IMG/VR virus record: IMGVR_UViG_3300027759_000203
Location: 1-37,842 of that record
Strand: one strand, 5' to 3'
DNA length: 37,842 nt
Source of the DNA: a virus
Position 1 is the stretch's first letter, and the number at the start of each line of letters is the position of its first letter. The position numbers and the translations under genes were made by a program. The notes beneath the pieces are model-generated. The model was not told where the DNA came from and did not search any database. It saw nothing but the letters and a program-made list of their open reading frames with translations. This document shows, in pieces, positions 1 through 37,842 of this stretch.

Positions 1-1
1 A

Positions 2-103
2 TGGTTTGACGCTATTGGTTTGGCTCTTGCAATTGGTTGCGGTATGGGTATGGGCTATTCCTTTTTTCTTGCTCTTATTCCAATGGGATTGGGTATGGTA
101 TAG
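2..103 (+). CDS. C-terminal fragment of a Gly-rich membrane protein (partial)
   Basis: An open frame enters at base 2 and ends at a TAG, giving 33 residues. The fragment is hydrophobic and glycine/methionine-rich (segments GLALAIGCGMGMG and FLALIPMGLGMV), which looks like one or two closely packed membrane helices. The start lies outside the window. The frame is in register with the open frame leaving at base 37842, so on a circular molecule it would be the C-terminus of that protein. It could equally be the end of an unrelated gene. Function is not recognised. Confidence 0.4.
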   Translation, partial: WFDAIGLALAIGCGMGMGYSFFLALIPMGLGMV

Positions 104-105
104 GG

Positions 106-174
106 GTTAATTAAGTTAATTATTGTAGCTACATTGGTAAATTTGTCCTAACTTTGTAGCTACAAAATATTTAT
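106..174 (+). promoter_or_regulatory. Promoter with twin palindromic operators
   Basis: A TAACTTTG element (149-156) matches the Bacteroidota -7 consensus TAnnTTTG and lies 18 nt before the ATG at 175. A TTG at 123-125 could serve as a weak -33 element, with 23 nt spacing. Two perfect 10-bp palindromes, TGTAGCTACA, lie at 124-133 and 155-164. The second extends to a 14-bp palindrome (153-166) and overlaps the end of the -7 element. Their starts are 31 bp apart, about three helical turns. This fits a repressor bound as paired dimers across the promoter. Confidence 0.6.
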
Positions 175-471
175 ATGGTAAAAAGCAAACCAATTGGAGT
201 TAGATTTGACTTATATAAGTTGGATATGATTCAAAAAGAGCAGAATTTGACATCTGTTCAACAAGTAGTGAATTATCTTATGGACAATTATGGTTCAAAA
301 GAAGTTAAAAGAGGAGCGCCTTTTAAGAATATGCCTCCTTATGACATAGATAGCTCAATAACGGCAGATTATCCAAAAGTGGTAGCAATACCTCATGAAA
401 ACATGAAAACGCCGCCAAAGGGCTTAAAAGGGCTAGATTTGCTTATTTGGAAGTCTGAGAATTGGAAATAA
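175..471 (+). CDS. Ribbon-helix-helix-like putative DNA-binding protein
   Basis: 98 residues. The N-terminal ~40 residues have the spacing of a ribbon-helix-helix (MetJ/Arc) fold: a short beta-like segment (PIGVRFDLYKLDMI), helix, turn, and second helix (SVQQVVNYLMDNY). The rest is a polar, proline-containing tail of unknown role. Two perfect palindromes spanning the promoter just upstream are what an autoregulating RHH repressor would bind. The ATG lies 18 nt after the -7 element. The fold is inferred from pattern only; another small phage regulator is possible. Confidence 0.5.
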   Translation: MVKSKPIGVRFDLYKLDMIQKEQNLTSVQQVVNYLMDNYGSKEVKRGAPFKNMPPYDIDSSITADYPKVVAIPHENMKTPPKGLKGLDLLIWKSENWK

Positions 472-487
472 TTCGTATCTTAGTGGT

Positions 488-643
488 ATGAAAAGTAAAT
501 TGAAAATGATGAAGCGAGCAGATGGCTCGTATTCTCCACGCGGTTTATGGGATAATATTCGTGCTAACAAAGGAAGTGGCAAAGCTCCTACTCTTGAAAT
601 GTTAAAGCAGGAGAAAAAAATTAAAGCACAAGAAAAAAAATAG
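488..643 (+). CDS. Small basic conserved phage protein (51 aa)
   Basis: The ORF runs from the ATG at 488 to the TAG at 641-643. It encodes a Lys-rich protein with the core KRADGSYSPRGLWDNIRANKGSG and a charged Lys/Gln C-terminal helix. I have the impression of similar small proteins in Bacteroidota phages, but no function is known to me. It starts 16 nt after the preceding gene and ends 2 nt before the next ATG, so it is probably co-transcribed. A virion-associated or DNA-binding role is possible from its charge but not shown. Confidence 0.6.
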   Translation: MKSKLKMMKRADGSYSPRGLWDNIRANKGSGKAPTLEMLKQEKKIKAQEKK

Positions 644-645
644 CT

Positions 646-1359
646 ATGCCACAAGAGCCATTGAAATCAATGAAAAAAAATACAGGGAATACTCGTGATT
701 TGCCTACTGTAACTGTAACAAGTAAATTAGACCCTAGATTAAAAGCTTATCAAGATAGTCTTAATCTTTATAATAAAAGTAACAAACTGCAACAATATTT
801 AAAAGAAAAAAATAAGAAACCATATAGCGAATTAAGAAATGCTTCTTATAGTTTATTTGATTTAATGCATGATAGCTATACACTTCAAAAAAATAAAATA
901 AAACCTGTAGATAAATTGACTTATGGATTTGAAGATGTTCCGGGAATTGATACAAAAGTATTATCAGTTGGGAAAGGAGTTGATGATAAATTATTAATTA
1001 ATGGTAAACCTGCGTCTTTTGGAAGTGTTCCTATTTATAAAAAACCAACACAACCGTTTAAATATCAAAAACCTCAAGATATACCAATAGAAACTATAAA
1101 AAAAGATATTCCATCTACTCCATTATCTTTAATGAAAAAACCAAAAATAGTAATTCAAAAACAAAATAATTATGATGAAGGAGAATCTATAATGCTACCT
1201 ATCCCATCTAAATTAGGTGGTGGTGGTGGCGCATTTATAGGCACTAAAAAGAAAGATGGGACTATAGAATATGTTAAACCTGAAGATTTTAAAAGAATGG
1301 GAGTTCCTCCTTATGGTCAAGAATTTATTTTAAATCAATTAGCACAAGAAAAAAAGTAA
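646..1359 (+). CDS. Hypothetical phage protein, Lys/Pro-rich (237 aa)
   Basis: Not recognised. The protein is basic and hydrophilic, with a Lys/Pro-rich middle (residues ~120-180), a five-glycine run near residue 190, and a C-terminal segment IEYVKPEDFKRMGVPPYG. It has no signal peptide or membrane helix. It sits 2 nt after the 51-aa gene and 2 nt before the DUF6321-like gene, in an apparent operon of small late-type genes. A second in-frame Met at residue 9 is an alternative start. Confidence 0.6.
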   Translation: MPQEPLKSMKKNTGNTRDLPTVTVTSKLDPRLKAYQDSLNLYNKSNKLQQYLKEKNKKPYSELRNASYSLFDLMHDSYTLQKNKIKPVDKLTYGFEDVPGIDTKVLSVGKGVDDKLLINGKPASFGSVPIYKKPTQPFKYQKPQDIPIETIKKDIPSTPLSLMKKPKIVIQKQNNYDEGESIMLPIPSKLGGGGGAFIGTKKKDGTIEYVKPEDFKRMGVPPYGQEFILNQLAQEKK

Positions 1360-1361
1360 TT

Positions 1362-1646
1362 ATGTCTGAAGCTTGGGAAAGAAAAGAAGGTAAAAATGCA
1401 GCAGGTGGTCTAAACCAAAAAGGTCGTGATTCATACAATCGTGCTCATGGCGGTCATTTAAAAGCTCCTGTAAAGTCTGGTGTTAATCCTCGTAGAGTTT
1501 CTTTTGCAGCTCGCTTTGCTGGTATGCTTGGTGCAATGAAAAAACCAAATGGCGAACCAACAAGGAAAGCATTAGCATTAAAAGCTTGGGGTTTCGGTAG
1601 CGTTGAAGCTGCTAGAAAATTTGCCAACGCTCATAAAAAATCATAG
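1362..1646 (+). CDS. DUF6321-like phage protein
   Basis: 94 residues, basic. The protein shows the hallmarks of the DUF6321 family as I remember it: WERKEGKNAAGGLNQKGR at the N-terminus, then an HGGHLKAPVKSG segment, NPRRVSFAARFAGM, and a C-terminal KALALKAWGFGSVEAARKFA. The length is typical, so the gene looks complete. The molecular role of the family is unknown. It is the last gene of the rightward cluster and meets the leftward operon tail to tail, with only 13 nt between the stop codons. Confidence 0.75.
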   Translation: MSEAWERKEGKNAAGGLNQKGRDSYNRAHGGHLKAPVKSGVNPRRVSFAARFAGMLGAMKKPNGEPTRKALALKAWGFGSVEAARKFANAHKKS

Positions 1647-1659
1647 TTACTAAGGGGGA

Positions 1660-1761
1660 TTAATAATGCTCATGGTCTATGCCATCTTCATATGCTGAAC
1701 CAATAATATAAAAAACACACCCTGCTAATATAAAGCAAATTATTCCTATTATTATCTTCAT
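1660..1761 (-). CDS. 33-aa single-pass membrane or lipoprotein-like peptide
   Basis: A short leftward ORF whose ATG (1761-1759) lies 1 nt after the stop of the preceding leftward gene. The peptide begins MKIIIGIICFILAGCVFYIIG and ends in an acidic, His-containing tail, YEDGIDHEHY. The hydrophobic stretch makes it a single membrane helix. LAGC resembles a lipobox, but the residues after Cys15 stay hydrophobic, so a plain N-in membrane anchor is more likely. It is the last gene of the leftward recombination operon. A role in lysis or superinfection exclusion is speculative. Confidence 0.45.
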   Translation of the reverse strand: MKIIIGIICFILAGCVFYIIGSAYEDGIDHEHY

Positions 1762-1762
1762 A

Positions 1763-2044
1763 TTATTTTGGTTTAACTTCGTTTTGTTGTTCTAAAATTG
1801 CTCTACCAGTATCTGATAATGGTCTAGCGTATATTCTTAATTTCTTTTGTGTAGTTGGACATACAAAAGTAACACCTGCATCTAGGTAAGCTTTAATTAC
1901 TAATTCCATTACGCCATCTGCATCTTGACTTGCGCCAATTACATGGGGTTCATCATAATCAAATTGCATACAAAAATCACATCCGTCTAAAGGTTGTGCA
2001 TCTTGTGGAAGATTTAATTGTTTTTCTTTTTTAGCTTTTGCCAT
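1763..2044 (-). CDS. Hypothetical early phage protein with Cys pairs (93 aa)
   Basis: Not recognised. I chose the internal Met (MAKAKKEKQ) at 2044, because the upstream alternative at 2071 would overlap the nuclease gene by 41 bp instead of 14 bp. After a Lys-rich start there is a compact domain with GCDFCMQF and TFVCPTTQKK. The three cysteines might bind a metal, but the spacing is not a standard zinc-finger motif. It is in the leftward recombination operon between the nuclease gene and the 33-aa membrane peptide. Confidence 0.55.
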   Translation of the reverse strand: MAKAKKEKQLNLPQDAQPLDGCDFCMQFDYDEPHVIGASQDADGVMELVIKAYLDAGVTFVCPTTQKKLRIYARPLSDTGRAILEQQNEVKPK

Positions 2045-2762
2045 TGTTAAAGTTTTTATGGGTGTTTTCAATATCTTGTAAATACTCTCTTGCTTTTTCT
2101 ACTTTTTGCTCAATGCGTAAAATATCATCTTCGTTTCTACTAACGTCAAACATTAGTATTCTTTCTTCCATAGCTATATCATCAAACTTCATATTTAACT
2201 CAAGCTTCATTGCTTCTTGGATAAATTCTGGACTTTCTTCTGATATTACATCTAGCTTTTTAAGTAAATAATATTTTTCTTGTTGGATAATATTGTCTGG
2301 GGTGTTTACAAGGCAATAAGCAATGGTAGCTTTGGTTTTACCAGTAAGCCACATATAACTTTGCATTTGCCAATAGTATAAATTATCTAATTTATCTGGT
2401 ATATTCCCCAAAAATGTCCATAAATCATAGCTTGATTTAATATCAATAATTCCATCGTCAATAATATCTGGTAGTCCTGTTATGTGTTTATTTGAAAATC
2501 TTTCCGTATTTTTAGTAAAAGGTTTTTTTAAGAACATAGACAATAAATCAATTGATTCTTGCTCTACTTCAATACCCTTTTTCATTTGCTTTGTTTGAAT
2601 ATCTCTTCTCCTATTATACTTTTCAGAAATATAAACATCTAGCAAATGTTTTTGTGCTGTTTTGGAAAGTACGCCAGCTTCTTTATCGGCTTTGGTTACT
2701 GGCTCAGTCATTAAATAACCCACAGAACTTGCTCTAATAAGCGTTTCATTAAAATTTATCAT
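2031..2762 (-). CDS. PD-(D/E)XK (YqaJ / lambda exonuclease-like) nuclease
   Basis: 243 residues. The pattern is that of a phage recombination exonuclease: an acidic helix KGIEVEQESIDLL (E65, E67, E69), then GLPDII with D99, then the core IIDIKSS with D107 and K109, then a YYWQMQSYMWL helix (Q132, Q134, Y136). These are the motif I glutamate, the D...(D/E)xK centre and the QxxxY-like helix of the YqaJ/lambda exo family. Such enzymes resect dsDNA ends, usually with an annealase partner. No RecT/Erf-type annealase is evident, though one of the unrecognised neighbours could do that job. The ATG start leaves 2 nt to the upstream gene. Confidence 0.8.
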   Translation of the reverse strand: MINFNETLIRASSVGYLMTEPVTKADKEAGVLSKTAQKHLLDVYISEKYNRRRDIQTKQMKKGIEVEQESIDLLSMFLKKPFTKNTERFSNKHITGLPDIIDDGIIDIKSSYDLWTFLGNIPDKLDNLYYWQMQSYMWLTGKTKATIAYCLVNTPDNIIQQEKYYLLKKLDVISEESPEFIQEAMKLELNMKFDDIAMEERILMFDVSRNEDDILRIEQKVEKAREYLQDIENTHKNFNNGKS

Positions 2763-2764
2763 AG

Positions 2765-3142
2765 TTAAAATAGTTTTCCTTGTTGTTCAAAATAATCAGA
2801 GCTTAAATTAAAGTTTTTTCTCATTGCATTATAAGTTTCAAACCACGATCTAGCTTGTGATCTAGCCATGCGCTCAATTCTTTCGCAATATTCTACAGCC
2901 TCTTGCTTGTCTTTCATTATCCAATATCCTTTAGCATCAGATAAAATCATATAGCCTCCTTTAATTCTTAAATCTCTAATTATTTGCCTAATTTTTCTTA
3001 GCGTTGACTCACTCCTATCTACTTCGTGAATTGGATGACTTCCTAACCATCTTTCTGAATCAGCAATTTCTTGTTGTGTTATCCTGTGATTAGCACTTGA
3101 GATTAAATTTAAAACACATTGCTCATCATTGGTAAGTTGCAT
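2765..3142 (-). CDS. Winged-helix-like putative DNA-binding protein
   Basis: 125 residues. The N-terminal half reads like a winged helix: VLNLISSANHRITQQEIAD (helix-turn), a recognition-helix candidate STLRKIRQIIRDLRIKGG, and a wing-like beta hairpin YMILSDAKGYWI. The second half is a charged helix (EAVEYCERIERMARSQARSW), possibly for oligomerisation. It is tightly packed in the leftward operon, 2 nt from both neighbours. It may regulate the operon or help in recombination or replication; the sequence does not decide. Confidence 0.55.
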   Translation of the reverse strand: MQLTNDEQCVLNLISSANHRITQQEIADSERWLGSHPIHEVDRSESTLRKIRQIIRDLRIKGGYMILSDAKGYWIMKDKQEAVEYCERIERMARSQARSWFETYNAMRKNFNLSSDYFEQQGKLF

Positions 3143-3144
3143 AA

Positions 3145-3507
3145 TTATAAAGATTTAAGTTTTGCATTATAGCATTCCAATACATCTGGATTATTTTTAG
3201 CCATTAATTCCCAAGCTCTTAACTCATCTTTATTTTTGCAAGCGTTTATAAACTCAATAGTCTTTTCAGCTAAAGATTTTTTGGATTGGGTGGGAATAAT
3301 TTCATCAGGAACTTCTTGGTAAAAATCGCCTAATTCTTTTAATCTAATTACATTTTGTTTATGGTATTCTTCTACCATTTCTCTTGCAATGTCTAATGCT
3401 TTGTTGGCAGATTCACCTTGGTTAATAGCAAATTCAACACCAATTTTTTCTGAAGAATAATTGCCTAAATTAAATGTTCTTTGGTAAACGATAGTTTGTA
3501 TGTGCAT
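3145..3507 (-). CDS. Hypothetical phage protein in recombination operon (120 aa)
   Basis: Not recognised by name. The N-terminal ~50 residues predict a small alpha/beta domain (YQRTFNLGNYSSEKIGVEF, then the helix ANKALDIAREMVEEYHKQN). A linker with PDEIIPTQSKK leads to a helical C-terminal part (residues ~78-115). It lies 6 nt downstream of the first gene of the leftward operon and 2 nt before the winged-helix gene. Its position next to a nuclease gene suggests a role in DNA recombination, but no catalytic motif is visible. Confidence 0.55.
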   Translation of the reverse strand: MHIQTIVYQRTFNLGNYSSEKIGVEFAINQGESANKALDIAREMVEEYHKQNVIRLKELGDFYQEVPDEIIPTQSKKSLAEKTIEFINACKNKDELRAWELMAKNNPDVLECYNAKLKSL

Positions 3508-3513
3508 AGTAGT

Positions 3514-3711
3514 TTATTTTATTCTGGTTACAATAGTTACAGTGTCAGCAGCTTTTATTTTAAATAGTTTGTTTTTGTGAGCGTCTTTTTTCTTTAAATT
3601 AGAAACCATTACCATTACTGAAGTATATGGATTGTCTAATCTAAGATGCTCACCTAGGGTCAAATCAGCTACCTTACTGGAAACCGAATCGGGGGAAATG
3701 TTTCTTGCCAT
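3514..3711 (-). CDS. Small hypothetical protein, first gene of leftward operon (65 aa)
   Basis: 65 residues, basic, not recognised. The segment LTLGEHLRLDNPYTSVMVMVSNLKKKD followed by FKIKAADTVTIVTRI could be a short helix plus beta-rich DNA-binding fold, but this is weak. It is the promoter-proximal gene of the operon running to 1660: a TAATTTTG element on the minus strand lies 16 nt upstream of its ATG. A short early regulator is a reasonable guess only. Confidence 0.5.
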   Translation of the reverse strand: MARNISPDSVSSKVADLTLGEHLRLDNPYTSVMVMVSNLKKKDAHKNKLFKIKAADTVTIVTRIK

Positions 3712-3727
3712 GTTATTTGTTTTGGCA

Positions 3728-3735
3728 CAAAATTA
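3728..3735 (-). promoter_or_regulatory. Promoter (-7 element TAATTTTG) of leftward recombination operon
   Basis: Read on the minus strand, TAATTTTG matches TAnnTTTG and lies 16 nt upstream of the ATG at 3711. This spacing is close to that at the other operon starts in this window. It is preceded by an A/T-only block (3733-3773) that resembles the blocks before the genes at 5164, 9868 and 13030. No clear -33 TTTG is seen. Confidence 0.55.
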
Positions 3736-3774
3736 ATTTAATTAATTTAATTTAAAAAATTTAATTTAATTTAT

Positions 3775-3782
3775 TATATTTG
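3775..3782 (+). promoter_or_regulatory. Orphan promoter element TATATTTG
   Basis: TATATTTG matches TAnnTTTG and is the same octamer seen before the genes at 13030 and 19832. No start codon follows at the usual ~18 nt, and no ATG occurs on the plus strand before the terminator at 3815-3848. It would drive a short noncoding transcript. A -33 element is not evident. Confidence 0.45.
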
Positions 3783-3787
3783 CATTT

Positions 3788-3848
3788 CATACGCATAGAA
3801 GGTTTAACAAGTATCCCCCTTCCGTTTCTACGGTGAGGGGCTTTTTTT
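3788..3848 (+). ncRNA. Candidate ~60-nt small RNA
   Basis: The interval lies between the orphan TATATTTG element and a strong rho-independent terminator and contains no ATG on the plus strand. An RNA from about 3788 would carry a ~25-nt single-stranded 5' part and a terminator hairpin at 3815-3840. The start is estimated from the -7 element. Function is unknown; antisense or sRNA-type regulation is conceivable. Confidence 0.35.
3815..3848 (+). terminator. Rho-independent terminator, rightward
   Basis: A G/C-rich hairpin (arms from CCCCTTCCGT at 3816 and ACGGTGAGGGG at 3830-3840, loop TTCT, small internal mismatch) is followed by a run of seven T. No coding gene on the plus strand precedes it within 2 kb, so its natural substrate would be the short transcript from the TATATTTG at 3775. 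Confidence 0.7.
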
Positions 3849-3962
3849 GTTACCAAATTGGTTACAAAAGTTCTCTATTAGCAAACTTTATCAATCATAA
3901 AAGTTACCTAATAAGGCAACTTTGAGCCGAAAATGATTCATAAACGGCTCATTTATGAGCAA
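3846..3962. repeat. Cluster of inverted repeats between two inward-facing terminators
   Basis: Four dyads lie in ~115 bp with no gene. The first is a 23-bp near-palindrome centred on 3857 (TTTGTTACCAA facing TTGGTTACAAA). The second is a stem of 10 bp with one mismatch and loop AATA (3900-3923). The third is an interrupted dyad centred on 3937 (TGAGCCG facing CGGCTCA, with ATGA facing TCAT inside). The fourth is GCTCAT facing ATGAGC (3947-3960), which shares bases with the third, so the two are alternative folds. The flanking terminators both point inwards, so the segment should be little transcribed. A cis site such as an origin or packaging site is possible. Confidence 0.5.
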
Positions 3963-3994
3963 TAAAAAACCCCATGTCATTCTAAAACATGGGG
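3963..3994 (-). terminator. Rho-independent terminator of the leftward ninG operon
   Basis: The stem arms CCCCATGT and ACATGGGG (perfect 8 bp, 9-nt loop) are followed on the minus strand by six T. It lies 48 nt downstream of the stop of the NinG-like gene and ends the operon that starts at 5164. Confidence 0.85.
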
Positions 3995-4041
3995 CTAAAC
4001 TACTAAATCTACAAACTATGATAACCACCGTAAAAATACAA

Positions 4042-4587
4042 TTATTTTTCAATAAATTTCTTTTTTACCAAGTTTAGCTTTGCCCTGTATTCTAGGATTA
4101 AGCCTTTTAGCTCATCTTTTGTAGGTTTTGCTGTTTGTCTAGCTGTTTCTCTTAAATATTCAACTATAGCATTATTTTCTTCGTGTAATTTGTATTCAAA
4201 CTCTTCTATATTACCAGTTTTAAAGTAATTACATTCCATACATTGTGGTCTGCAATTTTGTTCCATCCATCTAGTGCTTAAATTTGACCTGCCCATAAAA
4301 TGACCGCACTGTATTTCTGCAATTGTATGCTTTTTACCACAAGTATAACATTCAACAACGCCTGTTTTATCTGCATATCTATTTCTAATGTACTGACTAA
4401 ATACATGGTCAAGGTCTTGGACAAGATTTTGAAAACTTTCTGTATCATCTTCAAATTCTTCTAATCTTTTTTGCGTAGAATGTACGGTAGCGCATTGTTT
4501 ACACATCTTTTTTGAAAACCAATAATCAATATTGCCACAATTAACACAACGTTTTTTCTTTGTTATTATTGTACTGTTATATGCCAT
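4042..4587 (-). CDS. ninG: NinG/Rap-like recombination protein
   Basis: 181 residues. A short N-terminal zinc ribbon (C14, C17, C29, C32) is followed by a helical linker and the NinG core: CYTCGKKH (C80, C83), QCGHFMGRSNLSTRW (C94, H96), then NCRPQCMECN (C112, C116, C119). The QCGHF...R...NCRPQC pattern is that of the phage lambda NinG family (Rap, a junction-resolving recombination protein with an HNH-like zinc fold). The length is close to that of lambda NinG. The gene overlaps the upstream cysteine-cluster gene by 11 bp and is the last of its operon, just before the terminator. It probably processes branched DNA during replication or recombination. Confidence 0.85.
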   Translation of the reverse strand: MAYNSTIITKKKRCVNCGNIDYWFSKKMCKQCATVHSTQKRLEEFEDDTESFQNLVQDLDHVFSQYIRNRYADKTGVVECYTCGKKHTIAEIQCGHFMGRSNLSTRWMEQNCRPQCMECNYFKTGNIEEFEYKLHEENNAIVEYLRETARQTAKPTKDELKGLILEYRAKLNLVKKKFIEK

Positions 4588-4870
4588 CTATTCTAAATTT
4601 TAAAGGTATATTATCTTCATCCATCATGCTATTACAAACATCTATAGCCATTTTATAGTAAATTTCTTTTGGTATATTATTTTTTTTAGCCATTTCTTCA
4701 ACTTTGCAAATATCTGGTCTATCATCATAAACACTACACATATCATTTACAAGCATTTTGCAAACGCCATTTTCATCAACATCATACGGGAACTCATCTT
4801 CAGTAAGAAATTTTTTTACCAAGCCAACTCTCTTACAACAACATCCACAATTAGTGCAAGGGAATATCAT
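4577..4870 (-). CDS. YkgJ-type cysteine-cluster (CxxCGxCC) protein
   Basis: 97 residues. It opens with the cluster CTNCGCCCK (C5, C8, C10-C12), followed by GVCKML, DMCSVYDDRPDICK and a late DVCNSM, with DxRPxxCK as the second signature. This is the arrangement of the YkgJ/PF03692 family, whose members are thought to chelate zinc or iron. The reaction is not known. It overlaps the upstream gene by 20 bp and the NinG-like gene by 11 bp, so translation is probably coupled. Phage copies occur, but the role is unclear; a metal-dependent RNA, DNA or protein-modifying partner is possible. Confidence 0.8.
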   Translation of the reverse strand: MIFPCTNCGCCCKRVGLVKKFLTEDEFPYDVDENGVCKMLVNDMCSVYDDRPDICKVEEMAKKNNIPKEIYYKMAIDVCNSMMDEDNIPLKFRIDGI

Positions 4871-5048
4871 TTTTTAATTTGTTTCTTTCTTGGTTTTTAA
4901 TTACTGGTTTATTCATTCTTTTTTTACTTTTTTCAGATAAATTGATTATTTGTAAATTGAATAAAAATTCTTTTTTATCTTCTTTGGTTAAATCAGGATG
5001 GTTATTTATCCTGTGCATTATTTCATCTTCGGTTATCCATCTTTCCAT
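4851..5048 (-). CDS. Small basic hypothetical protein (65 aa)
   Basis: Not recognised. The N-terminal part is acidic and helical (ERWITEDEIMHRINNHPDLTKEDKKEFLFNLQIINLSEK). The C-terminal third is strongly basic and Asn/Lys-rich. It overlaps the genes on both sides (16 bp and 20 bp), as expected for a compact early operon. It could be a small host-takeover or DNA-binding protein; nothing in the sequence fixes this. Confidence 0.55.
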   Translation of the reverse strand: MERWITEDEIMHRINNHPDLTKEDKKEFLFNLQIINLSEKSKKRMNKPVIKNQERNKLKNDIPLH

Positions 5049-5164
5049 TTGTGTAGTTTATTATTTATAAATCTATATTTACCAATATATTTACCTTCCT
5101 TCCAAACTTCAATAACTAAATCTAATCTTTTAGCCATCTCGTATATTAGTTCTTTATTTTCCAT
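5033..5164 (-). CDS. Small hypothetical protein, first gene of ninG operon (43 aa)
   Basis: The ORF runs from the ATG at 5164 to the TAA at 5033-5035. It has a helical N-terminus (ENKELIYEMAKRLDLVIEVW) and an aromatic/basic end (KYRFINNKLHKWKDG). It overlaps the next gene by 16 bp. The putative -7 element on the minus strand (TAGCTTTG, 5175-5168) ends only 3 nt before this ATG, so the message would be nearly leaderless. An internal ATG at 5137 (MAKRLDL) gives a conventional leader and is the alternative start. Confidence 0.5.
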   Translation of the reverse strand: MENKELIYEMAKRLDLVIEVWKEGKYIGKYRFINNKLHKWKDG

Positions 5165-5167
5165 TTG

Positions 5168-5251
5168 CAAAGCTAATTAATTAAATTAAATAAATAAAAT
5201 ATAATTTTAAAAAAATAAATTTTGTAATTAAAAATATTAGTTATTACTTTG
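5168..5251. promoter_or_regulatory. Divergent promoter region (ninG operon / replication operon)
   Basis: Rightward, TTTG (5221-5224), 19 nt, then TTACTTTG (5244-5251, one mismatch to TAnnTTTG) lies 19 nt before the ATG at 5271. This is the best -33/-7 pair in the window. Leftward, TAGCTTTG on the minus strand (5175-5168) abuts the ATG at 5164. Between them is a ~45-bp A/T-only block that includes TTAATTAA at 5177-5184. The HTH gene at 5271 is a natural candidate to regulate both directions. Confidence 0.55.
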
Positions 5252-5270
5252 TGCCTCAATCAAATTATTT

Positions 5271-5468
5271 ATGGAAAAACCAAATGTCAAAGATGAGATA
5301 CTTCTTTATCTTGAACAAGAAGAAAGGCCATTAGCTTGGCTTTCAAGAAAAACAGAAATACCATACCCTACACTTTATTCTATTTTTATTCAGAGGATAA
5401 TGAATCTTTCTGATACAAATTTAGCGAAGATAAACAAAGCAATGGATACTGATTTTATTAATGATTAA
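5271..5468 (+). CDS. Cro/CI-like helix-turn-helix protein
   Basis: 65 residues. It reads as a compact helix-turn-helix domain: LAWLSRKTEIPYPTLYSIFIQRIMNLSDTNLAKINKAM, with helix 2 RKTEI, turn PYP, and recognition helix TLYSIFI. The spacing resembles XRE/Cro proteins. It is the first gene of the rightward replication operon and sits next to the divergent promoter region. It probably controls the switch between early operons, or its own expression. The initiator-like gene begins 9 nt after its stop. Confidence 0.7.
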   Translation: MEKPNVKDEILLYLEQEERPLAWLSRKTEIPYPTLYSIFIQRIMNLSDTNLAKINKAMDTDFIND

Positions 5469-5477
5469 TTTAAGAAA

Positions 5478-6221
5478 ATGGCTAAGAGATTTACTGATAC
5501 TGAAAAGTGGAAAAAACCTTTCATAAGGGGCTTACAAGGGGCTTATAAGCTCCTTTGGCTATATATTTGTGATGATTGCGACCACGCAGGTATATGGCAA
5601 GTTGATATTGACGTAGCACAGATAAGAATAGGAGAAAAAATTGATTTGAAAGAGGCTATTAAAAGTTTTGATGAAAAGATTATAATTTTTGATAAAGGTA
5701 ATAAGTGGTTTATACCTTCTTTTATTGAATTTCAGTACCCTTCTGGTTTAAATCCAGACAATAGAGCGCATAATAGTATAATCATATTGCTTGAAAAAAA
5801 TAATTTGCTAGATAAGCAAAATAAGCCCCTTACAAGGCCCTTACAAGGGCGTAAGGATATGGATATGGTTAAGGATATGGATATGGATATGGTTAAAGGG
5901 ACAAAAAAAATTAAAATTTCATTTGTTGGAGAAGAAATTATAGAATATTGGGATTTATGGAAAGATTACAAAAGCAAACAATTTAAATTTAATTATAAAA
6001 CAGTTCAAAGTGAACAAGCTGCATTTGATGATTTAGTTAGGTTATCTGGTAAAAATTGCGAAAATGCTATTGAAATTATAAAACAATCTATGGCAAATGG
6101 ATGGAAAGGGCTATTTGAGCTTAAAATAAGCCAAAATAAGCCATCTTCTCGAAGAATTGATAATAAGTATCAGAACGAATTAGAAACCGCTAGAAACGCC
6201 TTTAAACCAATTTCTGAATAA
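5478..6221 (+). CDS. Replication initiator-like (phage replisome organiser) protein
   Basis: 247 residues. The N-terminal domain (1-~110) reads like the winged-helix domain of phage replisome organisers: RFTDTEKWKKPFIRGL, YKLLWLYICDDCDHAGIW, IRIGEKID. A low-complexity linker (KPLTRPLQGRKDMDMVKDMD, ~115-142) is encoded by short direct and inverted repeats. The C-terminal domain (~150-247) has a DnaD-like helix pattern, IEIIKQSMANGWKGLFEL. Its position before a primase-helicase gene fits lambda O-type initiation. Its stop overlaps the next start by 1 bp. The family call is by pattern and context. Confidence 0.65.
   Translation: MAKRFTDTEKWKKPFIRGLQGAYKLLWLYICDDCDHAGIWQVDIDVAQIRIGEKIDLKEAIKSFDEKIIIFDKGNKWFIPSFIEFQYPSGLNPDNRAHNSIIILLEKNNLLDKQNKPLTRPLQGRKDMDMVKDMDMDMVKGTKKIKISFVGEEIIEYWDLWKDYKSKQFKFNYKTVQSEQAAFDDLVRLSGKNCENAIEIIKQSMANGWKGLFELKISQNKPSSRRIDNKYQNELETARNAFKPISE
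5525..5546. repeat. Iteron-like direct repeats within initiator gene (cluster 1)
   Basis: AAGGGGCTTA occurs twice with an 11-bp period (5525-5534 and 5536-5545). The second copy, as AAGGGGCTTAT (5536-5546), is exactly inverted as ATAAGCCCCTT at 5821-5831 in the second cluster. The repeats fall in coding sequence for the N-terminal domain. Confidence 0.5.
5821..5898. repeat. Iteron-like repeats within initiator gene (cluster 2), candidate origin
   Basis: CCCTTACAAGG occurs twice in direct tandem (5827-5837 and 5838-5848). It is itself nearly palindromic, and ATAAGCCCCTT at 5821 is the inverse of the cluster 1 unit. Directly downstream are purine-rich GGATATGG repeats (5855-5893). In lambda the origin lies in the middle of the initiator gene O in just this way. 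An origin here is inferred. Confidence 0.45.
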
Positions 6222-8080
6222 TGATAACAATTTTTAAAAACATCTTTTCTAAAGAACCAAATTACATTTCTGTTGAAGCCGCTTTAAAAAGAATACAAGA
6301 AGGTAAAAGTAAATCAACTGTATCTGAAATTAGAGCGACCATTGATAAAGAAAAAGCAAATAAGATAAAACTTAACCTTCCTTCAGTTTGTTTTAGTGGT
6401 AAATTTGGAGCAGATAGGACTGATGCACAGCTTATTACACATAGTGGGTATATAGTTTTAGACTTTGACAATGTATTTGAGCTTAGAGATAAGCAAAACG
6501 AAATAATTTCACATCCATTTGTTTATGCTTGTTGGATTAGTCCTTCTGGTAATGGATTAAAAGCCTTGGTAAAAGTAGCAAATGGTTTAAAGCATAGAGA
6601 ACACTTTCAAGCTTTACAAGAAGTGTTCCCAGAGATTGACCGAAGTGGAATTAACCAAAGCAGAGTATGTTACGAGAGTTACGACCCCGAAATTTACATA
6701 AACGACAAGGCTGAAGTATTTAAGAAGATTAAAAAAACCGAAAAGGTTGTTATTTACGAGAAAAATGATGATGACCAAAAGATATTTAAGAATGTTTTAA
6801 CTTGGTTGTCAAATAAAAACGAGGCTTTTGTTACGGGAGAAAGAAATAATTTTATCTTTAAGTTAGCCTCAGCTTGTTGTCGTTTTGGTATCAATGAAAC
6901 GGCAGCAAACTCTATGATTCATATGGAATTTATTACTAATTCTGAGTTTACAAAGAGTGAAGCAGATAGGGCAATACGCTCTGCATATAAAGCAAATTCA
7001 AAGAACTTTGGAAGTGCATCATTTGATAAAGAAATATTAGTTGATAAAGTTTCTAGAAAGGAAATAGAGGTAGAGAAAGCCGTATTTGATGAAGGGTTAA
7101 AATTAAAAGATGTGATTTACGGAATTGATGTAAAAGAACAAGCTTTAAGAATTTATGATGAAGGATATGCTAAAGTAGATGGTATAGGAGTTCCCGATTT
7201 AGATGATAAATTTAAACCAAAGAGAGGAGAGATTACAGTATTAACGGGCATAGGTAACTATGGTAAATCTTCGTTCAAAAAGTGGTATCAAGCAATGCGT
7301 ATAATGTTGTACGGAGAAAAGTTTGCTACTTTTTCACCAGAGGATAATCCACCCGAAGAATATTATCATGACTTTGTAGAGATAATTTTAGGATGTGATT
7401 GTAGTCCTGCAAATCCACATAGACCATCTAAACAAGTTTATGAATATGTTTACGATTTAGTGTGCAAACATATATTTTATGTTTATCCTAAAGATGTTTC
7501 ACCTACTCCACAATATGTGATGGAAGTATTCTTAGAGTTAATTGTAAAAGAGAATGTAGATGGCGTAGATATTGATCCATTCAACCAATTAACAAATGAG
7601 TATCAAAAGTTTTCGAGAAGTGATAAATATCTTGAATGGGTATTGTCAGTGTTCTCTAGGTTTGCTCAGATAAATAATATTTTCTTTTGGATTATAGCTC
7701 ACCCTGTAAAAATGGTTAAAGCTTCTGATGGTAACTATCCTTGTCCCGATGTATTTGATTTAACTGATGGGGCGATGTGGAACAATAAGCTAGATAATAT
7801 CCTTGTTTATCATAGACCTTTTGCTCAAACAGATCCTAGCAATCCATCTTGTGAATTTCATAGTAAAAAAATTAGAAGACAAAAGATTGTTGGTAAGAAA
7901 GGATTTATTTTATTTCAAATGTATTTTCAAACAAGAAGATTTTTATTCAATGGATTAGATTCTTTGCAGAAAATAATAAATGATAAGAATATAGTTTTAA
8001 GACCCGATGCTTCAGTTCAAAAAACATTTGATAATTGGGTACCTTATACGGATGATAATGGAAAAGAAATTAATTTTTAA
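6221..8080 (+). CDS. Primase-helicase (BT4734/VirE-N-like primase fused to RecA-type helicase)
   Basis: 619 residues. The N-terminal domain (~1-190) resembles the BT4734/VirE-N primase-like domain: VCFSGKFGADR, ITHSGYIVLDFDN with the D81-F-D83 catalytic pair, and WISPSGNGLKALVKV. A helical linker (~200-300) follows. The C-terminal RecA-like ATPase has Walker A GIGNYGKS (343-350), FSPEDNPPE, and Walker B VDIDP (449-453), as in twinkle/DnaB-type replicative helicases. It should unwind the fork and prime synthesis. No DNA polymerase gene is seen, so the phage probably uses the host polymerase. The start overlaps the initiator stop by 1 bp. Confidence 0.85.
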   Translation: MITIFKNIFSKEPNYISVEAALKRIQEGKSKSTVSEIRATIDKEKANKIKLNLPSVCFSGKFGADRTDAQLITHSGYIVLDFDNVFELRDKQNEIISHPFVYACWISPSGNGLKALVKVANGLKHREHFQALQEVFPEIDRSGINQSRVCYESYDPEIYINDKAEVFKKIKKTEKVVIYEKNDDDQKIFKNVLTWLSNKNEAFVTGERNNFIFKLASACCRFGINETAANSMIHMEFITNSEFTKSEADRAIRSAYKANSKNFGSASFDKEILVDKVSRKEIEVEKAVFDEGLKLKDVIYGIDVKEQALRIYDEGYAKVDGIGVPDLDDKFKPKRGEITVLTGIGNYGKSSFKKWYQAMRIMLYGEKFATFSPEDNPPEEYYHDFVEIILGCDCSPANPHRPSKQVYEYVYDLVCKHIFYVYPKDVSPTPQYVMEVFLELIVKENVDGVDIDPFNQLTNEYQKFSRSDKYLEWVLSVFSRFAQINNIFFWIIAHPVKMVKASDGNYPCPDVFDLTDGAMWNNKLDNILVYHRPFAQTDPSNPSCEFHSKKIRRQKIVGKKGFILFQMYFQTRRFLFNGLDSLQKIINDKNIVLRPDASVQKTFDNWVPYTDDNGKEINF

Positions 8081-8097
8081 TAATAAAACAAAACACA

Positions 8098-8436
8098 ATG
8101 ATTAGAATTTCAGTAATCGGCAGATTAGGTCAAGATGCAACAGTAAACAATGTAAATGAAAAAACAGTGATTAATTTTTCAATGGCTTACAGCGAAAAGT
8201 TTAAAAACCAACAAGGTCAAGATGTAGATAAAACCACTTGGGTTTCTTGTGCTTATTGGACCGACAAAACCAATGTAGCCAACTATCTTAAAAAAGGCAC
8301 CTTGATTTACATGGAAGGGAAGCCAGAGGCAAAAACATATTTGAACGATAAGACCAAAGAAACAGTGGCTCAACTCCATGCTAGGGTTACAAGTTTACAA
8401 TTATTATCTAGCAAATCAGATGAAAACCAAATATAA
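8098..8436 (+). CDS. ssb: Single-stranded DNA-binding protein
   Basis: 112 residues forming an OB fold of the bacterial SSB type: IRISVIGRLGQDA, VINFSMAYSEKF, TTWVSCAYW, VANYLKKGTLIYMEGKPEAKTYLNDK, and a final strand QLHARVTSLQLL. The acidic C-terminal tip of cellular SSB (DDDIPF) is missing; the protein ends SDENQI, as in short phage SSBs. It should coat single-stranded DNA during replication. Its stop overlaps the next ATG by one base. Confidence 0.9.
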   Translation: MIRISVIGRLGQDATVNNVNEKTVINFSMAYSEKFKNQQGQDVDKTTWVSCAYWTDKTNVANYLKKGTLIYMEGKPEAKTYLNDKTKETVAQLHARVTSLQLLSSKSDENQI

Positions 8437-8660
8437 TGATAGTACAAACAATTCATGAAATATTAAATCCTTTTGATGTAGAAACACCATTAGGTTACGG
8501 AGTAGCAATTTTTATGATTGCTGGCTCTATACATTCTAATCCTCAATTTATAGTTAAATTATATAAATCTGGAGATGTAAGATGTATTGACCAAAATGAT
8601 ATAAAAATATATGGTAATCCTAGTAATGGCGAACCATTAATACCTTCAAATAAAAAATAA
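8436..8660 (+). CDS. Hypothetical protein coupled to SSB (74 aa)
   Basis: Not recognised. It is probably a small beta-rich protein: LGYGVAIFMIAGSIHSNPQFIVKLYKSGDVRCIDQNDIKIYGNPS. A hydrophobic middle (VAIFMIAG) looks like a buried strand rather than a membrane helix. Its ATG overlaps the stop of ssb (TAATG), so the two are probably translationally coupled and made together. A role in replication is suggested by position only. Confidence 0.6.
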   Translation: MIVQTIHEILNPFDVETPLGYGVAIFMIAGSIHSNPQFIVKLYKSGDVRCIDQNDIKIYGNPSNGEPLIPSNKK

Positions 8661-8667
8661 CATTGTT

Positions 8668-8784
8668 ATGGAAAATAATTTTTCATTGTTTGGAAAATCG
8701 TATTATTGTACAATAGCATGGTGTGGGGATTTTACGATAACCACATATATTGTTACCCCAATAAAATGGACGGTGGGGAATTAG
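8668..8784 (+). CDS. Possible small protein (38 aa)
   Basis: A short ORF, 7 nt after the previous stop, coding a Trp/Tyr/Thr-rich peptide (SYYCTIAWCGDFTITTYIVTPIKW). It may be a beta hairpin or be too short to fold alone. It is kept because the gap would otherwise be unusually long for this compact operon, and the ORF fits the spacing of its neighbours. The call is weak. Confidence 0.3.
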   Translation: MENNFSLFGKSYYCTIAWCGDFTITTYIVTPIKWTVGN

Positions 8785-8812
8785 ATAAAGATTATTTTAA
8801 AAACAAACAATA

Positions 8813-8938
8813 ATGGCAAAATTAACAAATTCAACCAAGGTTACATTTGGTAAACAAAAAACAGGAAGAGCTAAAAAATCTTATAATAAACACAGCCCAC
8901 GCCCAAAAGTTTATAGAGGACAAGGGAGGGGTAGATAA
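8813..8938 (+). CDS. Small, very basic phage protein (41 aa)
   Basis: Starts ATGGCAAAA after an A-rich leader and ends TAA. The sequence KVTFGKQKTGRAKKSYNKHSPRPKVYRGQGRGR is rich in Lys/Arg/Gly. I have the impression of similar short YRGQGR-type proteins in Bacteroidota phages, with no known function. The charge suggests binding to nucleic acid. It lies near the end of the rightward replication operon. Confidence 0.6.
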   Translation: MAKLTNSTKVTFGKQKTGRAKKSYNKHSPRPKVYRGQGRGR

Positions 8939-8947
8939 AATAAATAT

Positions 8948-9085
8948 ATGAATAATAAAGCAGCAAAAAAACTAAGAAGGTTAGCAATTGCTATTGCCGC
9001 AGCTAATGGTAAAATTGAAGAATCTGAAAGAATCTACAAGAACCTAAAAACAGTTCATAAAGAAAATAAAAAAGCCCCTAAATAA
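8948..9085 (+). CDS. Small basic helical phage protein (45 aa)
   Basis: The ORF runs from the ATG at 8948 to the TAA at 9083-9085. It has a basic amphipathic helix AAKKLRRLAIAIAAANGK followed by EESERIYKNLKTVHK and a Lys-rich end. Similar small proteins seem to occur in crAss-like and related phages (recollection, not a search). The last codons form one arm of the terminator that serves the opposite strand. It is the last gene of the replication operon. Confidence 0.6.
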   Translation: MNNKAAKKLRRLAIAIAAANGKIEESERIYKNLKTVHKENKKAPK

Positions 9086-9094
9086 ATAGGGGCT
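9073..9094 (-). terminator. Terminator between convergent operons
   Basis: Stem AGCCCCTA/TAGGGGCT (8 bp, 6-nt loop). On the minus strand it is followed by a T-rich run, so it ends the leftward unit 9101-9740. On the plus strand the following sequence has few T, so it is weaker that way. One arm lies inside the 3' end of the gene at 8948. Confidence 0.75.
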
Positions 9095-9100
9095 AATTCA

Positions 9101-9364
9101 TTAAGCGTTTGCTGCAGAATTAATCTGTGCTACAGTAGAAGTCGTATAAAATAATACGGGTACTTGGTTTAAACCAGTAGGTGCTACTTCAACTATTGAA
9201 TTCATAGTTACTCCGTTAGCTACTGTATTAGCAGGAGCTGGGTAAGCTGCAAATGTAGTTACTGGGAATCCGTAAGCAATACCAGATGTTGCTGGAGTTC
9301 CGTTAGGGTTTAATAAAGCATATTGATTTCTTTGATATGCTGTAATTGATACTATTGTTGCCAT
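9101..9364 (-). CDS. Virion/decoration-like protein, paralogue B (87 aa)
   Basis: 87 residues, rich in Ala, Thr, Val and Asn with almost no Lys, like an extracellular or capsid-surface beta protein. It shares with the upstream gene the pattern RNQY-L-NPNGTPATSG, VANGV-MNS, P-GLNQ and TVAQ, so the two are tandem duplicates. It lacks the Thr-rich tail. Its messenger would come from the promoter at 9780-9787. The function is unknown; a decoration, capsid-associated or secreted role is inferred from composition. Confidence 0.6.
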   Translation of the reverse strand: MATIVSITAYQRNQYALLNPNGTPATSGIAYGFPVTTFAAYPAPANTVANGVTMNSIVEVAPTGLNQVPVLFYTTSTVAQINSAANA

Positions 9365-9392
9365 TTTTTTATTTTTTTAATTGTTTTTTAAA

Positions 9393-9740
9393 TTAAGGTG
9401 CTGCAGTTGTTGTGGTTGTAGTTGGAGCTGCTGTTGTTGTTGTGGTTGGTGCCGCTGTAGTAGTAGTAGTACTAGCAATACCACCACCATTGATAGCTGT
9501 AATTAATTGTGCAACTGTTGCAGCACTATATAATTTTTCAGCTGGTTGATTAAGACCACTAGGATACATAAGAATTAATGAATTCATTTGTACTCCATTT
9601 GCTACCACAGTAGTAGGTTGTACTTGTAAGCCAACCGTAGGTAGTGAGAATAATACACCAGATGTCGCAGGTGTGCCGTTTGGGTTGTTTAAATCGTATT
9701 GATTTCTACGATAAACATAAACCGATAAGTGATTTGCCAT
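9393..9740 (-). CDS. Virion/decoration-like protein, paralogue A with TTTTTTAAP tail (115 aa)
   Basis: Residues 1-~85 form the same small domain as the downstream paralogue (RRNQYDLNNPNGTPATSG, VVANGVQMNS, YPSGLNQP, TVAQL). A GGG hinge leads to a tail of 25 residues made of TTTTTAAP, TTTTTAAP and TTTTTTAAP, which ends the protein. The same tail ends the unrelated protein at 15446 and forms the linkers of the giant tail protein. Thr-Pro-Ala stretches of this sort are usually extended stalks and may be glycosylated. It is transcribed against the flanking operons from its own promoter. Confidence 0.6.
   Translation of the reverse strand: MANHLSVYVYRRNQYDLNNPNGTPATSGVLFSLPTVGLQVQPTTVVANGVQMNSLILMYPSGLNQPAEKLYSAATVAQLITAINGGGIASTTTTTAAPTTTTTAAPTTTTTTAAP
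9396..9470 (-). repeat. TTTTTTAAP-coding repeat tract (inverted copy)
   Basis: 75 bp of (ACN)n units interrupted by GC-rich Ala-Ala-Pro codons, on the minus strand. The same coding pattern recurs on the plus strand at 15799-15823 and four times between 25603 and 27363. Mixed ACA/ACT codons keep the reading frame whatever the copy number. Confidence 0.8.
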
Positions 9741-9779
9741 TTTTTTTGGTTTTTATTTTTTTTTATAAAATTGTTTCAA

Positions 9780-9787
9780 CAAATATA
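9780..9787 (-). promoter_or_regulatory. Promoter element TATATTTG of the paralogue pair
   Basis: TATATTTG on the minus strand matches TAnnTTTG. It lies 39 nt upstream of the ATG at 9740, longer than at other operon starts, so the message would have a ~30-nt A/T-rich leader. No clear -33 TTTG. Confidence 0.45.
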
Positions 9788-9818
9788 AGCAATTATTAGG
9801 AATTTATTTTTGAAAAAA

Positions 9819-9865
9819 TATTAAATTAATTAAATTAGCACTACATTTGTATTAAATTAATTAAA
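9819..9865 (+). promoter_or_regulatory. Promoter of packaging operon with duplicated 16-bp element
   Basis: TACATTTG (9842-9849) is 18 nt before the ATG at 9868. The 16-mer TATTAAATTAATTAAA occurs twice, at 9819-9834 and 9850-9865, with starts 31 bp apart and bracketing the -7 element. The same 31-bp offset separates the palindromes at 124 and 155. It looks like a paired operator or activator site. A/T-only sequence repeats easily, so some caution is due. Confidence 0.5.
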
Positions 9866-9867
9866 CT

Positions 9868-10548
9868 ATGAAATTGAAAGCTCCAAGTAATAGAGTAATC
9901 ATTAAGGTTGATTTAGAAAGTAAAAATAGCCACACATTTAAAGACGGGACAAAAATTAAATTAGAAAGAGTATATGATAACTTCAATATGCGTTATGTTA
10001 AACCTGTTAATGCAGAAGTTGTCGATGCTAAAGACATACCTACTGGAGCTGAAATTCTTATTCATCATAATGCTACTCATGATACTTATAAGATTTTTAA
10101 TTATCAAAGACCTACTACTGAAGCTTCTTCAGATATTCAATATTTCTCAATACCTATCGAAGAATGTTTTATGTGGAGAGAGGGGAAAGGTTCCATATGG
10201 AACGCTCTAAATAATTTTGTTACCGCTTTAAGAATATTCAAACCATATAATGGAATGCTTCAAGGCATTGAGCCTGAGGTAATGAATAATAAACTATACA
10301 TAACTAGTGGTGAATTGAAAGGCAGAGCTGTTAATACAGTAATATCAAGTGACTATGAAATCATATATCAAAATGATGATGGAACAGAAGGTAGAATAAT
10401 TAGGTTAAGATATTTCCCAGATGGTAATGATAGAAATGAAATTATAGCTATTAATGATAATATGACAGAATTAGTAGAAAGTGGTGAATTATTAGTTGGT
10501 TACAACAAGTCAGATGCAAAACAATTAAAAGAACTAGAATGTCTGTAG
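9868..10548 (+). CDS. Hypothetical protein with possible GroES-like N-terminal barrel
   Basis: 226 residues. The first ~85 residues recall the co-chaperonin layout: APSNRVIIKVDLESKN at the N-terminus, a loop, VNAEVVDAKDIPTGAEILIH, then a closing strand around YKIFNY. The rest is a second beta-rich domain (FMWRE, LYITSGELKGRAVNTVI, YEIIYQ). A clearer GroES is encoded at 21131, so this may be a divergent relative or only a similar barrel. It opens the packaging operon and overlaps the next gene by 10 bp. A head-assembly role is plausible. Confidence 0.5.
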   Translation: MKLKAPSNRVIIKVDLESKNSHTFKDGTKIKLERVYDNFNMRYVKPVNAEVVDAKDIPTGAEILIHHNATHDTYKIFNYQRPTTEASSDIQYFSIPIEECFMWREGKGSIWNALNNFVTALRIFKPYNGMLQGIEPEVMNNKLYITSGELKGRAVNTVISSDYEIIYQNDDGTEGRIIRLRYFPDGNDRNEIIAINDNMTELVESGELLVGYNKSDAKQLKELECL

Positions 10549-10922
10549 AATTAGATAAAATAAAAGATTTAGAAAAACAGATTGCTTATTTGCAAGGCAG
10601 AAATGCCTATTATGAGCAAGATGGGATTGGAAAGCTATATCACGCTTTAAATAGAAAGGCTAACGAAATGGCTGAGCTATTAAATAAAACTAGTCTTACA
10701 GCTATTGACATTGATGACCCTAAGATTAAAACATTTGAAAGATTGCAGAAAATATGGGTAGATGCTGGAACTATTTCGGCTTCAATTAAAGCATTAGAAG
10801 TGCTAGCGGGAATTAATCAAGAAGTAACTGATAAAAAAGAAGTAGTTCAAGTTAACAAGAAACCATTTTCACCAGAAAATATGGCTGATGCTGTTGGAGA
10901 GTTAGCTGGTAAAAGAATATAA
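10539..10922 (+). CDS. Hypothetical protein preceding terminase (possible small terminase subunit)
   Basis: 127 residues. The N-terminal segment IKDLEKQIAYLQGRNAYYEQ is coiled-coil-like, a helical middle follows (LYHALNRKANEMAELLNK, FERLQKIWVDAGTISASIKALEVLAGI), and the end is a basic/Pro stretch (KKPFSPENM). It lies 2 nt before the large terminase gene, the usual place for the small, DNA-recognising terminase subunit. The helical oligomeric look would fit, but no DNA-binding HTH is evident, so this is a positional guess. Confidence 0.5.
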   Translation: MSVELDKIKDLEKQIAYLQGRNAYYEQDGIGKLYHALNRKANEMAELLNKTSLTAIDIDDPKIKTFERLQKIWVDAGTISASIKALEVLAGINQEVTDKKEVVQVNKKPFSPENMADAVGELAGKRI

Positions 10923-10924
10923 TT

Positions 10925-12973
10925 ATGTACGAAAAAATTGAAGGTGGGACAATTATAGACATTCAAGGATTGAAGTGTAATCTTCCTCCAGATGGTTACG
11001 TTTATAATATAATTACCAAGCAATTAGAATTTAGAGGGATTTACGAAAGAGATAAAAATATAGATGAGCAGTATTGGAAAAGAATACCGATGCCAAGTTG
11101 GTATGCTGATACAATGAAGAAGTGGGATGAATTTGATAAAAAGAAAAAAGACGATGAGCTTGAATTTTACGATGAAAAATTAGAGGAATTCAAAAGACAA
11201 GAGTGGGACAGAAGATTGAATGGATTTTGGTATATGAATAATGGCAAGCCTACTTATTTGACTGGGTTACATTATTTATACTTGCAATGGTGGTCAATTG
11301 ATATTGGTTACCCAAAGTTTAGAATGCCAGATTTAGAGAAGTTCTATTTTATGGAATATTGTATTCAAGACTCTTTATGTATGGGGATGCTTGAGGTAAC
11401 CAAAAGAAGGTTTGGTAAGTCATTTGTAGCTGGTTTATTTGTAACCGAATACACTACAAGGACAAAGATGACAAATGGCGGTATTCAGTCTAAAACAGGC
11501 TCTGATGCTAAAAAATTCTTTGCCAAGACTGTAGTAAATCCATTCAGAAGGCTTCCTAAGTTTTTTAGACCAGAATATGATATGTCTTTGGGGGTAAATC
11601 CAAAGTCTGAGATGAGATTCCAAAAGACAAACGTAAGAGGTAAGAAGGCAGAGGAAAATGTAGATAAAGATGAATTAGGTTCAGTTATTGACCATCAGTC
11701 AGCAGATACAGTTGCCTATGATGGACAAAAGCTACATAGATATGTAGCAGATGAGTGCGGTAAAACCACAGAGGTTAATGTGTACGATAGACACGAGGTT
11801 GTTCGTTATTGTTTGCTAGATGACGAAGGACAAATTATTGGTAAGGCGTTATATACCACCACAGTAGAGAAACTTACAACAGAAAAAGATGGGGTTCAAG
11901 ACGCCTTTAAATTATTATGGGAAGAAAGTAATCAAGAAAAACGACAAGATAATGGAACTACTTCTAGCGGTCTTTATCGATTCTTCATGTCTGCAAAGCG
12001 TACAAGAAATTTTGACGATTTTGGGCATCCAGATGAAGAAAAAACTTTGGCTCAAATTTTAGCCGACAGGGATACAGTAAAAAACAATCAAAGAGCATTA
12101 TCTGCTCGTATTAGAAAAGAACCCCTTACAATAGACGAAGCTTTTAGTACAGATTCAGATAAGTGTATTTTTAATGTAATGAACATAGGGGCAAGAGAGT
12201 CTTATTTAAAAGAAAATCCTAAACTCAAGCGTCATGTTACATTTTATAGAGATATTGACCAAGTTGTTAGGTGGCGAGAGATAAATGATAAAGAAGAAGA
12301 TTTTCATTGGGTTATAACACAATTCCCGCAAGCCGGAGAAGAAAATAAGCACACCTATGATGTAAAAATCAGAAAGCCAGCTAGAGTATCAGATGGCGCT
12401 ATAGCAATTGATGGTTATAGTAATAGTCAAGGTGGTAAATATGGCTCAAAAGCATCTGCTTGGATTGGGAGAAGGTATGATTTATTAAATCCAGAACATA
12501 CTGGGAAAGCCATAGGCCATCTTTATGGCAGACCGCAAATAAAAGAAACCTTACATGAACAAGTTCTTTTAGCAGCTGAATTTTATGGCTATCAAGCTTG
12601 GTATGAGCATAATAGTGATGATTATCTATCTTATTTTAGAGATAGAGGAAGGGTGGGCTATCTTGGTTCATACCCGCTTTCAACAATTGACCCCGCAAAA
12701 AGAGAAACAGCTGACAGACACAAAGGCTTCCCTACTACGCCGTTTAGCTTGACTAAACAAACCGATGTAGGAATTATGTATTTTGAGTCACATATTGATT
12801 CAATAGATTTTGAAAATTTGTTAGAAGATGCAAAAAAATTCGACCCAAACAATAGAACTGACTATGATATTACCGTTTCTTTTTTGATGTTAATTGTATG
12901 TTTGATGGAACCAGTACAAAAACAAATTAAGAGAGAAGCTCTTGTAAAAAGTTATGTTCCGGTGTTTAATTAA
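10925..12973 (+). CDS. terL: Large terminase subunit (packaging ATPase-nuclease)
   Basis: 682 residues. The ATPase domain has Walker A TKRRFGKS (159-166, Arg-rich form typical of terminases) and Walker B LHRYVADE (D276, E277). The C-terminal RNase H-like nuclease is visible as AIAIDGYSNSQGG (first Asp), a YEHNSDD segment, and a late DYDITVSFLML (third acidic residue). An N-terminal ~110-residue extension is unusually charged (KKKKDDELEFYDEKLEEFKRQ). It translocates DNA into the prohead and cuts it. The portal gene follows directly, as usual. Confidence 0.93.
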   Translation: MYEKIEGGTIIDIQGLKCNLPPDGYVYNIITKQLEFRGIYERDKNIDEQYWKRIPMPSWYADTMKKWDEFDKKKKDDELEFYDEKLEEFKRQEWDRRLNGFWYMNNGKPTYLTGLHYLYLQWWSIDIGYPKFRMPDLEKFYFMEYCIQDSLCMGMLEVTKRRFGKSFVAGLFVTEYTTRTKMTNGGIQSKTGSDAKKFFAKTVVNPFRRLPKFFRPEYDMSLGVNPKSEMRFQKTNVRGKKAEENVDKDELGSVIDHQSADTVAYDGQKLHRYVADECGKTTEVNVYDRHEVVRYCLLDDEGQIIGKALYTTTVEKLTTEKDGVQDAFKLLWEESNQEKRQDNGTTSSGLYRFFMSAKRTRNFDDFGHPDEEKTLAQILADRDTVKNNQRALSARIRKEPLTIDEAFSTDSDKCIFNVMNIGARESYLKENPKLKRHVTFYRDIDQVVRWREINDKEEDFHWVITQFPQAGEENKHTYDVKIRKPARVSDGAIAIDGYSNSQGGKYGSKASAWIGRRYDLLNPEHTGKAIGHLYGRPQIKETLHEQVLLAAEFYGYQAWYEHNSDDYLSYFRDRGRVGYLGSYPLSTIDPAKRETADRHKGFPTTPFSLTKQTDVGIMYFESHIDSIDFENLLEDAKKFDPNNRTDYDITVSFLMLIVCLMEPVQKQIKREALVKSYVPVFN

Positions 12974-13003
12974 TTAAAATTTTACTAAATTCTTAATATT
13001 TAG

Positions 13004-13011
13004 TATATTTG
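13004..13011 (+). promoter_or_regulatory. Promoter element TATATTTG before the portal gene
   Basis: TATATTTG matches TAnnTTTG and ends 18 nt before the TTG at 13030, the same distance as at 175, 9868 and (17 nt) 19832. It overlaps the other candidate start (TTG at 13009), which argues against that start. An A/T-only block with TTAATTAA lies upstream at 12966-12973. A -33 TTTG is not clear. Confidence 0.55.
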
Positions 13012-13029
13012 ACACAAAATACACTCAAA

Positions 13030-15423
13030 TTGGCAGATAGTCCTTTATCAATATCAGCAGCAAATAGTAATGGAGAAGCATTAAAAAAATTCCAAATTAC
13101 TACCGATGTATCTTCTAAGAAAGATTACATGTACGGTAAAAATGTTGCACAAAGTATCTACTCTACAATATACGGTAACCAAACTTATTTTTGGTTAAGA
13201 AATAATAGATTTAGAAAAAATAGACAAATTGCAAATGGTAAGATAGACATGAGTGTGTTTATGGACCGTTTGGAAATGAATAGCAAAGCTAACTTTGTAA
13301 ACATAAATTGGAAATCAATTATTATTGGTAATACAATTGTTGCAAGATTAGTTGGTTCTTGGATGAGTAGAAAAGAAAAAGTTACTGTTACTGCTACTGA
13401 TAGTGCATCTGCAATGTTAAAGAAAGATGCAGCAGATGAAGCAGAATTTGTTTATCAAAACAAAGAAGTGCTTTCTCAATTACAGCAAGAATCTGGAGTT
13501 CAAATTATTCCACAAGACCAATTTGTAGCTGAAGATAAAGATGAATTAGACCAATGGATTTCAGAATTTAATCATTTACCAGAAGAAATACAATATAGCA
13601 TTGGATGTAATAATGTATTAGAAGCTAATGGTTGGAATGATGTTTTAAAACAAAGATTATTACATGATTCAGCAGAAGTTGGATTAGTGTGTACATATAC
13701 TTGGATGGATGATGAAGGAGAGGTTCATGTTCAATGGATTCGTCCAGAAAACGCAATTTATTCATATTCTGATTTCCCTGATTTTAGAGATACAACATAT
13801 CGTGGACATATTTTGTCCATGAAAATAAGTGAAATTAGAGCTAGATATAGTATAGCAGCTGGTGGCATATTATCTGAAGAAGATATATTTATGCTAGCTC
13901 AGTCATGTAAAGAATACCAATTAACAGATAAGATTAAGTGGATGCAAGATTGGAATGTTTCTTGGTTAAGACCTTATGATGAATGGAATATTGATTTAAT
14001 GCAATTTGAAATTAGAACATTAGATTCTGATGGATATACAGTTACCAAAACTAAAAAGAATGGTAGCACGATTATAAGAAAAGGTAAGCCAGAAAGATTA
14101 GATGAGAATCAAGAATATGTAGAAGAGAAAAAATGGAATATATACGAAGGTGTATATTGTCCTGTTACTCAAAAAATGATTAAGTGGGGGATTAAGAAGA
14201 ATATGATTCGCCCTCAAGACCCGAAAGAAATAGGTAACGCAGAATTTTCATATAGCTTCTATATGTACGACCCATACGATATGCGTAATGTGGCTGTACC
14301 TGAAAAAATCGAAGAACCTATTGAGCAAATGATTTTGGCTAGATTAAAGATACAACAAATGGTATCTAAGATGGTGCCAGCAGGTGCTTCTATTGATGTT
14401 GATGCATTACAAGAGTTGGATTTAGGTTTAGGTGATTCAGTTAAACCACTAGATGTTCAAAAAATTTGGGAACAAACTGGTAAGCTTTATTATCGTGGTA
14501 GAGATGCTGAAGGTAATAGAATACCAGTTCCAATTACAGAATTAGCTAACACTGGATTTGCGCCACAATTGCAAGCTTTAATTCAATTATACCAATTCCA
14601 TTATCAAGTACTAAAAGATGAGTTAGGGGAAGACCCTAATTTAATGAATCAAGCGGCACAACCAAGAGTTGCTGCATCAAATATTGAGGCTTCAAGAGTT
14701 TTAGCTAATAATGCCACTGAATATATGTATGATGCATATATTTATGTAATGGAAGAAAGCTGTAAAAAAATAGCTTGTTTATTAAACAAAAGTGTAACAT
14801 ATGGCGCTAAAAAATATAGAAATTTACTTAAACAAGAAGATGTTAAAAATAGAAATTTTGTTGCTACAATAAAAATGTTACCAACAGAAATGGAAATAGC
14901 TAATTTGCAAGCTATGATGAATAATGCTATTGCTTCAAATCCGCAATTAATAATCTATTTAGACCCATTCAAAGCAATGAGAATTGCAAAAGAGAATGTG
15001 TCGTTAGCTGAATTATATTTTAGACAAGCTCAAAAAAGATATATAAAAACAGAGCAAGAGAAAGCTCAAGCTAATAGCGAACAAAATGCACAGATTCAAC
15101 AATCAAGCATGCAAGCTAAAGCTCAAGGGGATGCTGCTTTGTTAGACAAACAAACACAAGCTAAACAAAGAGAGATTATAATACAAGGCATGTTTGATTT
15201 GGCTAAAGCTAGCATACCAATGCCAGTAGAATTAAAACCATTAATAGCTGAAATGTTACAAAATGTTGAAATGCCATTAATGATGGATAATCAACAAATG
15301 GAACAAGCTATCCAGCAACAAGAAATGGAAGCTCAGCAACAAATGATGCAACAACAAGGTCAACAAGGTTCTCCTGAAGAACAACAAATGATGATGGAAC
15401 AACAACAAATGCAACAACAATAA
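13030..15423 (+). CDS. Portal protein
   Basis: About 797 residues from a TTG start giving (M)ADSPLSISAANSNG. A further TTG at 13009 lies inside the promoter element and is rejected. The body shows the size and segment pattern of large Bacteroidota-phage portals: a long polar N-terminal domain, EWNIDLMQFEIRTLD, a basic KWGIKKNMIRPQDP, the stem-like helices EPIEQMILARLKIQQMVSKM, then ALIQLYQFHYQVLKDELGEDPNLM and the clip region. The last ~45 residues are a Gln/Met run, probably a flexible tail. It lies after terL and before the scaffold-like and capsid genes. It forms the dodecameric DNA gateway. Confidence 0.85.
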   Translation: MADSPLSISAANSNGEALKKFQITTDVSSKKDYMYGKNVAQSIYSTIYGNQTYFWLRNNRFRKNRQIANGKIDMSVFMDRLEMNSKANFVNINWKSIIIGNTIVARLVGSWMSRKEKVTVTATDSASAMLKKDAADEAEFVYQNKEVLSQLQQESGVQIIPQDQFVAEDKDELDQWISEFNHLPEEIQYSIGCNNVLEANGWNDVLKQRLLHDSAEVGLVCTYTWMDDEGEVHVQWIRPENAIYSYSDFPDFRDTTYRGHILSMKISEIRARYSIAAGGILSEEDIFMLAQSCKEYQLTDKIKWMQDWNVSWLRPYDEWNIDLMQFEIRTLDSDGYTVTKTKKNGSTIIRKGKPERLDENQEYVEEKKWNIYEGVYCPVTQKMIKWGIKKNMIRPQDPKEIGNAEFSYSFYMYDPYDMRNVAVPEKIEEPIEQMILARLKIQQMVSKMVPAGASIDVDALQELDLGLGDSVKPLDVQKIWEQTGKLYYRGRDAEGNRIPVPITELANTGFAPQLQALIQLYQFHYQVLKDELGEDPNLMNQAAQPRVAASNIEASRVLANNATEYMYDAYIYVMEESCKKIACLLNKSVTYGAKKYRNLLKQEDVKNRNFVATIKMLPTEMEIANLQAMMNNAIASNPQLIIYLDPFKAMRIAKENVSLAELYFRQAQKRYIKTEQEKAQANSEQNAQIQQSSMQAKAQGDAALLDKQTQAKQREIIIQGMFDLAKASIPMPVELKPLIAEMLQNVEMPLMMDNQQMEQAIQQQEMEAQQQMMQQQGQQGSPEEQQMMMEQQQMQQQ

Positions 15424-15445
15424 AATAAAATAAAAAATAAATAAA

Positions 15446-15826
15446 ATGGCAACGGTAAGTAAACTTTTAATAAGACTACAAAAATTTAGTTCAAAAATTA
15501 GCACAGTTGTAGATGCAACAGCTTCTTTTAATACTAATAATAATTTTTACCAAGATTTATCTGGATGGGATTCTGCGGTAGTACAATTTGTAGGTACATC
15601 TGGAACAATTAGTTTCAGTACTACCAACGATGATGGTTCTATTACAGGGCAATTATTACCTGCACCAGAAGTCCCAATTAACTGGGTTTCAGTTTTAGGA
15701 GTTAATTTGACAACAAAAACAGATGTAGCATCAATTGCAGCAGCTGGTATTGTTGAATTTGGTATTATTGGTAAATATTTGTTATTACAAGGTAACACAA
15801 CAACTACAACAACAGCAGCCCCTTAA
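15446..15826 (+). CDS. Virion-like beta protein ending in TTTTTTAAP (126 aa)
   Basis: 126 residues, beta-rich and low in charge: STVVDATASFNTNNNFYQDL, WDSAVVQFVGTSGTISFSTTNDDG, NWVSVLGVNLTTKTDVAS, VEFGIIGKYLLLQGN. It ends exactly with TTTTTTAAP, the same last residues as the unrelated protein at 9393, and the unit used as linker in the giant tail protein. It lies between portal and scaffold genes after an A-rich leader. A capsid decoration protein fits the composition and place; this is inference. Confidence 0.6.
   Translation: MATVSKLLIRLQKFSSKISTVVDATASFNTNNNFYQDLSGWDSAVVQFVGTSGTISFSTTNDDGSITGQLLPAPEVPINWVSVLGVNLTTKTDVASIAAAGIVEFGIIGKYLLLQGNTTTTTTAAP
15799..15823 (+). repeat. TTTTTTAAP-coding repeat (single unit)
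   Basis: One (ACA/ACT)6 run plus Ala-Ala-Pro codons, directly followed by TAA, as at the end of the 9393 gene. Confidence 0.7.
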
Positions 15827-15845
15827 TAATTAAAAAAAATAATAA

Positions 15846-16112
15846 ATGGCAAATTCAATAGCATATGTATTATCTAAAAATACATATCCAACAGCAGGAG
15901 AAGCATACAATATAGGAATTTTTCAAGGAACTGAAATTGTATATACAACAACTTCGACTTTATCAAATTCAAACATACTTTATGCTGATAGTAGATTAAC
16001 ACAGCCAATTTATGGTGACGGTACAAATTGGTATGGTGTTGCATTACTTACTAATAAAAGTGTAAAATATGCAATAACTATTGATGGCGAGGCTGCAATA
16101 GTTATCGACTAA
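15846..16112 (+). CDS. Hypothetical virion-like protein (88 aa)
   Basis: 88 residues, Thr/Asn/Tyr-rich and low in charge: NSIAYVLSKNTYPTAGEAYNIGIFQGTEIVYTTTSTL, DGTNWYGVALLTNKSVKYAITIDGEAAIVID. The alternating pattern suggests an all-beta fold. Not recognised. It is packed between the TTTTTTAAP protein and the scaffold-like gene (19 and 25 nt gaps), with an A-rich leader. It may be a second small decoration or head protein. Confidence 0.55.
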   Translation: MANSIAYVLSKNTYPTAGEAYNIGIFQGTEIVYTTTSTLSNSNILYADSRLTQPIYGDGTNWYGVALLTNKSVKYAITIDGEAAIVID

Positions 16113-16137
16113 TAAAATAGAAACCAAATAAGCATTT

Positions 16138-17304
16138 ATGCCAGATAATAACCCAGCAGCTCCAATAGAGCTTGCAGAAGGCTTCAATCCGTTTTCGGAT
16201 GATAACGCACCACAAGTGCAACCTAAGATAGAAGAAGCCCCTATCTTAACAAATGAGCCAGCGTCACAAGAAGCAGCTCCTCCTCAACAAGAGGAAACAA
16301 AAGTAGAGGAACAAACAGCATCTACTCAATCATTTGACCCAAATCAATTTGTTAAAGAAAGATTTGGTTATGATAGTATAGAACAAGCTGAACAAGAATT
16401 TAAGAAACTTAAAGAACAACCAAGTTTTGAATTTAAAGATGATGTAAGCAAGTCATTATTTGATGCCATTAAAGAAGGCAAAGCTGATGATGTTTATGAA
16501 ATCTTAAATCAGCAAAAAAGGTTAGAAAAATTAACGAGTTCAGAATTAACGCCAGATTTGGCTGCTGAAATTGTTAAAACGAATATTAAGAATAAATACA
16601 AAGACTTATCAGCAGATGATGTTGAGCTTTTGTTTTATGACCAACATTTCGTACCTTTAAAGCCTGAACAAGGTTATGATGAATCCGATGAGGATTATGC
16701 TGGGAAAGTAAAAACATGGCAATCACAAGTAGATTACGCAGAACGAAAGTTGATGATTGAAGCGAAAGTGATTAGACCAGAGCTGGAAAAATTAAAAAGT
16801 GAAATAAAATTACCTGATATTTATAATGAGGCTGGAAGGGAAGCTCAATCTCAAGAGGAATTTGAGATTATGCAACAAGCAAGGTCGATTTATGAAAAAA
16901 CACTTGATTCTGATTTCCAATCCTTTAGTGGATTTAATGTTTCGGTAAAAGACGAGGATGTCGAAATACCGATTTCATTTAATGTGGCTGAAGATGAAAG
17001 ATTGGCAATGAAGAATGATTTGACGGATTTTGATAGTGACTCATATTTTGAGAAAAGATGGTTTGCCGAGGATGGTAAGCCAAAAGTTCAACAAATAATG
17101 GCAGATAAATATCTGCTTGAGAATCGTGAAAAAATCTTCTCAAAAATAGCAAATGAAGCAGCATCTCAAAGATTGTTGGCTCATTTAAAAAAGAACGGGA
17201 ATATAAATATCAACCAAAGCCCCACTCCTCAAGGAGCGAAACCAGACCTGAATGGCACCGAAGCTGAAAGGCTAAGGATGGCAGAATGGGCTTTCAGTTC
17301 GTAA
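16138..17304 (+). CDS. Scaffold-like protein
   Basis: 388 residues, strongly acidic and Gln/Glu/Pro-rich at the start (residues 1-~65 disordered: PAAPIELAEGFNPFSDDNAPQVQ), then long helices with Lys/Glu (EQAEQEFKKLKEQ, LEKLKSEIKLP). The C-terminal region is helical with a basic end (RLLAHLKKNGNININQ). This composition, and a position just before the capsid gene, are those of phage scaffolding proteins, which co-assemble with capsid and then leave. No protease motif is seen. The identity rests on position and composition. Confidence 0.65.
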   Translation: MPDNNPAAPIELAEGFNPFSDDNAPQVQPKIEEAPILTNEPASQEAAPPQQEETKVEEQTASTQSFDPNQFVKERFGYDSIEQAEQEFKKLKEQPSFEFKDDVSKSLFDAIKEGKADDVYEILNQQKRLEKLTSSELTPDLAAEIVKTNIKNKYKDLSADDVELLFYDQHFVPLKPEQGYDESDEDYAGKVKTWQSQVDYAERKLMIEAKVIRPELEKLKSEIKLPDIYNEAGREAQSQEEFEIMQQARSIYEKTLDSDFQSFSGFNVSVKDEDVEIPISFNVAEDERLAMKNDLTDFDSDSYFEKRWFAEDGKPKVQQIMADKYLLENREKIFSKIANEAASQRLLAHLKKNGNININQSPTPQGAKPDLNGTEAERLRMAEWAFSS

Positions 17305-17353
17305 CTTGATATTTGCCTTTGGAGGAGGCGCAAAAAAATAAAAACTAAATATC

Positions 17354-18766
17354 ATGGCAGGAATACCTACCTCAAATATTTTGCAGCCGGGTTCAATCTC
17401 GTTGCAAACCCAGAATAGGCAACTTATGGTTGACCTACAATTATTAACTCCACAGTACTACAAGCAATACACTCAAAAGTATGGCAATGAAGATTTTACA
17501 TGGTGGTTAGCTGCTCATAGCGGCATGGAAGAAGTTAAAAACTTAAACTACTTCTGGTTTGAAAACCGCGGTAAATTAATGCCGGGTGTTACAAACGAAA
17601 GCACAGTTGCAGCAGCAGCTGGAGCTACAATTACATTAACTTTAGGACAAGAAGCTTACTACAACAGTGGTACTCAAACTCCTTTAAGAGTTAATGAAAC
17701 TTTGCGTGTTGCATCTTCAAATATTGAGGGTGTTATCGTAAGTATTGACGATTCTACTCCTTACGCATGGACTTTTGAAGTTGCTCCTAAGCAAACTTCT
17801 CAAGGTTTCCAATCAGCTGGTTCTGGTTCATTATTAGCTGGTGAGGTTTTATTATTCGGTGGTGATGCAGATGCTGGTGAAGCTTCTCAACAAATCAATC
17901 CTTTAATCCAATTGGACCAAAGATATGATAACTATGTAACAGAAATTCGTGATGGTTGGTCTAACACTGACTTAGCGCAAATGGCTGAAACATATTATGA
18001 GTTCCCTGTATCTCCAGATATGGCTCAAAATGGCGTTACTGCATTTACTTACAAAGGAATGTACAAGACTCTTGTTCGTTTCAAGAATAACGTAGAAGCA
18101 AAATTAATGCGTGGTAATTTACAAAATAACACTGCAATTGATTCTAACTCTCAAGGTTCAGTAGGTATCATTCCTAAAGTTGTTGCTGACGGTGAAACTG
18201 TTGGTTACACTCCGGGTACATTAGATATCGCTAAATTACATGAGATTACTCGTATCATGGATGTTAATGGTTGTGCTAAGCAATCTGCTTGGTTAACTGA
18301 TATCTTCCAAAGACAAGATTTCTCTGATGGTATCTTCGCTGCTTACCCAGCTGGTGCTTTCGTTTATGGACAAGGCGAGAAGTCAAAAGAGGCTTCTGTT
18401 GCTTATGGTTTCCAAGAAATCTTCATCGATGGATATTTATTATCTGTAAAGAAGTACGCTCAATTCAACACTGAGGTTACTACTGGTTTAACTCCAAACG
18501 TAGATTACTTCCGTAATTTCGGATTAATCTATCCAATGGGTGAAACTAAGGATGCGAAAACCGCTCAAGTTTACAAGAATATCACTATTATGTATCAACA
18601 ACCTCCTCAAGGTGGTACTGTTGGTAACGGTATTCGCGTATGGCAATATGGTGGTGGTTCTCCAAACCCTACAGATGGTACAATGACTAATCAAATCGCG
18701 ATGATTACCTACAGAGGTACTCGTGTTTGTGCAGCAAACCAATTTATCATCGTTCAAGGTAACTAA
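17354..18766 (+). CDS. Major capsid protein
   Basis: 470 residues, the size of an HK97-fold capsid protein. Its place after portal and scaffold-like genes, and its gene, support this. It uses more CGT and C-ending codons (TTC, AAC, GAC) than the AGA/AAT-rich neighbours, as a highly expressed gene would. Segments such as LDQRYDNYVTEIRDGW, YKTLVRFKNNVEAKLMRGN and DGYLLSVKKYAQFNTEVT could be spine helix and beta-core. It starts MAGIPTSNILQPGS after a 49-nt leader that can fold, and is followed within 20 nt by a strong terminator, so most transcripts should end there. Confidence 0.8.
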   Translation: MAGIPTSNILQPGSISLQTQNRQLMVDLQLLTPQYYKQYTQKYGNEDFTWWLAAHSGMEEVKNLNYFWFENRGKLMPGVTNESTVAAAAGATITLTLGQEAYYNSGTQTPLRVNETLRVASSNIEGVIVSIDDSTPYAWTFEVAPKQTSQGFQSAGSGSLLAGEVLLFGGDADAGEASQQINPLIQLDQRYDNYVTEIRDGWSNTDLAQMAETYYEFPVSPDMAQNGVTAFTYKGMYKTLVRFKNNVEAKLMRGNLQNNTAIDSNSQGSVGIIPKVVADGETVGYTPGTLDIAKLHEITRIMDVNGCAKQSAWLTDIFQRQDFSDGIFAAYPAGAFVYGQGEKSKEASVAYGFQEIFIDGYLLSVKKYAQFNTEVTTGLTPNVDYFRNFGLIYPMGETKDAKTAQVYKNITIMYQQPPQGGTVGNGIRVWQYGGGSPNPTDGTMTNQIAMITYRGTRVCAANQFIIVQGN

Positions 18767-18785
18767 TTTGTTACCAAAATAATCG

Positions 18786-18822
18786 GGTAGGGGCAACTTT
18801 ATTGATTGCTCCTACCTTTTTT
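18786..18822 (+). terminator. Rho-independent terminator after the capsid gene
   Basis: Arms GGTAGGGGCAA and TTGCTCCTACC (11 bp with one G-T pair, 9-nt loop) followed by six T. It lies 19 nt after the capsid stop. Since no clear promoter precedes the next gene at 18845, read-through must supply that gene, making this a level-setting terminator. Confidence 0.9.
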
Positions 18823-18844
18823 AAACATTAAAAAATAACCATTT

Positions 18845-19738
18845 ATGGCTCGTTTAAAGGCAGTAGGGTTAGCAGAAGCTAACTTTTCACAACAAGGTGA
18901 AGTAAAAGTACAAAGACAACATGATGAGGCTGCACAAGCTATGCAGGAATCCTTTTCATCTAATACAGCAACAACTTTCAAGATTTTCAAATTATCAGAT
19001 ACCAAGAAAAATGGCAAATACCATATGGAAGGTATTGACGATGTTTGGAATGAAAAGAAAGGCAGAATGGAAAGAATAAGACTTTTGAGAGGTTACCCAA
19101 GTATTTGGGTAGAAGACCAAAAAGGACTTGAAAAATCATTCGTTGAACAAAACAGAAGAAGCTTAATTTTTGATAGAAGAGTATTAAGAATAGCTGATTA
19201 TGACGTAGAAGCTTTAGAGTTTTTAAGTCTATGTAACGCTAATCTAGACAATCCTAACAAAAAAGGTACTAGAAAAATTACATTCTTTCAGTGGAATCCA
19301 CAAAGAACAGCAGAGCTTGAAAGAGCTAAAAGAGTCGCTAAAGTTGAGGCAATTAAATATGCTTCATTGGCAAGCGAGGAAGAAATGCGTAAGCACTGCA
19401 ATTTCTTGGGGATTACATTTACGGATGAATTAGGAATGCCTAAATCAATGGATGCATTAAGAAATGACTACGAACTTTACGCTGAAGCTCAACCTAATAA
19501 GTTTATGCAAAGTGCTGGTTCTAAAGAAGTTGAAATAGCATTTATAGTTAAAAAAGCTTTAATTGATAATAAAATTGACACTACTACAAAAAGAGGTTCA
19601 GCTTATTGGTCAAATAATGGAGGTTTCATTTGCAAGATACCAGCAGATAAAAAACCGCAAAATTATTTAGTCGAGTTTGCAATGTTCCCTCAAGATGAAA
19701 GTAAGGCGTTTTTAGAGCAATTGAAGAAATTAATGTAA
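18845..19738 (+). CDS. Hypothetical protein following capsid gene (297 aa)
   Basis: 297 residues, basic and helical with some beta. Notable segments are RQHDEAAQAMQESF (acidic helix), FKIFKLSDTKKNGKYHMEGIDDVW, RGYPSIWVEDQKGLEKSF, RAKRVAKVEAIKYASLASEEEMRKHCNFLG, and a C-terminal ESKAFLEQLKKLM. Not recognised; comparable genes sit after the capsid gene in crAss-like phages, but I cannot equate it. It lies between two terminators and so is expressed largely by read-through from the capsid gene. A head or head-completion role is inferred. Confidence 0.55.
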   Translation: MARLKAVGLAEANFSQQGEVKVQRQHDEAAQAMQESFSSNTATTFKIFKLSDTKKNGKYHMEGIDDVWNEKKGRMERIRLLRGYPSIWVEDQKGLEKSFVEQNRRSLIFDRRVLRIADYDVEALEFLSLCNANLDNPNKKGTRKITFFQWNPQRTAELERAKRVAKVEAIKYASLASEEEMRKHCNFLGITFTDELGMPKSMDALRNDYELYAEAQPNKFMQSAGSKEVEIAFIVKKALIDNKIDTTTKRGSAYWSNNGGFICKIPADKKPQNYLVEFAMFPQDESKAFLEQLKKLM

Positions 19739-19761
19739 TCTTTCCCCCTCTAAATAAAAGA

Positions 19762-19794
19762 AGCCCTGTAGCCTAAAAATTACGGGGCTTTTTT
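19762..19794 (+). terminator. Rho-independent terminator before tail operon
   Basis: Arms AGCCCTGTA and TACGGGGCT (9 bp with one G-T pair, 10-nt loop) run into six T. It lies 23 nt after the stop at 19738 and just before the TATATTTG promoter element. Confidence 0.9.
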
Positions 19795-19806
19795 GTATCT
19801 TTTTCG

Positions 19807-19814
19807 TATATTTG
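19807..19814 (+). promoter_or_regulatory. Promoter element TATATTTG of tail operon
   Basis: TATATTTG, 17 nt before the ATG at 19832 and directly after the terminator at 19762-19794. No -33 TTTG is seen at the usual spacing. It is expected to start the long rightward tail and ejection operon. Confidence 0.6.
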
Positions 19815-19831
19815 TTGTATAACTTATTTCA

Positions 19832-20497
19832 ATGAATGTTAATGATATGTATCAGATATGCCAATTTGCAATTAACAAAGCGCAAAATGGTTATTTAACT
19901 CCATCAGAATTTAATCTGACTATAAATCAAGCACAGGTTTCGTATCAAGATTATTTATTAGGGGAGTTTCAGCAATATCAACCCGGAAGACCACAGGCTA
20001 GAATCAATTATAGTCAAAATGAAAATATAAGACAAAGGCTTACTCCATTGCTTGCAACTGCATCACTTGCAGTCAATGCTGGCACTGGCGCCATAGCTTA
20101 CCCAGCTGATTATGTTCAGTCCGATAGCTTATTAACTTCTACATTACAAAGAGTTAGATATACTCAACAAGATAGTTTATATTCTTATTACAATAGTACA
20201 ATAGACCCCGTAGCTACTAATCCTATTTATATGATTACTAGTACTGGATTTCAATTTTATCCAATAACAATTGGTACTGTTACCTTGAACTATATTAAAG
20301 AAGCCCCATCAATAGTTTGGGCTTATACTACAGTAAGTGGTAGACCTGTTTATAATTCTGCTTCAAGCGTTCAACCAGTATGGGCTGATGTAGATTTATT
20401 AGAAATAATAGCTCGTGCATTAAAATTAATAGGGTTAAACTTGCAAGATGGTCAACTAGAGCAATATGCTAATCAAGTAACTCAACAAGGACAATAA
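19832..20497 (+). CDS. Head-tail adaptor-like protein 1
   Basis: 221 residues. A helical start (DMYQICQFAINKAQNGYLTPSEFNLTINQAQVSYQDYLL) precedes a beta-rich middle, with TGAIAYPADYVQ and FQFYPITIGTVTLNYIKEAP, then a final helical part LLEIIARALKLIGLNLQDGQLEQY. The alternation of long N- and C-terminal helices around a beta core is typical of gp4/gp6-like connector or ring proteins between portal and tail. Its stop overlaps the next ATG. The exact ring position is unknown. Confidence 0.55.
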   Translation: MNVNDMYQICQFAINKAQNGYLTPSEFNLTINQAQVSYQDYLLGEFQQYQPGRPQARINYSQNENIRQRLTPLLATASLAVNAGTGAIAYPADYVQSDSLLTSTLQRVRYTQQDSLYSYYNSTIDPVATNPIYMITSTGFQFYPITIGTVTLNYIKEAPSIVWAYTTVSGRPVYNSASSVQPVWADVDLLEIIARALKLIGLNLQDGQLEQYANQVTQQGQ

Positions 20498-21126
20498 TGA
20501 CTAGAAAAACATTTATAGAAAGAATATTAAGACAAATCTATAATGGGCAACCATCAGATGATTCTAGTATAACTTTTAATCAAGTTAACCAATGGTTAAA
20601 TGATGCTATTGGTGTAGCTGCTAAAAAGAATTATACAGATAGTATTCAAATGGATGGTGTTGCATATGTAAACAATTCATTTTATACTAGCTATTCTAGT
20701 TTGACAATAACACAAGTAGATAATACTACTTTTAAATTTACTTTACCACAAATACCAGTAGCATTAGGTAAAAATGAAGGAATAGCTACATTGCAATTTA
20801 GCAATAGTAAAACTCCAACATCTTTTGGGGCAGTGCCATTGAGCATGAACCAAGTAGGTTATCAAGATACTTTAAGACCGATTCAAAATAAAGTAGTTTA
20901 TTGGCCACAAGGTCAAGAAGTTTATATGAGTACAGGAATACCATTAACTGCTTATAAAGCTAATGTTAGAATGGTTAGTGGTGGTGATTCAACTGATTTA
21001 AATTCAACATTAATTATACCAGATGACTATGTGCCTATTATGGTAGAGTATATCAAAGCTCAATTAGCCTTTGAAAGGTCAAGACCAATAGACGCATTAA
21101 ACGATGGCGTAGATAACAACAACTAA
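20497..21126 (+). CDS. Head-tail adaptor-like protein 2
   Basis: 209 residues. The start overlaps the previous stop by 1 bp (TAATGA). It resembles the preceding gene in layout: helical start FIERILRQIYNGQP, beta middle (FKFTLPQIPVALGKNEG, ATLQFSNSK), an IIPDDYVPIMVEYIKAQLAFERSR final helix. The LPxDY/PDDY pattern and the helices fit a ring or adaptor protein of the connector. It may be an old paralogue of its neighbour; identity is too low to prove by eye. Confidence 0.5.
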   Translation: MTRKTFIERILRQIYNGQPSDDSSITFNQVNQWLNDAIGVAAKKNYTDSIQMDGVAYVNNSFYTSYSSLTITQVDNTTFKFTLPQIPVALGKNEGIATLQFSNSKTPTSFGAVPLSMNQVGYQDTLRPIQNKVVYWPQGQEVYMSTGIPLTAYKANVRMVSGGDSTDLNSTLIIPDDYVPIMVEYIKAQLAFERSRPIDALNDGVDNNN

Positions 21127-21130
21127 TAAT

Positions 21131-21403
21131 ATGAAACCAATAAGAGATTTAGTTTTAGTAAAGCCATTTATGGCAGAAGGTGTTACAGAAGGAGGGTTAT
21201 TTTTACCTCAAAACTACATAGAGAGAAGCTGTAAGGCTAAAGTAGTTTCTACCGGAAGAGGCACAGCTAAAATAAAAATGGAAGCAAAGAAGGATGATGT
21301 TATTTTCCATATCAAAGGAGCAGGGGAGGCCATTTTATTAAACGATGAATTGCATTTCTTGATTCGTCATAATGATATATTAGCTTACGCAACAAATAAT
21401 TAA
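21131..21403 (+). CDS. groES: GroES-like co-chaperonin
   Basis: 90 residues, the normal size of GroES (~95). It starts with PIRDLVLVKPF (as in PL-DRVLVK), then a shortened mobile-loop region VTEGGLFLPQNYIERSCKAKVVSTGRGTAKI, where GGLFLP replaces the GGIVLP signature, and ends in HFLIRHNDILAYA, as in the final EVLIMRESDILA. The loop that contacts GroEL is present. Phage co-chaperonins such as T4 gp31 fit the host GroEL to the capsid protein. The odd position among connector genes supports a head-assembly role. Confidence 0.88.
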   Translation: MKPIRDLVLVKPFMAEGVTEGGLFLPQNYIERSCKAKVVSTGRGTAKIKMEAKKDDVIFHIKGAGEAILLNDELHFLIRHNDILAYATNN

Positions 21404-21405
21404 CA

Positions 21406-22176
21406 ATGTCACAAACAAGAAATTATATAACAATAGATTCAGTAATCAATGATTACATTGATGAAAGTGAACAATCAGTCCACAAATACGCTAAATTATA
21501 TAATATAGCAGTTAGAGGCATGGAAAAGCTTGGGCTTGATTTTTTTTATAAAATTAGATCAGTTAAAATACCAATTGACACAACAAACTATACAGCTGAG
21601 CTGCCTAATGATTACATTAGTTATACCAAGATAGGTGTGTTAAATTCAGTAGGAGAAATTATTCCTTTGAAGTTTAATAATAAAATGACTTATTATGCAG
21701 ATCAACAGCCAGATAGACTTGCTTTAACTCAAGATAATACATTGGCTACATGGTATCAATCTGATTTGCCTTTATGGTTTAATTATTGGGATGGATATGG
21801 TTTTCAAAATATATATGGCTTACCAAGTGGTTCACCATTTGTAGGATCATTTAATATAGACGATGCTAATGGGGTGGTTCTTTTAAACCAATATTTTTAT
21901 TATTCTTATTTAATGATAGAATATTTATCTAGTGGGAATCCAGATGAACCATTTAGAATACCTATTCAATTTAGAGAGGCATTATTATCATTCTTAGCTT
22001 GGAGAGATATAGCATCTATGCCAAGTACAAGAAAGGGTAATTTGGGTGATAAAAGAGATAGAAAGCAAGAATTTTACAATCAAAGAAGAATTGCTAACGC
22101 TCAATTTAAACCATTATATTTGATGCAGGCTTACGAATGGAATTTAGATAATCAAAGAATGACTGTAAAAGCTTAA
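21406..22176 (+). CDS. Tail/connector protein (ring-like)
   Basis: 256 residues. A helical start (QSVHKYAKLYNIAVRGMEKLGLDFFYKIRSVKIPI) is followed by YTAELPNDYISYTKIGVLN, an aromatic-rich middle (WFNYWDGYGFQNIYGLP, VLLNQYFYYSYLMIEYLSSGNPDEPFRIP), and a helical end (REALLSFLAWRDIASMPS). LPNDY plus long helices recall crAss-like connector or tail-tube proteins and the adaptor-like genes just upstream. The C-terminal part has many Arg/Lys/Gln. The role within the tail is inferred. Confidence 0.55.
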   Translation: MSQTRNYITIDSVINDYIDESEQSVHKYAKLYNIAVRGMEKLGLDFFYKIRSVKIPIDTTNYTAELPNDYISYTKIGVLNSVGEIIPLKFNNKMTYYADQQPDRLALTQDNTLATWYQSDLPLWFNYWDGYGFQNIYGLPSGSPFVGSFNIDDANGVVLLNQYFYYSYLMIEYLSSGNPDEPFRIPIQFREALLSFLAWRDIASMPSTRKGNLGDKRDRKQEFYNQRRIANAQFKPLYLMQAYEWNLDNQRMTVKA

Positions 22177-22182
22177 TAGTAG

Positions 22183-25100
22183 ATGCCAATTATAAATAAC
22201 CCGTTTAATGGTAAGCTGAATTTAGATGTTGCTCAATATAGAATTTCCAATGGAGATTATATTGATGCATTGAATATAACTAAAGATTCACAAGGAATCG
22301 GTAACGATTTGGTTATTGCTAATATCTTAGGTAATACTGAAATAGCGTATACAGTGCCTGCGGGTGAAAATAAAGTAATTGGCTTTTATCCAGATAAGGT
22401 AAGAGATAGAGCTTATTATTTTCTTTGGAATAGTAATGGTTATAATAGTATTTTATATTACAATGCTAGTACAGAAGCTATTGTAAAAGTTTTAGAAAGC
22501 AAAACAGATAGCGATGGTATAGACATTTTAAATTTTAATCCTTCTTATAAGGTGTTGTCTGTAAATATTTTTTACAGAGATGACGAAGGAGATTTATTGT
22601 TTTTTAATGATGGACTAAATCCACCAAAAGTAATTAATGTATCTGATAATTATGGCACTTCTTGGAAATTAGAATATATATTGGTAGCTAAAGCTCCTCC
22701 AATAATGCCACCTAAAGTAGTTTACGAAAATGATACTACTGTAAATGTAAATAATGTAAGAAATACTTTATTTCAGTTTTGTTACAGATATGTTTATGAT
22801 AATAATGAAAAATCAGTTTGGAGCGCTAGAAGTATAGTGCCATTGCCGCAACAAGATACTTTGTTATTAACTAGCGATATTCCAACTAAAAATGCTAGAA
22901 TTTCAGTATCAACAAGTACAGGCGGAATTGATGTAAGAGCTATAGAAATAGCTTTTAGAGAAACGACAAATGGTTTTACAACTGATTGGTACTTAATTAG
23001 TTCTTTTAATAAAGCAGTTTTATCTGTGCCTGACTATGATTTGTATAATTATAAATTTTATAATGACAGTATTTATTCACAAATTGATGTATTAGAAACC
23101 GAGCAGTTGCAAGATTATGTTCCTCAAAGAGCAAACGCTGCCGAACTTGCCAATGGGAATGTTTTGTTGTATTCTGGTATCACTGAAGGTTATAATAAAA
23201 CCTCAATGAACTTGGTTTCGGTATCACAAGACGCTTTAGATAGCTACTATTTTGATAAATGTGGATTGTTATTTTTTGCTACAGTTAATGGACTAGATAG
23301 TGGCGTTGATGGTACAATATTAAAAATATATATTTACGGTACTGGAACAAATACCTCTGGAATAATATCAACACTTGATAATGCTGGCGGTATATATATG
23401 GTAAATATAATCAATAGCGCAGGAACAAGTATAGGTGTTTCTTACACAAATAATACAAACAGCGTAACTGTTTCTACGTTATTAACTGCTATTTCTAGTG
23501 CATTTACTACAAACGGAGGAGGGTGGACACAAGTGTCTTTGGTTAACAATATACTTACTTTGTCAAATTCTTCAATATTTAAATTGCTTTCTAGCGGTGT
23601 AAAGATTTTATTTCCAGCTAATGCGCCTGATAATACGGTGTTTGCAAATGCGTTTTCATCTGGGTACCAATATGCAGTTCAATATTTTGATTATTTAGGA
23701 AGAACAATAGGAGCGCAAACAGATATAGATGCATCGTTTACCACTCAAATAGTCCCCGGTGACCCTACGGTGTATAGGTATCCAATTACTAAATTAGAAA
23801 TAAAAAATAGACCGCCATTAGAGGCTTCTTATTATCATGTATTGAGGTCAAATAATACAACATACAATAAAAGATTATTTTGGATTTCTAAAGCGGCTTA
23901 TGCAAGCACTTCGGTAGATACTACTGTACAAAGATTTGCATATGTAGACATAAGTAATATAGATGCATATAATGAATTAATAACATCCACTCAAGGGGTG
24001 GTTTCATATAATTTTACACAAGGAGATAGAATTACCTTTTTAGCAAGATATAATTCTTCTAATACACAAATTTTATTTACAACTTTATATGACTATGAAG
24101 TTTTAGGAACAAATGCTGTTATTACTCTAGGGGATGGTACTATTAAAACTGGTAATTTTATAAAAATAGCTTTCCCTTCTGGAACTGGTTCAGATATTAT
24201 GTTTACAGGTGATTCTAATTATTTACATTATAAAATATTCTTATACAACTATACAAGTAACTCATCTTCTACACAAAAATTTTTCTATGAAGTTGATAAA
24301 TGTTTTGGGATAGGCAATGCTGGTACAAACAATGCTTATCATATTGGATTAGAACAAACTCAATCAGCGTCTTCTCCAACATCAGTACCTGCAATAGTTT
24401 CTTTAACAAATGGAGATTTATTTTGGAGAAAAAGAAAAGTTTCTTACAGTGATGCATTTGTTTTTACAGCAGGTGGCACAAGTCAAGATATTAATTCATT
24501 AATGCAAATTACTGTAACCGATTCTCCAATAACAACATCTGATTATATTGTTAAAACTCAAGCATTTAACAACAATTTGCCTGCAAATTATCCTACTTAT
24601 GCAAGTGCTAATTTTTTCTTTAATAATTTATTGGCTACAGATGCATTGTTATTGAGACTATCGGGGGAATTTTCTGTGTTTCAATCTCAAGCAAATAATA
24701 ACACAACATTTAGTATAAAGGCTATTATTTTAACGGCAAGCACTTCAACTTTATTAGATTTAACAAAAACAGAAGTTGTTCAATCTCAAATTGTAACTAA
24801 TTTTATTTTAGATAATACTATATCAATTCCAGCAACTGCAAAGGTATGGATTGCTGTTTACAGTTCAAACACCCTTGCAGGAGAAACATTTACTTTAAAT
24901 GCATTTAATTTAAATTTTAATTTATTAAAAAACTATACTATTCCAATAATAGAAAAAAGCTTTAATGATACTTATAATTTAGTTACTAATAGTAACGGAA
25001 GGGTATCCGTAGTAGATGAAAATGCAAAACAAACGTATTTCCCTACATTAATTAGATTTGGGGGTGCTTATCAAGTAAATACTAATATTAATCAAATAAA

Positions 25101-27711
25101 TAATTTTAAATTTGAAAACTTTGATGAATACGATAGAAGCTTTGGCGATGTAATAAGATTGCATGTTAGAGATAGATATTTAAAGGTTTACCAAAAGTTT
25201 AAAGTAGGTAATGTGCCTATTCTAACACAAATAGTTAAGGATAGTGCTAACAACCCATTGCAAGCTAATACAGATGTTTTAATTAATAAGATTCAGTATT
25301 ATTCTGGCGATTATGGAATTGGAGATGCAGCAACAAGTTTAGCTTGGAATAATTTTGCTGATTATTTTGTAGATAATTATAGAGGAGTTGTATGTAGATT
25401 AAGCCAAGATGGTATTACTCCAATAAGTATTACTAATCATATGAATGCTTTTTTTGTGGCTACTTTAAGTGCATATAGACAAGAATTGAATAATGGGGTA
25501 GTTGAAACAGGAGTATATATGGGAAATCCATGTATTTATGGTGTATTTGATGCTTATACTAATAAGTATATAATTGCTATGGAGGAAATTAATAGATTTA
25601 TTACTACTACTACAACTACAACAACTACTGCCGCCCCAACAACTACTACAACAACTACTGCTGCTCCTACAACTACTACAACAACAACTGCTGCTCCGAC
25701 TACAACAACAACTGCTGCCCCGACAACTACTACAACTACTCAAGCGCTTGTAAGTTTTGATACTTCTGGTGGCTGTGAGAATGGTAGCTCTAGCGATGGC
25801 GTAGGTGCAATGGTAAGTTTTAGTGGTGGTTCTGGTCTTTACCAAGCATCAACTACAACATACGCAAGCGAAGCATTGGCTTTAGCGGGGACTTATACAG
25901 ACGCAATAGCAACAAGAGCATTTAGTGGTTTAGCTGTTGGAACATATTGGGTAGCCCTTAGAGATAAAAATAATATTAGTGACAAAATAGCTCATTCATT
26001 TGCAATTACTACCTGTTCAACTACTACAACTACTACTTTACCACCTTTAACTTATGATTTTAGTGCAACTTGTACAAGTACAACTGAACAAAGTATTACG
26101 ATTAATAATTTTGCAGGCGGAAATGGAACTGATTATTACGCTAACACTACAACTTATGGTGATGCGGTAGCTGCAGCTGCGGGGGCAACTACCTTGGTGC
26201 TTCTTGGAACTAGAACATTTACAGCTCAAGCTACAGGGACTAGATATGTTTATGCATATTCCGCGACTAGGTCATTGGTTAAAAATGGTGGAAATTCTTG
26301 CGCAACTACAACAACAACTGCTGCCCCGACAACTACTACAACTACTCAAGCACTTGTAAGTTTTGATACTTCTGGGGGTTGTGAAAATGGTAGTTCTAGT
26401 GATGGTGTAGGTGCAATGGTAAGTTTTAGTGGTGGTTCTGGTGTTTATCAAGCAACAACAACAACATACGCAAGTGAAATTTTAGCTTTAGCGGGAACTT
26501 ATACAGATGTTACAGCAACGAGAACGTTTACTGGATTAGCTGTTGGAACATACTGGGTAGCATTAAGAGATAAAAATAATATTAGCGATAAAATAGCTCA
26601 TTCATTTGAAATTACTACTTGTATAACTACAACTACTACAACTACTACTTTACCACCTTTGACTTATGATTTTAGTGCAACTTGTACAAGTACATCTGCC
26701 CAAGATATTACAATTAATAATTTTGCAGGCGGAGACGGGACTAGTTATTATGCCAACACAGTAACATATGCAGATGCAGTGGCAGCAGCTGCGGGGGCAA
26801 CAACATTGGTGCTTCTTGGAACTAGAACATTTACAGCTCAAGCTGTAGGAACTCGTTATGTTTATGCATATTCAGCAAGTAGGTCATTGGTTAAGAATGG
26901 TGGAAATTCTTGTGCAACAACTACAACCACTGCAGCTCCTACAACTACAACTACAACCACTGCAGCTCCTACAACTACAACAACAACAGTTGCCCCAACA
27001 ACTACTACAACAACATTACCTCCTATAACTTACGATATAACTGCAACTTGCACTGGTACAACTCAAACAATTACAATTAACAACTTTGCTGGTGGTGATG
27101 GCACAAATTATTATGCTAACACTACAACTTATGGCGATGCAGTGGCAGCAGCCGCAGGAGCTACAACATTAGTAACAGGTGGAACTAGGTCTTTTGCAGG
27201 GCAAGTAAGCGGAACTCGTTATGTATATGTTTATTCAGGTACAAGGTCTTTAGTGAAGAATGCAGGAAATACTTGTACAACTACGACAACAACCACAACT
27301 ACAACAGCTGCGCCTACGACAACTACTACTACTGCCGCACCTACGACAACAACAACGCCACCTACCGTTACTTTGAATATTAATGCTAAACGAAACGGTA
27401 CAGCAGGTGTGGACCCTGTATATTTATCTTATAACGCAGGTACAGGTTGGGTTGAAATACCAACTGATGTTTCAAGAAATAGTGCTTGTTTAGCATATAC
27501 AAGTGTAACCGTGAATGTAGGTACAATTGTATCTATAATACAAAGAAATATTAACCAAAATGCTTATTGTACAGCAGTAGCAAGTACAGTATCATGTCCT
27601 ACTAGTGGTGACTTTACAGGTGAACTTTGTCAAAACCAAGTTACTGTCACTTCAAACTCAACTATTTTTATATCTATAAATACAGCAAATACAATTTGCC
27701 CTAATCCTTAG
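22183..27711 (+). CDS. Giant tail protein with beta-rich base and Thr-linked SprB-like modules
   Basis: 1842 residues, the second longest gene. Residues 1-~1140 are a long beta-rich body starting NPFNGKLNLDVAQYRISNGDYIDALNI, reminiscent of the muzzle/P22 gp10-like hub of crAss-like phages. From 1141 Thr runs with AAP begin. They separate modules A1 (~1187-1280), B1 (~1289-1375), A2 (~1389-1480), B2 (~1491-1580), B3 (~1613-1695) and a last module C (~1727-1842). The A modules have GG-SG-Y, GTYWVALRDKNN and Cys near both ends, much like SprB repeats of flavobacterial gliding adhesins. Probably the receptor-binding tail part. No frameshift or signal peptide seen. Confidence 0.75.
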   Translation: MPIINNPFNGKLNLDVAQYRISNGDYIDALNITKDSQGIGNDLVIANILGNTEIAYTVPAGENKVIGFYPDKVRDRAYYFLWNSNGYNSILYYNASTEAIVKVLESKTDSDGIDILNFNPSYKVLSVNIFYRDDEGDLLFFNDGLNPPKVINVSDNYGTSWKLEYILVAKAPPIMPPKVVYENDTTVNVNNVRNTLFQFCYRYVYDNNEKSVWSARSIVPLPQQDTLLLTSDIPTKNARISVSTSTGGIDVRAIEIAFRETTNGFTTDWYLISSFNKAVLSVPDYDLYNYKFYNDSIYSQIDVLETEQLQDYVPQRANAAELANGNVLLYSGITEGYNKTSMNLVSVSQDALDSYYFDKCGLLFFATVNGLDSGVDGTILKIYIYGTGTNTSGIISTLDNAGGIYMVNIINSAGTSIGVSYTNNTNSVTVSTLLTAISSAFTTNGGGWTQVSLVNNILTLSNSSIFKLLSSGVKILFPANAPDNTVFANAFSSGYQYAVQYFDYLGRTIGAQTDIDASFTTQIVPGDPTVYRYPITKLEIKNRPPLEASYYHVLRSNNTTYNKRLFWISKAAYASTSVDTTVQRFAYVDISNIDAYNELITSTQGVVSYNFTQGDRITFLARYNSSNTQILFTTLYDYEVLGTNAVITLGDGTIKTGNFIKIAFPSGTGSDIMFTGDSNYLHYKIFLYNYTSNSSSTQKFFYEVDKCFGIGNAGTNNAYHIGLEQTQSASSPTSVPAIVSLTNGDLFWRKRKVSYSDAFVFTAGGTSQDINSLMQITVTDSPITTSDYIVKTQAFNNNLPANYPTYASANFFFNNLLATDALLLRLSGEFSVFQSQANNNTTFSIKAIILTASTSTLLDLTKTEVVQSQIVTNFILDNTISIPATAKVWIAVYSSNTLAGETFTLNAFNLNFNLLKNYTIPIIEKSFNDTYNLVTNSNGRVSVVDENAKQTYFPTLIRFGGAYQVNTNINQINNFKFENFDEYDRSFGDVIRLHVRDRYLKVYQKFKVGNVPILTQIVKDSANNPLQANTDVLINKIQYYSGDYGIGDAATSLAWNNFADYFVDNYRGVVCRLSQDGITPISITNHMNAFFVATLSAYRQELNNGVVETGVYMGNPCIYGVFDAYTNKYIIAMEEINRFITTTTTTTTTAAPTTTTTTTAAPTTTTTTTAAPTTTTTAAPTTTTTTQALVSFDTSGGCENGSSSDGVGAMVSFSGGSGLYQASTTTYASEALALAGTYTDAIATRAFSGLAVGTYWVALRDKNNISDKIAHSFAITTCSTTTTTTLPPLTYDFSATCTSTTEQSITINNFAGGNGTDYYANTTTYGDAVAAAAGATTLVLLGTRTFTAQATGTRYVYAYSATRSLVKNGGNSCATTTTTAAPTTTTTTQALVSFDTSGGCENGSSSDGVGAMVSFSGGSGVYQATTTTYASEILALAGTYTDVTATRTFTGLAVGTYWVALRDKNNISDKIAHSFEITTCITTTTTTTTLPPLTYDFSATCTSTSAQDITINNFAGGDGTSYYANTVTYADAVAAAAGATTLVLLGTRTFTAQAVGTRYVYAYSASRSLVKNGGNSCATTTTTAAPTTTTTTTAAPTTTTTTVAPTTTTTTLPPITYDITATCTGTTQTITINNFAGGDGTNYYANTTTYGDAVAAAAGATTLVTGGTRSFAGQVSGTRYVYVYSGTRSLVKNAGNTCTTTTTTTTTTAAPTTTTTTAAPTTTTTPPTVTLNINAKRNGTAGVDPVYLSYNAGTGWVEIPTDVSRNSACLAYTSVTVNVGTIVSIIQRNINQNAYCTAVASTVSCPTSGDFTGELCQNQVTVTSNSTIFISINTANTICPNP
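25603..25740 (+). repeat. TTTTTTAAP-coding tract, linker 1
   Basis: A run of Thr codons (ACT/ACA mixed) broken by several Ala-Ala-Pro units (five Thr runs in a row). This links the tail-hub part of the giant protein to its first module. Copy number can change without loss of frame because units are triplets. Confidence 0.85.
25741..26940 (+). repeat. Tandem ~606-bp duplication of module pair A-B
   Basis: The pair A1-B1 begins at 25741 and A2-B2 at 26347, an offset of 606 bp (202 codons). The copies are closely similar, and in the A segments most differences I noted are at third positions. A third B copy follows the next linker, at about 27019-27270, without an A partner. The pattern suggests duplication followed by selection on the protein. 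Confidence 0.8.
26304..26346 (+). repeat. TTTTTTAAP-coding tract, linker 2
   Basis: Thr codons with one Ala-Ala-Pro unit joining B1 to A2. Matches the end of linker 1 (ACTACAACTACTCAAGC-like end before A), showing the duplication unit includes the linker. Confidence 0.75.
26916..27018 (+). repeat. TTTTTTAAP-coding tract, linker 3
   Basis: Four Thr runs separated by AAP, AAP and VAP before the third B module. CTGCAGCTCCT units recur within it. Confidence 0.75.
27277..27363 (+). repeat. TTTTTTAAP-coding tract, linker 4
   Basis: Ten Thr codons, then AAP, Thr run, AAP, Thr run and Pro-Pro, joining B3 to the last module C. Confidence 0.75.
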
Positions 27712-27739
27712 AATAAATTAGTTTTTAAAATTATAAAAA

Positions 27740-28288
27740 ATGGCAGCATATTTTCATCAAGACCCATATACCATAGCCTTTGACGAGGTAGGTAACGCAT
27801 TTGAGTCTTTTTATTCATATCATCCAGAGATGATGGGGGAGCTAAATACTACCCTATTCTCGTTTAAAGATGGGGGTATTTGGAGGCACACTAATGATAC
27901 AACTTTTTGTAACTTCTATGGCACACAATATGGCGCCTCAATAACCACTGTTTTTAACACAGCTTCAATAGATAAAAAGACTTGGATTTCCGTTATGGAA
28001 ACGGGTAATACCATATGGGCTTGCCCAGCAATAACCACCCAAATGAATACGGGAGGGGCTGCTACAAACCAAACAAGCTTGCTTTTAGAGTCTGATTTTG
28101 CAACTTTGGAAGCTGAGTACCAAGCATCATTTTTAAGGGATTCTAGCAGTCCCGGAGGCCTTGTAGAAGGGGATAGCTTGAAGGGTGGTTACATGGTCAT
28201 AAAATTTGAGAAAACAAGTGCCAATTCTTTCGTATATTTGAACAGCGCAACGACTAAATATATTAATTCACCATTGAACAATAGATAA
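27740..28288 (+). CDS. Tail protein related to C-terminal part of crAss-like tail hub proteins (182 aa)
   Basis: 182 residues. The segment IAFDEVGNAFESFYSYHPEMM, then LFSFKDGGIWRHTND and NFYGTQYGASITTVFN matches the end of the large tail/muzzle proteins in crAss-like phages as I remember them (DE--N-F-SFY-Y-P, FKDG--W-H). Here it is a separate gene, as if the tail hub had been split and the giant protein given adhesin modules in its place. It follows the giant gene by 28 nt with an A-rich leader. A structural role in the tail is likely. Confidence 0.6.
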   Translation: MAAYFHQDPYTIAFDEVGNAFESFYSYHPEMMGELNTTLFSFKDGGIWRHTNDTTFCNFYGTQYGASITTVFNTASIDKKTWISVMETGNTIWACPAITTQMNTGGAATNQTSLLLESDFATLEAEYQASFLRDSSSPGGLVEGDSLKGGYMVIKFEKTSANSFVYLNSATTKYINSPLNNR

Positions 28289-28290
28289 TT

Positions 28291-29082
28291 ATGGACCCAT
28301 TTACAATTGCCGCTATCGCAGGAGGCGCACAAGCATTAGGCGGTGCTGCACAAAGCATTTTTAGTGGCAGAAAAAAAGCCGAAAGAGAATTAAATGCATT
28401 TGCAAAACAAAGTCCATTATATCAAGGTAGTAAATCAATTAATGATTATTACCAACAAGCAATGAATAGATATAATGAAAATCCTTACCAATCTCAACAA
28501 TATCAACTAGGTTCTATGAATGCTCAAAGAGCAACAGCTCAAGGCATTGGCGCATTACAAGATAGACGTTCTGCTATTGGAGGTATTGGTAGATTAGCAG
28601 CAGGGCAACAAAATGCTATGCAAAATTTAGGCGCACAAGCAGAAGCTCAAAGAAATCAAAGATTTGGTCAATACGGTCAAGCAGCGCAAGCAAAAGCTTC
28701 TGAAGATTATAAAATGTTTGATATTAACCAAATGACTCCATATAACAGACAATTGCAATTAAAACAATTGGCAGCTCAAGCAGCAAATGAAAGAAATAAT
28801 GCTGGGCTTCAAATGGTGGGTAGTGCTTTAGGTGGTATAGCTCAAGCTGGTATGATGGCAGGGCAAAAAACACCGGTGGTTTCTCCAACAGCAACAGCGA
28901 CAGGAACAGGTTTGTCTGCGGCAAATTTAGCAAAAAATGATGCAATATTAAATAATTTTTTTGCAACAAGGGGCAAATTAAATCCAAATTACATACCTAA
29001 TGCAAGAGGAGTATATCCACAAAATAGTACATTTATGAATGATATGTCAAACTGGAATAAAGCTCGTAGTTTAGGAGGTTAA
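28291..29082 (+). CDS. Internal virion / DNA-ejection protein candidate (263 aa)
   Basis: 263 residues, rich in Ala, Gln and Gly. A hydrophobic Gly/Ala start (FTIAAIAGGAQALGGAAQSIFSG) could insert into a membrane. Then come a long Gln/Ala/Arg coiled region (~85-180) and a second apolar Gly/Ala stretch (MVGSALGGIAQAGMMAG). This pattern is typical of pilot or ejection proteins that leave the head with the DNA. It starts 2 nt after the previous stop. The function is by composition and position only. Confidence 0.6.
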   Translation: MDPFTIAAIAGGAQALGGAAQSIFSGRKKAERELNAFAKQSPLYQGSKSINDYYQQAMNRYNENPYQSQQYQLGSMNAQRATAQGIGALQDRRSAIGGIGRLAAGQQNAMQNLGAQAEAQRNQRFGQYGQAAQAKASEDYKMFDINQMTPYNRQLQLKQLAAQAANERNNAGLQMVGSALGGIAQAGMMAGQKTPVVSPTATATGTGLSAANLAKNDAILNNFFATRGKLNPNYIPNARGVYPQNSTFMNDMSNWNKARSLGG

Positions 29083-29099
29083 TTTAAAATAAAAAAATA

Positions 29100-30422
29100 A
29101 TGGCAGCAACAGGATTACTAGGAATTAACCCATACCAAAAAGGAGTAGCTATAGATATAGCATCTAAGCCAATTAATTTAGCTATTCAACTTGAACAAAA
29201 AGAAATAGCTAAAAGAGAAGCCTTAGATAAGTATTTAATGGATTATGAAAAATCATTTAATCCTGCTGGCATGCGCAAGCAAGACCAAGATGTATTTTTA
29301 GGAAAACTAGCCCAAGCTAAACAATATTATTTACAGAATAGAGATAAGATATTAAATCCAGCTAAATATGGAGCAGAAGCTCAATCAACTTATTTTAATG
29401 GGTTAAGAGATGCTCAGAATTCAATAGGGCAATCTAAACAAGCTATGGCTCAAGATAAATTAGCTACTCAACATTATATAGCACAAAAAGATTTAAATGC
29501 ACCTGATGGCTATGCTGAAGCAGTAGAATTAAGCCATTTACCAATAAATGACCCTAGATACAGACCATTAGATGTTACTCAATTTAAATTTTATAAAACA
29601 TATAATCCAATGGAATATGCTAATAAAATATATTCAAAAATTCCATTAAGCGAAGGCGCTCCTATTCCTTATGATGTACAAGGACAGCCGGGTCGTTATT
29701 ATACAAAAACAACATCAAAGATTGATCCACAATACAAAGATGCAATATATCAACAAGGTTATACTGATTATGCAAATGATGAAGGTTTAAGAAAAGAAAT
29801 GAATCGTACATTTGATACAAATAAAGCAGAAGTCGCAAGGTTAGAAAAGTTGTATGGTACAAAAATACCTAATGCTCAATCTTTAGCAGCTGTTCATCTT
29901 TGGGATTTACAACCAGTTAAAGAAAATACCTCAGACATTAAAATAACTCCAGAATATAACAGCAAATTGATTGGATCAAGAAATAGGAATAAACCAACTT
30001 CTGGTGCAGAAATAGCTAAATTTTTAGATGGTGGCGTTACAGCTTTGAAAACAGGTAACGTAAGTTTTATAAATAATTATTTTAAACCTTTAAAAGCTCA
30101 AACTAAAACTGGAACAACGGGTGATATAATAGGTTTTGAAAATATGGAGATTTTACCAGATGGTAATGTAAAAGTAAATTATTCAATACCAATGACAAGA
30201 TCAAAGGGTGGCGTTTCTGCTACAATTGCAAATAAAGTAAGTAGAATATTGAATCCTAAAAGTGAAAGTTTACTAGCAGATATAACATCTTTATATCAAG
30301 AAATAATGGGAAGTAATATAGGTGCAGAAACAAATGCAATGGTTAATCCTCCAAAACCACCACCAGCTGATGGTAAAAATGGAGATGGGAAAGGTGCATC
30401 AAAAATTAATTGGAATAAGTAA
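29100..30422 (+). CDS. Hypothetical virion/ejection-associated protein (440 aa)
   Basis: 440 residues. The start, ATGLLGINPYQKGVAIDIASKPINLAIQLEQKEIAKREALDKYLMDYEKSF, is a long helix with Gln/Lys/Glu. The central part is mixed (PINDPRYRPLDVTQFKFYKTYNPMEYANKIY), and the end is Pro/Gly/Lys-rich and disordered. I recognise no domain. Its place between an ejection-protein candidate and the polyvalent protein suggests it is packaged or is part of the tail plug. It follows an A-rich leader, 17 nt after the previous stop. Confidence 0.55.
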   Translation: MAATGLLGINPYQKGVAIDIASKPINLAIQLEQKEIAKREALDKYLMDYEKSFNPAGMRKQDQDVFLGKLAQAKQYYLQNRDKILNPAKYGAEAQSTYFNGLRDAQNSIGQSKQAMAQDKLATQHYIAQKDLNAPDGYAEAVELSHLPINDPRYRPLDVTQFKFYKTYNPMEYANKIYSKIPLSEGAPIPYDVQGQPGRYYTKTTSKIDPQYKDAIYQQGYTDYANDEGLRKEMNRTFDTNKAEVARLEKLYGTKIPNAQSLAAVHLWDLQPVKENTSDIKITPEYNSKLIGSRNRNKPTSGAEIAKFLDGGVTALKTGNVSFINNYFKPLKAQTKTGTTGDIIGFENMEILPDGNVKVNYSIPMTRSKGGVSATIANKVSRILNPKSESLLADITSLYQEIMGSNIGAETNAMVNPPKPPPADGKNGDGKGASKINWNK

Positions 30423-30432
30423 ATAGAAAATA

Positions 30433-33400
30433 ATGCCAGATCAATTTGAAAAATATTATAAGTATTTAAAAGATAATGGAGCTGATGTTGCTCCAGATTT
30501 TAACTCATTTAAAAATACTTTATCTAGTTACGATAATGCTTCTAAATATTATTCATATTTAAAAGAAAATCAATTTGATGTGCCTGCAAGTTATGATTCT
30601 TTTGCAAGCACATTTGGTTTAAAAAAAAAAGACCAAGGAGCTTCACTTTCCGTTTCTTCTCCTACTCAATTACTATCGCCAGACTTTGAAAAAGGTAAAG
30701 CTTTTGCTGAAAAAGGTTTTTTAATGCAAGCGGAGGGTACAAAAACTCCAAAAACACAAAAAAAAATATCAATTGAACCTTCTTTATTATTGGGAGGTGC
30801 GCCAAAAGTAAAACTATTAGAAGAAGATGAAGAAGCTTCTATTTTAGCTGATTTTACATCCTCTGCTTTAAAAGGACAAATACAAGGCAAAGTAGCCAAT
30901 ATATTATCAGCGGGTAAAAGACCAAGTCTAGAAGAATTAGGGGAAATTGCTCAATTACAAACAGATTTACAATTATTTCCTCAATCAAAAGCAGAGAAAG
31001 TATATCAAGAGAAAGGATTAAAAGGTTTATTTACAGATAGTCCGGGTTTAGGTGTTCAATTTGTTGCTGAAACAATGGCTAGTTCATTATCATCGTTATT
31101 TGAAGCAAGTAAAAGGACAGTTCCTACTGCTGTAGCAATGGGTGCTGTTGCTGGTGCGCCATTCGCAGGTATTGGGGCTTTAGCAGGAGCGGGTGCTGGC
31201 TTATTAGCGGGGCAATCAACGGCTGGGTATAACATTTCTACATCACAAGACATTTTAAGTTCATTATCTGAAAATGGCGTTGATATATCAAATAAAGAAA
31301 GTTTAATTAATGCTTTTTCGGATGAAGCAAAAATGGCTAAAATAAGAAATACTGCCGCTAAGTATGGCGTACCTATTTTAGTTTTTGATGCATTAACGGC
31401 AGGTTTAGCAGGTAAGTTAGCAGCTGGCGCAGTTGGTAAAAGTTTAGGTAAAAAACTATTGGCTGGACTTGGCGAAACAGGGTTGCAAATAACTGGAGGT
31501 AGTGGTGGTGAATTAGCAGCTCAAGTTGCTTCAGGTAAAAAAGTAAATTGGGATGAAATAATTATAGAAGGTATTGCAGAAGTACCGGGAGGCGTAACAG
31601 AAGTTGCTACTGGAGTCGCAATGGAAAGGTCAAAAACATCATCTAATAATAAAACATTAGCTACTCAAATTGCAACTCAAGGTGTTCAGAATGGAACAGA
31701 AGATGCTATTATCAATTTAAACAGAGATTTGGCTAACAATATTATTACTCCAGAACAGCATCAAGAAGGTGTTATTTTTGCAGAAAAAGCAGCGCAAGTA
31801 TCAGATAAAATACCCGAAACAGTAATAGGCGAAAGCAGAGTAAAATCAATTGAATTATTGGTTGAAAGAAATGATATAAAGCAGTCAAATGATATTTTGC
31901 TTCGACTAAAACAAAACATAGACGAAGCTTATCATGCTGGTATAGATGAAGAAATAAAAATTAATGAAGAAAGAATCAAAAAAATAGATTCAGAAGTATA
32001 TAATATTGCAAAAACGCCATTAGAAGAGACTAAACCAATTGAACTAGAAACAGAAGAAATTAAACCAACTGATATAGAAACTGTTGAAAAGATTTCTAGT
32101 GTAATGCCATATGTTATTGAAGATAGAAATATAGTTGAACCAGTAATTGAGAAAATAAAAAACAATCTACTTGTAAATGAAGAAGATTTATATAATGCAG
32201 CTCAAGTTTTAGAAAATTTACAATCTAAAACTAATAACGAATCATTAAAGAATTTAATTAATCCAGTAATAGATAAAATATTAACTTATGAAAATCAGTC
32301 AAAGACTTCGGTTAGCACAGTTACCAAAAAAGGCGCAATTACGCGCGTTGGAACTGATGTTGGAAAGAAAACAGTCAGCAAATCCCTCGGTCAATTTGAA
32401 GGCAGCCAAGCAACCATCACAGACAGAGATGGCAAAACCGTAAGTGGTAATTTAAAATTAGAAGATGGTAATTATAATTTATATAATGAACAAGGAGATA
32501 AGATAACTACAATTGGAGAAAAGCAAATTACTGATAGAGATGTAGTATTGCCTTCTAAAGATGTACTTCCAAATCCTATTACATTAGATGAAAATGGAAA
32601 CATTAAGTCTATAACTCTTCAATTACAGAAAGTAAACAAAGAAATAGGCGTATTACCAGATAGATTAATTACTATTGAATTCAAAGATGCAGAAAAAGCT
32701 TTAGACTATGCTATTCAATTAAGAGCAGAACAAGTTGGAGAGTTTTCTGATCCTGAATTTGAAGAAATAATAACTCAAGTAGAACAAGAAATACCAATAT
32801 CAAAAACTAAACAAGATGAGAATATACAAGAAAAAGGACAGCCAAGAAAGCAACTTGTTCAAGACGCAGACCAAAGAGCTGAGCAAAAGCGAAAAGAAGA
32901 GTCTGAGCGAGATGCTGCTAAAAGAAAAGAAGTTAAAGAAAGCTTAATTAATTTAAGAAATGAAGGTGTTTTAATAACTGCCGACAAGTCAATATTAGGT
33001 AGATTAAAGAAAGCTGTAGGTATTAAGCAAGCTCCAATGACTGATGCGGAAATAGACGCTCAAATGTCATTGTTAGATGCTATGTCTAAAGTTTGGAAAC
33101 AAACATCGGGTTTAGATAATTTCTATGATACATTTATAGCAGATATTAAAAAAGGAGATGTAAAAGATTTTAAAAATAAAGGTGGAGTATTATTCCAAAA
33201 TATAGAAAACCCTATTGCCCCAGTATCAAGAGTTACATTAGCTTTATTTCAAGAAATGCCACAATTCCAAAAAATGTTAGGGCAAATGGTTAATCCTCAA
33301 TCAGTTGCGGATTTAATAAAAAGTAATGGTAAGCAAATTGAAAAAGATATTATAAACGATGTTTTAAATTTTGAAAAATATAAAGGAGTAAAAAGAATAT

Positions 33401-36063
33401 CATTTGACGAGTTTAGAGATGATGTGGAAACACAAATAATGAAACTTGAAAAAATAAGAACTAATTCATATGCAAGTTATGGTAAAGATAACTTAGGGGA
33501 TAATGAAGATTATGGTTCTACTGAAACTATTATATTTAACTCTCCAATAGATCATGGCGATAAAGGTCACTTTTCTGGTGATTTTACAAATGCAAAAGTT
33601 GAAAAAAGAAATTGGGAAATAAAGCAAATACCGGGTACAGATACATGGGTTGCAATAGATGAAAACATGCCATCTGGGACTTCTCAAAATCAAATACAAG
33701 ACTATGTAGGTACAGCAGGAACACAAGAAAATGTACAACAATGGATTAATCAAAGACTAATAGCAGGCACACCAATTAATGTAGGATTATTTGGTCATAT
33801 AAGAAATTGGTACAATAAAAAAACTGGTGTTATGACTGTAGCTGAATTACAATCTGATGTATTTCAAAAAAACAAAGCTGCTGAATTATTAGGAAAGAAA
33901 ATACCACCACAAGAGATTGATGAGTATATGAATAAAAACTTTTATAATAAGTATAATAAAGAATTTACTGATAAATTAGTAAAAGATTTAAATTTAAAAG
34001 TTATACCATCAAAAGATATAATTGATTTACAAATACAAAATACTGAAGAAATAGGTAGATATGAAAGAGCTTTAGAAACAGTTAAAAATAATAGAGAATT
34101 TAATAAAATTACTAAAGAATTAGAAAGATTAGATATTATAAGGCAAGGATATAGAAATGCAGTAAATAATTCATATAAAACAAATTTTAAAGTTAATGAT
34201 GGGGTTTCTGTTTTTGATAAAGAAGGAAGTTACATAACAACTATAGAATTTAGAGTTTTTCAACCACCGGGAATGTCATATGGAGAATCTGAAACTAATG
34301 AGGCAATAAAAGAGGCTGCAAGAAGAGTTGCTAATTATTTTAGAATGGGCAAATTTAGTGAAGACAGATATTATATTAACATAAGTGCTACTGAGAGTCT
34401 TATAGAATTTGATAGCATTGAAAAAAGAGAAGAATATGTAAAAGATATGTATGGCATTAATCCAAAAGAATATTTTGATGAAATGACAGATATTTATAAT
34501 ATGCAAGTAGATGAATTTAATAAAGCAAGAAATACATATATTCAAAAAAGATTAGAAGAACAAAAAGCTAATTTTACATCAATACAAAAACAATTTATTG
34601 CATCTCAAAAATTCCATGAATTAAGACTATTAAGAGAGGCTTTTAAAAATGCTGCTGAGCAAGGTGCCGAAGTTGTTAGATTTCCAACGCCATACACAAT
34701 TGCTGTTACTGAAGGTTATGTAAATAAAGAAGGAGAAAACGGAATGCCTTATGAAGTAGTTAACGGAGATAGCGAAAGATTAGTATTTGGTGACATAATA
34801 AGATATGGTGATGAGAGATTTTATGTTTTAGATTCAACTTCATCTAGAATAACAGTTGCTCCAGAAAATTCAACATATTCATATGATGTTGATGATTTTA
34901 GATCTCAAGAAAGCGATAATAGAGTATATGAAATTAAAAGTGAAGCTGATAGACATTTTTATGATTTAGGTAAAATTACATTAGAAGAAGTTAAATCTTT
35001 TCAACCAGATGAATTTATGGGGGGTGAACTTAAAAATTTATTAGAAGAAAAATTTGCCGATATTTATGATGAAGAAGTAAATAACCCAAAATATGAAGGA
35101 AAGCCTATTGATGAAGTAACAATATCATGGAGTGATATTGAGGATGAATTAGATAGTAAAATAGATAGAGAATACGATAGTATGGATGCAAATGATTTGT
35201 TTGATGGTTTTGGGGATATTTATTCTGATGGTGGTAACGAAGTTTTAGTAGTGGAATCAAGAGGTCAAGTAGAAACATTAAATCAGCCAGATGAATACGA
35301 AGCGGATGGTTTTCCAGAAGATGATTATGAAGATCAATTAAGTGATGAGCAACAAACAGTTGTTAATAAATATAAAGAATTAAATAAAATATTTAAAAAG
35401 TTAAGAAAAGACGCTAGGCTTGTAAGAGATGATAATAATATGGAATGGCTTGAAACAAGTACGACAAATGAAGATATACAAAACCCACTTATTGCTTTCC
35501 AAGAAGAAGGAGGAAATATAAAAGGGGCTATTGATTTTATTAATGATAATAAAGCTTCAGTCTATGTATTTAATGGGGCAGATATCTCTACTTTGGCTCA
35601 CGAATTTACAGGTCATCTAGGAAGAAGATTCCTCGAAAAATTGGCTGAAAATAATGATGCATTTAGAAAGGATTACGAAGCTGTTAAAAAGTGGGCTAAT
35701 GTTAAAGATGATATTTGGGGTACTGTTGCTGAAGAAAAGTTTGCTAGAGGATTTGAGAGATATCTAAGAGAAGGTAAAGCACCTACTAAAGCTTTGACAT
35801 CTGTATTTGAAAGTTTGAAAAAATGGTTAACTCAAATATACAATTCTATTAAAGGATCATCAATAGATATTGATTTAACTCAAGAAGTTAAAGATATTTT
35901 TGGAGGTTTATTAGGTGCAAAAGCAGAAGGAACATTAGCAGAAGTATACGAAAATATACCCAAAGAAGGCAAATTGTCAACAAAAAATGCTGTAAAAACC
36001 TTAATAAACGATAACTTTGAAGAGATTAAGAAACAATTAGAAAATAAAAAAATATGTCAGTAA
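30433..36063 (+). CDS. Polyvalent ejected protein with metallopeptidase-like domain (1876 aa)
   Basis: 1876 residues. Two N-terminal repeats of ~33 residues (KYYKYLKDNGADVAPDF and KYYSYLKENQFDVPASY) open it, and a Gly/Ala helix with zipper spacing (~233-262) follows. Charged helical parts include ~500-640 and ~815-875. ELQSD (1138-1142) after FGHIRNWYNKKTGVMTV, and later FHELRLLREAFKNAAEQGAEVVRFP, match a domain of polyvalent proteins. Near the C-terminus, LAHEFTGHLGRRFL (H1723, E1724, H1728) is the HExxGH form of a zincin, with E1767/E1768 a possible third ligand. Such proteins are injected with the DNA to counter host defences. The ferritin gene overlaps its end. Confidence 0.75.
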   Translation: MPDQFEKYYKYLKDNGADVAPDFNSFKNTLSSYDNASKYYSYLKENQFDVPASYDSFASTFGLKKKDQGASLSVSSPTQLLSPDFEKGKAFAEKGFLMQAEGTKTPKTQKKISIEPSLLLGGAPKVKLLEEDEEASILADFTSSALKGQIQGKVANILSAGKRPSLEELGEIAQLQTDLQLFPQSKAEKVYQEKGLKGLFTDSPGLGVQFVAETMASSLSSLFEASKRTVPTAVAMGAVAGAPFAGIGALAGAGAGLLAGQSTAGYNISTSQDILSSLSENGVDISNKESLINAFSDEAKMAKIRNTAAKYGVPILVFDALTAGLAGKLAAGAVGKSLGKKLLAGLGETGLQITGGSGGELAAQVASGKKVNWDEIIIEGIAEVPGGVTEVATGVAMERSKTSSNNKTLATQIATQGVQNGTEDAIINLNRDLANNIITPEQHQEGVIFAEKAAQVSDKIPETVIGESRVKSIELLVERNDIKQSNDILLRLKQNIDEAYHAGIDEEIKINEERIKKIDSEVYNIAKTPLEETKPIELETEEIKPTDIETVEKISSVMPYVIEDRNIVEPVIEKIKNNLLVNEEDLYNAAQVLENLQSKTNNESLKNLINPVIDKILTYENQSKTSVSTVTKKGAITRVGTDVGKKTVSKSLGQFEGSQATITDRDGKTVSGNLKLEDGNYNLYNEQGDKITTIGEKQITDRDVVLPSKDVLPNPITLDENGNIKSITLQLQKVNKEIGVLPDRLITIEFKDAEKALDYAIQLRAEQVGEFSDPEFEEIITQVEQEIPISKTKQDENIQEKGQPRKQLVQDADQRAEQKRKEESERDAAKRKEVKESLINLRNEGVLITADKSILGRLKKAVGIKQAPMTDAEIDAQMSLLDAMSKVWKQTSGLDNFYDTFIADIKKGDVKDFKNKGGVLFQNIENPIAPVSRVTLALFQEMPQFQKMLGQMVNPQSVADLIKSNGKQIEKDIINDVLNFEKYKGVKRISFDEFRDDVETQIMKLEKIRTNSYASYGKDNLGDNEDYGSTETIIFNSPIDHGDKGHFSGDFTNAKVEKRNWEIKQIPGTDTWVAIDENMPSGTSQNQIQDYVGTAGTQENVQQWINQRLIAGTPINVGLFGHIRNWYNKKTGVMTVAELQSDVFQKNKAAELLGKKIPPQEIDEYMNKNFYNKYNKEFTDKLVKDLNLKVIPSKDIIDLQIQNTEEIGRYERALETVKNNREFNKITKELERLDIIRQGYRNAVNNSYKTNFKVNDGVSVFDKEGSYITTIEFRVFQPPGMSYGESETNEAIKEAARRVANYFRMGKFSEDRYYINISATESLIEFDSIEKREEYVKDMYGINPKEYFDEMTDIYNMQVDEFNKARNTYIQKRLEEQKANFTSIQKQFIASQKFHELRLLREAFKNAAEQGAEVVRFPTPYTIAVTEGYVNKEGENGMPYEVVNGDSERLVFGDIIRYGDERFYVLDSTSSRITVAPENSTYSYDVDDFRSQESDNRVYEIKSEADRHFYDLGKITLEEVKSFQPDEFMGGELKNLLEEKFADIYDEEVNNPKYEGKPIDEVTISWSDIEDELDSKIDREYDSMDANDLFDGFGDIYSDGGNEVLVVESRGQVETLNQPDEYEADGFPEDDYEDQLSDEQQTVVNKYKELNKIFKKLRKDARLVRDDNNMEWLETSTTNEDIQNPLIAFQEEGGNIKGAIDFINDNKASVYVFNGADISTLAHEFTGHLGRRFLEKLAENNDAFRKDYEAVKKWANVKDDIWGTVAEEKFARGFERYLREGKAPTKALTSVFESLKKWLTQIYNSIKGSSIDIDLTQEVKDIFGGLLGAKAEGTLAEVYENIPKEGKLSTKNAVKTLINDNFEEIKKQLENKKICQ

Positions 36064-36548
36064 AGTCATTACTAAGCCCAAGTATGAAAAAGGGCATGCA
36101 AGAAGCTGTTTACATTGAATTGTATCAGTCTAACTTATGGAAAAGCTTAGCTAACCAATTACAAAGGTTAGGTTTTTTTGGAAGTCAAAAATATTTCTTA
36201 GCTGAAAGCGCTGAGGAATTAACGCATTATCAAATGCATGTAGAATTTATGAACGATATGGGTGATTGTGCAGATTTACCGAAAATTGATGCAATCACAG
36301 AAAAAGTAGGTAATATTGGCGATGCACTTGATGCTGGATATAGCATTGAGTTAGATGTATATAATCAATACAAAGACTTTTATGAGAAAGCTCAAAAAGA
36401 AGATGTTTCTGTAGCTCAATATCTTTTACAATTCGTTGAAATTCAACGTAAAGCAGTAGGTCATTATGGTGATTTATTGGCTAAATACAAAGTAGCTGAA
36501 ACTACAAAAGAATTGTTGGAGTTTGACCAACACATTTCAGACGTTTAA
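36054..36548 (+). CDS. Ferritin (non-haem, ferroxidase-type)
   Basis: 164 residues, four-helix bundle. Helix A has E22 (AVYIELYQSNLW). Helix B has E55 and H58 in EELTHYQMH. Helix C has E99 (SIELDVYNQYKDF). Helix D has Q131 (QFVEIQRKAVGHYGDLL). These fall at the places of E17, E50, H53, E94 and Q127 of E. coli FtnA, with shifts of five or four residues. The E130 equivalent is missing (Ala134), and E129 is close by. It should oxidise Fe(II) and store Fe(III) in a 24-mer cage. The start overlaps the polyvalent protein stop by 10 bp, so the two are probably co-translated. Other ferritin-like diiron proteins or Dps are less likely. Confidence 0.85.
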   Translation: MSVKSLLSPSMKKGMQEAVYIELYQSNLWKSLANQLQRLGFFGSQKYFLAESAEELTHYQMHVEFMNDMGDCADLPKIDAITEKVGNIGDALDAGYSIELDVYNQYKDFYEKAQKEDVSVAQYLLQFVEIQRKAVGHYGDLLAKYKVAETTKELLEFDQHISDV

Positions 36549-36559
36549 ATTAAAATTAA

Positions 36560-37842
36560 ATGGCAGGTTGTTTATATTACATTATGGTAAATGGAGTTGA
36601 AACTCCAATGACTGAAGAAGAATTAAAAGCTTACCTTGAAAAAGGAGGGCTAGAAAATTTAATACAAAGTGGTGATGTAGACTTGTCTAAAATAAAAGCT
36701 AAAGAAGATGCCGTACAAAAGCGAAGCGCAAAGAAAGTACTTCAACCTGCACCGAGCGGAGTTGGAGAACCAAGGGGTGGACGTCCAAGAGTGGAACCAA
36801 GCCAGCAAGGGGAAAAAACTACCTTCCAAGCTGAAGGTGATGAAAAAATCCAAAGCCCAAGAGAAAGGAAAAAAGCCATATTAAACAATCTATTAGAAGG
36901 TAATCTTTCTGAAGAAACAAAGATGTTAATAGAAGAAAATGGCATCTATTTAGAAGCTAATATGGTAGAAGCAGAAAATGCTGCTAAAGATATAATAGAA
37001 GATATTGGAATTGAAAATGCGATTATAGCCGCTAAAACGGGAGAAGTTCACCCATCAATAGGTTCAGCAATATTTGCAGAGTCTATAAATAAACTTTGGT
37101 CACAAGAGCAAGAGTTAAGAAGAGAAGGTGAAACAAATAAAGCTGATGATGTTGCATTAAGACAAGCAGATCTTATTTCTGAATATGATGAAATTTCTAG
37201 AAGTAGCGGTCAATGGATTGCGCAAATAGCAAGATTTTATAAAACTAGCCCAATAGGTATTGTCAATAAAGTTAATGCAGAAAGAAAAATATTATTTGAA
37301 GAAAGATTTGCTCAAGATAAAACATCATTTAATAGTTTGTATCAACAGATATTAAAAGGGGAGGAAGTTCAGACTTATATAAAAAAGAAAGCTGAAGAAA
37401 TTATTAAAGAAGATAGAAAAGAAGTAAGAAAAAATAAAAGAGATTCGGTATTTAAAAAAATAGATGACACAGCTAAGTTATGGATTCAAAAATTAACTTC
37501 TAAATCTGCAAAAGGTGCAGAAAAAATGGGAGTTGGTATTGAAGATATAATTAACACAGCAGCAGCAGCTATGAAAAAAGCATATGTTGCTGGTGAACCT
37601 ATTATAAATATAGTAGAAGACGCTATTGAATACATTTCAGATAAATTAGGTACAAACGAGTGGGATATAGCAGGATTTAGAAAAGATTGGTCTGATAAAT
37701 TTGCTTCAGATGTAGAGAAAAAAGAAAGCAAGTATATTAATGCTTTAGATAAAAGAAGAAAAGAATTAGAAAGAAGATTAAGTGAAGATGATTTTAGTGC
37801 TGAAAAGTATAAGAAAAAAGAAACATTATCTGAAAAAGCAGC
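36560..37842 (+). CDS. Large, probably polyvalent, virion protein (partial, runs off the window)
   Basis: An open frame from the ATG at 36560 to the end (at least 427 residues). It starts MAGCLYYIMVNGVETPMTEEELKAYLEKG, then has a disordered basic/Gln/Gly part (SAKKVLQPAPSGVGEPRGG), FQAEGDEKIQSP, and long helical stretches; the segment QADLISEYDEISRSSGQWIAQIARFYK recalls a module common in phage polyvalent proteins. It follows the ferritin stop by 11 nt. The C-terminus is not in the window unless the molecule is circular: the frame continues in register into 2-103. No enzymatic motif is visible in the part present. Confidence 0.65.
   Translation, partial: MAGCLYYIMVNGVETPMTEEELKAYLEKGGLENLIQSGDVDLSKIKAKEDAVQKRSAKKVLQPAPSGVGEPRGGRPRVEPSQQGEKTTFQAEGDEKIQSPRERKKAILNNLLEGNLSEETKMLIEENGIYLEANMVEAENAAKDIIEDIGIENAIIAAKTGEVHPSIGSAIFAESINKLWSQEQELRREGETNKADDVALRQADLISEYDEISRSSGQWIAQIARFYKTSPIGIVNKVNAERKILFEERFAQDKTSFNSLYQQILKGEEVQTYIKKKAEEIIKEDRKEVRKNKRDSVFKKIDDTAKLWIQKLTSKSAKGAEKMGVGIEDIINTAAAAMKKAYVAGEPIINIVEDAIEYISDKLGTNEWDIAGFRKDWSDKFASDVEKKESKYINALDKRRKELERRLSEDDFSAEKYKKKETLSEKA

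Follow-up and report, generated by a model that had tools for sequence, protein, structure and literature searches.

The window analysed here, a stretch of 37,842 nucleotides from an uncultured virus (IMG/VR record IMGVR_UViG_3300027759_000203), carries a ferritin gene between two large genes for predicted polyvalent (or ejection) proteins, PV1 and PV2, the second of which begins with a mini-domain referred to as the PV2N tag (Table 1). The three genes are tightly packed: the ferritin ATG falls within the last 10 nt of the PV1 ORF, giving a 10-nt overlap, and the PV2 ATG stands 11 nt past the ferritin stop. The original prediction had described the same ORF with its ATG, the overlap with the stop of an 1876-residue gene and the second gene 11 nt later, and was correct in each of these details. 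PV2 runs off the window end, and its full length is 1283 aa in the near-identical contig L027.

Table 1. Features of the ferritin locus, in positions of the window.
Feature	Position	Strand	Basis or remark
PV1, 1876-aa predicted polyvalent/ejection protein	30433..36063	+	homology to N-terminal and middle parts of relatives' giant unsplit proteins
HEFTGH motif of PV1 (residue 1723), putatively zincin-like	35599..35616	+	sequence motif
Phage ferritin, FtnA-type with helix E	36054..36548	+	164 aa, ATG start; phrog_16594 member
Ferroxidase A/B ligand codons	36117..36446	+	E22 36117, E55 36216, H58 36225, E99 36348, Q131 36444
PV2, second predicted polyvalent/ejection gene	36560..37842	+	relatives' PV2 match the C-terminal part of giant proteins
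PV2N tag, ~38-aa N-terminal mini-domain of PV2	36560..36673	+	seen only directly behind ferritins

For the window's own PV1 and PV2, the polyvalent label comes from homology, size, position and motif. Residues 1572-1842 of PV1 match phrog_9880, which has no function label and is the only PHROGs family matched, and PV1 gave neither a Pfam domain above cut-off nor a PDB sequence match. A high-GC lineage shares this gene order, and its downstream gene has a significant ART-PolyVal domain (PF18760, E 1.5e-22) together with Phage_L5_gp82, that is, the two or more disparate effector domains by which polyvalent proteins are recognised. The earlier description of the neighbours as polyvalent is strengthened by this lineage, whereas for the window PV1, with only phrog_9880 and the HEFTGH motif, it is supported but not proved. 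Elsewhere in the window, an 1842-aa late protein (22183-27711) ends in repeated modules with Thr-rich (TTTTTTAAP) linkers between them, which occur also at 9393-9740 and 15446-15826; these proteins may be modular and act in host range or surface display. The virion blocks also encode GroES-like (Cpn10) proteins, at 21131-21403 of the window and at 9159-9989 of contig L080, where the protein has 276 aa and its gene immediately precedes the ferritin.

The identification of the gene product as a ferritin, the central claim of the original prediction, is borne out by sequence and fold. The protein scores 49.6 bits against PF00210 (E 5e-13), above the curated family cut-off of 24.5, and ferritins in the PDB are hit both by the single sequence (E 9e-8) and by a profile (E 1.6e-10). 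Its AlphaFold model (pLDDT 93) is that of a classical ferritin subunit, with predicted helices at residues 9-39, 42-68, 88-116, 118-150 and 154-161 forming a four-helix bundle and a short C-terminal helix E. The best PDB structure matches of this model are all bacterial or archaeal ferritins (TM ~0.92, including those of Thermotoga maritima and E. coli); Vibrio, Archaeoglobus and Pyrococcus ferritins are also among them, with TM ~0.9 over these five. Dps proteins have no helix E and form their ferroxidase site between subunits; the window protein has helix E and ligands within the subunit, and in the comparison with bacterioferritins its best matches are non-heme ferritins. The suggested comparison with FtnA profiles gave a divided answer: fold and ligands agree, but the NCBIfam FtnA equivalog cut-off is missed (26.6 vs 178 bits). 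Since the site-C glutamates of FtnA are missing as well, the protein is, as judged from sequence and model, a true FtnA-type ferritin but no FtnA equivalog. Its PHROGs family, phrog_16594, is unnamed. BFVD models that align structurally with the ferritin model include predicted viral proteins of 333 and 763 aa labelled 'prohead protease' and longer proteins labelled Dps; in other phages, ferritin-like domains are possibly fused to head proteins.

In an alignment to E. coli FtnA (NC_000913 ftnA), residues E22, E55, H58, E99 and Q131 correspond to E17, E50, H53, E94 and Q127, so that the five ligands that had been proposed are indeed present in the right order. They are identical in 62/62 sequences of the phage clade, and the di-iron A/B ligands lie inside one subunit. 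The glutamates of site C, which is the third iron site in bacterial ferritins (FtnA E126, E129 and E130), are missing from all 62 sequences checked: the first position holds I or F, the second mostly K and the third A or S. The window equivalents are I130, K133 and A134, a combination not expected to bind metal as in FtnA, and this loss may alter the chemistry of the iron core. Pairwise dN/dS ranged from 0.08 to 0.18 for the window ferritin, with a median of 0.15 over 354 pairs. Because the ligands are kept throughout and dN/dS is low, the sequences indicate that the ferritin is under purifying selection as a di-iron protein, yet is not simply FtnA; about twenty positions off the di-iron site are invariant in the phage clade only, as compared with the two bacterial ferritins aligned. 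The suggestion that the protein may be active is upheld by the predicted fold and the intact ligands, which together point to a probable ferroxidase; the protein may also form a ferritin-type oligomer.

The first of two IMG/VR profile scans recovered 61 distinct loci and the second 99 matching stretches (~100 loci), all clade members being uncultured contigs. None was found among 50,697 phage records or, in two scans, among GTDB genomes, where the patterns used were specific to the phage family and could miss a distant bacterial sister. Members from very different phages share ~48-62% identity, whereas bacterial (Bacteroidales) ferritins from the same searches reach 22-24% identity to the window clade; it would seem, therefore, that the gene is exchanged among phages as one of their own. 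In the tree there are at least eight changes of gene setting among phage sequences, always within virion blocks. The single hit among phage records, MT838721 (22.6% identity), was rejected: with MarC, aldolase, phosphoglycerate mutase and small heat-shock genes on the contig, its ferritin is an ordinary Bacteroidales one on a mislabelled bacterial contig. The record (L026, MT838721.1) is deposited as 'Bacteriophage sp.', and the same gene order occurs on a Parabacteroides record.

The placement of the ferritin in a block of late virion genes, as originally proposed, is recovered in six settings, several of them in unrelated phages. In the window lineage (33% GC), whose terminase is ~27-30% identical to those of Flavobacterium elemo and Cellulophaga podophages, the order is polyvalent gene, ferritin, polyvalent gene. 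A related podophage lineage has portal (phrog_6547), ferritin, a ~380-aa gene and an SU10-type major capsid gene, and L080 has the GroES-like protein, ferritin and a homologue of the protein encoded at 19832-20497 of the window. These first three settings share related terminase or portal genes, and the other three fall outside them: the Mu-like phage L083 (Portal_Mu, Phage_Mu_F, ferritin, a short gene, a virion morphogenesis gene), the high-GC lineage (56-59% GC; a ~2100-aa HExxH gene, ferritin, and an ART-PolyVal gene of 1100-2000 aa) and L268 (61% GC; lambda-type portal, ferritin). Thus the ferritin adjoins polyvalent genes in two unrelated lineages, portal genes of two kinds and a Mu-F gene, and also stands ahead of a tail gene. 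The search for the same gene order in relatives, which had been advised, was answered both within the window lineage and in the unrelated high-GC lineage, and in the polyvalent settings the distances between the ferritin and its neighbours are mostly -16 to +12 nt, as in translationally coupled genes. In the high-GC lineage the terminase has relatives in Rhizobium phages and P22-like Salmonella phages, and one member has a 127-bp direct terminal repeat; Rhizobium phage RHph_N2, considered as a model for this lineage, was set aside, there being no comparable giant gene among its annotated genes. Among the relatives, two contigs of near-genome length, G007 (L180/L183) and G044 (L274/L277), end in inverted matches of ~1.3 kb and ~4.6 kb, either true terminal inverted repeats or the product of a hairpin artefact in assembly. 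In L041 (1389-7026) and G044 (38517-44904), a block of genes for a putative glycosyltransferase, methyltransferase and sugar-nucleotide epimerase, functions read from sequence only, lies ahead of the portal in the middle of the virion block, an unusual site for surface-sugar genes.

Linkage cannot be judged from loci that were themselves picked up by their ferritin, and searches that started from the terminase or from the tag were therefore used. When window-lineage contigs of 35 kb or more were selected only by their terminase, 25/37 carried the ferritin. It is missing from 7/16 contigs of at least 57 kb and is therefore dispensable; one of the seven is an inverted-duplicated assembly (G008, IMGVR_UViG_3300032323_002596, L190-L192), a 59,908-bp contig made of a ~30-kb inverted duplicate with two terminase copies head to head, which is probably an assembly artefact and not a complete genome. 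In the six ferritin-less contigs of near-genome length (G009, G019, G025, G028, G030 and G037), one giant gene of 2126-3361 codons occupies the same place, and no ferritin domain was found inside the giant polyvalent proteins of the ferritin-less relatives. Some giants match PV1 with their N-terminal or middle parts, and others match PV2 with their C-terminal parts. G046 shows this best: its ferritin sits elsewhere, behind the portal, and its 3718-aa protein aligns with PV1 (C-terminal regions) at 1010-1147 and with PV2 at 2802-3697. By these alignments the ferritin is at the joint of a split giant polyvalent gene, which ties its place in the virion block to the split; insertion of the ferritin may have divided the giant gene, or its loss may have fused the two halves.

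The G046 match begins at PV2 residue 42, and the first ~38 residues of PV2 are therefore extra; none of the giant unsplit proteins examined has this PV2N tag. Between the window and high-GC lineages the tag aligns with an hhalign score of 31.9 (E 1.4e-6), against a maximum of 15.0 in 200 column shuffles and at most 11.3 for other N-termini and a reversed control, and it appears, at the level of sequence profiles, to be homologous. A search of IMG/VR with the tag alone returned 28/28 loci with a ferritin directly upstream, a count that stands for fewer independent events, as the contigs are related and ~19 of them were already known through the ferritin; no tag was found in phage records. The high-GC homologue is predicted by AlphaFold, at moderate confidence, to fold as a beta-hairpin and a helix. 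The tag may dock the ferritin to PV2, presumably by direct contact, or may be a packaging signal for PV2 once it is separate from PV1. Taken further, and as a speculation that we think unlikely, ferritin and the ~38-aa docking domain would be a mobile two-part cassette that splits an ejected polyvalent gene and hangs the ferritin on its second half, whereby unrelated phage particles would come to carry, and perhaps deliver, a ferroxidase as an ejected effector.

In our best reading, to which we give an even chance, the gene encodes an active ferritin that is produced along with head and ejection proteins and probably packaged with them, and whose ferroxidase works in the particle or just after entry. 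Coupled translation would produce the ferritin together with these proteins, and it would be incorporated in the particle with the polyvalent proteins or, in other lineages, with the portal or Mu-F proteins. In the particle or just after entry it would oxidise and bind Fe(II), and in this way DNA, whether packaged or entering the cell, would be shielded from Fenton chemistry, and iron would be held or withheld. A 24-mer ferritin cage measures ~12 nm and is too large for the tail channel; an 'injected ferritin' would therefore need to mean subunits, or else a cage kept in the head. A 24-mer would thus stay in the head, by analogy with encapsulin cargo ferritin, and delivery to the cell would need subunits or unfolded chains. 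We infer packaging from gene order, from two phages whose Dps was detected, in Privateer in purified virions (PMC7881722) and in SU10 by phage proteomics (PMC4281155), and from the argument that polyvalent proteins encoded close to late phage genes enter the particle and are injected (PMC5512222).

Gene neighbourhood alone can mirror expression timing, and the main rival, possible but rather less probable, is a cytosolic late ferritin that is not packaged and mops up Fe(II) from host dismantling or balances iron for phage iron enzymes, the virion operon supplying late timing and high dose. The intact ferroxidase site fits such a protein and its chemistry is explained, and comparable readings exist: Dps and manganese catalase of gut phages (PMC8008677) and Lactobacillus phage Dps (PMC6669764) have been read cytosolically, and the Bfr of an archaeal virus, which is under purifying selection, has been taken for an auxiliary metabolic gene (PMC10904782). 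It leaves unexplained, however, why portal, Mu-F and polyvalent genes recur as neighbours in unrelated phages, and why the gene is inserted at a polyvalent joint with an exclusive tag on the next protein. An improbable alternative is a morphogenetic or structural part, in which the ferritin fold aids assembly of the portal or ejection complex and iron is secondary; the adjoining portal, Mu-F and ejection genes and the roughly twenty clade-specific positions off the di-iron site would suit it, but conservation of the five ligands goes beyond the need of a purely structural role, and many close relatives do without the gene. That a host ferritin was lately picked up as a passenger gene and has yet to settle into a role is very improbable: ferritin genes are common in bacteria, but this clade stands apart in the tree from the bacterial ferritins compared, at low identity to Bacteroidales ferritins, and the reading is already disfavoured by dN/dS, repeated phage-to-phage transfer and recurrence in unrelated phages.

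If the packaged-ferritin reading holds, an iron oxidase would be added to the list of ejected phage proteins, and iron or oxidative chemistry would be pointed to as a front in early infection. The 'Ferrojan horse' idea argued for phage iron from iron in tails and from metal-binding tail domains. The ferritin described here points to iron handling as a function of the virus particle or of the earliest minutes of infection, and a ligand-complete, virion-block-bound and tag-linked ferritin offers a single testable gene for the phage-iron question.

Encapsulins enclose ferritin-family cargo in an HK97-type shell, the cargo ferritins being of a short two-helix type; the idea of a ferritin within a shell is shared by analogy, whereas the window protein is a full FtnA-type subunit. 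With FtnA and T. maritima ferritin (PF00210) it shares the four-helix bundle and helix E, and all five ligands of FtnA, but it differs in the absence of site C, in having W or Y at the position of Y24 and in its phage-only invariant positions; identity to bacterial and archaeal non-heme ferritins is ~19-24%, with the NCBIfam cut-off missed. Phage Dps proteins (SU10, Privateer, Lactobacillus phages and Gratiaviridae) belong to the same superfamily and were in two cases detected in virion preparations, but the window ferritin has its di-iron ligands within one subunit and possesses helix E, and the SU10 gene is a middle gene outside the head block (PMC4281155). Giant-virus ferritin (PMC7136201) and archaeal-virus Bfr (PMC10904782) likewise represent virus-encoded iron storage or ferroxidase proteins, read as metabolic genes, whereas here a phage-only clade is tied to virion genes; together with phage Dps they were all that we found in the literature when looking for a phage ferritin of the FtnA kind. 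The polyvalent proteins of Iyer et al. 2017 (PMC5512222) are encoded by large, multidomain, late-adjacent genes, and ART-PolyVal and HExxH motifs occur in the neighbours here; that paper makes no mention of ferritin, which here is a separate gene at the split point. What is new is thus a phage protein of the ferritin superfamily that is of the FtnA type, belongs to a phage-only clade, keeps to virion blocks and sits where a polyvalent gene is divided.
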